Source of the DNA: Candidatus Cloacimonadota bacterium
GTDB taxonomy: Bacteria > Cloacimonadota > Cloacimonadia > Cloacimonadales > PWNZ01
Assembly (NCBI GenBank): GCA_003564135.1
Contig: PWNZ01000257.1
Span: forward strand, 1 to 50,264
Length of the DNA stretch: 50,264 bases
Direction: 5' to 3'
The translations under genes were made by a program, and so were the position numbers. The notes under the pieces are model-generated. The model saw only the letters and a program-made list of their open reading frames with translations. It was not told the origin of the DNA and searched no databases. Below, one piece after another: positions 1-50,264 of the stretch (position 1 is the first letter of the stretch; each line of letters begins with the position of its first letter).

Positions 1-260
1 ATACTCTATATGAGATCAAACCACCGCCTGCAACGGTTCCATAAATTCATTTATCCGTCAACCTTTATCTCTTTACCATTTACTGATGTCTGATAACTAT
101 TTTTATCAGTGTAATCTACCTACCCTGCCTGCCCTATGAAACCGAGGCATAATTTAATTCATTCCTTACCTAGTTCCCTCAGGCGAAGTCGGGAAATCTT
201 TTCCTTTGCTATTCCATCGGGGTGCAATTGCGAAGCACATTATTTCACCGGGGCAAAAGA
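1..260. other. Noncoding left edge, downstream of the first FGE-fold gene
   Basis: No convincing gene is seen. The stretch lies 3' of the minus-strand FGE-fold gene. It holds a 7-bp-arm inverted repeat (CTGATAA at 90-96, TTATCAG at 103-109) and two related GC-richer blocks near 213-227 and 243-256 that resemble the post-stop sequence of the larger FGE-fold gene. I searched it by eye for a DGR template repeat (a copy of the variable region rich in AAC/AAT) and found none. A reverse transcriptase gene, if the locus is a DGR, would have to lie left of position 1 or elsewhere. Confidence 0.6.
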
Positions 261-1109
261 TTAGGAGCTAACCCTGGAAATGCGAAAGCCAACATTACCG
301 CTGAGATCCGTCGCGCTGACGCTGAAACGACGGGAAACAGTGCAGCCAGACGTACCGTTGCCCCAGCCACCACCACGGACCACACGGCCGGTACCGCTTG
401 TAGGGCCTGTTGGATTGTTATGTGAACCTGTAGGATAATTAGCTCGTATATCCCATACCCAATTCCATACATTGCCGCTCATATCATATAAGCCTAACTC
501 ATTGGGACGCTTAGTGCCCACAGGATGAGTGCCATAATCAGGATGGGAAGAATTCCCAGGTAAACCATCGCCGGCATTATTCTCATACCAAGCATAGTTA
601 CCAATCTCAGTTTCTACATCTGTTCCTGCCCACCTGTCATTGAATGTACCTGCTTGCTGAGCAGGTGCGCCTCCCCGTGCTGAAAACTCCCACTCTGCAT
701 CTGTCGGTAAACGATAACCGTTGGCGGAAAAATCACAGTCTATCTCCTTGCCATCTAAACGATCATCATAACCATTTAATTCAGTATCGCCAGACACACT
801 GTAGCAAGGAGTTAAGCCTTCTTTCTTGCTAAGCCAATTACAGTATCGGATAGCATCATACCAGGAAACATTAATTGCAGGACGTGAATCTCTGCCCCAA
901 CCTTCATCTCCGGGTGTTTCTACACCTGCATCTTTACAATATTTTTCATATTCGGAAAATGTTACTGGATATTTACCTATCCAAAAACTATTCAGTGTTA
1001 ACTTATGAACCGGTTCTAAACCAGCATAGCCGTCACCACTTCCCATCATAAAGCTTCCGCCTTCAACTAAAATCATTTCTTTTTCGTTATCGCAGTTCTT
1101 ACCTTCCAT
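261..1109 (-). CDS. Single-domain FGE-sulfatase (SUMF1/C-type-lectin fold) protein, probable DGR target
   Basis: A 282-residue protein that is almost entirely one formylglycine-generating-enzyme-sulfatase domain. Visible landmarks are EGGSFMMGS near residue 15, NVSWYDAIRYCNWLS near 80, GYRLPTDAEWEFSARGG near 131, ELGLYDMSGNVWNWVWD near 205 and a C-terminal RGG...GFR block. It starts at an ATG eight bases after AAGGAG and has no signal peptide, so it is predicted cytosolic, unlike its exported neighbour. The fold is used both by true FGE enzymes and by ligand-binding DGR variable proteins. The last ~45 codons have few adenines and mostly NNC/NNT codons in the variable positions, and they match the end of the neighbouring gene at nucleotide level. 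I therefore read it as a diversified binding protein rather than an enzyme; the domain assignment is firm, the role is inference. Confidence 0.85.
   Translation of the reverse strand: MEGKNCDNEKEMILVEGGSFMMGSGDGYAGLEPVHKLTLNSFWIGKYPVTFSEYEKYCKDAGVETPGDEGWGRDSRPAINVSWYDAIRYCNWLSKKEGLTPCYSVSGDTELNGYDDRLDGKEIDCDFSANGYRLPTDAEWEFSARGGAPAQQAGTFNDRWAGTDVETEIGNYAWYENNAGDGLPGNSSHPDYGTHPVGTKRPNELGLYDMSGNVWNWVWDIRANYPTGSHNNPTGPTSGTGRVVRGGGWGNGTSGCTVSRRFSVSATDLSGNVGFRISRVSS
262..390 (-). other. Candidate DGR variable region (C-terminal end of the single-domain gene)
   Basis: Read on the minus strand, this region begins at CGTGTG (386 down to 381) and runs through GGCTTTCGC (290 down to 282) to the stop. 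Compared codon by codon with the end of the larger gene it keeps GCACTGTTTCC, CGT, GGCTTYCGC and TTTCCAGGGTTA. The variable codons between them change at bases 1 and 2 and mostly keep base 3: AAC/CAC, GGT/GCT, TCT/GCT, TGC/AGC, CGT/TAT. Adenines are scarce on the coding strand (about one base in ten by hand count). This is the expected imprint of adenine-specific mutagenic retrohoming into AAY codons; the conserved 3' block would be the homology-initiation segment. Confidence 0.65.
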
Positions 1110-1490
1110 AACTCTTACTCCTTGTTGTTTTGTTTCATTTTATTCACGGTTTTCTATAAGTGTTCCTCTTGAATTTTTAATTTACGTGCCACGTTTAGCA
1201 GGTGGATCAAATCCGTCAACAACTATGATTATTCAGCCTTTCTTTAAACAGAGCTTGTAAGCATCCTTTTCTTTTTAGCTATGTGTTATAGCAGGCGAAA
1301 AAATCCCCCTGCACTCCCTCTTTTATAGCGGCTCTTAACGGCTCCGAACTTTCCTTAGACGTTGATTGGGATCTTGACAATTTTTCCAAAAGGTTCACCC
1401 TGTGAAATCTTTTTTTCTATTTCAATGGGGTAAAAAAGTAAAAATCTTTACCCCGTGAAATCTATCTTTTCCATTATACTGGGTAAAAGG
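1110..1490. other. Intergenic stretch between the two FGE-fold genes
   Basis: About 380 bases with no supported gene. The part nearest 1109 carries the ribosome-binding site of the single-domain gene (AAGGAG on the minus strand). The part nearest 1490 carries a hairpin and repeated TTTCAC/GGGGTAAA-type motifs. No template repeat, reverse transcriptase or small accessory ORF of DGR type could be recognised here. Confidence 0.6.
1419..1461 (-). terminator. Hairpin just downstream of the three-domain FGE gene
   Basis: Inverted repeat with arms at 1419-1434 (ATTTCAATGGGGTAAA) and 1447-1461 (TTTACCCCGTGAAAT), a one-base bulge and a 12-base loop. It begins about 30 bases after the stop codon. It may simply be a terminator, although the following U-tract is weak. 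Its place directly after the variable region also matches the hairpin or cruciform that DGR homing needs downstream of the target. Confidence 0.55.
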
Positions 1491-1625
1491 TTAGGGGATA
1501 ACCCTGGAAACGCGGAAGCCGTAGTAGCGGTGGGGAAGGGACACAGGGTCGCTGAAGTAACGATAGGAAACAGTGCTATTAGCCGTAGCGTGGACGAAGC
1601 TACCGCCGCGCCGCACACGGCCGGT
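1491..1625 (-). other. Candidate DGR variable region (C-terminal end of the three-domain gene)
   Basis: On the minus strand the region starts at ACCGGCCGTGTG (1625 down to 1614) and ends at GGCTTCCGC and TTTCCAGGGTTA before the stop. The protein pattern SYR-x4-P-x8-GFR is the layout typical of CLec-fold DGR variable proteins. Nearly all variable codons end in C or T (GTC, CAC, GCT, AAT, AGC, TAT, TAC, TTC, GAC, TCC, CTT, CCC, CAC, CGC). The matching region of the neighbouring gene is one codon shorter. Confidence 0.65.
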
Positions 1626-4184
1626 AGCATGAGTACCATCTCCGCGGGGATTATCATTACCACTCGGAAATGTACCACCCCATCTATCCCAAACCCATTC
1701 AAATACATTACCGGACATATCATAGATACCGAGACCGTTAGGAGCTAATTCACCGACAGGATGGGTTGTTCCACCGGCATAACCTGAATACCAGGCAACT
1801 TCATCTGCATCGTTACTGCCGGCATATTGGTAAGGGCTTCCGAATGGCCATTCACTTTCCGGGTCATGAACTCCACCATTTGCCGCATGATGCCACTCTG
1901 CCTCGGTCGGTAAACGATAACCATCAGCTTCCCAATCACAAGATATATTAGTATGATTATCGTTATCTTCATTCCAACCGGGCCACTGCTCATACCAATC
2001 ATCAGGATTAGACCTACCATTATATGTATAGGCAGGTGTTAAACCTTCTCGAATACTCACACGATTACAATACTCAACAGCATCAAACCAAGAAAGCCGG
2101 TTCGCCGGATAATTATTATCAGTGGGTTCGGGTTGATCTCCGGGGTTGGGATGAGTGAATCCCCAATCAGCACCCATTATATCCCGAAACTCTGCCCGAG
2201 TTACCTGATACTTGCTGATATAAAACGGGTCTATATTGACATTACCATTAAATTGGTCTCCATCTACTAAGACCATCCTATCACGAGGTGGAGCATTCCT
2301 GACAAGGCGAAAGCCAATATAGTCTAACCGCCTGGTCGCTGCGTTATCATAGTTCCTATATGTAACAGCGCAATCGTTCTCATTATAGCGCCACCTACCA
2401 CCACGTATTATCATGAAAGTACCCCACGGTTGCCATTGTGAGGTCCACGTCCAATCCGCGACATTGCCGGACATATCATAGAGACCAAGCTCATTGGGAA
2501 GTTTGCCACCAACTGGATTGGTGCCATAGTTAGGATGGTCTTCGCCTACATCGAAAGCATTAGGCCTATACCAAGCATAATCCACTAATGATGCTAAATC
2601 ATTGGTGCCGGCCCACCTATCATTGAATGTTGAAGGATCAGCTTCCTGTGCCGGAACACCTCCTCTCGCCGCAAACTCCCACTCCATCTCGGTTGGTAAT
2701 CTATAACCATCTGTCTCCCAATCACAGGACACATTGCCCTGGTTCGCATTGACTGTGTTCCAACCTTCGGGCCAATCATCAGGATTAGTTCCATTCCCCA
2801 AATAACTATAAGCAGGGGTTAAGCCTTCTCTCATACTTAAACGGTTGCAGTACTCAACAGCATCAAACCAACTGACCATTTCAACAGGATTATTTGGATT
2901 ATCTTCAAAATGGGAAGGATTAATTCCCATTACAGACTCATACTCCGATTGAGTTACTTGATATTTACCAACATAAAACGATGGGATTTGATCATTGCCT
3001 AATTCCCCACCCTCTACAAAGACCATTCTCTCTTCGGGTGGAGGTGTAACATTCCTGGCAACACGGAAGCCTACACCATTGCTGCGAACCGTCGCGCGGT
3101 TTCTGTTACGATAGGAAACAGTGCAGAAATCCGCAGGGACGGCCCATAACCCGCCGCGAGCCACACGGTGGGTACCGCCATCAGCTCCGTGAGGATTGTC
3201 AACATCAGGTGGCCAGGTACCACCATCAATATCCCATACCCATTCCCAGACATTACCGGACATATCATAGATGCCGAGACCGTTGTGAGCTAATCCACCG
3301 ACAGGATGGGTTCGGCGTCCTTGACCGTCACCAATATCCGAATTACCAGTATACCAGGCAACTTCATCTATATCATTACTGCCTGCATATTGAAATGGGC
3401 TTCCGAAGGGCCATTCACTATCCGGATTATGAACCGCACCATTAGCTGCATGATGCCACTCAGTTTCGGTTGGAAGACGATAACCGTCAGCTTCCCAATC
3501 ACAGGATACATTGGTATGATTATCTCTGTCCTCATTCCAACCGGGCCACTGCTCATACCAATCATCAGGATTAGACCTACCATTATATGTATAGGCAGGT
3601 GTTAAACCTTTGTTTATACTCAAACGATTGCAGTACTCAATTATATCAAACCAGCTAACACGCTCTACCGGAAGATTCTCGTGGTTGGGAACACCATCTT
3701 CATCGGCAAAATGAGATGGATTGTTACCCATTACCTCAATCCACTCTTCCTGTGTTACCTGATACTTGCTGATATAAAACGGGTCGATAGTGATATCACC
3801 ATTAAAAAGGTCTCCATCTACTAAGACTAACCAATCGGGTATTCCAGGTTCTGCAAAAGCCGTAACATAGAAGAAGAAGGCGCTGCCTAATTCGTCAACA
3901 CTGTCTTCTGTAATGTATTCAGTTACTTCTTCTCCAACCGTTGCTAGCGGCTCTCCCCAATCCTCAGGATCTACTTCAGTTGAAGCGTAGATATTGTACG
4001 ATTCTGCACCTTCAACCGGTTCCCAAGTAAGACGGACATAGTCACCATCTTCTTCGACCATTATCTCAATATTAACCTGTGGTGCGGCAGGCTGTGCAAA
4101 GCACACTAAAACAAATAAACCCATAAGGGCTGCCAATGCAAGTCGCCATAATAACATTGCATCTCTCTTAATTGAACAGCTCAT
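1491..4184 (-). CDS. Exported protein with an Fn3-like domain and three tandem FGE-sulfatase domains, probable DGR target
   Basis: An 897-residue protein starting at an ATG after AGGAGGG. A signal peptide with a hydrophobic core lies at residues ~10-31 (ends near AQPAAPQ). It is followed by a fibronectin-III-like domain (~33-110, with VRLTWEPVEGAESYNIYAS) and three FGE-sulfatase domains at roughly 115-385, 390-640 and 640-897. Each FGE domain has the GLTPAY, GYRLPTE.EW, GLYDMSGNV and RGG...GFR landmarks. Domains 1 and 3 are very alike, including a 79-bp identical stretch; domain 2 is more diverged. The C-terminal end of domain 3, and the corresponding end of internal domain 1, carry the variable-codon pattern described for DGR targets. 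No lipobox or sorting domain is obvious at the C-terminus. Likely a surface or periplasmic ligand-binding protein (inference). Confidence 0.85.
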   Translation of the reverse strand: MSCSIKRDAMLLWRLALAALMGLFVLVCFAQPAAPQVNIEIMVEEDGDYVRLTWEPVEGAESYNIYASTEVDPEDWGEPLATVGEEVTEYITEDSVDELGSAFFFYVTAFAEPGIPDWLVLVDGDLFNGDITIDPFYISKYQVTQEEWIEVMGNNPSHFADEDGVPNHENLPVERVSWFDIIEYCNRLSINKGLTPAYTYNGRSNPDDWYEQWPGWNEDRDNHTNVSCDWEADGYRLPTETEWHHAANGAVHNPDSEWPFGSPFQYAGSNDIDEVAWYTGNSDIGDGQGRRTHPVGGLAHNGLGIYDMSGNVWEWVWDIDGGTWPPDVDNPHGADGGTHRVARGGLWAVPADFCTVSYRNRNRATVRSNGVGFRVARNVTPPPEERMVFVEGGELGNDQIPSFYVGKYQVTQSEYESVMGINPSHFEDNPNNPVEMVSWFDAVEYCNRLSMREGLTPAYSYLGNGTNPDDWPEGWNTVNANQGNVSCDWETDGYRLPTEMEWEFAARGGVPAQEADPSTFNDRWAGTNDLASLVDYAWYRPNAFDVGEDHPNYGTNPVGGKLPNELGLYDMSGNVADWTWTSQWQPWGTFMIIRGGRWRYNENDCAVTYRNYDNAATRRLDYIGFRLVRNAPPRDRMVLVDGDQFNGNVNIDPFYISKYQVTRAEFRDIMGADWGFTHPNPGDQPEPTDNNYPANRLSWFDAVEYCNRVSIREGLTPAYTYNGRSNPDDWYEQWPGWNEDNDNHTNISCDWEADGYRLPTEAEWHHAANGGVHDPESEWPFGSPYQYAGSNDADEVAWYSGYAGGTTHPVGELAPNGLGIYDMSGNVFEWVWDRWGGTFPSGNDNPRGDGTHATGRVRRGGSFVHATANSTVSYRYFSDPVSLPHRYYGFRVSRVIP
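1969..2047. repeat. 79-bp exact direct repeat, copy 1 (FGE domain 3)
   Basis: Identical to 3532-3610 by direct reading. It encodes the GLTPAYTYNGRSNPDDWYEQ portion of the FGE domain and some flanking residues. Identity over 79 bases, including synonymous positions, points to a recent domain duplication or gene conversion between domains 1 and 3. Confidence 0.9.
3065..3167 (-). other. Internal variable-region-like segment at the end of FGE domain 1
   Basis: On the minus strand it reads from CGTGTG (3167) to GGCTTCCGT (~3065). It keeps TGCACTGTTTCC, CGT, GCGACG and AGC in register with the single-domain gene's variable region and has the same length. Codons between these anchors differ mainly at bases 1 and 2 (TTC/AAC, GTC/AAC, AGC/CGC, GAT/GTT, CTC/CGC, GGT/AAT, AAT/GGT). 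It is internal, not C-terminal, so it is probably a former C-terminal target carried inward by domain duplication. Confidence 0.55.
3532..3610. repeat. 79-bp exact direct repeat, copy 2 (FGE domain 1)
   Basis: Second copy of the repeat at 1969-2047, in the same orientation, 1,563 bases away within one gene. Such repeats could recombine to delete or add whole FGE domains. Confidence 0.9.
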
Positions 4185-4767
4185 CTGTCCCTCCTGTTTT
4201 TTTTATCGGTTCATTTCCGCAGTGTCGCTGCTACAAGTAAACAAGCGTTAAGCAGGTAACAGCGGCTAGTTGTTATATAAAAAACATCTTCAACTATACT
4301 TGTTCTATTGCTCATTAGAACAAGTCCTTACTTTCTGATGCCAACCTGAATAATTGCCAATAATAAGTCAAGCACTATTTTACATCCATAGTTTTGACAG
4401 GTGTAAACTTCGTGCTTACCAAAATTATCTATTGACATAAATATAGGTATCGTTATTAAAGTTACATTTGTAAAATTATCAGTAGGTGAATACTAGATAT
4501 ATATGAAAAAGAAACTGAAAAGCTAAATACGATTGATAAACATATAAGCATGCTTTCAGAGAATAAATGATTTAATAGGGGAAGATTACTATTATTAGCA
4601 GTTATCTTTACAAATGATTATGCTGATTCATCTGCCCGTGTCAAAATCAACCTAAATTAAACAAATTTGTTGGCAATTAGTTGGACAGAATATTTAGGAT
4701 AAGGTATCTGTTGGGTGTTGTGAATTACATAAACTATTACTATGAGGTAATTTATGCAGATAAAAAA
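4185..4767. other. AT-rich intergenic stretch between divergent units
   Basis: About 580 bases, very AT-rich, with stop codons in every frame at short intervals. It holds the ribosome-binding site (AGGAGGG) of the three-domain FGE gene next to 4184 and presumably its promoter. I see no RNA gene, repeat array or conserved motif that I can name. Confidence 0.5.
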
Positions 4768-4844
<77 letters not shown>

Positions 4845-5222
4845 TTATCAAGGTTTATGATTATGAAATTTTGTCTTAATTAATAATTCCGTCCGGCTCG
4901 ATGTAAAAAAAACCGGTTTTCATAGCTGTCAGGTCAGGTTGAGAGCCTGATTTCAGAGTTCAAACTCGGTGTTACAATTCTAATTGCTCTGTTCTGGCCC
5001 GAGCAAAGAACGAAAAAGTTATTGCCTGATCAACTTGATCATCGCCATGTAAACTGCAAATTTTGTCAAGGGTTGTCTGCTATTTGATACGAAGAATGTA
5101 TAACTTTTGTATGCATCTGTTGTTTTGGAGGCCATTTTTTTAATATTTTGTTTGACAGTTTCACCGGATATCATTAGGGTGTCAGTAGTTAATTAATATA
5201 GATAAAAACTGGAGGTTAGTCC
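4845..5222. other. Upstream region of the surface-protein gene
   Basis: About 380 bases without a gene. It contains a 12-bp palindrome AAAACCGGTTTT at 4909-4920 and the probable promoter and ribosome-binding site of the gene at 5223. No further structure is recognised. Confidence 0.5.
5152..5180 (+). promoter_or_regulatory. Possible sigma-70-type promoter for the 5223 gene
   Basis: A perfect -35 hexamer TTGACA at 5152-5157 is followed after 17 bases by a weak -10, TAGGGT (5175-5180). The ATG at 5223 lies about 40 bases downstream, after GGAGG at 5211-5215. Only the -35 box is strong, so this is tentative. Confidence 0.35.
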
Positions 5223-7121
5223 ATGTTAAACAAGATAGAAGGAAATATCGCTATAGCTATAGTAGTTTCTTTGATAGCGGTATTGTCAGGTGTGTCATTG
5301 GCTTCGATAGGCTTTCGTGACTCCAACGGCTTCACAATGCAGTTAGACAGTATCCAACAATTTCATTTATTGCGTTCGGAAGTAGGAAGAGGAAGACTGA
5401 TAGCCGGTCATTTGGAGACACTGAGCTCACCTCCGCGACGAAATATTTTGCCGACACGTACAATTGATGTCCAGTTCGGCTCTCATAGAACTGCTTACAA
5501 AGCTGACACAAAGTTAGATCTTATCGACTTTGGGGCTGATGAAACCGGATTTTTGATTCGTTCGCTGATATCAGCCGTTCGTGGTGATTCACGAGACCGT
5601 TTTACAGAAGATCAAGTTTCTCCGGTAAAAAAATATGGTGAGAATATGCTCCGATCTCTACAAACCTTAGCTCTTTTTCACTATTTTACGGACAAAGATT
5701 TGTACGTTGTAGATACACCGGGGAGTATTGTTTTCCATGAAGAGGACATTATTCACGGTCGAGTCCATAGTAATACGGATATATATATGCGTCAGAATAG
5801 CTGGCCTGAGTTTCATGGTTTAGTTTCAACAGGAGGAAGATTAAGAGTATCTGGTGGAGGGACTAATTATCCCAGAAATGAAATTATCCTTGGCCCTGAA
5901 CCTGGTCTTATAGAAAATCATCCCCCGATAGCATTCCTCCCAAGTGCAGATCGAGTGAGAACAAACGGCACAATGCTATTTGGAGGTAACGAAAGAGATG
6001 ACGCTATAGCTTTTGTTACTGTAGATGGTGCGTCTTATGAGTTAAGAATTGGGGAAGTTGTAACTGAAAACGATCCTCCTGAAGAATGGATCGAAGACTA
6101 CAATCAGTTCACCATATATAGTACTTACCCTCCTTATGGGCCTGTTGGCGATTCAATAGCCGTCAATCAAATCCCTAAAACGGATACTCTTTGGCGGGAG
6201 CCGATAATCGGCAGGGTAGTAAACAGCTCTGTCTTTGTACCTATGGAATTATGGATATCCGGTAATTTTGGAGGAAGGCAAACCTGGGCTAGTTCACATG
6301 ACATTTATCTCAAAGACGATCTGACCTATCAAGGTACACCTCTTGGGCAAAGACCCGACGGTATTGATGGCGAGGGTAACCAAACATTACCAGTTAACAC
6401 AACAGACTATTTAGGTATTATTTCCGAAAAATCAATTTATATCCAATACGGCCATTGGAGCCCTGTAGATTCAATGAGACATCGTCCTAATACAAATGAC
6501 ATTTATATGTATGGAGCTTACTGTGCTGTCGCTGAATCAGAGAATCCCTGGGAAGAGGGGATGGTAACTATTGATTATGCTAGGCCGAAAGGAGCAACTC
6601 CAGCTCAATACTGGCGCGGTGAGTTCTTTAGATTCATAGATTTGCACCTGTTTGAGTATCCTACAACATCATCAGTCCCTTGGCCTCCCGGATTAGACTA
6701 TCCCTGGTATAATCCTATTTGGCCGGAACCAGGCGTATTATTGAATGTTCCCGGTTTACCCGGATGGACACCCAACCCTCATAATGCTGACGAAGTAGTC
6801 GAAGGTAGAGGTGATATCTGGATTTTTGGTTCTCTCAATCAAAGAAGAAGAGGAGCAGTCGGATTTCCGGGTCCTTGGCATGATACCGGTATTTGGGACC
6901 CTCATAATGAGATCAGTCCTAATACATTACCGACCTATGGTAGATCTGCTCCTAATAGGGTTGGTTATGGGAAACGATACCACACCGATGAAAGATTTAA
7001 GCAAACCGGCCCCCCTCATTATCCTTTAATTATGATGGAAGATTACGATACAGGTGAACTGAAAGACCTCGGTTATGTCACACTTGGATGGGTCTTTAAG
7101 AAACCACCAAGTAGCTTTTAA
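5223..7121 (+). CDS. Membrane-anchored surface protein, PilX/DUF4900-like
   Basis: A 632-residue protein starting at an ATG eight bases after GGAGG. Residues ~8-30 form one hydrophobic segment (IAIAIVVSLIAVLSGVSLAS) preceded by a short charged N-terminus, like a pilin-type or single-pass anchor; I do not see a clear prepilin peptidase site. The rest is predicted extracytoplasmic. It contains an IIHGRVHSNTDIYM segment near 180, a pattern I associate with DUF4900/PilX-like proteins that have stacked beta repeats. It is rich in Gly, Pro and aromatic residues and lacks the sorting domain found in the next three proteins. It precedes the type IX cargo cluster and may be a surface or pilus component. 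The function is not established. Confidence 0.6.
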   Translation: MLNKIEGNIAIAIVVSLIAVLSGVSLASIGFRDSNGFTMQLDSIQQFHLLRSEVGRGRLIAGHLETLSSPPRRNILPTRTIDVQFGSHRTAYKADTKLDLIDFGADETGFLIRSLISAVRGDSRDRFTEDQVSPVKKYGENMLRSLQTLALFHYFTDKDLYVVDTPGSIVFHEEDIIHGRVHSNTDIYMRQNSWPEFHGLVSTGGRLRVSGGGTNYPRNEIILGPEPGLIENHPPIAFLPSADRVRTNGTMLFGGNERDDAIAFVTVDGASYELRIGEVVTENDPPEEWIEDYNQFTIYSTYPPYGPVGDSIAVNQIPKTDTLWREPIIGRVVNSSVFVPMELWISGNFGGRQTWASSHDIYLKDDLTYQGTPLGQRPDGIDGEGNQTLPVNTTDYLGIISEKSIYIQYGHWSPVDSMRHRPNTNDIYMYGAYCAVAESENPWEEGMVTIDYARPKGATPAQYWRGEFFRFIDLHLFEYPTTSSVPWPPGLDYPWYNPIWPEPGVLLNVPGLPGWTPNPHNADEVVEGRGDIWIFGSLNQRRRGAVGFPGPWHDTGIWDPHNEISPNTLPTYGRSAPNRVGYGKRYHTDERFKQTGPPHYPLIMMEDYDTGELKDLGYVTLGWVFKKPPSSF

Positions 7122-7616
7122 CCCAGATATTATAATGATTGTCTCAAACTCAGAAACTGATTCGATTCACATTATACAGGCTAATGACGGTCAATTGATG
7201 AGACACTTAAAATAGCTGTCTGTTTGATTTATGATATACTGTTCTGCTATGGCTAGATAAAAGGTCATCGATTAACCGTGGTATTCCATTTTTCAGAAAG
7301 CTGTTTCAAGAAACCGAGAGAAGGGACATCCCTTCTCTCTTCATTTATAGCCACCCTTTCTGTCCAGTTACTATAATGGTCGTAATCTCCACTGCAATTT
7401 TCCATCGTGGATTACAAAAGGTAATAATCCCTTAAGCAGTTGGGGAGATGTGTGAATATTTCCAAACCTGAAACAAATATTGACGGATATAGGTCACGCT
7501 GTTAATTCGTCATCGTAGACTGGCTTGCGGTGGTACATAAATTGCTTGACTTTATATGTTAGAAGGATTGTCAAAGTCAATAGCCTTAATGCTTGATAGA
7601 CGGAGGTGAACGGAAG
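7122..7616. other. Intergenic stretch before the first C25-like gene
   Basis: About 495 bases with no supported gene. It contains the stem-loop at 7316-7339 and, at its right end, the strong ribosome-binding site GGAGGTG (7602-7608) that fixes the start of the next gene at 7617. Confidence 0.55.
7316..7339 (+). terminator. Stem-loop, probable terminator
   Basis: Perfect 10-bp arms GAGAGAAGGG (7316-7325) and CCCTTCTCTC (7330-7339) with a four-base loop ACAT, followed by TTCATTT. It lies 195 bases after the surface-protein stop codon. The T-run is interrupted, so termination is likely but not certain. Confidence 0.6.
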
Positions 7617-10600
7617 ATGAGTTCACAAATTAATAGTGTTTTTTATAGAGTATCTAAACCGTTTTTATTGCTATTACTTTTATTGTTTTCAACTGGATTA
7701 GATGCTGTGAGGGATTGCTCTGCCCAATTTCGTCTTAACGGTGGGTTTAAAGTTGTTGGGGCGGGAGATAATTATACGATACTCGAGTTTATTTTACCTG
7801 ATCTCGAAGTCGTTGAAAGCGTTGTAGAAGGTCAAACTTATCTTAGATATCTGCATCCTGAGGCCGGTCTGATCATGCACATAGGTAAACCGGAAGTGCT
7901 GACTTTCTCGACTGCTGTTTCTCTTCCGAGTCGAGGGGTAGCGACTATTGCAATGGTTGAATCTTTGGAGGAAGAAACAATAGAAGATGTTGCTCTTTTT
8001 CCTTCTCAGGGCTTTAACCTAGAGGTTTGTGGAAAAAGCGGGTTTAAGAAAGATACTGATTTCTATGGGGAAAATGTTAGATATCCTGAGGAACAGGTTT
8101 TAATCGGGGAACCAGCCATCATGAGGGATGTTCGTATAGCAGCATTAACGGTTCATCCTTTTACTTATAATCCCCAAACGAGACAACTTACCATAACCAA
8201 TAGATTGAGAGTAAAGATTGTCTATGAAGATAATCAGGAAGGTGAGAACGAGATAATTAATCAGCGCTCCACTATTTCCCGTAGTTTTGAGCCTTTATAC
8301 CGGAACGTTATCATAAATTATGAGCAGTTTGCCAGAAGCAATGTTGATTATCAGATGAGAAGTATATTAATCGTTCATCATCATACCGAAGACAATCAGT
8401 ACCAACGGTTAATCAGCCGGTTTGCGAACTGGAAACGTGATAAAGGGTTTAAGGTGTCTAAATTATCAACAGCAGATAGAAATAATACTGGTCAGATAAA
8501 AAGTTATATTCAAGAAGCTTATAACAGTTGGGATAACCCTCCCGAATATATAATCTTAGTCGGAGGAAAGAGCGGGCCTATTTCGATGCCCGTCTGGACG
8601 ATCTATGATTCTGACGCCTATATCCCCGGACATTCCGATGGAGATCATGATTATACAACATTAGAAGGTAATGATATCTTGCCTGACGCTTTTGTGGGCA
8701 GGATATCTGTAGGAAGTGTTGAGCAGTTAGCGACGAGCATAAATAAGATTTTTAATTACGAGCGAACACCTTATTTCGAGCCTGGCAATAATTGGTATAA
8801 CCATAATCTTCTTACCGGAGACCCCGGGGTATCAGGGATCTCGACGATAATAACTAATAAATATATCAAAGAGTTGATGCTTATCCATAACGACGACAAA
8901 ACTTTTGCAGAAGTTTACACACAACCCTTTGCTACCCAGATGCAGAATGCTGTGAATCAAGGAGTTTCTTTTTTTAGCTTTCGAGGTCTGGAGAATTTGG
9001 CAGGTTGGGCTTCACCTTCTGATGAGGACTTATATAATGGGTATAAAATGCCGCACGCAACTCTGATAACTTGCCGAACTCTCGACTTTGACGGCGGTAA
9101 GCAGGTTGGCAGGTTATTCAGGATGGGTACACCTGTCACGCCTAAGGGGATAATTACCGGTATAGGTCTAAGCTGGGTAACAGAAACCGCTTTCAATAAC
9201 TGTTTCACAGGTGGTATATATAATGGTATTTTTACCGGTGGGCAAAGAACAATAGGCGAAGCGTTGATGAGTGGCAAGCTTAATCAGTGGATAACCTATA
9301 AAAACAGCCATGCCTGGCAGCTTCCACGTTATTTCCACCTTAACAACATGATTGGAGATCCATCGTTAGATATTTGGGTTGGAGAACCACAGCAGATTAA
9401 TGTATCCTATCCAGAGCAGTTGCCACCCGGATCAAATTCAATCTTGATAGAAGTTACCGATGCCGAACAGAGGCCTGTTCAAGACGCATGGGTTACTATC
9501 AGGACCGAAGATGATGAGCTGTTTTCTACCGGCTATACATGTGCGGAAGGATTAATTACCCATTTCTTTGATAGCGGAAGTAGGGATGAGGTCAATTTGA
9601 CTGTTACCAAACCGGAACATATTCCTCATATAGGTCAGTTTGAAATAGCCGGAGACCCTATCGTTGCCCACAGAAGAACTTTTCCTATCGGTTATCCTGA
9701 TGCGGGAACCCAGTTTGAATTTGATCTTTCAGTTGCTAATCACAGTAATAATGATTACCCTAATGCTGTAGGCAGCATAACTATCGACAGTGAATTTATA
9801 GGAACTATTGACGATGAATCAGGTTTTGGTAATATTGACGCCGGCAGGCAAGCTAATAGTGAAGAACGTTATTCTGTCGATATTGCACCGGAAACACCAG
9901 ATGGCTACAAAGCATTATTTCTACTGACAGTTACTTCTGAACAGCAAGAAATAGGAGTAAGCAGGTTTTCTATAGATATACATTCAGGCAAACTGGTACC
10001 TGTTGATGTCAGCATTGAAAATGATGATGAAGTTTTGCAGCCGGGACAAGAGGCCGTGTTGAGATTTTCAGTAAGAAACACCGGCGAACTTTCGTTGCAT
10101 CATATAGTGGCCGAAATATCGGGCGGTGGTCATGGTCTGACATTTGCTAATGCTACCAATCATTATGGCACTATAGCTCCCAATCAGCAATCAAGCGGTT
10201 CACCAGACAACCCTTTCCTGCTGAGGGCCGAAGATTTTGTTATTCCGGGAGCTAGTTTCAATCTCCAAATTGAATTTACAAACCCTGAAGGATTTGAGCA
10301 GACATTGACGTTTGATTTAACTGTCGGAACACCTGAGATAACTGATCCATTTGGTCCTGATAACCACGGTTATTGGTGTTATGATGTCGGAGATTTAGAA
10401 TATGAGCTCGCTCCTGCTTATGATTGGATCGAAATAGCACCTCAATATGGTGGAGAGGGTGTTAATACGGGGTTGAATTCTGATTTCGACAACATGCAGA
10501 CTAACATAGTTATGGAACTCCCCTTTAGATTCAGGTTTTATGGTGTTGAATATGATGTTATTACTATCTGTGCCAATGGCTGGATCAGCTTTGGAGAAAC

Positions 10601-13600
10601 AGAGCAAACAACACAAAGGAATTGGAAGCTTCCCGGCCCTTTAGGCCCCAGTCCGATTGTAGCAGCATTTTGGGATAATCTCTCTCTTTCCGAGGGAGGT
10701 GTATATACCAAATATGATGAGATTAACAGTAAATTTATTATCCAGTGGCAGAATGCCAGAAATGTAATCCGGAATGCTGAAGAAACTTTTCAGATAATTC
10801 TCTACGATCCTGTATTCCATCATACAGCTACAGGAGATGGTCCCATAAAATTACAATATAAAGTCTTTAACAACCTCAACAATGGTGCTAATACACCTGT
10901 AGGTATAGGTAACTGGGGAAATTATGCAACTGTTGGGATTGCTGATCACACAGGAACAGACGGCCTGGAATATACTTTTAACAACACATATCCTGTTGCA
11001 GCTAAACCCATTGAGGATGAGGCGGCACTTTATTTTACCACCGGTTCAGTTACTTATGTGCCCTACGTAGTTTTAGAATCGTTTTCTTATCAGGGTGAAA
11101 ACTTTGATCTCGCTATGTTTGGAGACAGCGGAGATATTGGCATAACCCTTATGAATGTGGGAGGACAGGATGCAAACCATGTAAGTGCATCGCTATCTTC
11201 GGATGATCCTTATGTTGATATTATTCGTGACAAAGCTGAGCTCGGTGATATTCCCATAGGATCAAACGCATCTTTGCAAGGAGCTTTCACTTTAAGATTT
11301 GCGACCGATATACCGAATAAGCACGAAGTTTTTTTTCGGCTGTCTGTAAGTGAAGGTGATCAATCGGTGAGAGTGTTTCGGTTCATGCTGGAAGTTCATG
11401 CTCCCGACATATCATTATCATCATTTACTCCGGTGATTACACCTGTCGTCGAAGCTGCTGTGCCTTTGGATATGACGCTTGTTAATAAAGGACTTGGTGG
11501 TTCTTGTGATGTCAGGGGGAGGCTGGCTACTGATGATATATACGTTACTGTCTTAGACGACTATTCCATGTTCGGTTCCATCGCTTATGGAGATAGTGTT
11601 ACCGTCAATAACGCTTATACCATCGAAATAAGCAATGATGTTCCTGACGGACACAGAGCAGAATATAGACTCGCTTTAACTTCAGAAGGAGGTCAGCATT
11701 GGGAGCAGCTATTTCACATAGAACTATATGCGCCGTATTTGACATCAACTAATCCCATCATCTGCGACAGCGCACCGGGAGGTAATAATAATGGGGTTTT
11801 AGACCCCGGAGAAACTGTTACGATACATTTACCGGTTGTAAATAGAGGGAGAGCAGATGCGCGAAAAGTTTCTGTTACCATCGATACCAGTTGCGATATG
11901 GTTACAATAAACAGTATAACTCCCGACACTTTATACATTGTTCCACACGGCGAGATTCTTTACACAGCAGTTGACGTTACCATTTGCGAAGAAATCGGCG
12001 AAGAAGTTCCGATAAACTTTAATTACAGGTATGAGACCGGAGAATATGAGTTTACCGGAGCATTTGTAATTGGCACTTCCGGTTGTCTACCTGCTCATAT
12101 CGGCGAAGGTGCCGCGCAGACTTCAAGACAAACTGCCAGTCCTATAAATATATATTACCAAAGTTTGCGCAGCCAGGCAGTATACACGGTTACAGAGCTT
12201 AACGATGCCGGCATCATGACAAGTGGCTATGTAAACGGTATTGGCTATTATGTTACGGGAGTTCCTGAATATCCGTTACCCGACTTCACGATCAAGGTTA
12301 CACACAGTTCTGCAAACGATGCATCATCCCATATAGACGGTGATTTGAGTATAGCTTATAACGCTGAATCTTTTCAGCCTGAAGGAACAGGGTGGGCTAT
12401 GATTGAGTTCGACAGTCCTTTTTATTGGAATGGAGAGGATAACATATTGATTGATACAGCTTTTTCACCGATAGCCGGATGGAGTAATTCAGGGCAGATA
12501 AGAGTTTATCATCAGGAAAACGGATTTCGCTACGCGAGAGAGGATAATATAGACCAAAGAAACGTAAAGACAAATTCGATTTCTACTGATAAACCACAGC
12601 TAATGGTGAATTTTGGTGTGGATAGGAAAGCTATTTCGCAAAGACCTCGAAACCTTAATGCGGACTATAACAGATATCAGGTTAATCTTACTTGGTCGCC
12701 ACCTGACAATGGTAATCGACAGAAGGAATTGGCAAATTATAGAGCAACACGGACTGACAATAAAGACAGAAGGACAAATCTAACTTATAATATCTATTGT
12801 AACGGTGTGAAGATAAATGATGAGCCGGTAACAGACCTTGAGTTTGTCGACAGTAGTTTTAACCCTCGCCGGACTAATTTTTACACTGTTACAACGCTAG
12901 CTGACATGTACGAGTCGGCACCCTCGAATATCGTTAAGGTTGAGTTTGACGTAGTAGCAAAACCTGTTATTTCACCCAAGTCTTTGATAAACTATGATAG
13001 CGTGATTATTGAAATTGATTCCGAAACAGATGCAGCCGAAATTTATTACACGTTAGACGGCTCTCGGCCAACCCAGTGGGGTGACCGCTATGAAGAACCG
13101 TTCGAACTTTTTGAAACTGCGAAGGTTACCGCTATAGCTTTCAAGGACGATTGGTTGAGCAGTGATGCAGCCGAAAGAGATTATCTGTTGCTCTATCCAC
13201 CGCAAAACGTCAGAACAAGCGGCTCTTTGTCGACTGCCCACCTTTATTGGGATGAGCCGGACAAGTCTACTGATAGAGGGATTTATAGTACTGGTTTACG
13301 ATCGCAACACCAGCCAATAAGAGGGGCTGAAGAGCTAGACAGGAGTTCTGCGCAGGTAAATATGTTAGGATATTTTGTATATCTCTGCTTAGGTGAAGAC
13401 AATCATATCTTGCTGACACCCAAGCCTCTAACAGAAACTAAGTATAAAGACAAAAATTTGGAGGAAGGTGTTTACCGTTATTTTATACGAGCCATCTACG
13501 ATAGAGGGTTTTCCTTGCCGACAGACACCGTGCAGGTACAGGTTGGATCTACTTCTGTCGAAGACCAAATAGAGGTAGCACCATATGTGACCGAACTCGG

Positions 13601-13862
13601 TCGTGCCTTCCCAAATCCTTTTAACCCGGAGACAAATATCGAGTTTACCTTATCTAAGGAACAGCAGGTAACTCTTGATCTATATAATATAAGAGGTCAG
13701 TTTATCAAAAGCTTAATCAATGATGTTTTGGAAGTGGGTAGGTATCAGGTAATATGGAACGGAACAAACATTCACGGTAATAGGGTCGGAAGCGGTGTCT
13801 ATCTGTATCGTATGCAGGCAGGTTCTTATTCTGAGACTAAGAAAGTGATAATGATTAAGTAG
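7617..13862 (+). CDS. Giant gingipain-like (peptidase family C25) secreted protein with type IX sorting domain
   Basis: A 2,081-residue protein. I prefer the ATG at 7617 (GGAGGTG eight bases upstream) to the in-frame TTG at 7593. The signal peptide core LLLLLLLF lies near residues 17-24, ending before ~36. The C25-like core spans about 245-590 (RSILIVHHHTED near 248, GDPSLDIWVG near 585). A beta-sandwich region lies at ~910-1140 (ANGWISFG, PIVAAFWDN), an Fn3 domain near 1680-1780, a chitobiase-C-like domain (EIYYTLDGSRPT) near 1785-1860, and a C-terminal type A sorting domain from FPNPFNPETNIEF near 2000. Cys486 (ITCRT) sits where the gingipain nucleophile is expected, but Arg456 (FRGLE) occupies the place of the catalytic His of the GHG motif. 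Proteolytic activity is therefore doubtful. It is a paralog of the gene at 17059. Confidence 0.85.
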   Translation: MSSQINSVFYRVSKPFLLLLLLLFSTGLDAVRDCSAQFRLNGGFKVVGAGDNYTILEFILPDLEVVESVVEGQTYLRYLHPEAGLIMHIGKPEVLTFSTAVSLPSRGVATIAMVESLEEETIEDVALFPSQGFNLEVCGKSGFKKDTDFYGENVRYPEEQVLIGEPAIMRDVRIAALTVHPFTYNPQTRQLTITNRLRVKIVYEDNQEGENEIINQRSTISRSFEPLYRNVIINYEQFARSNVDYQMRSILIVHHHTEDNQYQRLISRFANWKRDKGFKVSKLSTADRNNTGQIKSYIQEAYNSWDNPPEYIILVGGKSGPISMPVWTIYDSDAYIPGHSDGDHDYTTLEGNDILPDAFVGRISVGSVEQLATSINKIFNYERTPYFEPGNNWYNHNLLTGDPGVSGISTIITNKYIKELMLIHNDDKTFAEVYTQPFATQMQNAVNQGVSFFSFRGLENLAGWASPSDEDLYNGYKMPHATLITCRTLDFDGGKQVGRLFRMGTPVTPKGIITGIGLSWVTETAFNNCFTGGIYNGIFTGGQRTIGEALMSGKLNQWITYKNSHAWQLPRYFHLNNMIGDPSLDIWVGEPQQINVSYPEQLPPGSNSILIEVTDAEQRPVQDAWVTIRTEDDELFSTGYTCAEGLITHFFDSGSRDEVNLTVTKPEHIPHIGQFEIAGDPIVAHRRTFPIGYPDAGTQFEFDLSVANHSNNDYPNAVGSITIDSEFIGTIDDESGFGNIDAGRQANSEERYSVDIAPETPDGYKALFLLTVTSEQQEIGVSRFSIDIHSGKLVPVDVSIENDDEVLQPGQEAVLRFSVRNTGELSLHHIVAEISGGGHGLTFANATNHYGTIAPNQQSSGSPDNPFLLRAEDFVIPGASFNLQIEFTNPEGFEQTLTFDLTVGTPEITDPFGPDNHGYWCYDVGDLEYELAPAYDWIEIAPQYGGEGVNTGLNSDFDNMQTNIVMELPFRFRFYGVEYDVITICANGWISFGETEQTTQRNWKLPGPLGPSPIVAAFWDNLSLSEGGVYTKYDEINSKFIIQWQNARNVIRNAEETFQIILYDPVFHHTATGDGPIKLQYKVFNNLNNGANTPVGIGNWGNYATVGIADHTGTDGLEYTFNNTYPVAAKPIEDEAALYFTTGSVTYVPYVVLESFSYQGENFDLAMFGDSGDIGITLMNVGGQDANHVSASLSSDDPYVDIIRDKAELGDIPIGSNASLQGAFTLRFATDIPNKHEVFFRLSVSEGDQSVRVFRFMLEVHAPDISLSSFTPVITPVVEAAVPLDMTLVNKGLGGSCDVRGRLATDDIYVTVLDDYSMFGSIAYGDSVTVNNAYTIEISNDVPDGHRAEYRLALTSEGGQHWEQLFHIELYAPYLTSTNPIICDSAPGGNNNGVLDPGETVTIHLPVVNRGRADARKVSVTIDTSCDMVTINSITPDTLYIVPHGEILYTAVDVTICEEIGEEVPINFNYRYETGEYEFTGAFVIGTSGCLPAHIGEGAAQTSRQTASPINIYYQSLRSQAVYTVTELNDAGIMTSGYVNGIGYYVTGVPEYPLPDFTIKVTHSSANDASSHIDGDLSIAYNAESFQPEGTGWAMIEFDSPFYWNGEDNILIDTAFSPIAGWSNSGQIRVYHQENGFRYAREDNIDQRNVKTNSISTDKPQLMVNFGVDRKAISQRPRNLNADYNRYQVNLTWSPPDNGNRQKELANYRATRTDNKDRRTNLTYNIYCNGVKINDEPVTDLEFVDSSFNPRRTNFYTVTTLADMYESAPSNIVKVEFDVVAKPVISPKSLINYDSVIIEIDSETDAAEIYYTLDGSRPTQWGDRYEEPFELFETAKVTAIAFKDDWLSSDAAERDYLLLYPPQNVRTSGSLSTAHLYWDEPDKSTDRGIYSTGLRSQHQPIRGAEELDRSSAQVNMLGYFVYLCLGEDNHILLTPKPLTETKYKDKNLEEGVYRYFIRAIYDRGFSLPTDTVQVQVGSTSVEDQIEVAPYVTELGRAFPNPFNPETNIEFTLSKEQQVTLDLYNIRGQFIKSLINDVLEVGRYQVIWNGTNIHGNRVGSGVYLYRMQAGSYSETKKVIMIK

Positions 13863-13986
13863 CTCCATAAGTATATGGCTATGATAAAGATTGTAGTCAA
13901 ATTATTATAGGAGATTCCTGCCTTTGAGAGGGTTAGGATAATTTTAATTAGGGTTGTAGAAATTTAATGATAGTATTGGAGATATA

Positions 13987-16905
13987 ATGAGAGTGAGAAT
14001 AAAGAGAACTTTAGTGATGATGATATTAGCGGCAGTGTTCATGACCTCCATGTTATGGGCGGATCAAGAAAGATATCTGATAAGTGTCGATATATCTACT
14101 CAGGAAACCAAAAATTTTATGAAAGACATTGACCCACCAGTGTATTTAGTCACTGAGGAAAGCATCATCGCCGGATACTCGAATTTGAGCTACTTGGACA
14201 AAGTAGGGATTAAATACCGGGTAATTGATCGAGAAGCATGGTCAGGCCACTATTACATTGTAACTAATAAAAGAGGGGATACTGTTAATATAACACAACT
14301 TCCCGGAGAGAAAATATTCAGTAATGATCAGTTAGTTTTGCTAAAAAAAGTCAGTGAACTGGACATAAACAGAGTAACGTCAAGTCCGTACCACTTTGCC
14401 GAACTGTATGATGAGAGAATAGATTATCATTACGAAACGATAATATCGGATAAGCTGGTCCAACAAGGGCTGACTTACAGGTACAGGACTCCGGAGATCG
14501 ACGATTTGTTAGAGGAGATTAATGTCGATAGTTTACGTTATTTTATTCAGAATTTAGAAGATTTCGGTACCCGTTTTGCCTATGCAGATAATAGGTATGA
14601 GGTTGTCTCATGGATTGAGAGTCAGTTCCGAAGATTTGGCTATAACGATGTGGTGACAGATACTTTTTATGTTAACCGAACCGACCAAAGTAACGTTATC
14701 GCCACTTTACCCGGTAATGTTAACCCCGAACAGGTAGTCATTATTAGCGGTCATTACGATTCAATATCACAAAGTGATCCCAATAACAGAGCGCCGGGAG
14801 CTGATGACAATGCCAGTGGAACAGCCGCCGCACTCGAGATAGCCAGAGCTATGAAGGCGGTTGATTTCCAGCCCGAAACAACAGTCCGTTTCATAACTTA
14901 TGCAGCGGAGGAAGTAGGGCTTCATGGTAGTAGATTCTATGCTGAAAATGCCCGCGAACAGGACATGAATATTAAACTAATGATCAATAATGACATGATT
15001 GCTCATAACCTTAGAAATCCCGGAGAATGGGAAGTTCGCCTTTTCGGCTATACCGGAGCCGAGAATTTTGCTCATTTTTCCGGGCAAATATTCGACGAAT
15101 ATACCTCTATAGAACCCCAAATCAGCATAAACAACTCTTCGAACTCGGACAGCTACTCATTTTTCCGACAGGGTTATCCGGCAGTCTTTTTTATGGAGAG
15201 AGATTTTAACCCATATTACCATAGTGTTAATGATTTATTAATCCACCTTGATTTAGACTATGCGCTCGAAATTGTTAAGGCATCAGCAGCAGTTTCTGCT
15301 TTAATTAATATTATTCCCGACATACCTCGTAATTTGACCGTTCAAGATGCTGGGAGTGGTGATGAATTGCTTGTAAGTTGGTCACCGGTGACTTCCTCTG
15401 ATATTGAGCGGTACAATGTTCAGGTAGGCTTAACGAGCGGCAATTACAACAGATCGATCCCTGCACAGGACACCACGGTCATTATTAGTGGACTGGATGA
15501 AGACACTAAATACTACGTGGGTGTAGCGAGTGTCGGGGCTCAGGGATATGTTAGTGCTATTGTGGAAAAAACGGGAACACCAAGAATGATTCCGCTAAGC
15601 CCTGAAAGTTTTACAGTTAAGCCACAAATGTCTTATGTTTCTTTTGACTGGACACCAAATAATGAAGCCGATCTAGATGGCTATAGATTATACCGGTCTG
15701 TGGAACAGGGTGAACTTGGATCACCGGTGCATAACGATCTCCTTAAAAACACTCACTATATTGATACAGGACTTGATTCCGGTGGATGGTATTACTATTC
15801 ACTCACAGCCGTTGACGGAACAAACAATGAAAGTGAGCCTACAAAGCAACATAAAACAAGACTTCTTACCATGGATCAGGGTGTATTAATAGTTGCAGAT
15901 ACAACACCAGGATCAGGTGGTTTTATGAGACCTGATATCGATAGTGTGACAGAGTATTACAACGAAGCATTAGTATCCTTTAACCCGGATATTTATGATT
16001 TATGGGATCATAGAACACTTAATGTGGCAGATGTAGGAGCATATTCGACAGTTGTATGGCACAAAAACGATTCAGCTATATCTCCCTATAGTTACCAAGT
16101 GAAAGAAGCTTTAAAAGAGTACCTTGATCTGGGCGGTAACCTGCTGGTCTCTTCTTTTTTCCCGTCGAGGCTGTTTGAGGGTCATCAAAGCTATCCTTTT
16201 AAGCCGCAGGAAGGAAGCTTTATCTATGATTATTTGAAAATTAAACGGATGGATTATGATGTAGCTGCTAGATTTAGCGGTGCTTACCCTCAAGTAGATG
16301 GTTATCCGTTTTTAGAGGTTGATGTAGATAAGATACCTGAAGCAGTCAATCATCATCTATTCCAGATTGAAACAGGTAGCCCATCTCCCGGGGCGAACAG
16401 TATTTATGCTTATGACACAAAGTTCGACCTGGGTCAACAAGAGGCTCTACTGAAGGGGTTGCCGGTTGGGGTTGAATATATTGGTGAAAAATATAGTACC
16501 GTTACATTAACTTTTCCATTATATTATATTAAAAAGGAGCATGCACAAGCTTTGATCGAGTATGTTATGAATGAAAGATTCCAAGAAACTGTATCAGCAG
16601 AAGATAAAGTCAGTCTTAGCCCGGCTGCTGGATCATTGCTGTACCAAAACTACCCAAACCCTTTTAACCCGCAGACAACAATAAGTTACTACCTTGAGGG
16701 GCAAAGCCATACCGAGCTGATGGTTTATAATGTCAAAGGCCAAAAAGTTAACATGCTGTTTGAAGGAGAGCAACCGGCAGGTGAGCATAGCATTGTCTGG
16801 ACAGGAAAGGATGAGAACAACAGCTCCGTTGCCAGCGGAATCTATTTCTTGAGATTGAAGACCGACTTTGGTGAAAGTCATATCAGGATGTTGTTGGTCA
16901 AATAA
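13987..16905 (+). CDS. Secreted M28-family zinc metallopeptidase with Fn3 domains and type IX sorting domain
   Basis: A 972-residue protein with a signal peptide (hydrophobic residues ~9-24, MMILAAVFMTSMLWA). The M28 aminopeptidase domain (~180-435) has all the expected metal and catalytic residues: His256 (GHYDS), Asp273/Asp274 (GADDNASG), Glu308-Glu309 (AAEEVG), Asp336 (NNDMI) and His412 (YYHSVND). Two fibronectin-III-like domains follow at about 440-625. A region at ~630-880 resembles a flavodoxin- or GATase-like exported domain (VLIVADTT, GGNLLVSSFF) but I cannot name it. The C-terminus from YPNPFNPQTTISYY (~885) is a type A sorting domain. Unlike its C25-like neighbours it looks catalytically intact. 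It lies between the two paralogs on the same strand, so co-secretion is likely. Confidence 0.88.
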   Translation: MRVRIKRTLVMMILAAVFMTSMLWADQERYLISVDISTQETKNFMKDIDPPVYLVTEESIIAGYSNLSYLDKVGIKYRVIDREAWSGHYYIVTNKRGDTVNITQLPGEKIFSNDQLVLLKKVSELDINRVTSSPYHFAELYDERIDYHYETIISDKLVQQGLTYRYRTPEIDDLLEEINVDSLRYFIQNLEDFGTRFAYADNRYEVVSWIESQFRRFGYNDVVTDTFYVNRTDQSNVIATLPGNVNPEQVVIISGHYDSISQSDPNNRAPGADDNASGTAAALEIARAMKAVDFQPETTVRFITYAAEEVGLHGSRFYAENAREQDMNIKLMINNDMIAHNLRNPGEWEVRLFGYTGAENFAHFSGQIFDEYTSIEPQISINNSSNSDSYSFFRQGYPAVFFMERDFNPYYHSVNDLLIHLDLDYALEIVKASAAVSALINIIPDIPRNLTVQDAGSGDELLVSWSPVTSSDIERYNVQVGLTSGNYNRSIPAQDTTVIISGLDEDTKYYVGVASVGAQGYVSAIVEKTGTPRMIPLSPESFTVKPQMSYVSFDWTPNNEADLDGYRLYRSVEQGELGSPVHNDLLKNTHYIDTGLDSGGWYYYSLTAVDGTNNESEPTKQHKTRLLTMDQGVLIVADTTPGSGGFMRPDIDSVTEYYNEALVSFNPDIYDLWDHRTLNVADVGAYSTVVWHKNDSAISPYSYQVKEALKEYLDLGGNLLVSSFFPSRLFEGHQSYPFKPQEGSFIYDYLKIKRMDYDVAARFSGAYPQVDGYPFLEVDVDKIPEAVNHHLFQIETGSPSPGANSIYAYDTKFDLGQQEALLKGLPVGVEYIGEKYSTVTLTFPLYYIKKEHAQALIEYVMNERFQETVSAEDKVSLSPAAGSLLYQNYPNPFNPQTTISYYLEGQSHTELMVYNVKGQKVNMLFEGEQPAGEHSIVWTGKDENNSSVASGIYFLRLKTDFGESHIRMLLVK

Positions 16906-17058
16906 TATGTTTCACGAGATTAATAAAATAAATAATAGATATGCGTTTTATTTGCGGATTCAAAATGTGCGCAAACTATGTGAATATAAATATAAATTAC
17001 AAGACATGGTAATGTGAAAATTATACCATTAGTATAAATATAATAAGGAGTTAGTAAG

Positions 17059-20000
17059 ATGAATGTAAAGATATCATTATTGCTTGCAGCAGTTATTATT
17101 ATATCTGCTGCGTTTAATGTCCATCTGTACTCAACTACTGGGACAGATGATTTTAATCCAACAATGTCACCGGGGTTCAGTGTCTTGGAAACCGGCGATG
17201 ACTATACACTACTGGAATTCAATTTAGAAGATTATGAGATATTACCTGTAGAAGTTGATGGAGTAATATATCAACGATTGTACCATCCTGTTAGCGGATA
17301 CTTGATGAATAAGGGGTTGCCGGAAATTCTTTCTTTTTCGGCATTAGTAGCTGTTCCTGATGTAGGAACGGTGTCTCTGGCATATCTAGATATAACCAAG
17401 ACATCTACACTTTCGGATTTCAATCTTTTTCCTTCTCAAGGTTTTGATTTAGAGATTGATAAGGAAAAAGGTTTTGTGATTGACCGGGAGTTTTATAATA
17501 AGGACAGAGACTATCCTTTAGAAACGATAACAGTCAGTCCACCGGCTATTATGAGAGATTACAGGTTGGTTACCATCAATGTTAAACCGTTCAAATATAA
17601 CCCAGCCAAATCAGAACTGACCAAGATAGAAAATCTGACTCTGAGGATAGAGTATGATAGGTCTGTTGAAGGTGTTAATGAGATAACTCGTTCGCCCCGC
17701 CGTCCTTCTCGTGATTTTGAACGCTTCTATAGTAATAGCACCCTGAACCCATACCAGTTCAGAAATCGCCCCTCAAGAGGAGATTATCAGAAACGAAGCA
17801 TAATAGTCGTACATCGTCATACTAACGATGGCCAGTATATGAATATCATGAATCAGTATCTAAACTGGAAGAGGGATAAAGGTTTTGAAGTGGACGTTAT
17901 AACGACAGCTGACTACTCTAATACCAACACTATCAGGAACTATATCCGTAATGCTTATCAGGACTGGGACAATCCACCGGAACATGTGGTATTAATTGGT
18001 AACAAAAGTGGAAACTATTCTGTGCCTATCTGGTCAATACTCCATCCCGAAACTTACAGCGGTGCAGCCACTCCGGTAGACACTGATCATCCTTATGCTG
18101 TTTTAGAAGGTGATGACGATTTACACGATATTTTTGTAGGCAGGATAAATGTGGCCAGTCCGACACAGCTTGCGACTTACTGGAATAAGCTGCGGACCTA
18201 TGAGATAGAACCTTTCATGAATGAAACAGACTGGTACGAACGGCAGTTATTAGTCGGTGATCCTAGGGTTTCCGGCATATCGACTATTTATACCAACAAA
18301 TATGTAAAGCAAGTGATGCAGAAGTATAATCCCGAATATAGCTTCCGGGAAGTTTATGCCGTTCCATTCGAAACGCAGATGCAGAATGCAGTCAGCGAGG
18401 GTGTAGGTTTCTTTAATTTTCGTGGTCTTGAAAGTATAGCCGGATGGTGGTATCCGAGTTTTAATCAGGTAAACAACGATAATAAGTTGTTAAATCAAGT
18501 CGTTCTAACTTGTAGAACTATGCTCTGGTCTAGTAACTTGCATATTGATGCTTTTTTTAATATGGGAACTCCTACCAGTGCTAAGGGATCTATTACCGGT
18601 ATTGGCATGAGCCATGTAACCCGAACGGCTTTTAATAATAGCCTCACCGGTGGTATTTATCATGGTATATATGTCGAGGGTATGAGGACTATGGGCGAAG
18701 CTTTGATGAGGGGTAAGTTAAATTTATGGCAGTCCTTCTATAATAGTCATTGGGCTCGTGAAGGAAGAAGACACATTAGGATGATCAATATGTTTGGAGA
18801 TCCTTCGATGGATATCTGGTTAGGAGTGCCAAAGGAGATGAATGTAGATTATCCTGAAGAATTACCACCCGGATCAAACAGTATCCGCATAGTTGTCACC
18901 GATGAAGATGAACAGCCGCTCGAAGATGTTTGGGTTACAATCAGGCAAGGGACATCGATAGAAAATGAAGACCTGTTTGTTTCAGGTTATACTGATGCTG
19001 AGGGTGTTATTATTTATTTCTTCCCCGATGATACTGAAGGAGCAGTCCGAGTAACGGCAACGAAACCTGAATATATTCCGCATACCGGAGCATTCAATGT
19101 CACTGGTAATCCCGCTGTCAGCTTTGATAACGTGACCTTTAACACTGATGTTAACTCAGGTAGTCAGCCGAACTTTGTGCTCAGAGCCAGAAATCACAGC
19201 AACCAGGCTGTTAATGGCATAAATGGAACGATATCAGTTGAAAGTGAGTATATTACGATCACTCAGAACAACTCGGCTTTTGGTAATATTGCCGCTAACG
19301 GTACTGCTGACAGCGATGATGATTACACTATAAACATTTCTTCCGAGACGCCTTCGGGTTACAATGCGCTGTTTGATCTTAGTATCACCGATGCCAATCA
19401 GAATCAATGGCTGAGTCGATTCCCAGTAACTGTCAATAATGGACATCTTGTGAAGACGCAAATGATTATTGATGATGGCGATGACGGTGTTCTTGACCCC
19501 ACGGAACAAGCCAATATCTTTGTTCATCTCCAAAATCAGGGTCAAGTTGCCTTAGACGAAGTTTACGGCGCTCTTACCGGCGGTGGATACGGGCTTACGG
19601 TAGTCAGTGACACAGCGTATTTTGGCAACATCGCCGTTGACGAAACTGTGACCAGTACCGACCACCATTTTTTAGTAAACACATCTTCATTTGTCATGCC
19701 AGGTATGAATTTTCAGTTGAAACTTCATCTATTCAACGAGGATGGGTACTCACAAACTTTACCGGTTGATATACCAATAGGTACAGTAACAATTGATGAT
19801 CCACTCGGACCTTGTGAATATGGTTATTGGGCTTATCATTCCGATGATATTAATTATGTAGAAGCACCTGAATACGAATGGATCGAGATATATCCCGATT
19901 TGGGTGGAGACGGCTCTAATACCGGTTTAAGGGCTGATTGGAATAACCTGCAAGAATATCACAATATGCAACTCCCCTTCACCTTTAACTTTTACGGTGA

Positions 20001-22992
20001 AGAATATGATATTGTCAGTATTTCCGCTAATGGTTGGATATCATTTGGAGGGACCGATCTGTCAACCCAGAGGAACTGGTTGTTGCCCGGTCCTCTAGGA
20101 CCAAACCCAATCATAGCAGCTTTTTGGGATAATTTATCATTACAAAATGGTGGTGTCTATACCTATCATGATGAGGAAAACAACAAGTTTATCATCCAGT
20201 GGCAAAATGCTCGCAATGTTATAAATAACGCAGAGGAGACATTTCAAATTATCCTTTACGATCCCGAGTTTCACTTCACCACTACTAATGATGGTCCTAT
20301 TAAGATTCAGTACAAGGTCGTTAATAATGTAAATAACGGTGCTAATACTCCAGCCGGTTTAGGTAATTGGGGAAACTATGCAACTGTCGGCATAGCCGAT
20401 CATACAGCTACAAGAGGTTTGCAGTATACCTTTAATAATACCTATCCGACCGCTGCCAGGCCACTTTCAAACGAATCAGCTCTCCATTTCGCTACCGGTT
20501 CTTTAGGTGCTTCACCGTATGTTGTTATTCATACTTTTAGCTATTCTGATGAAAATAACAACATACCTGAATATGGTGATACGGGAATTATATCTATGAC
20601 CCTAACAAATATAGGAGGGCAAGATTCAGAAAATGTTGTGGCTGTTCTGTCCAGTGATGATCAGTATGTTACTATAATCGACGATACAGCTCATTTCGGT
20701 GATATGGATAGTGAAGAATCAGAAACCATAAACGATGCATATATGATAGCAATTGCCGAAAACATACCTGATGGGCATCAGATTAACTTCCATCTTTCAA
20801 TTATGACTGATGAAGAATTGAACTGGAATTTCAGGTTCAACTTAGGAGTTAATGCTCCTGACTTTATCAACCTAACACCTTTAGTTCATGACCCTGAACC
20901 TAACGGCAATGATAATGGTATTGTTGATCCTGGAGAAGAGTTGACCGTTTTCTTGCCGATTAAAAATATTGGTGGTGCCGGTTCGCCGGAAGTCGAGCTA
21001 AATGTTACGACTGATAGTGATTATGCCGACATAGTAGGTATATCCGAGACTCATTTCCCTACGGTTCTTGTTGATAACATCATGTATCCGGGGATTGATA
21101 TAATAATCGATCCGGATGTTTCTGAAGGAACCGGGATTGTTTTTGATTATGAAATCATGACCGGTGAATATACTTTTTCCGGAAACTTTCTATTAGGTGT
21201 CGGAGGTATAATACCCGCTCAATTAGGAAGCGGAGAAGAAGTGACAGGCCCTTCAACAGCAAATCCGATAAACATCTATTTCCAAACCTTGCGCGGACAG
21301 ACGATTTATACGACTGAAGAATTAAATGAAGCAGGTGTAACATCTGGCGGTTCAATATCTTCATTAGGGTTTTATGTTCATACTGCTCCCGAGTACAGTC
21401 TTCCCGGATTCATAATCAGAATGAGACACACGGAGGCTAATGACGGCTCAGAGCATATAGACGAGCCTTATGAAACAGTTTATCAAGCGGATAACTATCA
21501 ACCACAAGTTGATCGCTGGGATATGATTGAGTTGGATGTTCCTTTCGATTGGAACGGAGTAGATAATATCCTGGTAGATACTGCTTTCGATCCCACCGAG
21601 AGGTGGAGTAATAGCGGACAAATAAGGTATTATGAACAAGATAACGGCTTCCGTTTTGCCAGAGAGGATTCACCAAGTCAGGTTAATAGTGAAACTACTA
21701 ATTTGTCTGCTCATAAACCACAGGTAAAGATGATGATTGATACCAGTGCCGGAGACACATCTAACAGACCTGAAGACCTAGCTGCCCGTTTCTTAGATGA
21801 AAATTCAGTCCAAATAAGTTGGCAAGCGCCCGACCATCAGGAAGGACTATTAGGTTTTAATATCTTTAGAAACGGAGAAAAAATTAATGAAAATCCGGTT
21901 GGCGAGACCGAATTTGTTGATGACTCATTTATCAGAGAAGGTGTTATTTATTACTATGCTACGGCTGTTTATGAAGAAAGGGAAACTCTACCGTCGAATA
22001 TTGTTTCTGTTAACTTTGAAGAAATAAGTCAACCCCAGATTACACCCGAAGAAGGTAATTATTATGAACCTTTTGATATAACCATAACAACCGAAACAGA
22101 CGGAGCAGAGATATATTATACGGTTAACGGTGAAGAACCAACAACAGATGATATTCATTATACCGAGGCCTTCAGGATTGATTATCATACAAAAGTCAGA
22201 GCCATAGCTTACAAGCCCGGGTCATTGCCGAGTAAAGATGCAAAAGCTGAATTTTATATTCTATACGAACCTCAAGACCTACAAGCAGATAGCGGCGCCT
22301 CAACTGTAAACTTAACATGGAATGAGCCTTGGGCACCGGAAGGACAGAAGTTGGGAAGCGACGATAAGCAAAGAGTATTAAGGAATAATGCTTTGTCAAG
22401 ATCTCAAACCACAGATGAGCTAAGCACAAACCGGGGCAGTAAATCTAGACGAAGATTAGCAAATGAAAGGGCTAAATCCGATAATATTCGTTCAATTAGC
22501 TATAACGTCTACAGAGCTGCTGCAACCGGTGACTTTTCACTGATAACCGATGATCCTATCACAGCTAAAGAGTATAACGACACAGGATTAGAAGCAGGTG
22601 AATACCGATATTATGTAACCGCTGTATATCAGCAAGGCGAATCGAAACCATCGGAAACAGCCAATGCCGTCGTAAGTGAGACCTCGGTTGAAGATGATGA
22701 TCTGGTCATAACATATGAGACCGAACTCAAAAGCGCATACCCAAATCCCTTCAATCCGGAAACTACGATAGAGTTTACCCTTAGCGAAAGGGATTATGTT
22801 GAAATTATGGTTTACGATATTAGCGGAAGAAGGGTGGCAACTTTACTGAACGACGAAATTGATTCCGGCCGGCATAGCATAGTATGGAGAGGTTTAGACG
22901 GCCGCGGAAGAAGAGTTAGTAGTGGCATTTATTTCTACAGAATGATCACTGCCGATTATAAAGAGATCAGAAAAGTTGTAATGCTTAAGTAG
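17059..22992 (+). CDS. Giant gingipain-like (peptidase family C25) secreted protein, paralog 2
   Basis: A 1,977-residue paralog of the protein at 7617 with the same order of parts. The signal peptide is at ~6-24 and the C25-like core at ~240-595 (RSIIVVHRHTND, GDPSMDIWLG). The beta-sandwich domain with SANGWISFG and IIAAFWDNLS is near 915-1150, the Fn3 domain near 1575-1655, the chitobiase-C-like domain (EIYYTVNGEEPTTDD) near 1660-1735, and the sorting domain from YPNPFNPETTIEF near 1894. The ATG at 17059 follows AAGGAG. As in the paralog, Cys485 (LTCRT) is kept but Arg455 (NFRGLE) replaces the expected catalytic His. The likely role is a surface or secreted adhesin-like protein or a non-canonical peptidase. 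Diverged sequence with constant architecture suggests an old duplication. Confidence 0.85.
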   Translation: MNVKISLLLAAVIIISAAFNVHLYSTTGTDDFNPTMSPGFSVLETGDDYTLLEFNLEDYEILPVEVDGVIYQRLYHPVSGYLMNKGLPEILSFSALVAVPDVGTVSLAYLDITKTSTLSDFNLFPSQGFDLEIDKEKGFVIDREFYNKDRDYPLETITVSPPAIMRDYRLVTINVKPFKYNPAKSELTKIENLTLRIEYDRSVEGVNEITRSPRRPSRDFERFYSNSTLNPYQFRNRPSRGDYQKRSIIVVHRHTNDGQYMNIMNQYLNWKRDKGFEVDVITTADYSNTNTIRNYIRNAYQDWDNPPEHVVLIGNKSGNYSVPIWSILHPETYSGAATPVDTDHPYAVLEGDDDLHDIFVGRINVASPTQLATYWNKLRTYEIEPFMNETDWYERQLLVGDPRVSGISTIYTNKYVKQVMQKYNPEYSFREVYAVPFETQMQNAVSEGVGFFNFRGLESIAGWWYPSFNQVNNDNKLLNQVVLTCRTMLWSSNLHIDAFFNMGTPTSAKGSITGIGMSHVTRTAFNNSLTGGIYHGIYVEGMRTMGEALMRGKLNLWQSFYNSHWAREGRRHIRMINMFGDPSMDIWLGVPKEMNVDYPEELPPGSNSIRIVVTDEDEQPLEDVWVTIRQGTSIENEDLFVSGYTDAEGVIIYFFPDDTEGAVRVTATKPEYIPHTGAFNVTGNPAVSFDNVTFNTDVNSGSQPNFVLRARNHSNQAVNGINGTISVESEYITITQNNSAFGNIAANGTADSDDDYTINISSETPSGYNALFDLSITDANQNQWLSRFPVTVNNGHLVKTQMIIDDGDDGVLDPTEQANIFVHLQNQGQVALDEVYGALTGGGYGLTVVSDTAYFGNIAVDETVTSTDHHFLVNTSSFVMPGMNFQLKLHLFNEDGYSQTLPVDIPIGTVTIDDPLGPCEYGYWAYHSDDINYVEAPEYEWIEIYPDLGGDGSNTGLRADWNNLQEYHNMQLPFTFNFYGEEYDIVSISANGWISFGGTDLSTQRNWLLPGPLGPNPIIAAFWDNLSLQNGGVYTYHDEENNKFIIQWQNARNVINNAEETFQIILYDPEFHFTTTNDGPIKIQYKVVNNVNNGANTPAGLGNWGNYATVGIADHTATRGLQYTFNNTYPTAARPLSNESALHFATGSLGASPYVVIHTFSYSDENNNIPEYGDTGIISMTLTNIGGQDSENVVAVLSSDDQYVTIIDDTAHFGDMDSEESETINDAYMIAIAENIPDGHQINFHLSIMTDEELNWNFRFNLGVNAPDFINLTPLVHDPEPNGNDNGIVDPGEELTVFLPIKNIGGAGSPEVELNVTTDSDYADIVGISETHFPTVLVDNIMYPGIDIIIDPDVSEGTGIVFDYEIMTGEYTFSGNFLLGVGGIIPAQLGSGEEVTGPSTANPINIYFQTLRGQTIYTTEELNEAGVTSGGSISSLGFYVHTAPEYSLPGFIIRMRHTEANDGSEHIDEPYETVYQADNYQPQVDRWDMIELDVPFDWNGVDNILVDTAFDPTERWSNSGQIRYYEQDNGFRFAREDSPSQVNSETTNLSAHKPQVKMMIDTSAGDTSNRPEDLAARFLDENSVQISWQAPDHQEGLLGFNIFRNGEKINENPVGETEFVDDSFIREGVIYYYATAVYEERETLPSNIVSVNFEEISQPQITPEEGNYYEPFDITITTETDGAEIYYTVNGEEPTTDDIHYTEAFRIDYHTKVRAIAYKPGSLPSKDAKAEFYILYEPQDLQADSGASTVNLTWNEPWAPEGQKLGSDDKQRVLRNNALSRSQTTDELSTNRGSKSRRRLANERAKSDNIRSISYNVYRAAATGDFSLITDDPITAKEYNDTGLEAGEYRYYVTAVYQQGESKPSETANAVVSETSVEDDDLVITYETELKSAYPNPFNPETTIEFTLSERDYVEIMVYDISGRRVATLLNDEIDSGRHSIVWRGLDGRGRRVSSGIYFYRMITADYKEIRKVVMLK

Positions 22993-23677
22993 CCTAACAG
23001 TAAGTATAGTAAGGCTAGATAATTTGCTCTGATTGCTCAATAGCTGTACGCAAATTCAGAGATAAGTTAAAGGGGCACGGTTTTATGGTGCCCCTTATTA
23101 TTTTAGACTCTCTATCAAGTTTAGTGGGTGATTGTTTTCATTAGATGTCCACATTTTTGTAAGCCTTCAACCTGAAGTAGCTAAAGTCTTTACAGCCATA
23201 AGCACTCATCGTAATTCATCCCGCCAAAATATTTATTTCAGTAAAAGAAAGCTCGGCACCATTGATTATCTTTCAAATCGAGTGGTGATTGCTTCCACTA
23301 TGTATACACATTATATAGGCCTTTAGTTAGGATTAATGAAAGAAAGCACTGACACTGAAGGACAGCAAATGATAGGTGCGTTTACGTAGGATAAACTCTG
23401 ATATCGCAAACTGGAAGAACTCTATAGTGATATGTAGGGCATTTTGATTACTTGGTGCTTTCAATGTGAACATGAATCTCTATTTTGCCTTTATCTTCAG
23501 CTTTTTCCAGCGGATATGCAGAATCTCCTTGTACTATTAACAGGTCTTCACAAAACTATACTCCGGGAAGCCTGCTCATCTCCTTTTTTCTAGTTTAGGA
23601 GGCACAGTTATCAATAGGTAGTTTCTCTTAACTCTTTTATTTAACTCTATCCACTTAGCCTGAAAGAGATCATTACC
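22993..23677. other. Convergent intergenic region
   Basis: About 685 bases between convergent genes. It contains a clear terminator at 23070-23106. Beyond that I see only AT-rich sequence; a 64-codon open frame at 23132-23326 has no convincing ribosome-binding site or protein character and I do not call it. Confidence 0.55.
23070..23106 (+). terminator. Rho-independent terminator after the second C25-like gene
   Basis: Stem AAGGGGCAC (23070-23078) pairs with GTGCCCCTT (23088-23096) around a nine-base loop and runs into TTATTATTTT. It is about 80 bases beyond the stop codon and closes the secreted-protein cluster. Confidence 0.85.
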
Positions 23678-25426
23678 TTACCAAGGTTCAATAACCGCAT
23701 TATCCCAGCTAAGTCCAACAGAAAAGCGCTTAGCTTGAGCTAACAAGGACTTCCTTTGGTCATCATTTTTTGGTATTTTCTCAAATAGATCATGTCCGTT
23801 CAATTGTATGAGTTCTGATTCAATTTGGGTTCTCAAATTTTCGGACATTGACAATATTTTATCATTATTTACCGAACTGTATTTACTCGATGGCAATTGT
23901 GTTAAATCAGTGAAGTCAATAATTGAAAACGGTTTTTTATCGGCATCGGCGAATGTCTTTTCTAACAGATAGCTGCAACCACAATGACGACTCAAAAATG
24001 CCAGACCACCATAGGGGATAGTCTCAATTTGTGCTATTCCGAAAGGTTCATAAACTGAGAATCCTAACTCTACATCGGATCCGCACCTGATGTCAAAAAA
24101 ACCGGTACCTTCAGGAATTCTATTTCCTGTAGAATCAGAGTTAAAACCGTACTGATTGATAAAAATTCCTTTAATTGCTTTTGACTTGGCATTAAATATT
24201 GCTAAAGAGCTATAGATGTCTTTTTCATAACCTAAAAGGTCGGGATAGCTTTCTTTATGTAGGACTGGCCATCCGTATTCTTTCTCCATTTGTTTAATGT
24301 CTTGAGGTGCTCGACCGGAGGATATTAAACTGGAAAGTAGGATGTAAAATCCTTTAATATTATTATTACTGAAATAACTGTCCATCTCTTCCAGAAAACG
24401 GATATCACGCCATAAACCTTTACTGATGACCAAACGGGTTACATGAGTAAAGATCACGTCGGGTTTGAAATTCAGCAATGTATCGCAGTAATTGATTAAA
24501 CGTGCTCGAGACTCCTGCTTTGCCTCAAAAGAGACCTCATGTACCGGTATTCCGTTGTAGGATACTTGTAACTTGTCTTCAGGTTGCTCATCTATACAGT
24601 TTAAATATCGATATTCTTGCTTTACCCAGTCACCTACAGCGATAACTTTATCAAAATTAGTAGTCAACTTAACAAGCTCATTCCTATAGTTGTGTCTTTG
24701 ACTGCCGAACCTTTCTTCGAGGCTAATATCTTTGGATACATCACTTTCCAGTTGTGTATAAAAAGTAATGTCATGTCCGGCAAGATTTTCCACTATAGCT
24801 CGGGCAGTCGATATTTCGTGTGCATAAAAAATAGTTTTAAGGGGTTTCGTTAGTTGCTCGTCTTTCTCGAAGAGCTGCATCTTAAGACAGGATGCTATTC
24901 CCATGTATTCATGGGCATAAGCAAATATTGACTCTGTTTCGGGATAGATGACTTTAATAAGGTCGGGCAGAGGTATCGCTATTCGCAGGTATTGTTCGTA
25001 GTCCCAGTCTTTGAAGCTTTCTGATTTAAATCCAAAATGTTCCCATAGTCGAAACTTGAACAGGTCTATCCGCTCTGTGTCTAAATGCTTTATACCAACT
25101 AGTAGAACGTCAGCTTCCACGCTATGTTCCGGGTGGATTTCGTCGTAAAGCTTTTTTTTGCCGTAAACTAAATCAATATTATACTTTTTGCTGATTTCAA
25201 GAAGAGCGGGGTAGTTTTCACCTTGAGATTCCAATGTGGAATAGATAATTTCGGAATCTTTTTGCGGTAATATTTCATCAGCATTTTCGTTAAATAGTGG
25301 TCCGTAAAGCAAAGATTTGTGATAATGTTGACGATAAGATTCACAGGTACATAAGCCGCTTAGCACCGAGCCTATACCGCCAATTTTCTTTGCTGCTTCA
25401 TGGCTAATGTGGATAGCGAGGTTCAT
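23678..25426 (-). CDS. GT-B fold glycosyltransferase, glycogen-synthase-like
   Basis: A 582-residue protein when started at the ATG at 25426, just downstream of AAGGAG; a TTG five codons earlier is also open but overlaps that site. The N-terminus NLAIHISHEAAKKIGGIGSV resembles the K-x-GG nucleotide-sugar loop of starch/glycogen synthases. HVTRLVISKGLWRDIRFLEE (~335) is the start of the second Rossmann half, and EPFGIAQIETIPYGG (~465) is the E-x7-E donor-binding motif of retaining GT4/GT5 enzymes. It is long for GT4 and somewhat unlike classical GlgA, so the substrate is uncertain; storage glucan synthesis is the best guess. A terminator separates it from the upstream cold-shock gene. Confidence 0.75.
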   Translation of the reverse strand: MNLAIHISHEAAKKIGGIGSVLSGLCTCESYRQHYHKSLLYGPLFNENADEILPQKDSEIIYSTLESQGENYPALLEISKKYNIDLVYGKKKLYDEIHPEHSVEADVLLVGIKHLDTERIDLFKFRLWEHFGFKSESFKDWDYEQYLRIAIPLPDLIKVIYPETESIFAYAHEYMGIASCLKMQLFEKDEQLTKPLKTIFYAHEISTARAIVENLAGHDITFYTQLESDVSKDISLEERFGSQRHNYRNELVKLTTNFDKVIAVGDWVKQEYRYLNCIDEQPEDKLQVSYNGIPVHEVSFEAKQESRARLINYCDTLLNFKPDVIFTHVTRLVISKGLWRDIRFLEEMDSYFSNNNIKGFYILLSSLISSGRAPQDIKQMEKEYGWPVLHKESYPDLLGYEKDIYSSLAIFNAKSKAIKGIFINQYGFNSDSTGNRIPEGTGFFDIRCGSDVELGFSVYEPFGIAQIETIPYGGLAFLSRHCGCSYLLEKTFADADKKPFSIIDFTDLTQLPSSKYSSVNNDKILSMSENLRTQIESELIQLNGHDLFEKIPKNDDQRKSLLAQAKRFSVGLSWDNAVIEPW

Positions 25427-25446
25427 AAAACTCCTTAACAATGTAA

Positions 25447-25477
25447 AAAGCCATACTCAAAATGTAAGTATGGCTTT
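25447..25477 (-). terminator. Terminator between the cold-shock gene and the glycosyltransferase gene
   Basis: Perfect 10-bp stem AAAGCCATAC/GTATGGCTTT with an 11-base loop. On the minus strand it is followed by a short T-run. It ends only about 10 bases before the AAGGAG of the next gene, so it may act as an attenuator-like boundary as well as a terminator. Confidence 0.8.
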
Positions 25478-25502
25478 GAACAATTAATAATTAGGATAAT
25501 GA

Positions 25503-25727
25503 TCAGTCTTCTTGATCAACGTTGAGCCTAATCACGTTGATTGCTTGTACACCTCTGTCTGTCTCGATGATATCGAATTCTACGTCTTCATTTTGTTCCA
25601 GAACTTTCAGGTCGGTCGGTGAATTGGTTACGATCGACTTCCAGTGCACGAAGTATTCTTTTTCGTTTGGAAGAATTATAAAACCGTATCCTTTATTCTG
25701 ATTAAACCATTTAACTTTTCCTCTCAT
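25503..25727 (-). CDS. Cold-shock domain protein (CspA family)
   Basis: A 74-residue single-stranded nucleic-acid-binding protein. GKVKWFNQNKGYGFI at the N-terminus contains the RNP1 motif (KGYGFI). RNP2 is EYFVHW, slightly different from the usual VFVHFS, with Trp in place of the aromatic-Ser end. The start ATG lies after AGGAG. Length and layout are typical of the family. It is a monocistronic unit closed by the terminator at 25447. It probably acts as an RNA chaperone in the cytoplasm; whether it is cold-induced cannot be told from sequence. Confidence 0.92.
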   Translation of the reverse strand: MRGKVKWFNQNKGYGFIILPNEKEYFVHWKSIVTNSPTDLKVLEQNEDVEFDIIETDRGVQAINVIRLNVDQED

Positions 25728-25873
25728 ACTTTTTTGCTCCTATATGTTTATTCGGTTGCTATTAATTATTGCTTGTTTGTTACGATCTAAGTTTAATGAT
25801 GTTATATAAGTAACACCTGTTGAATTAAATTAGTAAAGATCGAGAAGTCAATAAAAAGACATTTCTCGACAGA

Positions 25874-25910
25874 TAAAAACCTGCCCCTGATGTCAGGGAC
25901 AGGTAAAAAA
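25874..25910 (-). terminator. Rho-independent terminator of ppdK
   Basis: Arms at 25879-25890 and 25893-25904 (ACCTGYCCCTGA pairing with TCAGGGRCAGGT, one mismatch or wobble) with A/T runs on both sides. It is 15 bases past the ppdK stop and reads into TTTTTAT on the minus strand. Confidence 0.88.
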
Positions 25911-25918
25911 TTTGGCAG

Positions 25919-28645
25919 TTATTGTTCTATTGCAGCTTGCGCTGCAGCTACTCTGGCAATCGGTACGCGGAAAGGAGAACAACTGACATAGTTCATTTCG
26001 ACTTGATGGCAGAATTTTACAGAGCTTGGTTCACCACCATGTTCTCCGCAAATACCAATCTTCAGGTCTTTTCGGGTTGATCTTCCTCTCTCGACACCTA
26101 GCTTAACTAATTGACCTACACCTTCTTGGTCTAATACTTGGAATGGGTCATCTTTCAAGATATTGTTGTCTAAATAAACAGGTAAGAACTTGCCGGCGTC
26201 ATCTCGAGAATAGCCAAAAGTCATCTGTGTCAGGTCATTAGTACCGAATGAGAAGAATTCAGCTTTTTCAGCTATTTTATCAGCTACTAATGTCGCTCTT
26301 GGTATTTCGATCATTGTACCGACAAGATATTTTATGGTATCGTTATTTTCAGCAAAAACTAATTCAGCGGTTTCCCTGATAGCTTTTTCTTGCAATATGA
26401 ACTCTTCTGGTGTTCCTATTAAAGGAACCATGATTTCGGGTACCGCTTTAATGCCTATTTTCTTTAGGTTCAATGCAGCTTCGAATATTGCCCGCGCTTG
26501 CATCTCCGTTATTTCGGGATATGTTATTCCCAATCTACAACCACGGTGACCGAGCATTGGGTTCATCTCTTGTAAAGACTCCACTTTGTCTTTAACTTCT
26601 TTGATATGTATTCCCAGTTCAGTAGCCATTTCGTGTTGGCTCTTATCATCATGCGGAACGAACTCATGAAGTGGCGGGTCTAATAATCTAATTGTTACAG
26701 GTAAGCCGTCCATAGCAGTAAAAATACCGCTGAAATCTTCTCGCTGCATCGGGAGAAGTTTATCTAAGGCTTTTCTGCGTCCTTGTTCAGTATCGGCCAA
26801 AATCATTTCTCTGACTGCTTTAATTCTATCGCCTTCGAAGAACATATGTTCGGTGCGGCAAAGACCTATGCCTTCAGCACCGAACTTTCGGGCAACTTCC
26901 GAATCTTTAGGTGTGTCGGCATTAGTACGTACTTTCATGTCGGCAAACATTTCGCACAGCTCCATAAGTTTAGCGAAATAGCCGGTTAATTCGGGATCTT
27001 TTGTTTCTAATTTTCCGGCATAAACTTCACCGGTTGTCCCATTTAGAGATATCCAGTCACCTTCATTCAGAACCTTATCTCCGGCTGTAGCAGTTTTTTT
27101 GATGTAATCGATGGCGATTGATCCGGCACCTGATACACAGCACTTACCCATACCACGTGCCACAACGGCTGCGTGTGAGGTCATCCCGCCGCGGGAGGTT
27201 AATATGCCTTTAGCAACATTCATACCGCTTAAATCTTCTGGGGAGGTTTCTTTGCGGACCAAAATTACTTCTTTGCCTTTTTGTGCCCATTCTGCTGCTT
27301 CGTCAGCAAAGAATACTATCTGTCCGCTTGCAGCGCCAGGTGAAGCCGGTAGGCCTTTGGATATTGTTTCAGCTTTCTTGATAGCGTCAGGTGAAAATAC
27401 CGGATGTAGCAGTTCGTTTAACTTATTAGCTTCGACGCGCAATAACGCTGTCTTTTCATTTATCATACCTTCATTAAGCATGTCGATAGCGATTTTTACC
27501 ATAGCCGCTCCGGTTCTTTTGCCGTTCCTTGTTTGGAGAATCCAGAGTTTACCTTCTTGGATTGTAAATTCTAAATCCTGCATATCTCGATAATGCTGCT
27601 CCAGTTTTTTCTGATATTTATCTAACTCTTTATATACTTTTGGCATTGTTTCTTCTAAAGAAGGATAGTTTTGTTTCCTTTCTTCTTCACTAATGTCCTG
27701 TAGCTCAGCCCATTTTAGAGAACCTTTTACAGTAATCTCCTGAGGTGTTCGAATACCGGCAACAACATCTTCACCTTGAGCATTAATTAAGTATTCGCCG
27801 TTGAAGACATTTTCACCTGTAGCAGCGTCACGTGTAAAGGCAACGCCTGTAGCCGAGTTGTCTCCCATATTACCGTAAACCATTGCTTGCACGTTAACGG
27901 CTGTACCCCATTCAGAAGGATAGCCGTGCATCATGCGGTAATATTTTGCCCTATCGGTATTCCAGCTGTCGAAAACGGACATTATAGAAGACCATAGTTG
28001 GTCCCACGGATCTTCCGGAAATTCCTTTCCGGTTGCTTCTTTGACCGCTTTTTTGAATCTAGTAACCATTTCTTGCAGGTCGAGAGTGGTAAGATCGATG
28101 TCTTTTTCTACACCTTTTTCTTGTTTAAGTTCTTCAATGACAGCTTCGAACGGGTTGGCGTCCTCTTTGGAGGCTGGTTTCATACCCAAAACAACATCGC
28201 CGAACATCTGGATGAATCTACGATAGGAATCCCAAGCAAATCTGTCGTTACCGGTTTTCTTAGCTAATCCGATTACTGCATCATCATTAAGACCTAAATT
28301 CAATACCGTGTCCATCATTCCGGGCATTGATACTCTAGCCCCTGATCTTACTGACAATAATAGTGGATTATTAATATCTCCAAACTTCGATCCCATCAGT
28401 TCTTCACTATGCTTAACTGCGTTCTCGACACCGTTCTCTAATAATCGTTTTACTTCAGCCTTGCCCTGTTCATAATATTCTGCACATGCTTCTGTAGTGA
28501 TCGTAAATCCGGCCGGTACAGGCAGCCCAATTAAATTCATCTCGGCTAAGTTGGCTCCCTTACCGCCAAGTAGATCTTTCATGGTCGCTTTACCTTCGGC
28601 TTTCCCACCGCCAAAAAGATATACTCTCTTTTTTCCGTTCATCAT
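25919..28645 (-). CDS. ppdK: Pyruvate, phosphate dikinase
   Basis: A 908-residue enzyme interconverting pyruvate + ATP + Pi with phosphoenolpyruvate + AMP + PPi. The N-terminal ATP-grasp domain begins YLFGGGKAEGKATMKDLLGGKG, the phosphohistidine domain has the swivelling His491 in GGMTSHAAVVARGMGKCC, and the C-terminal PEP/pyruvate barrel holds GLCRTEHMFF, FGTNDLTQM and ICGEHGGEP with the catalytic Cys. Length is normal for bacterial PPDK. Two adjacent ATGs are possible; the second (28642) has better spacing from AAGGAG. It is monocistronic with its own terminator. In organisms of this type it commonly works in PPi-linked glycolysis or gluconeogenesis (inference). Confidence 0.97.
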   Translation of the reverse strand: MMNGKKRVYLFGGGKAEGKATMKDLLGGKGANLAEMNLIGLPVPAGFTITTEACAEYYEQGKAEVKRLLENGVENAVKHSEELMGSKFGDINNPLLLSVRSGARVSMPGMMDTVLNLGLNDDAVIGLAKKTGNDRFAWDSYRRFIQMFGDVVLGMKPASKEDANPFEAVIEELKQEKGVEKDIDLTTLDLQEMVTRFKKAVKEATGKEFPEDPWDQLWSSIMSVFDSWNTDRAKYYRMMHGYPSEWGTAVNVQAMVYGNMGDNSATGVAFTRDAATGENVFNGEYLINAQGEDVVAGIRTPQEITVKGSLKWAELQDISEEERKQNYPSLEETMPKVYKELDKYQKKLEQHYRDMQDLEFTIQEGKLWILQTRNGKRTGAAMVKIAIDMLNEGMINEKTALLRVEANKLNELLHPVFSPDAIKKAETISKGLPASPGAASGQIVFFADEAAEWAQKGKEVILVRKETSPEDLSGMNVAKGILTSRGGMTSHAAVVARGMGKCCVSGAGSIAIDYIKKTATAGDKVLNEGDWISLNGTTGEVYAGKLETKDPELTGYFAKLMELCEMFADMKVRTNADTPKDSEVARKFGAEGIGLCRTEHMFFEGDRIKAVREMILADTEQGRRKALDKLLPMQREDFSGIFTAMDGLPVTIRLLDPPLHEFVPHDDKSQHEMATELGIHIKEVKDKVESLQEMNPMLGHRGCRLGITYPEITEMQARAIFEAALNLKKIGIKAVPEIMVPLIGTPEEFILQEKAIRETAELVFAENNDTIKYLVGTMIEIPRATLVADKIAEKAEFFSFGTNDLTQMTFGYSRDDAGKFLPVYLDNNILKDDPFQVLDQEGVGQLVKLGVERGRSTRKDLKIGICGEHGGEPSSVKFCHQVEMNYVSCSPFRVPIARVAAAQAAIEQ

Positions 28646-29444
28646 TTTCTCCTTTGTATAGTCTAACTTGATTATTGATTAAATATTGCAACTTGTGTTA
28701 CTGCCTTAATCGGATGTCACAGTCTTGCAGCTTAAAGTCCAAAGGATCGAAACTATTCTTAAGTTAGAACACCTCGTTCCTCTTAAGCGAGATAGAGATA
28801 ATGTTAGGTCCATTACAGAATTAAACAACCTCTAGTCAGTTAATTGAACCTGTCTGGTCGACAAAGTCCTGCTGCATTGAAACCGGAGCATACTGTCTAA
28901 ATACTTACCGTCTATTATAATCTATGGTTATTGATAATACCAACCGAAAACTAACTACATTTCAACTCAAATACAATTTATATTTCATCGATCTCTTGTC
29001 AACTCTTATTTTACCCGACTCTAGCGTATAAAAGTAAGCAGAATCTAGCGACAGCATTTCTTGTAGGAAATAGCAAGACTGTCCCATCGACTTCTCTATG
29101 CGCACCAAAGCAATAATTAAATAAATATTCGATATTTTAACACTGATAATGCTCTCCGTAAATCCTTATCAGTGCCAATGCTTCCAAGTGTTGGCCAGCT
29201 ATTCTGCCTTTTTCTGTCGGGCAAAGTGCATAGCTCACTATTTCGCTGCTCCTGAGAAATTCCTACTGTAATGACAATGTCATATTCAACTAGGCATTAT
29301 ATGTAGTTGGTAAAAATGAATACGTATAATAAACACAATACGCACTAAAGACAACAAGTGATTATATAAGATTATTTGTATATATAAACACTATATTAAT
29401 AATATGCAAATTACGTTTATAACTTCTTAAACGAGATAAAATTT
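28646..29444. other. 800-base intergenic stretch between ppdK and the exported-protein gene
   Basis: AT-rich, with no open frame I can support. It includes the ppdK ribosome-binding site at its left edge and a 9-bp-arm inverted repeat at 29141-29174. The long spacing is unusual for this otherwise tightly packed region and may hold an unrecognised RNA or a decayed gene. Confidence 0.45.
29141..29174. repeat. Inverted repeat CACTGATAA / TTATCAGTG
   Basis: Perfect 9-bp arms at 29141-29149 and 29166-29174 with a 16-base spacer, inside an otherwise featureless intergenic region. No T-run follows, so it resembles an operator or RNA stem more than a terminator. A similar core (CTGATAA...TTATCAG) occurs at 90-109. 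Confidence 0.5.
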
Positions 29445-30164
29445 TTACTCTGTATATGATTCTGATTTTTCTTCATAATTCCAATATTTAGAATATTTTT
29501 CTGTAATCTCCATTGTCATATTTCTTAAGGGTATATTGATATCCGTCAAGGTTCTTAGTTTGGTTATGTAACCGATTTCTGTTTTTGGATCATAGAAAAA
29601 AGTTTGTTCGACTTTAATATCTCCGACGAACATAGGAGTCTTAACAGCTTTTGAAGACGAGAAAGCCGGCGCTCCTGTTTTTTCGTCTATCCATAAGACA
29701 CCTTCGAAGGTCATTTCTTTTCCGTCAAGTTTGGTTGTGTAGACAAATTCAAATCCGCTACAAGTTTTGCCTTCAATTTCGGCAGTTTCCTGCAAAGGTT
29801 TAATTATGGGATTATCCTCTTCACCGGTAAGGAAGAATCCTTCTTTTTTCGGGGTCATATCTCTATTGAGAATTGCTTCTAAACGTTCTTGTCCTATCCT
29901 ACTCTCTTCTTCTTGAACATCTTTTTTGATAACCTCGTTGACAATTTTGCCCTGGTCATCAAGTTTATGTGCAATAATCACTTCCGATTCGTAGACAATT
30001 TCTTCGGTTCTATTTACAATGATCTTTATTTTATAGAGTGTTTCACCAGGCACTAAGCGCCAATTAGCTTTTTCGACTTCACGAGCACGATCTATCAAAC
30101 ACATGTCGGCTTGTGATGTCGATATTAGTATCGTAGCAATGACTACAGTAAGCAAAAACTTCAT
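29445..30164 (-). CDS. Exported protein of unknown function, possibly LolA-like fold
   Basis: A 239-residue protein with a signal peptide (KFLLTVVIATILISTSQA, residues 2-19) and an ATG after GAGGAG. The mature part alternates charged and hydrophobic strands (ETLYKIKIIVNRTEEIVYESEV near 40, CSGFEFVYTTKLDGKEM near 135, AVKTPMFVGDIKVEQTFFYD near 173). This pattern resembles lipoprotein-carrier-like half-barrel proteins that bind outer-membrane components. Cys residues near 22 and 135 could form a disulfide. I do not recognise the family. It is 32 bases upstream of the cysS unit's last codon side and is not clearly co-transcribed. Confidence 0.7.
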   Translation of the reverse strand: MKFLLTVVIATILISTSQADMCLIDRAREVEKANWRLVPGETLYKIKIIVNRTEEIVYESEVIIAHKLDDQGKIVNEVIKKDVQEEESRIGQERLEAILNRDMTPKKEGFFLTGEEDNPIIKPLQETAEIEGKTCSGFEFVYTTKLDGKEMTFEGVLWIDEKTGAPAFSSSKAVKTPMFVGDIKVEQTFFYDPKTEIGYITKLRTLTDINIPLRNMTMEITEKYSKYWNYEEKSESYTE

Positions 30165-30195
30165 TTAGCACTCCTCAGTGTTCAGCTAGTATTAA

Positions 30196-31605
30196 TCAGG
30201 TTTTTTCAACCACCGTACCGTCTTTGGTGTCTTTAAGGATGAATCCCAAATTGGCTAGGTCTTCTCTTATCATATCAGCATAGACGTAGTTCTTTTCTCG
30301 CTTAAATTTATTCCGGTACTCGATTAAGAGATTTATCAACTGCTGGGTAGTTTCTCCATTATCTTCTTGGCTTTCTTTTTGGTCAACATTGCTAAAAAAA
30401 CCTAAGACACTGCCTAATTTATAGAGGGTGGCGACTTTATCATCAACTGGTTGTGGAGAGATGTTTATCTCTTTAGCGAGTTCAAATAGTACTGCTAAGG
30501 CCTTGGCTGTGTTGAAATCGTCTTTCATGGCAGTATCGAAATCCTTTTTCACCTGCGGATCTATTTTTGCTCTTACAGGTAATTGTTTTTCCTTTTGCAG
30601 GTAGTCTTTCAATGGCCTGGTCAGTTTGTTAACAGCTGTAGTAGATTCTTTGATTATCTGCTCGTTAAAATCTATGGGACTGCGATAGTGTTTTGACAAG
30701 TAGAAATAACGTATAGCTTCTGGGTCATATTCTTTTAGAATATTCCTTATCGTTAGGAAATTATCCAGACTTTTGGACATTTTTTCGCCTTCGATGTTAA
30801 TGAAGCCGTTATGCATCCAGTAGTTGGCTAAATGGCTATTATATCCGGCCTTCGCTTGAGCAATTTCATTTTCATGATGTGGAAACACCAGATCAACACC
30901 ACCGGCATGGATGTCAAATACTTTGGTGGCGCTATCACTCTTTTTGTTTTCTTTCGATAACAGGTAATTGGCCATAACTACGCATTCGGTGTGCCACCCC
31001 GGTCTTCCTTTGCCCCAAGGGCTATCCCATGCAGGCTCACCTTGTTTAGCTTTCTTCCAGAGAACAAAGTCGGCCGCTGCTTTTTTAGCAGTGTTTTCAG
31101 CTACTCTGGCACCTGCTACTAAATCATCAAGCTTCTTCCTCGAAAGTGTACCGTAATCGTGAATCTGTTCAACTGAAAAGAAGACATCACCTTCACTATG
31201 ATAGGCGTATCCGTTGTCTTCTAATGATTTTATAAACTCAATCATCTTGCCAACGTATTCGGTTGCTTTGGGAAAATAAGTTGCGTTTTTTATTCCTAAG
31301 GCTTTGATATCTTCTTTGAATGCCTTGATGTATTTCTTAGTAATCTCGGCAATTTGTACCTTCTCTGCATTGGCTTTACGGATGATCTTGTCGTCTATAT
31401 CGGTAATGTTTTGGACATAAAGTACCTTGTATCCCGCATATTGAAAAAACCTGCGAACTACATCAAAAAAGAGAAACGCTCTACCATTACCTACATGGAA
31501 GTAATCATAGGTTGTAGGTCCGCAGACATACATACTAACTCTATCGGGAAATGTCGGCTTGAAATCTTCTTTCTTTTGGTTAAGGGTATTATATATTTTA
31601 ATCAA
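30196..31605 (-). CDS. cysS: Cysteinyl-tRNA synthetase
   Basis: A 469-residue class I synthetase charging tRNA-Cys. Start is a TTG at 31605, five bases after AAGGAG; no nearby ATG would preserve the conserved N-terminus IKIYNTL. The zinc ligand Cys28 sits in MYVCGPTTYDYFHVGN (HVGN is the HIGH signature at 37-40). Further zinc-site residues are in GRPGWHTECVVMA and FPHHENE, and the KMSKSL loop is near 275. Length is typical. Monocistronic in appearance, with a long untranslated stretch upstream. Confidence 0.97.
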   Translation of the reverse strand: MIKIYNTLNQKKEDFKPTFPDRVSMYVCGPTTYDYFHVGNGRAFLFFDVVRRFFQYAGYKVLYVQNITDIDDKIIRKANAEKVQIAEITKKYIKAFKEDIKALGIKNATYFPKATEYVGKMIEFIKSLEDNGYAYHSEGDVFFSVEQIHDYGTLSRKKLDDLVAGARVAENTAKKAAADFVLWKKAKQGEPAWDSPWGKGRPGWHTECVVMANYLLSKENKKSDSATKVFDIHAGGVDLVFPHHENEIAQAKAGYNSHLANYWMHNGFINIEGEKMSKSLDNFLTIRNILKEYDPEAIRYFYLSKHYRSPIDFNEQIIKESTTAVNKLTRPLKDYLQKEKQLPVRAKIDPQVKKDFDTAMKDDFNTAKALAVLFELAKEINISPQPVDDKVATLYKLGSVLGFFSNVDQKESQEDNGETTQQLINLLIEYRNKFKREKNYVYADMIREDLANLGFILKDTKDGTVVEKT

Positions 31606-32158
31606 GGTTGCTCCTTTGGTTACCTAAATTATTTATTAACTTATCCGTGCTTTAACCATTGACATAACAGAATCATAAGCACGTATGCATAATAGTACCT
31701 TAATAATCAAATTCATGATTTTTTTGGCAGAATATTTCGAAACAACCAGACCAAGATGGTCTGGAGACATAAAGGCCAAGCTCAAGATGAGCTTGATACA
31801 AAAAACCTGATGAGCTTGATACAACGGTTGTGTCTCAAAGCTTGTGTAACAAGCTCTTCCAGAGCTTGATTTATAGGTCTCAAGAGCATTTTAACCCGTT
31901 AAATCGTCTTTTTTACTTAACTGGGTCCCTGCTCTTTCATATTTGCAACATTTTGGTTTTGGCTTGTCCATAGGTATAATACGATTAGTCAATCCTTAAC
32001 AATATACATCATACATTCTATGATCTCGAGTTCATCTTTTAGCGCAAAGTCCAGTTGACTATCACTCATCTACCCTGAAATAATAATGCGTCATCCGGAA
32101 AAGGATTTAACCATTGTCAGACTACAGAATTTTTGGTTTACCGGGGCAAATTGTCTGG
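31606..32158. other. Intergenic stretch with clustered mini-hairpins
   Basis: About 550 bases between rsmD and cysS. A 62-codon minus-strand frame at 31636-31824 runs through palindromic repeats and has no family character, so I do not call it. The notable content is the hairpin cluster at 31746-31868. Confidence 0.6.
31746..31868. repeat. Cluster of near-identical 19-nt hairpins and short direct repeats
   Basis: Three perfect inverted repeats each have 8-bp arms and a 3-base loop: CCAGACCAAGATGGTCTGG (31746-31764), CAAGCTCAAGATGAGCTTG (31777-31795) and CAAGCTCTTCCAGAGCTTG (31850-31868). Between the last two, GATGAGCTTGATACAA appears a second time. The regular geometry suggests a small repeat element or a structured RNA rather than chance. 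Confidence 0.75.
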
Positions 32159-32707
32159 CTAATGATCATGTTTTCCGGCAGCTAAAAATGTCACCATTGT
32201 ACTGCCGTATCTTTTCTGTTTATTAATGATCCTGTGCCAGTGTTTTTCAACTTTTTCTGAAGATGAATGTTCAATGATCAGAGTTCCATCTCGAGTGATG
32301 ATCTTATGCTCAACTATTTCAGCTATTGTTTTGTTAAGATGGTTTTTATTGTATGGTGGGTCGGCAAAGATAAGATCGTATCTTTGCTTGTTTGTTTTGA
32401 TGTAGCTATCAGCTTTGGACTTGTGTATGTGAGCCGAGTCGTGATACTCAAGCTTCTCAATATTTTTCTGCATGATCCGAACAGCTTTTTCCGAGAGGTC
32501 GACTAAGTCGAGATGCTCAGCTCCTCTGCTAAGAGCTTCTAATCCTAATGATCCACTTCCTGAAAAGAGATCAAGCACTTTCATGCCTTCACAATCAAAT
32601 ATTATAGAGAAGATGGCTTCTTTAACAAAATCGGTTGTAGGTCGTGTTTTTTCACCGGGAAGTGTGAAAAGTTTGAATCCTTTTTTCTCGCCCGCTATGA
32701 TTCTCAT
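32159..32707 (-). CDS. rsmD: 16S rRNA (guanine-N2)-methyltransferase RsmD
   Basis: A 182-residue SAM-dependent methyltransferase of the small ribosomal subunit (G966 in E. coli numbering). MRIIAGEKKGFKL and TRPTTDFVKEAIFSII are the family's N-terminal signature, VLDLFSGSGSLGLEALSRGA (~41-60) is the SAM-binding loop, and FADPPYNKN (~115) is the catalytic DPPY motif. ATG after AAAGGAG. It is the last gene of a four-gene unit, two bases after the small Cys-rich gene. Confidence 0.95.
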   Translation of the reverse strand: MRIIAGEKKGFKLFTLPGEKTRPTTDFVKEAIFSIIFDCEGMKVLDLFSGSGSLGLEALSRGAEHLDLVDLSEKAVRIMQKNIEKLEYHDSAHIHKSKADSYIKTNKQRYDLIFADPPYNKNHLNKTIAEIVEHKIITRDGTLIIEHSSSEKVEKHWHRIINKQKRYGSTMVTFLAAGKHDH

Positions 32708-32709
32708 GG

Positions 32710-32892
32710 CTAATCTCCTTTCTTGTTTTTTTTTATTAATCGTTTATAGTTCCAAAAAGGAAGACATTGCTGAACAGGCTCGTATCTATATTTAGGGCAC
32801 GAGACCAGAGTAACGTCCTCATACTGCTTACACTTATTTGCGCAAGCTGCACATAGTTTATTAACAGAAACTTTCTTGTTAATCTTCGTCAT
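32710..32892 (-). CDS. Small Cys-rich protein, probable zinc ribbon
   Basis: A 60-residue basic protein with Cys spacing C-x2-C-x3-C-x10-C in LCAACANKCKQYEDVTLVSCPKY. This is a pattern that could bind a metal. Its ATG overlaps the end of the upstream gene by 14 bases in another frame, with no strong ribosome-binding site, so translation is probably coupled. Its stop is 2 bases before rsmD. Position in a tight operon and the patterned cysteines argue that it is real. Function unknown. Confidence 0.65.
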   Translation of the reverse strand: MTKINKKVSVNKLCAACANKCKQYEDVTLVSCPKYRYEPVQQCLPFWNYKRLIKKNKKGD

Positions 32893-33490
32893 TATTTTTT
32901 ATCTGGCTGTAATGACTGAAAAACAGCTCCATAATCTCAGCTAACTTCAGTTTATCAAGAGTTCTGTCGTCACATTTAAGGTTGACCAGAAACTGGATGA
33001 AGTCAGACAACTTTATATTAGACCAATCAATGTTGTCAAGACTAATACTTTCTGCTTTCATTTTGGCCTTTTCATCTTTTTCGGTGGAGAGAATCTCTTG
33101 CCATTCAGAGCTAATCCGGTCTTCTAAGTCGGAATACAGGTGTTCATCCTGAGTTTCAATAATGTCAAGTTCACAGGTATCCTTGTCCAATAATATATCT
33201 AATGCTTGTTTTACTAATGAAAACCTTTCGTCGCATAGAATGCCTAATTGGAAGTATTCTTCTTCGTCAAAAATGTATGAAAGCAGTTGAGGATTATCAG
33301 TCTTGTGACCATTAGTAAAAGCTTTGGTTCGCAAAGACTTAAGCTTGTCGGAGATTTCAAGATCCGAATTATGGATACTCAGGAATCTATAGATGGCATA
33401 GGCTGCTAAATAATGTTTTTGGTTTTCAAACAATTCGGCTAAGGTAATGGTTGGAGAAATAGCAGACAGATTATCAATCATTATCGGCAT
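32879..33490 (-). CDS. Hypothetical protein with an N-terminal TPR-like helix pair
   Basis: A 203-residue acidic protein. SPTITLAELFENQKHYLAAYAIYRFL (~11-36) reads like a tetratricopeptide-type helical hairpin. The rest is charged and helical with no motif that I know. The ATG lies inside the 3' end of the comEA-like gene (17-base overlap) after a GAGG. An alternative ATG is three codons later. Overlaps on both sides place it in the comEA-rsmD operon. Probably a soluble cytoplasmic protein; role unknown. Confidence 0.75.
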   Translation of the reverse strand: MPIMIDNLSAISPTITLAELFENQKHYLAAYAIYRFLSIHNSDLEISDKLKSLRTKAFTNGHKTDNPQLLSYIFDEEEYFQLGILCDERFSLVKQALDILLDKDTCELDIIETQDEHLYSDLEDRISSEWQEILSTEKDEKAKMKAESISLDNIDWSNIKLSDFIQFLVNLKCDDRTLDKLKLAEIMELFFSHYSQIKNNDED

Positions 33491-33830
33491 AAAAATAACC
33501 TCGCATATTCTCTAAAGTTTTCGGGCCAATACCGTGAACATCGATCACATCCTCTATACTTATAGGTTTGTTTTCGTCTCTAAATTCAATAATAGCTTCT
33601 GCTCGAGTTTTGCCGATACCGGAAATAGTCATTAGTTCTTGCGCAGTAGCTGTATTGATGTCAAAGATCACTTGGTAGGGTTGAGATATGGCTTCAGATA
33701 TCTTTTCTGACATTTCCGGTCGGTCATGGTCTTTATGAACAAATCTATACGAAAAACCGACCAAGGTAATCATAACCACAAAAAAAGTGACTTTTAGTTC
33801 GTTATTTGTCAGATATTGATTCCAATTCAT
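33474..33830 (-). CDS. ComEA-like helix-hairpin-helix DNA-binding protein
   Basis: A 118-residue protein with one N-terminal membrane segment (VTFFVVMITLVGFSYRF, ~14-30). The C-terminal half has two helix-hairpin-helix motifs: FDINTATAQELMTISGIGKTRA (~55-76) and IEDVIDVHGIGPKTLENM (~91-108). This is the layout of ComEA, which binds incoming double-stranded DNA at the membrane during natural transformation. No other competence gene is present, so a general DNA-binding role is equally possible. First gene of a four-gene overlapping unit ending in rsmD. Confidence 0.85.
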   Translation of the reverse strand: MNWNQYLTNNELKVTFFVVMITLVGFSYRFVHKDHDRPEMSEKISEAISQPYQVIFDINTATAQELMTISGIGKTRAEAIIEFRDENKPISIEDVIDVHGIGPKTLENMRGYFYADND

Positions 33831-33903
33831 CTTAGCCCATTAATATGCTATAAACTTTTTCGTGCTTAACCAATGTCATGTTTCTCTGATAAGCTTCAGT
33901 CGA

Positions 33904-34875
33904 CTATTTAACCGGTCGATCCCATGGGAAACTATTACCATAATGTCCCCACTCTGCCGTAGATTCGAATATTGGTTTGGTCAGCCCTAAAAAGTCAATT
34001 ATTCCTTTTGGAGTTAAGTCATAGCCCTTTATTTTTTCATCTTTGCCGTCTATCTTGGCAATGGCCATAACCGGTTCGGCTATACCGATAGCATAAGCTA
34101 AAAATACATGAACTTCCTTAGCACCTTTTTTGTGCAGTATATCGACGGCAATCTTGCGAGCCATGTAGGCAGCACTTCTGTCAACTTTAGTGGCATCCTT
34201 GCCGGAATAAGCTCCACCACCAATAGGTATGCGAGGACCATAATTATCTATGATCAATTTTCTGCCGGTAAGCCCTGTATCTGCATCAAAACCACCTACA
34301 TCCCAATCCCCTGCTGGGTTGAAAAAGAGCATTTTTTCCGGCAGCTCGATATTATTTTGTTTAGCCCATTCCTCGGTTAGACAGCTTAATGTGTCTTTTT
34401 CCGAGTTTTGAAAGCTTGTTACGACAGCAGAGATCTTATTATTATTGGAAAGAGTTATCTGTGTCTTGCCATCATAGGGGTATTCGTGGTATATATGTTT
34501 GCAAAGCTGCCGCGCTAAGAAAAGCTCAGTAGGTATCATAGCTTCATTATCGGAACAAGCATAACCAACCATGATCCCTTGATCTCCGGCTCCACCTGAA
34601 TCGACACCTCGGGCTATTTCAGGCGATTGTCTGACTATATTACTTTGAACACCAACTTTATCAACAACGATACGTTTGACTATGTCCAGTATATTAACAT
34701 AAGAATTAGTAGTCATTTCTCCGGTCACAGTGACAATTGAGTGTCCTCCCATTGCCTCGATAGCTGTTCTTGAGTTAGCGTCTCCTTTCAATGTAGCGTC
34801 CAGAATTGCATCGGAAATCCGATCACACATTTTATCAGGATGCATTGGAGTAACGCATTCGGCGGTTCTAATCAT
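33904..34875 (-). CDS. metK: S-adenosylmethionine synthetase, compact form
   Basis: Makes S-adenosylmethionine from methionine and ATP. Conserved elements: MHPDKMCDRISDAILDA (His12, Asp14, Lys15), GAGDQGIMVGYA, FNPAGDWDVGG, DTGLTGRKLIIDNYG, GGGAYSGKDATKVDRSAAY, and a C-terminal GHYGNSFPWD. At 323 residues it is well short of the usual ~380-400. The shortening is spread over internal loops, since both ends and all active-site motifs are present; I see no frameshift. ATG is nine bases after GGAGG. It supplies the SpeD and SpeE branch encoded at 47-49 kb. Confidence 0.95.
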   Translation of the reverse strand: MIRTAECVTPMHPDKMCDRISDAILDATLKGDANSRTAIEAMGGHSIVTVTGEMTTNSYVNILDIVKRIVVDKVGVQSNIVRQSPEIARGVDSGGAGDQGIMVGYACSDNEAMIPTELFLARQLCKHIYHEYPYDGKTQITLSNNNKISAVVTSFQNSEKDTLSCLTEEWAKQNNIELPEKMLFFNPAGDWDVGGFDADTGLTGRKLIIDNYGPRIPIGGGAYSGKDATKVDRSAAYMARKIAVDILHKKGAKEVHVFLAYAIGIAEPVMAIAKIDGKDEKIKGYDLTPKGIIDFLGLTKPIFESTAEWGHYGNSFPWDRPVK

Positions 34876-34982
34876 ATTCTATATCCTCCATGATAATCTG
34901 CCTTAAAAATACTGAGTTTCCATTTTCTTAACTTTAGCTTAAAGGTCAAGATATATTGATAAAGTCTACCCCTGGAACGGTG

Positions 34983-34994
34983 TGAGCTAGCTCA
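34983..34994. repeat. 12-bp palindrome TGAGCTAGCTCA upstream of metK
   Basis: Perfect palindrome about 110 bases upstream of the metK start, in a region with other short inverted repeats (CTTAC/GTAAG, TACTG/CAGTA). Could be an operator; no SAM-I riboswitch core is recognisable here. Confidence 0.4.
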
Positions 34995-35129
34995 AAAAAG
35001 TGCTGTGAAATCACTTACTACAGTAAGATTTCGCTGTAAGGGAAAATATGGTCGGGGGATAACCTACTGTCGGCAGTATGGTGTTCCGGTATACACTGCT
35101 ATAGCATCTAGAAAGGCTGAAAGAACTAA

Positions 35130-36422
35130 TCAGGTAATCATGATACCATCTTTGTATTCTTTGATTGCTGAGCCTGCGACTAAATCTCCGGTATGATAAC
35201 AGTTATCCTTAATATAAATCCTTATGTAATGGTCGGACAGCGACGTCCACCAAGAATCTGTTTTATTCTCAATGATCCCGCTTAATTTGGCTTCAGACTC
35301 GATCAATCCTCTAATATAATCTTTCTTTTTATTCTCCGCCAGCTCCAAGATAGCCTTACATCTTTCTTTAGTAATCCTTGACGGGACTTGGTTTTTCATT
35401 AGTGCCGCAGCAGTTTTGTCTCTTATGGAGTAAGGGAAAACATGAACGTACGTAAGTGGCATATCCTTTATATAGTTATAGGTGGTTTGGTAATCTTCTT
35501 CTGTTTCTCCAGGCAGACCTATTATCAGATCGGTTCCGATAGCGGCATGAGGGGTGGTTTTTTTTATTTCGGAGAGAAGTTCTCTGAAATAAAAGGTGTT
35601 GTAATTTCTGTTCATTGACTGGAGCAGCTTATCGCTTCCGCTCTGCAGCGGAATATGAAAATGAGGGCAGAGTTTTTTGCTGTTTTTGAAATAGGATATT
35701 AAGTCCTGCCCGATAAGTTGTGGTTCTAAAGAACTAATACGGATTTTTTCCACGCCATCAATATCTTCAAGCATTGTTAATAGTTGTGTAAATGAGATGT
35801 TGGAATGGTAAAGCCCCGTGTTAATACCGGTAATAATAAACTCTTTATATCCCGAGTTTATGAGCTTCTTAACCTGAGAGATAATACTGTTCGGTGTTCT
35901 GCTGCGTGGTTTACCACGAGCGAATGGGACTATGCAGTATGCACAATAGAAATCACAACCGTCTTGAATTTTGATAAATGCCCTAGCTCTTCCGGGCAGT
36001 TTATGTGTTGAAGGGGAGTTTAACGTGTCTGCTTGTTTAATTTTTAGAGCTTTTGTTAATGACTGACGGCCAGAAACTTGGATGAGCAGATCTAACAGCG
36101 AACTTTTTTCATCATTACCGGTTATCAAATCAACATTGCCTATTTTTTCTATGTCCTGGCTTTTGAGTTGTGAGTAGCAACCTGTGACAATGACTTTGAC
36201 CCCATGACTCTCTTTTTTTCTTTCGAGAGCTTTCCTGATCAGGCTACGTGATTTAAAGTCTGTTCGATTTGTAACGGTGCAAGTGTTGATGATATAGATG
36301 TCAGCTGAGTGGTCATCATAGCTTACCATCTGATATCCGTTTTGCTCGAATTCGTCGGCTATGCAGGCAGAATCGTATTGATTAACCTTACAACCTAAAG
36401 TAGCGATAGCAACCTTTTTCAT
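35130..36422 (-). CDS. mtaB: tRNA (N6-threonylcarbamoyladenosine-C2)-methylthiotransferase
   Basis: A 430-residue radical-SAM methylthiotransferase of the MiaB family. The N-terminal domain has the second-cluster cysteines Cys11 (TLGCKVNQYDS, the MtaB-type start), Cys48 (NTCTVTN) and Cys82 (GCYSQ). The radical-SAM cysteines are Cys156, Cys160 and Cys163 (CDFYCAYC). HIPLQSGSD and IIGLPGETEEDY are also conserved, and a C-terminal TRAM-like domain follows. The TLGCKVNQYDS start separates MtaB from MiaB and RimO. It modifies t6A37 of ANN-decoding tRNAs. Last of an aspS-purN-mtaB run with 10- and 21-base gaps. Confidence 0.93.
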   Translation of the reverse strand: MKKVAIATLGCKVNQYDSACIADEFEQNGYQMVSYDDHSADIYIINTCTVTNRTDFKSRSLIRKALERKKESHGVKVIVTGCYSQLKSQDIEKIGNVDLITGNDEKSSLLDLLIQVSGRQSLTKALKIKQADTLNSPSTHKLPGRARAFIKIQDGCDFYCAYCIVPFARGKPRSRTPNSIISQVKKLINSGYKEFIITGINTGLYHSNISFTQLLTMLEDIDGVEKIRISSLEPQLIGQDLISYFKNSKKLCPHFHIPLQSGSDKLLQSMNRNYNTFYFRELLSEIKKTTPHAAIGTDLIIGLPGETEEDYQTTYNYIKDMPLTYVHVFPYSIRDKTAAALMKNQVPSRITKERCKAILELAENKKKDYIRGLIESEAKLSGIIENKTDSWWTSLSDHYIRIYIKDNCYHTGDLVAGSAIKEYKDGIMIT

Positions 36423-36443
36423 CTCTTATTGATGCCTCAAAGT

Positions 36444-37034
36444 TTAGCTTTCGGTTTTTTCTAAGGCTTTGATAATAGCCGGTGCGTATATGCGGTGTTC
36501 AATCTTGAGAACTTTTTGAGCGATTTCCTCAGCCGAAAGACAATCTGAGATATCTACTGTTTTTTGGGCTAAGATATCACCTTCATCATAGGATTCATTC
36601 ACATAATGGATAGTAGCGCCTGAATATTGATCGCCCGCTTGATAGACCGCCTGATGAACACTTAATCCATACATCCCTTTCCCGCCATAATTAGGCAACA
36701 AGGCCGGATGGATATTGAGGATAGGTTTGTCAAATGTGCTAATAAAACCCGGTGACAGCTTTTTTAAGAAACCTGCTAAAGCAATCAGGGCGATCTTCTT
36801 GCGCATGCAATGCTTCAATAAAGTTTGCTCGAAAACATCCATATCTTTCGTACTGATGTGGACGGACTCTATGTTTCGTTGCTCAGCTTTGTCGATTACA
36901 GGTGCACTTTTCCGGGTGATAACTATGAATCCTATTTCAATTGGGATATTATTATGTGAAAAGTAATCTGCGATAGCGGTGAAATTTGAACCTCTGCTTA
37001 TCCCTGAAGTCAGAACTGCTATTTTTTTTATCAT
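36444..37034 (-). CDS. purN: Phosphoribosylglycinamide formyltransferase
   Basis: A 196-residue folate-dependent enzyme of purine synthesis (GAR to formyl-GAR). NIHPALLPNYGGKGMYG (~106) holds the catalytic Asn-His pair, YSGATIHYVNESYDEGDIL (~136) supplies the catalytic Asp, and the N-terminal loop SGISRGSNF (~10) replaces the usual SGxGSN. The start ATG has only a weak ribosome-binding site and lies 10 bases after aspS, so coupling with aspS is likely. Confidence 0.93.
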   Translation of the reverse strand: MIKKIAVLTSGISRGSNFTAIADYFSHNNIPIEIGFIVITRKSAPVIDKAEQRNIESVHISTKDMDVFEQTLLKHCMRKKIALIALAGFLKKLSPGFISTFDKPILNIHPALLPNYGGKGMYGLSVHQAVYQAGDQYSGATIHYVNESYDEGDILAQKTVDISDCLSAEEIAQKVLKIEHRIYAPAIIKALEKTES

Positions 37035-37044
37035 ATCCAGCTAT

Positions 37045-38835
37045 TTATTCTTTCTTTTGCTTATGTATTTGCAAAGATAATTCGTTGAGTTGTTCTTCTG
37101 AAATCCCTGAAGGTGCATCACTCATTAGATCGACCGCTTTCAAGGTCTTAGGGAAAGGAATGACATCCCGAATTGAATCGGCACCGGTCATCAACATAAC
37201 TACCCTGTCAATACCGGGAGCTATCCCGCCGTGAGGAGGAGTCCCGTACTTAAGAGCTTCTAAGAAGAAACCGAATTTATCGTTAAGTTCTTGTTCAGTG
37301 AACCCCAAGACGCTGAATATTTTTTTCTGTATGTCGTAGCGATGGCATCTGATACTGCCTGAAGAAAGCTCAACGCCGTTACATACTAAATCATAAAGAT
37401 GTCCTTCAATATTGCCCCAGTTTTTTTTTTCATCGAAATACTTGAGATGTTCTTCTTTGGGCAAAGTAAACATGTGATGAGCTGTTTCCCATCGTGATTT
37501 CTCTTCGTCAAAAATGAAAAGTGGGAAATCCGTTATCCATAAGAAACTGTAGGTGTTAGGTGTGATTAAACCTAATGATTTAGCTAAACTATTCCTCAAT
37601 TCAGCGAGAACTTTGAAAACTATTTTATTGGAATCAGCTGCGAAAAGAATTAGATCGTTGTCCTTAGCCCCGTTTTTATCCAGCATGTTTATTGATTCTT
37701 GTTTAGATATGAATTTAGATATTCCACTTTCTAAGCTGCCGTTGCTGACCTTACAGAAAGCTAATCCTTTACCGCCTAAATGTTTAGCAATGTCTGTCAG
37801 TTCGTCTATCTTTTTTCTGCTGTAACTTGCGCCATTAGGGACGACGATGCATCTTACACTACCACCTTTTTCAATAGCTGATTTGAATACTTTGAAAGCG
37901 GACTGTTCAAATACTGAAGTGAGGTCGGTCAGTTCCATTCCAAACCTGACATCGGGCTTATCACATCCGAAACGTTCCATACTTTCCTTATATGACATTC
38001 TCTGAAATTTCGGCAAGTCTACATCTAAAAGCTCTTTAAACAACAGCTTAAACATGGCTTCCATGAGATTGAAAATGTCTTCTTCCTCAATAAAGCTCAT
38101 CTCTAAATCAAGCTGGGTAAATTCAGGCTGCCTATCGGCTCGCAGGTCTTCATCCCTGAAGCAGCGTGCTATCTGGAAATACCTGTCAAAACCGCTTATC
38201 ATTAGCAGTTGTTTATATATCTGCGGTGATTGAGGCAAAGCAAAGAAATTTCCGGGATATATTCTGCTCGGTACGACGTAGTCTCGGGCTCCTTCCGGTG
38301 TGCTTTTCATCAGGATAGGTGTTTCTATCTCATAGAAGTTTTGCTCGGTAAGAAACTTTCGTATGTGGTAGATAATTTTATGACGGGTAATAATATTATT
38401 TTGCAGTTTATGCCTACGCAGATCTAAATAGCGGTATTCTAAGCGGTGTTCTTCTTCGGGTAGAATATTTTCATTAATTTGCAGTGGTAAAGGCTCAGAT
38501 TCACTGAAGATTATCAGTTCACTGACCTCAACTTCCAGCATCCCTGTTTTCATGTTGGGATTTATATTTCCTTCCTTTCTATTGACTACCTGACCCGTAA
38601 TGCCGATCACAAACTCATTACGTAGTTTATGGGCTTTACTGTGCAGTTCTGTATTGTCAGGATGAAATACCAGCTGAACAATACCACTGACATCTCGCAG
38701 GTCGATGAATATTAGGTTACCTAAATCACGACGGCGATGAACCCATCCCATCAAGTTAACACGGCTTTCAATATGATGGGATGACACCTCTTCTGCCAGA
38801 TGTGTTCTCTTCATATTGGATTTAATATAGGACAT
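37045..38835 (-). CDS. aspS: Aspartyl-tRNA synthetase (bacterial type)
   Basis: A 596-residue class II synthetase with the N-terminal OB-fold ([26 protein letters not shown]), class II motif 2 ([18 protein letters not shown]) and motif 3 ([14 protein letters not shown]), and the GAD-type insertion expected of the bacterial form. I start it at the ATG at 38835, preceded by GAGAGG; an in-frame TTG four codons earlier overlaps that site. It may charge tRNA-Asp only or also tRNA-Asn; no Asn-specific genes are in view. Heads the aspS-purN-mtaB unit. Confidence 0.97.
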
Positions 38836-38997
38836 TTTACCTCTCAAGATTCACTTAATTTAAGAAAACATGATTTAGCTTAGACCTTACAAGTCAATCA
38901 AAAACTTATCTACAGCTGAACTATAGGGGTAAAGACCTGCTGAGGTAATTTGAAAACTCAACAGCTATATGTTCCTGGACTTGAAAGTTAGTGATTG

Positions 38998-39975
38998 TCA
39001 TTTTGAAAAGCGGATCATATCCAGAAAGCTTTCTAAACGAAGCTTAGTTCTTTCATCTAAATTGACCGGTAGATCTCCTTCTATAGTCAAAAATGGATGT
39101 TTTAAATATTTCTTTAACAGTAAATTGTCTATCTGACGATGACAGAAGGCCTGAGAATAGCTGATCACACCGTCGATCTTTCTTCTTTCCAGTTCCGGTA
39201 AGATGTCATCAATGCGTTCGAAAGCTGAGTAGGGGTAGGTAAAGGAGGTATATTGATCGATAATGTGAGGATGAAGTGACGGCATCGAAAACTGCCGCTG
39301 AACTTCATTAAATACTATTGCTGCATCCCATTGGTCAAAAAAATCATAGAAATCAGTGAAGATAGGGGGTACCCCTATATAGGCTAATCTGATATTTTCC
39401 GTCTTTGGTTTTCTGTCGGCAGCCTCCTGTAAAAAAGAGGAGAGTTCGTTCTTAAATTGTGCCGGGTCTCCAAAAAAGTCCGAGGAGTTTACCAGCCAGT
39501 AGTGGTTTTCTCTTCCTGAAACCTTATTTTCCTGATAAGTGAGACGATCTAAAGCCTTTAACATCTCCCTAATAGAATCAAGTTCCGACTTAACTTCTTT
39601 TATTTGGGTTGAGTTTACTTCAAAATACTCTGCTAATCTATCTATTTCCTGCCTAAGAAGCTGTCTGTCTCTGTGGTAAGGGAATGAGAAGGTTATAATC
39701 TCTATACCTTTATCCTTGAATAATGACATTAATGAGTGAGTATTGGAACAGTCGCCCTGTACTACACCTACAACCGTTCTGATGTCACCGCTGGTTACCG
39801 TATTGTAAATACCCTTTATCCATGAGCATATATTACGAGGGATACCCTCGTTTTCCGAATAAGTTATTTTCAACATTGGTTTCGCGGTAATGAAGATGTT
39901 ATTCAAATCTATAGGAATATGACCGGCTGCAAATATTATTTCAACCGGGAAACTGGTGGTAAATCCGACTTTCAT
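38998..39975 (-). CDS. 2-hydroxyacyl-CoA dehydratase (HgdB/FldC-type) family protein
   Basis: A 325-residue protein resembling the D-component subunits of 2-hydroxyglutaryl-CoA dehydratase: KVGFTTSFPVEIIFAAGHIPIDL at the start, and three cysteines at Cys50 (RNICSWIKG), Cys76 (QGDCSNTH) and Cys278 (AFCHRQ) placed as expected for a [4Fe-4S] cluster. The usual partner subunit and the ATP-dependent activator are not next to it. It probably belongs to the single-subunit families of unknown substrate. It is 21 bases after the ABC-F gene and may be co-transcribed with it. Confidence 0.8.
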   Translation of the reverse strand: MKVGFTTSFPVEIIFAAGHIPIDLNNIFITAKPMLKITYSENEGIPRNICSWIKGIYNTVTSGDIRTVVGVVQGDCSNTHSLMSLFKDKGIEIITFSFPYHRDRQLLRQEIDRLAEYFEVNSTQIKEVKSELDSIREMLKALDRLTYQENKVSGRENHYWLVNSSDFFGDPAQFKNELSSFLQEAADRKPKTENIRLAYIGVPPIFTDFYDFFDQWDAAIVFNEVQRQFSMPSLHPHIIDQYTSFTYPYSAFERIDDILPELERRKIDGVISYSQAFCHRQIDNLLLKKYLKHPFLTIEGDLPVNLDERTKLRLESFLDMIRFSK

Positions 39976-39996
39976 CTATCAGGCCTCATTGTTTTA

Positions 39997-41946
39997 TTAT
40001 TCTATACAAGATAAATAGTCCTCTTCTAAAGACTCTAAATCGTTTTTGAGCGAAGATATAGTCTCTCTTAATTGTACAATCTCACTATTTAGTTCTTTGA
40101 TTCTGGCACGGTCTTTCATGGTTTTTTTGTCTGTAAATTGCATTTCTTTATGTAGCAGCAGTTCTTCGTTGGAGGTAATCATATCTTCCAGACCGCCTAT
40201 TTGTTTGAGTTTTCTTTCTAGTAGCTGGGGGTTTGTTTTCTTTTTGTTAGCTTTAGTTCTTGTTTTAACCGGTTTTTTGCAATGTTTAGCCGGGGTTTCT
40301 AAACTGGATAAAAGCTCTTTTTCCCAATCAATCGGCTCGATAATATGTTTGTTCTTAAACAACCAGAAACGGTTAGCGATGTTATTGATGAAAAGCCGGT
40401 CTTGTGAAACAAAAATCACGGTTCCGTCATAGTTTGTCAAGGCTCGTTCCAATACTTTTATTGTCGGTATATCCAGGTGGTTTGTCGGTTCGTCCATGAT
40501 AAGCAGATTAGGTTTTCCCGAGATCAAAAGCGCTAAATAAAGTCTTGCTTTTTCGCCACCGCTAAGTAAGTTGACATTTTTTTCAATATCATCTTGATAA
40601 AACCCATATCCTGCTAAATATGAAAGAACATCGTGCTTTGTCCATCTTGTATGTGCTGCCGATATTGTTTCAGCAACCGTTAAGGTGTGGTTGAGGTTAA
40701 TATGCATCTGGTCATAGTAACCTATGCTTAGAGAAGCACCCTTGTTTACCTTGCCGGTAAGCGGTTGCATTTCGCCGAACATCACTTGCAGGAAAGTAGT
40801 CTTTCCGCATCCGTTTTCACCTAATATTGCAACTCTGTCCTGGTAATAAACAGTCTTTTCAATGCCGGAGGCTAACTTTTTTTCAGGAAATCCGACACTT
40901 ACTCTATCAAAAGAAAAGACAATATTACCGGATCTTTTTGCCGATTCGATAGACAGGTTTAGTTTTTGCTCACTGTCAGGCTTTTCAAGCAGGTTAATCT
41001 TTTCTAAAGCTTTACGACGTGATTGAGCTTGTTTGGTCTTTTGCCCGGCAAGGTTCTTTCTAATAAACTGTCGGGTCTTTTCGATATAGCTCTGTTGAGC
41101 TTGATAGGCTTTTTGCTGTTGCTCTTGTTGCCGCAAATATTCATGCTCAAAGAATCTGTAGTTGCCCGAGTATGTGGTGACACTTTTATTTTCTAAGTTG
41201 AGCGTTGTATTTGTGGTTTTTTCGAGAAAATGTCTGTCATGAGATACAATAATGTATGGTTGTTTTATTTCCAGCAGGTAGCTTTCTAGCCAATCTCTCA
41301 TGTGAATATCCAGATGGTTTGTCGGCTCGTCAAACAGATATAGACCCGCTGGCGATATCAATGTAGCCGCTAACTGGATTCTTGTTTGTTCACCACCGCT
41401 AAATGATTTTATTGGTCTATGCCGGCAGTCTTCACCGAAAGCCAGATTTTGCAGGACAGTTTTAGCTTTTGTCTCAATATTGTAACCATCAAGTGAGTGC
41501 AGTTCTCTTTCATATTGATCTAGAAGTTTCAAATTTTTCGGGCCCGGATCATCTGCTATTTGTTTTAGGAGTTCATCAATTGCAATATGCAGTTCGTATA
41601 CACGCTGATGACTCCGAATGACGTAGCTGAGTAAATCCAAGTCTTCAGTCGATACTGTACCGGGATCTATGTCGGTGGTTGATCGTGTTTCATTATTAGA
41701 AGAACGACTGTTTAGTTGCTCCATTGATTGATAAAGATATGATATTCCCAATCCTTTGGGTTTATGAATACTGCCCTGATTTGGAGTTAAACGCCCACCG
41801 AGAATATCTAACAGCGTTGTTTTGCCACTGCCATTCCTGCCAACTAGTCCGATCCGGTGATGGTCTTCAACAGAAAATGAGATCTTGTCAAGGATACAGT
41901 TGTCTCCAAAATAGTGAGTAACACCTGCTAAGCCGATTATTGCCAA
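39997..41946 (-). CDS. ABC-F family ATPase (ribosome-associated)
   Basis: A 649-residue soluble protein with two ABC ATPase domains and no membrane segment. Walker A sites are GRNGSGKTT (~36-44) and GENGCGKTT (~375); signature motifs are FSGGEQTRIQLA and LSGGEKARLYLA; Walker B plus switch reads LFDEPTNHLD and IMDEPTNHLD. The inter-domain linker (~250-320) is long, Gln/Lys-rich and helical, and a C-terminal coiled coil follows (Uup-like). ABC-F proteins act on the ribosome E site in translation control or antibiotic protection; this one is nearer to the housekeeping Uup/YdiF type. Start is TTG at 41946, seven bases after AAGGAG. Confidence 0.92.
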   Translation of the reverse strand: MAIIGLAGVTHYFGDNCILDKISFSVEDHHRIGLVGRNGSGKTTLLDILGGRLTPNQGSIHKPKGLGISYLYQSMEQLNSRSSNNETRSTTDIDPGTVSTEDLDLLSYVIRSHQRVYELHIAIDELLKQIADDPGPKNLKLLDQYERELHSLDGYNIETKAKTVLQNLAFGEDCRHRPIKSFSGGEQTRIQLAATLISPAGLYLFDEPTNHLDIHMRDWLESYLLEIKQPYIIVSHDRHFLEKTTNTTLNLENKSVTTYSGNYRFFEHEYLRQQEQQQKAYQAQQSYIEKTRQFIRKNLAGQKTKQAQSRRKALEKINLLEKPDSEQKLNLSIESAKRSGNIVFSFDRVSVGFPEKKLASGIEKTVYYQDRVAILGENGCGKTTFLQVMFGEMQPLTGKVNKGASLSIGYYDQMHINLNHTLTVAETISAAHTRWTKHDVLSYLAGYGFYQDDIEKNVNLLSGGEKARLYLALLISGKPNLLIMDEPTNHLDIPTIKVLERALTNYDGTVIFVSQDRLFINNIANRFWLFKNKHIIEPIDWEKELLSSLETPAKHCKKPVKTRTKANKKKTNPQLLERKLKQIGGLEDMITSNEELLLHKEMQFTDKKTMKDRARIKELNSEIVQLRETISSLKNDLESLEEDYLSCIE

Positions 41947-42128
41947 TTTTTTTCTCCTTATTATTTAACTATAAACTAACAGCCGTGACAGAAAGAAACG
42001 GCTCGAATGCTGTCAACAAACTTAGTTTTAAGTTTCTTTTTGAAACGAAGATAATATAGGGTTGTCTTGTCGAGATCAGCAGAAAAAGCTTGTCAAATAT
42101 CTTCGATTATTAATCGTGGTCGCAACGT

Positions 42129-42206
42129 CGGGATGTAGCGCAGTTCGGCTAGCGTACACGACTGGGGGTCGTGTGGTCGCAGGTTCAAATCCTGTCATCC
42201 CGACCA
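42129..42206 (+). tRNA. tRNA-Pro (anticodon GGG)
   Basis: Complete cloverleaf with acceptor stem CGGGATG/CATCCCG, anticodon stem CACGA/TCGTG with loop CTGGGGG (anticodon GGG, reading CCC and CCU), and T arm CAGGTTCAAATCCTG. The first base C and discriminator A fit tRNA-Pro. The CCA end is encoded. Confidence 0.95.
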
Positions 42207-42226
42207 TTTTTGTATTGTTAATCTGT

Positions 42227-42526
42227 TCAGATGGAATTTGATTCCCTGAAGGAAATCTTCTTTGCGAAGATAAATTGGGTTGATGAGGGGAAGCTCAGAG
42301 GTTCGTTACTTTTTGTGAAGAAGTACAGCCCTTTATGTGAAAACAAATACTTGTATTTTGCCTGCATAAATCCGCCCTTGGCATAAATTACCAGCAGATC
42401 TTGCAGTTTCTGTATTACTTTGTCAAACTCTTCGGGTTCCATAGTAATTATCGGTCCCGTCGCCGAATCAGCATTGGCAACGCTTGGATAAAGCAATGAA
42501 CCTTCATTATAATCAGTTGACGGCAT
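42227..42526 (-). CDS. Hypothetical small protein
   Basis: A 99-residue soluble protein with a well-placed AGGAGG before its ATG, which is why I call it. It has no signal peptide. The middle part (EEFDKVIQKLQDLLVIYAKGGF) is amphipathic helix and the C-terminal half is beta-rich with many aromatics. It converges with tRNA-Pro and diverges from the UGPase gene. I recognise no family. Confidence 0.6.
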   Translation of the reverse strand: MPSTDYNEGSLLYPSVANADSATGPIITMEPEEFDKVIQKLQDLLVIYAKGGFMQAKYKYLFSHKGLYFFTKSNEPLSFPSSTQFIFAKKISFRESNSI

Positions 42527-42662
42527 ACTAAACCTCCTAAAAATAGACGGTGATTATTTGGGTTTAAGTTGGAAAATTGCTCAAATAGTCAATCTTTTTC
42601 TTGACTGATAAGATACGGTAAGTATCTTAACGGTCAAGATAATTTATAGAAAGGAAATACTC

Positions 42663-43982
42663 ATGAGCAGCTTATTTGAAAAACATCGGCGGATAATGCA
42701 AGAAGAAGGGTTAAATCAGGAAGTCATAGAAACCTTTTTGCAATACCTGAAGAAAGTAATCGAAGGTGAGACCGGTATGATACCCGAACAAACAATAACA
42801 CCCCCACAAGACGATAGACTGGCGAATTACTTTGATCTGTCAGATGATCAACCAGTTAATCTCGACAAGCTAGCTGTTATTAAGCTTAACGGAGGATTAG
42901 GTACCTCAATGGGCTTGAGCATTGCCAAATCGCTCATTAAGGTGAAGAACAGATTAAACTTTTTGGATATTATAGTTAAGCAGAACCTCAAACTAAAAGA
43001 GGAAAGCGGTTGCAAAGTCCCATTGCTATTTATGAATAGCTTTAACACCAATCGCCAGACTCTGAATTATTTAGAAAAATATCCCGAGCTTACCGAATTC
43101 CCTATGCCGCTGAGTTTTACGCAAAATAAATATCCTCGGATAAGGAAAGAAGATTATCAGCCGTTTGAGTCGCAAGAAAATCCGGCACATAACTGGAATC
43201 CTCCCGGGCATGGTGATATTTATCAAGCGTTAAAATCTTCAGGTGTTTTGGAGTTGTTACTTGAATGCGGAATAGAGTATGCTTTTATCTCTAATGCCGA
43301 TAATCTAGGAGCAGTAGTAGATAATAAAATACTAAACTATATGGCAGTTAATAAACTCCCCTTTCTGATGGAGGCTTGTACCCGAGAAGCAACTGACAAG
43401 AAGGGAGGCCACCTTGCTCAAACCGAAAGCAGTTTAATCCTACGGGAGGTAGCACAATGCCCGTCTGAAGAAATAAGATTTTTTCAAGATATAAACCGCT
43501 ATCGTTTCTTTAACACCAATAATATATGGCTCAATCTCAAAGAGATGGATAGTAAGCAGTTCATTCTCCCTCTAATCATCAATCCTAAGAATGTTGAGGG
43601 TGTTGATGTACTGCAGATTGAAACTGCTATGGGAGCAGCTATTAGTATGTTCAAAACGTCAATGGCATTGATAGTACCTCGGTTGAGGTTTACACCGGTT
43701 AAAAAGTCCAGCGACTTGCTGGCAGTACGCTCAGATGCATATCGTTTAGATGACGATTACAAGGTTACATTAGATACTGCTGACGGCTCCGTGCCGGTAA
43801 TTGATCTTGATGACAGATATTACAAGATACTGCATCATTTTGAAAAAAGATTCCCTTATGGTGCTCCTTCTTTGAGAGGATGCAGCAAGTTGCAAGTAGA
43901 AGGTGATATCACCTTCGGAAAAGACGTCGTGCTCGCTGGTGAGGTTCATCTTGCGACTAAAGAACCGATAAGAATAGAGTAG
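42663..43982 (+). CDS. UTP--glucose-1-phosphate uridylyltransferase (UDPGP family)
   Basis: A 439-residue nucleotidyltransferase of the eukaryote-type UDP-sugar pyrophosphorylase family, not the GalU type. LAVIKLNGGLGTSMGLSIAKS (~70-90) is the nucleotide-binding loop. PGHGDIYQALKSSGVLE and YAFISNADNLGAVVD are the uridine- and sugar-site segments, and the C-terminus carries a short beta-helix (LQVEGDITFGKDVVLAGEVHL). It makes UDP-glucose from UTP and glucose-1-phosphate. ATG after AAAGGAA. It leads a same-strand run with a nitroreductase and dapD genes at 28- and 12-base gaps. Confidence 0.92.
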   Translation: MSSLFEKHRRIMQEEGLNQEVIETFLQYLKKVIEGETGMIPEQTITPPQDDRLANYFDLSDDQPVNLDKLAVIKLNGGLGTSMGLSIAKSLIKVKNRLNFLDIIVKQNLKLKEESGCKVPLLFMNSFNTNRQTLNYLEKYPELTEFPMPLSFTQNKYPRIRKEDYQPFESQENPAHNWNPPGHGDIYQALKSSGVLELLLECGIEYAFISNADNLGAVVDNKILNYMAVNKLPFLMEACTREATDKKGGHLAQTESSLILREVAQCPSEEIRFFQDINRYRFFNTNNIWLNLKEMDSKQFILPLIINPKNVEGVDVLQIETAMGAAISMFKTSMALIVPRLRFTPVKKSSDLLAVRSDAYRLDDDYKVTLDTADGSVPVIDLDDRYYKILHHFEKRFPYGAPSLRGCSKLQVEGDITFGKDVVLAGEVHLATKEPIRIE

Positions 43983-44010
43983 ATCAAATAAATAAATTAG
44001 TGGAGGTAGA

Positions 44011-44577
44011 ATGGAACTAAAACAACTTATAGAACGCAGAAGAGCATACAGAGTTGTTAAGCCTGTAACGATTAATGATCACATAATACAATATCTGATA
44101 TGGGCAAGCAAATTAGCTCCTTCATGTTTTAATAACCAGCCATGGAGATATGTTTTCGTTAGATCAAAAGATAAACTCGAAAAGATGCGTGATGCTCTGT
44201 CGGAAGGAAATGAATGGGCATACGAAGGATCATTAATTGTTGCAGTATTCAGTAATAAAAAAGATGATTGTATCGTGGCAAAAAGAAATTATTATCTTTT
44301 CGATACAGGAATCTCAGCAGGTTTCCTGATCATGGCGGCAACCGATCTGGGCTTAGTTGCTCATCCGATAGCAGGTTATTCCGAGAAGAAAGCAAAAGAG
44401 ATCTTGAATATACCTGACCATATGAAACTGATTACCCTGATAGTAATTGGAGAACATGATCCCGAAGCTGTTAAAAAGCTTAATGAAGATAATCAGAAGA
44501 AAGAGATGGAAAGGCCGGCAAGGAAGTCCTTTGAGGAGTTTGTCTGGATCGATGAATATGAAAATGATATAAAGTAG
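44011..44577 (+). CDS. Nitroreductase family flavoprotein
   Basis: A 188-residue FMN-dependent oxidoreductase. LIERRRAYRVVKPVTIND at the start carries the phosphate-binding Arg pair, WASKLAPSCFNNQPWRYVFV (~31-50) the FMN-binding Ser/Asn-Gln-Pro-Trp motif, and DLGLVAHPIAGYSEKKAKEILNIPDH (~112) the C-terminal flavin loop. It probably reduces a quinone or nitro/enone-type compound with NAD(P)H. The true substrate is unknown. ATG is preceded by GGAGGT. Confidence 0.9.
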   Translation: MELKQLIERRRAYRVVKPVTINDHIIQYLIWASKLAPSCFNNQPWRYVFVRSKDKLEKMRDALSEGNEWAYEGSLIVAVFSNKKDDCIVAKRNYYLFDTGISAGFLIMAATDLGLVAHPIAGYSEKKAKEILNIPDHMKLITLIVIGEHDPEAVKKLNEDNQKKEMERPARKSFEEFVWIDEYENDIK

Positions 44578-44589
44578 TAAGGAGAATTA

Positions 44590-45408
44590 ATGTTGCTACA
44601 GGAAAAGATTAACCAACTTTATGACAAGAAAGGTGACTTCTCAGATGAAGATCATCATCTGTTTGAGCAGTTTAAGAGAGAACTGAATGCCGGCAGAATA
44701 AGAGCTGCAACTAAATTAGATTCATACTGGCAAACTAATGTTTGGGTCAAAAAAGGTATTCTGATAGGATTTCGCATGGGGAAGACAGTTCCTATTAAGT
44801 GGTCAGATAAAAAAGTTTTTTTTGATAAGGATACTTTTCCGGAAAAAGATTATAATACCATCGAGAGGTTCAGGATTGTGCCCGGCGGAAGTTCTGTCAG
44901 GGATGGCTCTTATATCGGCAAAGGTGTGACTATTATGCCGCCTGCATTTGTTAATGTCGGTGCTTATGTTGACGATGGGACAATGATCGATTCTCACGCC
45001 TTAGTTGGCAGCTGTGCTCAGATAGGTAAGAATGTACACCTCAGCGCCGCCGCTATGGTTGGTGGTGTAATTGAGCCAATAGGCAGTAATCCGGTAATTA
45101 TTGAAGATGATGCCTTCATCGGTGGCAACTGCGGTATATACGAAGGAGTAATTATTGGCGAGAAGGCTATCATAGCTGCCGGTGTTATTTTGACAGCTTC
45201 AACTAAAGTATATGATATGGTTAACGAAACCTTTATTAAATTAACTCCCGGCAGGCCCTTGAAAATACCTGCCAATGCAGTCGTGATTTCAGGATCAAGA
45301 ACTGTATCATCTGAGCATGGTATAGCTATTTATTGCCCGGTGATTGTCAAATATCGTGATGATAAAACCGAAAGATCAGTCAAATTAGAGGAAATGCTCA
45401 GGAAGTGA
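44590..45408 (+). CDS. dapD: Tetrahydrodipicolinate N-succinyltransferase
   Basis: A 272-residue enzyme of the succinylase branch of lysine and meso-diaminopimelate synthesis. The N-terminal helical domain is followed by a left-handed beta helix of hexapeptide repeats (~100-210, with VNVGAYVDDGTMIDSHALVGSCAQIG and VIIEDDAFIGGNCGIYEGVIIG) and the short C-terminal strand region. MVGGVIEPIGSNPVIIEDD is the dapD-specific signature. ATG after AAGGAG. A terminator follows at 45431. Confidence 0.96.
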   Translation: MLLQEKINQLYDKKGDFSDEDHHLFEQFKRELNAGRIRAATKLDSYWQTNVWVKKGILIGFRMGKTVPIKWSDKKVFFDKDTFPEKDYNTIERFRIVPGGSSVRDGSYIGKGVTIMPPAFVNVGAYVDDGTMIDSHALVGSCAQIGKNVHLSAAAMVGGVIEPIGSNPVIIEDDAFIGGNCGIYEGVIIGEKAIIAAGVILTASTKVYDMVNETFIKLTPGRPLKIPANAVVISGSRTVSSEHGIAIYCPVIVKYRDDKTERSVKLEEMLRK

Positions 45409-45430
45409 TACTTTACTGGAAAAGCAATCA

Positions 45431-45467
45431 AAAAAAAGGGACAGTCTCTGAGTCTGCCCCTTTTTTT
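45431..45467. terminator. Bidirectional terminator between dapD and the TerB-like gene
   Basis: AAAAAAAGGG...AG and CT...CCCTTTTTTT form a stem with a small internal mismatch, flanked by A and T runs that suit termination on both strands. It lies between the convergent genes ending at 45408 and 45483. Confidence 0.85.
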
Positions 45468-45482
45468 AATTAACGGTTAGGT

Positions 45483-46073
45483 TTATTTCTGTTCTCTGAC
45501 GATTGATTCGGCTTCTTTTCTTAACCTCAATTCTTCTTCTTTTGGTACTTTCAATTTGCCGGCTAGTTTACCAGTCATCTCTAATTCTTTATCCACATTC
45601 CGAGATTCGGTAAAAGCGACGATATAGCAAAGTCGGATGAGGTAGTTCTTTTTATAAGGGTTGTTTTCATAGTACTTATTTAGAAGAGCTATGTCATTAT
45701 CAACATTATACTTTCCCGCAGTTATCTTGTTTTTATAGCTTTCGTATAACATATTAACTAAACGTTTGTCGCGAACCCCGAATTCTTCGGCTAATAATTC
45801 ATATTCCTTGAAGCTATACTCGATTTGATAAAGCAACTCATCTATTATTGCCTCCTTTTCTTGATGACTGATCTTTTCATCTTTAGAGGCAATATAGACT
45901 GCTAAAGCCATTGCTGCAGAGACAAATGAAAAGTCTTCAAATTCTTTTCGCTCTTGTTCGTTGGCTGGCTGAAACGACCTGTCTTTGAGAAAGCTCTCTA
46001 AAAATGTATCGTGATCTACCTTCTCAATTGCAAAGTTAACGCTGTTCCCGAGTTTCTCTGACCACCTTGCCAT
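45483..46073 (-). CDS. TerB/DjlA-N-like domain protein
   Basis: A 196-residue all-helical protein. FVSAAMALAVYIASKDEKISHQEKEAIIDELL (~50-81) matches the start of TerB/DjlA-type helical bundles, where an Asp/Lys-Glu-rich turn precedes a second long helix. NYLIRLCYIVAFTESRNVDKELEMTGKLAGKL (~139-170) would be the second half. No membrane segment. ATG after AAAGGAG. TerB-like proteins are usually metal-binding or stress-linked; the exact role here is unknown. It borders the candidate origin region. Confidence 0.7.
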   Translation of the reverse strand: MARWSEKLGNSVNFAIEKVDHDTFLESFLKDRSFQPANEQERKEFEDFSFVSAAMALAVYIASKDEKISHQEKEAIIDELLYQIEYSFKEYELLAEEFGVRDKRLVNMLYESYKNKITAGKYNVDNDIALLNKYYENNPYKKNYLIRLCYIVAFTESRNVDKELEMTGKLAGKLKVPKEEELRLRKEAESIVREQK

Positions 46074-46235
46074 GTTAATACTCCTTTATATTTTGATTTT
46101 ACTATAGACTTTCTTCTTGGTTTCAAGTTAATTTATAAAATGAATATGTCAATATATTAATGACACATTCATAATAAACTGTTATCTGCCATTTCAAGAA
46201 AACGACGTGAGATAGCCCAAATTTCTTGCTTTTCG

Positions 46236-46266
46236 CAATTGGAAAGTACCCGGTGATTTCCAATTG
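46236..46266. repeat. Inverted repeat CAATTGGAAA / TTTCCAATTG
   Basis: Perfect 10-bp arms at 46236-46245 and 46257-46266 with an 11-base spacer, between the AT-rich stretch and the DnaA-box cluster. A cruciform or protein-binding site is possible. Confidence 0.6.
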
Positions 46267-46388
46267 AAAAACCCACCTTCAATCATCAAATCGGGAGGAC
46301 TTTTGAGCTTAGCAATAAACAAAGAAACCTCGAACCCGCACCAACTATATTCTCCCTGCTCACGCCTTTCACTCTTTGTTCTCCGTCC

Positions 46389-46421
46389 AATGTATCAGGC
46401 TCTGGGATAACTTGATACATT
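46389..46421. repeat. Inverted repeat AATGTATCA / TGATACATT
   Basis: Perfect 9-bp arms at 46389-46397 and 46413-46421 with a 15-base spacer, 35 bases left of the first DnaA-like box. Size and spacing suit a dimeric regulator's operator or an origin accessory site. Confidence 0.6.
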
Positions 46422-46858
46422 GAATTTGGTGCTAGCCGATGCTTTTTGCTCGGACTTATACACAGATATCCCCATACTTTTGTGGATTTCTTTATAGTAA
46501 AAGTTGCAAGTCCATTATGGTTTTGCGGCCAATAAAGCTGTTATACACGGGTGTGGGTAAGTTGTGGATAAGTTCTGATAAAGTTGGAAACATTGCCTAA
46601 GTTCATTGACTATCATGCATTTACGTAATTGTCGGCTTATCTGAGGGTTGTGCATAACTCTAGCAACTTCTCTAAGCACAGCCCGTTCCAGTTAACACCA
46701 AAAATAATGAAATAGCGCTGAGAACCTACAGAGGATCCACCATGTTTAGTGTTGCGTACAAATAAAGTTAAAGACTGTCCAACAAAATGAACCGAAAAAA
46801 ATTGACAGGATATCCCATGATTTATTAGCTGATAAAAAAATGAATGAAGGAGAAGACC

Positions 46859-47017
46859 ATGGAAAAAAAGATCAGGCGTAATCTGCTTAAAAACAGACTG
46901 ATTATCTGTTTGCACCAACACTTCATTCATTATCTTCCCACTAAGAAAAACAGAGAGGTTTTCTTGGTAGAAGTTTCTGCTTTTGCCTCAACATTGAGTA
47001 TTCTCACTCCTTCGTGA
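46859..47017 (+). CDS. Possible small ORF, 52 residues
   Basis: An ATG six bases after AAGGAG opens a 52-codon frame whose product begins MEKKIRRNLLKNRLIICLHQ, basic and then hydrophobic. It lies in the candidate origin region, 160 bases upstream of speD. It may be a leader peptide or chance; the ribosome-binding site is the only good evidence. The opposite-strand frame at 46637-46930 overlaps it and has less support. Confidence 0.25.
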   Translation: MEKKIRRNLLKNRLIICLHQHFIHYLPTKKNREVFLVEVSAFASTLSILTPS

Positions 47018-47179
47018 CAGATCTGCCAATTTTCTACGGTAGGATGTAATTAGCTCGCTACCGTACGATGTTTATTTACCATGCATGATAGTATGAACCT
47101 ACAATGCTGTGGGATAAATCTCTTGATTAGAAAAAAAATCTGCTTAGACTGTTAGGTAAGTAGAATTGAAGGAGGAACA

Positions 47180-47581
47180 ATGCAAGCTTTAGGAAGACAA
47201 ATATTAGTCGAGTTTTACAAGTGTAATCCCGACATCTTAAAAGATGTCAGAAAAATAGAGAAATTCATGCTGGAAGCATGTGTAATTGCAAAGGCTACCA
47301 TAGTTCGACACACATTTCATGAGTTCAGCCCTTTTGGCGTTAGTGGTGTGGTTGTTATAGCCGAATCTCATGTAGCTATCCATACTTGGCCGGAATATAA
47401 TTATGCAGCTGTCGATATATTTACTTGCGGAGAATCGATAGATCCCTGGGTGATTTTTAAGTATTTGGAGGAGAAGTTCGAATCCCAGCAATCCAGTAAT
47501 ATGGAAATGAAACGAGGATTGTTTGAGCTTAAAGACAAAAAGCTGCTTCACAAACCGGAATTAGTAGTAAACGACGGCTAA
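47180..47581 (+). CDS. speD: S-adenosylmethionine decarboxylase proenzyme (prokaryotic class 1B)
   Basis: A 133-residue pyruvoyl enzyme that makes decarboxylated SAM, the aminopropyl donor for spermidine. Ser63 in [13 protein letters not shown] is the self-cleavage site giving the pyruvoyl group. His68 and Cys83 (FTCGE) are the other processing and catalytic residues. Length is typical of the small dimeric form. ATG after GGAGGAAC. First gene of the speD-pyruvoyl arginine decarboxylase-speE-speB cluster. Confidence 0.96.
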
Positions 47582-47758
47582 TTTATCACTCTTTGCTTCA
47601 GCGTGATCATTAAATATTTAATGACGACGAAATATTTTGTGACAAGCTGGTTTGAAAATAAGATATCGGATTATAGGGCGAACGCCGTTTCTCCGCAACC
47701 TGGTTCTAACCATAGTACGGGGCGATTAATAACAATTAAATGAAATGGAGACATATAA
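47582..47758 (+). promoter_or_regulatory. Possible structured leader of the arginine decarboxylase gene
   Basis: A 177-base gap, long for this tight cluster. Around 47680-47735 the RNA can fold as a GGC-GAAC-GCC hairpin followed by a CTCCG/CGGGG stem enclosing a TGGT-TCTA-ACCA hairpin. The unpaired segments (GCAAC, CATAGTA) look conserved-RNA-like. I cannot assign it to a known riboswitch class. Confidence 0.35.
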
Positions 47759-48232
47759 ATGAATTTAATGGCTCGAACACCAAATAAATATTTCTTTGCC
47801 AAAGGTTTTGCTGAGGGAGCTACCAAGCTTAATGCTTTTGATAACTCATTATTAAATGCCGGTATCGGTGACACCAATCTCATCCGACTAAGCAGCATTG
47901 TTCCGCCGGCCTGCCGGGAGATTGAACCCGTCAAGCTGCCCGGCGGTGCTTTTGTGCCGGTAGCATATGCCAGCCTAACTACGGACAATATAGACGAGGT
48001 TATCTCAGCAGGAGTAGCCATAGGTATACCCACAGATGAATCTTTGCCAGGATTAATCATGGAGTATTCAGCTGTTGCAGATAGCAAAATAGTTGAAGAT
48101 ATGGTTATCAAAATGGTCAAAGAAGGTTTTGAGTACAGAGAAAGAGAGTTAAAAGAGATCAAAACATCCGTTATATCTCATAAAGTAGAGAATATCGGCG
48201 CCGTTTTTTCAGGCATAGTACTATGGTACTGA
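47759..48232 (+). CDS. pdaD: Pyruvoyl-dependent arginine decarboxylase
   Basis: A 157-residue proenzyme of the archaeal/chlamydial-type arginine decarboxylase that makes agmatine. The chain is expected to cleave between Ser45 and Ser46 (IRLSSIVPP) to give a beta subunit and a pyruvoyl-capped alpha subunit. LPGGAFVPVAYA, GLIMEYSA and a late Glu-rich helix (YRERELKEI) are family features. GGAG lies eight bases before the ATG; an ATG three codons later is possible. Placed between speD and speE it supplies agmatine to SpeB. Confidence 0.94.
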   Translation: MNLMARTPNKYFFAKGFAEGATKLNAFDNSLLNAGIGDTNLIRLSSIVPPACREIEPVKLPGGAFVPVAYASLTTDNIDEVISAGVAIGIPTDESLPGLIMEYSAVADSKIVEDMVIKMVKEGFEYRERELKEIKTSVISHKVENIGAVFSGIVLWY

Positions 48233-48264
48233 TAACCATTAAATAACAGCCAGGAGATAAAACA

Positions 48265-49107
48265 ATGGAATTGTGGTACACAGAGAAACATACACCTAAT
48301 AGTGGCTTAACAATCAAGGTTAAGCAAACAATATATAAAGAAAAAACCGAATATCAAAACTTAGATATAATAGATACTGAAGATTTCGGCAAAATGATGC
48401 TACTTGACGGTTTGGTCATGCTAAGTGAGAAAGATGAGTTTGTTTATCATGAGATGTTAGCTCACCCTTCGCTATATACTCATCCCGACCCTAAAAAAGT
48501 TCTGATTATTGGTGGGGGAGATGGTGGTACCTTGAGGGAGGTTGTGCGCCATCCTTCGGTTGAGCATGCTGTTTTAGTCGAGATCGACGGAGAGGTAATT
48601 GCCGCATCCAAACAATATTTTCCACAGGTCGCCTTAGGTTTTAACTCCAACAAAGCTAAAGTTATAGTTGGTGACGGTATTAAATATGTTAGCCAAACTG
48701 ATGATAGCTATGATCTTATATTGATAGATTCGACAGACCCCGTCGGTCCTGCCGAAGGACTGTTTAGCCCGGATTTTTATCGCAATTGCCATAGAATCCT
48801 GACTGACGACGGAATATTGACTACTCAATCAGAGACACCATTTATTGATTCATTTTCTCGCATTCTTCCGCAGGTCGTGGCCAACTTTAAGACTCTTTTC
48901 CCTGTAACTAGCCTCTATCTGGCCGCTATACCTACATATCCGTCAGGGTTATGGTCATTTACGATGGGAAGTAAAAAGAATTGCCCCATCAAAGATTTTC
49001 AACAAGCAAGATTTGCAGAAGATAGCTTGAAACTCAACTACTATAACGACAGTCTGCATAAGGCCGCTTTCTCTTTGCCTAACTTCGTCCAAGAAATGCT
49101 TAGATAA
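48265..49107 (+). CDS. speE: Spermidine synthase
   Basis: A 280-residue aminopropyltransferase moving the aminopropyl group from decarboxylated SAM to putrescine. WYTEKHTPNSGLTIKVKQ is the family N-terminus, IIGGGDGGTLREVVRH (~81-96) the nucleotide-binding loop, EIDGEVI (~106) the ribose-binding acid, and LILIDSTDPVGPAEGLFS (~151-168) the catalytic Asp loop. It has the short-type length with no extra membrane domain. ATG after AGGAGA, 32 bases past the decarboxylase. Confidence 0.96.
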   Translation: MELWYTEKHTPNSGLTIKVKQTIYKEKTEYQNLDIIDTEDFGKMMLLDGLVMLSEKDEFVYHEMLAHPSLYTHPDPKKVLIIGGGDGGTLREVVRHPSVEHAVLVEIDGEVIAASKQYFPQVALGFNSNKAKVIVGDGIKYVSQTDDSYDLILIDSTDPVGPAEGLFSPDFYRNCHRILTDDGILTTQSETPFIDSFSRILPQVVANFKTLFPVTSLYLAAIPTYPSGLWSFTMGSKKNCPIKDFQQARFAEDSLKLNYYNDSLHKAAFSLPNFVQEMLR

Positions 49108-49129
49108 TACATAATGATGGTCAGCTAAG

Positions 49130-49954
49130 ATGGATAAGTTTCTCGGATTCAATAGCGAATTATCTGAAGCAGAAATTGTTTTTCTCGGCCTGCCATTCGA
49201 CGGGACCGTCACTTTTAGGCCGGGCAGCAGATTTGCACCTCATGCCGTTAGGGCTATGTCTGAAGGTATTGAAACATACTCTCCTTATCAAAAAAAAGAT
49301 CTGGAAAACAAGCTGATCGGCGATTATGGAGACCTGTTACTACCTTTCGGGAATACCGCCAAAACAATGCAACTGATAGAAGCTAAGGCCGAAGAATTAT
49401 TAGAAGACGGGAAAAAAATACTATCATGCGGTGGTGAACATCTTGTCAGCTATCCCATAATAAAGGCTTATGCAAGAAAATATCCTGAGATTTCGGTAAT
49501 TCACATAGATGCCCATACTGACCTTAGAGAACACTATTTAGGCGAAAAACTCTCTCATGCTTCGGTTATCAAGCTTGTTTGTAACCATATCAATCCCCAA
49601 AACATTTATCAATACGGAATAAGATCGGGACAGAAAGTAGAGTTCGAGTGGGCGGAAAAGAATACCAATTTCTATCCTTTTTCGCTGGAAAAGATCACAG
49701 AATTACCCAAAAATAATCCCATTTACCTTACATTAGACTTAGACGTATTGGATCCGGCCTATTTACCCGGAACCGGAACTCCTGAGCCGGGAGGATTAAG
49801 CTTTAATGAGTTGCTTGAAGGTTTACTAAAACTGCAAGGAAGCAATATAGTAGGTGCGGATATTGTTGAGCTATCTCCCGACTATGACCATAGCGGAGCT
49901 TCTACAATGGTAGCAGTTAAACTAATCAGGGAGCTGGCTCTGCTGTTCGGTTGA
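49130..49954 (+). CDS. speB: Agmatinase
   Basis: A 274-residue binuclear-manganese ureohydrolase splitting agmatine into putrescine and urea. Metal ligands are all present: His104 (GGEHL), Asp127, His129 and Asp131 (IDAHTD), and Asp203 and Asp205 (LDLDVLDP). FRPGSRFAPHAVR (~30) and GTGTPEPGG (~215) shape the substrate site. Arginase or formiminoglutamase activity cannot be excluded by motif alone, but the adjacent arginine decarboxylase makes agmatine the natural substrate. The ribosome-binding site is weak; start lies 22 bases after speE, suggesting coupling. Confidence 0.94.
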   Translation: MDKFLGFNSELSEAEIVFLGLPFDGTVTFRPGSRFAPHAVRAMSEGIETYSPYQKKDLENKLIGDYGDLLLPFGNTAKTMQLIEAKAEELLEDGKKILSCGGEHLVSYPIIKAYARKYPEISVIHIDAHTDLREHYLGEKLSHASVIKLVCNHINPQNIYQYGIRSGQKVEFEWAEKNTNFYPFSLEKITELPKNNPIYLTLDLDVLDPAYLPGTGTPEPGGLSFNELLEGLLKLQGSNIVGADIVELSPDYDHSGASTMVAVKLIRELALLFG

Positions 49955-50264
49955 GATCACCCTTATCTCATGATATAGCCTAAACCGGACAAGCCGGAAC
50001 CAAATATTTATCCACAAATGAACACGAATAAAAAAACAATGAACAACGGAAGGAAGTTTAGAGCGTAGAAAAGAGCGTAGGGCGGAGAGCCTTCGGCAAT
50101 GAACAATGAGACTCCGTAGAAATAAGTCGATTTCGCCGTCAACTCGTCTTTAAGATTTTACTATGTTTAAAATATCTCCCGCAGATTTCTCAGATTCCCC
50201 AGATTAATGGAACGCTGACTTTCAGTCGGTTGGTCCGCCGGCTTTAGCCGGTAATTTAATCATC
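49955..50264. other. Noncoding right edge with a DnaA-box-like site
   Basis: About 310 bases with no supported gene. It contains a perfect TTATCCACA near 50010 and short reiterated blocks (AATGAACAA occurs twice; GAGCGTAG occurs twice). A GAGAT...ATCTC stem sits directly after the speB stop. Nothing else is recognised. Confidence 0.5.

Follow-up and report, generated by a model that had tools for sequence, protein, structure and literature searches.

The DNA analysed here, called the window, is a stretch of 50,264 nucleotides that makes up contig C221 of a draft genome (G000; 2.87 Mb, 282 contigs, 91.6% complete). Two genes close to its first base, here named a and b, both encode proteins of the FGE/C-type-lectin fold, and the C-terminal end of each carries a variable region (VR). 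The features listed next all lie on the minus strand; C numbers denote other contigs of the same draft genome, and G001 is a relative from the same family.

261..1109, minus strand: gene a, 282 aa, one FGE/C-type-lectin-fold domain with a C-terminal VR (PF03781, E 4.4e-49)
1491..4184, minus strand: gene b, 897 aa, signal-peptide-like N-terminus and three FGE domains (PF03781 in three stretches)
282..377, minus strand: VR of gene a, with an RGG...GFR core; its likeness to related templates reaches 5' to about 400
1512..1610, minus strand: VR of gene b, at the C-terminus of domain 3, recognised by its match to related template repeats (TRs)
3063..3158, minus strand: VR-like segment inside gene b, closing domain 1, recognised by third-base retention against VR a
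259..290, minus strand: constant 3' end of VR a with the stop and the first bases beyond, GGCTTTCGCATTTCCAGGGTTAGCTCCTAATC, common to b, C136, C111, C139 and three G001 copies
1489..1520, minus strand: constant 3' end of VR b with the stop, GGCTTCCGCGTTTCCAGGGTTATCCCCTAACC, from sequence comparison of the copies
1291..1314, minus strand: degraded hairpin copy after gene b, GTGCAGGGGGATTTTTTCGCCTGC, 176 nt past the stop instead of 77-79
218..253, minus strand: dispersed intergenic repeat after gene a, GGTGAAATAATGTGCTTCGCAATTKCACC, with copies on C27 (twice), C238, C180 and C1; not DGR-specific

Among solved structures, gene a is closest to T. denticola variable protein 1 (PDB 2y3c, E 3.8e-40, 141 bits); CotH (83 bits) and FGE (72 bits) follow further down, so that 2y3c leads FGE by about 69 bits. 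The same structure is the top match of gene b domain 3 (103 bits). In both genes, as expected of a DGR target, a C-type-lectin/FGE-fold coding sequence ends in a VR, and gene b additionally has an internal copy. A signal peptide is not evident in gene a, and a search with its protein against the collection of genome contigs returned no relatives. An AlphaFold model of gene a reached a mean pLDDT of 61, with most of the VR below 50, and was left out of the analysis. Compared by eye with human FGE, gene a presumably keeps only one of the two active-site cysteine positions. Elsewhere in the window, positions 7593-13862 encode a gingipain-like peptidase (C25) of 2089 aa with a Por secretion tail and an Fn3-associated domain.

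A preliminary description of this DNA aligned the two gene ends as fixed blocks separated by codons that differ at their first two bases and share the third, and read this as the signature of DGR adenine mutagenesis. We found both the blocks and the codon pairs, given one additional codon in b. For a and b alone, the third base is kept in 13 of the 20 codons that differ at positions 1-2 (shuffle p = 0.028), as against 35/118 further upstream in both genes (Fisher p = 0.004), where the third position is the most variable (0.60). This modest signal became decisive once other copies were added. When the window's own segments (a and domains 1 and 3 of b) are taken together, 40/57 codons keep the third base, a value reached in 0/5000 shuffles; across eight VRs the count is 384/523 (73%), with a shuffle mean of 40%, a maximum of 50% and 0/5000 as high, in tests that ignore relatedness between copies. 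The internal segment behaves in the same way, as 14 of its 15 codons differing from VR a at positions 1-2 retain the third base. Five ordinary FGE paralogs, a control set that leaves out the VR-like b domain 1, showed no excess in the same region: only 58/226 (26%) keep the third base, and the third position is the most variable (0.66).

The variable positions were then compared with TRs of DGRs in related genomes, which read ...GGCGGTAGCTGGAACAACAATGCCAACAACTGCACTGTTTCCAACCGG... and share the scaffold of the window segments, being AAC-rich and aligning with them codon by codon. Sites were scored as mutable when A is present in at least four of five such TRs, the templates thus being those of relatives and not the organism's own. 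Between pairs of VRs from the window's family, 71% of template-A sites differ at position 1 and 64% at position 2; where none of the TRs has A, the differences amount to 12%, 18% and 29% at positions 1, 2 and 3. Against the best related TR (L073), 24 of the 39 mismatches of VR a fall at TR adenines (69% of A changed versus 23% of non-A, Fisher 1.5e-5), as do 25 of the 40 mismatches of VR b (Fisher 4.7e-6). Taken singly, each VR is changed disproportionately often where the TR has adenine (Fisher 4.7e-6 to 6e-4), and b domain 1 differs from VR a at 22/32 A sites and 9/58 non-A sites. The signature proposed earlier is thus upheld, with mismatches concentrated at related-TR adenines and third bases kept. 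It is an imperfect one, since a and b also differ at 14/58 non-A sites, the adenines being taken from related templates. Adenine mutagenesis does not account for TGC to AGC or TGG to TTC, both in b, nor for GCG to ACG, which a and b share.

The preliminary description had recognised two VRs; both gene ends stand as such, while the window has a third and the remainder of the genome at least five more. Four of the further copies (C136, C243, C139 and C111) were recovered by DNA searches with the ends of either gene, and the fifth, at C182:1-182 (L254), by a hairpin search, this contig starting inside its VR. In G001, the VR block occurs in two FGE genes and in one orphan fragment (G001:C61:8088-8198, L099), which keeps the constant 3' end and has no target gene body. 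Contig C149 of G000 (L037) terminates within an FGE gene, upstream of the expected VR position. The internal segment of gene b has no constant 3' block and is probably a diversified domain frozen by fusion.

Genuine DGRs are present in the order. Their RTs carry the motifs GNLTSQ and YMDD, the TR overlaps the RT end or lies just after it, an FGE-type target is found upstream, and bAvd-like and usually HRDC genes sit between target and RT. A DGR RT profile gave strong matches (>340 bits) in about 23 of the 107 genomes of the order; the best match of this profile in a named genome collection is a Cloacimonadota record (70% identity), which makes Cloacimonadota the probable affiliation of the order. 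In G019 the template (L074:10295-10418) is contained within a long RT open reading frame (433 aa), so that this TR may also be translated.

The window's own genome yielded a different picture. The DGR RT profile detected no DGR-type RT in G001 or in G000, the latter assembly being 91.6% complete. The sole RT of G000, on C129, belongs to the group II intron type (GGVVSPL/YADD) and was rejected as a DGR RT. DNA searches with the VRs gave target-type copies only, and a template pattern had 0 matches in G000 with one mismatch allowed. An alignment-based Avd profile, which was positive in all five controls, found nothing in G000 or G001; Pfam 23S_rRNA_IVP matched nowhere and was uninformative. An HRDC match on C122 adjoins DNA-methyltransferase-like genes and was rejected as a DGR accessory. 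Template-like and hairpin patterns searched for in viral contigs gave no match. With RT, TR and Avd absent from the assembled genome, a complete system does not qualify there, while the target genes do, as orphaned targets. The preliminary description had pointed to a DGR diversifying the two proteins and had looked to an RT with an AAY-rich template elsewhere in the genome, whose absence would refute it. Neither was found in the roughly 92%-complete assembly, which breaks beside or inside several VRs, and this proposal is not borne out there, the more so as VRs carry non-A substitutions and some copies are broken. Hairpin-tagged VR genes also occur in four near-complete genomes in which no DGR-type RT was found, G006, G017, G031 and G050 (L234, L236, L242, L244 and L249), and orphan targets may be common in the order.

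We also followed the sequence beyond the stop codons, where homology between the two gene ends had been reported to continue. It does so in a, b and the other copies, over some 20-25 nt (CCTAACCTTTTGCCC); beyond this, gene a enters the dispersed repeat at 218-253. Copies of this repeat on C27, C238, C180 and C1 have no VR in the flanks inspected, indicating that the post-stop part beyond about 25 nt is not evidence for a DGR, and it was rejected as a site where mutagenic homing is initiated. The DNA fold of the repeat is not significant (z -0.26). The stretch at 259-290, which joins the constant end of VR a to the stop and the first bases beyond, would be a zone resembling the initiation of mutagenic homing.

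A second feature downstream of VRs is a palindrome, GTGCAGGGGGA-loop-TCCCCCTGC. In the order, 15 of 16 palindromic matches lie downstream of a VR, a proportion that holds for one sequence type only, as the search pattern fixed most stem bases; in 11 of the 15 the hairpin stands 77-79 nt after the stop. Folding energies of intact copies range from -14.5 to -16.1 kcal/mol, against -5.6 kcal/mol for the copy after gene b. In the same genome, the hairpin of C182 is intact (-16.1 kcal/mol) and follows the stop by 100 nt, and C136 has a hairpin at 141 nt; gene a has none within the 260 bp preceding the contig end. The damaged and displaced hairpin fits a loss of constraint on b, if the element has the role in homing suggested by analogy with BPP-1.

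Cumulatively, these sequence comparisons make it highly probable (about 0.86) that the ends of a, b and b domain 1 are VRs written by an FGE-target DGR of the HRDC-Avd-RT type, orphaned in this assembly. In such a system, a template RNA would be reverse-transcribed with random bases incorporated opposite adenines, and the resulting cDNA would overwrite the 3' end of a gene recognised as a target by its constant 3' block and downstream hairpin. AAC/AAT codons would thereby be altered at positions 1-2, leaving the remaining ligand-binding scaffold intact. The biochemical steps are borrowed from known DGRs, and, as RT, TR and Avd were all missing from this assembly, the mechanism is inferred from related genomes belonging to other families of the order. 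Two states of the core are consistent with this reading. For b, b domain 1, C136, C139 and C243 we prefer loss of the core in the lineage with copies that are decaying; for a and C182, a core in the unassembled part of the genome that still serves its targets in trans is possible.

The second state, an active DGR with a core locus missing from the draft, diversifying in trans a, C182 and perhaps further targets, draws on the incompleteness of the assembly (91.6%, 282 contigs). Of the six VR contigs in G000, four (C221, C136, C182 and C243) break off no more than about 600 bp from the VR. C182 begins inside its VR and retains an intact hairpin; C221 ends 260 bp past gene a and C136 380 bp past its VR, approximately where relatives place HRDC-Avd-RT, and the RT contigs of relatives are often short. 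Hypervariable or repeated sequence could cause contigs to end near VRs, so that core genes may lie in the unassembled part. Against this activity stands the amount of change away from adenines. Between a TR of G024 (L078) and its adjacent VR there are 13 A mismatches and 0 non-A mismatches, and of 58 non-A sites, 4-5 differ among three dispersed VRs of G052, whereas 10-17 (17-29%) do so among the VRs of the window's genome. G001, the sole family relative, is also without a core, and the hairpin of b is degraded and displaced. Two copies (C136 and C139) are broken in frame and two others (C243 and G001 C61) are truncated fragments; together with the non-A substitutions they indicate that at least some VRs are relics. 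On balance, we regard continuing diversification in trans as possible but rather unlikely.

A different origin would be acquisition of the VR genes from DGR-bearing relatives, by horizontal transfer or duplication, with no diversification ever taking place in this lineage. Orphan C-terminal fragments such as C243 and G001 C61 could have arisen in this way, and so could the hairpin-tagged genes of the four genomes in which no DGR RT was found. The constant 3' end TTTCCAGGGTTATCCCCTAACC argues otherwise: it is common to the genome's own copies and G001, unlike the ends in other sampled families, and suggests a family-specific ancestor. Such an origin is improbable. Ordinary divergence of FGE paralogs through positive selection or gene conversion, with no DGR involved, is hardly credible even with 18 FGE domain matches in the genome and RGG...GFR motifs in FGE C-termini that have no DGR, as the paralogs and the upstream parts of a and b vary most at the third position, the opposite pattern, and the variable sites coincide with template adenines of real DGRs.

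Returning to the orphaned-target reading, we tentatively propose, at somewhat less than even odds, that DGR targets of the order make up a scattered repertoire, addressed by the hairpin, which outlives its core or is uncoupled from it. The palindrome GTGCAGGGGGA-TTTT-TCCCCCTGC, at a fixed 77-79 nt after the stop, would label distant targets for trans homing, and a multi-domain exported protein would have captured one diversified domain and frozen it. Third-base conservation and the spaced hairpin allow targets with a VR to be identified in the absence of their DGR, which helps to find remote targets; contig-based surveys miss these, a limit stated in PMC8144416. In a group that is little cultured, the locus also provides a testable example of a DGR being lost while frozen binding variants survive.

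Genes a and b are DGR target genes, orphaned in this assembly, and the kind of system is already known. Its closest likeness is the T. denticola DGR and its TvpA (2y3c; PMC4891356), in which a C-type-lectin/FGE-fold target has a C-terminal VR, targets can be remote, and the DGR locus includes an HRDC accessory, as in the order-level relatives. Isolates of T. denticola have kept VR-bearing targets after RT and TR were lost (PMC4891356), a state similar to that of G000. Unlike the T. denticola DGR itself, G000 is without RT or TR, and one of its targets has three domains and a VR-like segment in its interior. The FGE-target DGRs of the order (G058, G054, G024, G010 and others) share the VR scaffold at nucleotide level and the downstream hairpin; they differ in having HRDC-bAvd-RT-TR beside the VR, which is absent from the window genome as assembled. 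In Bordetella phage BPP-1, the VR is likewise followed by a G+C-rich hairpin. Hairpins of that type stand 4-34 bp after the VR and have a 4-nt GRNA loop (PMC3240598), whereas that of the order lies 77-79 nt past the stop in most relatives and has an A/T loop.
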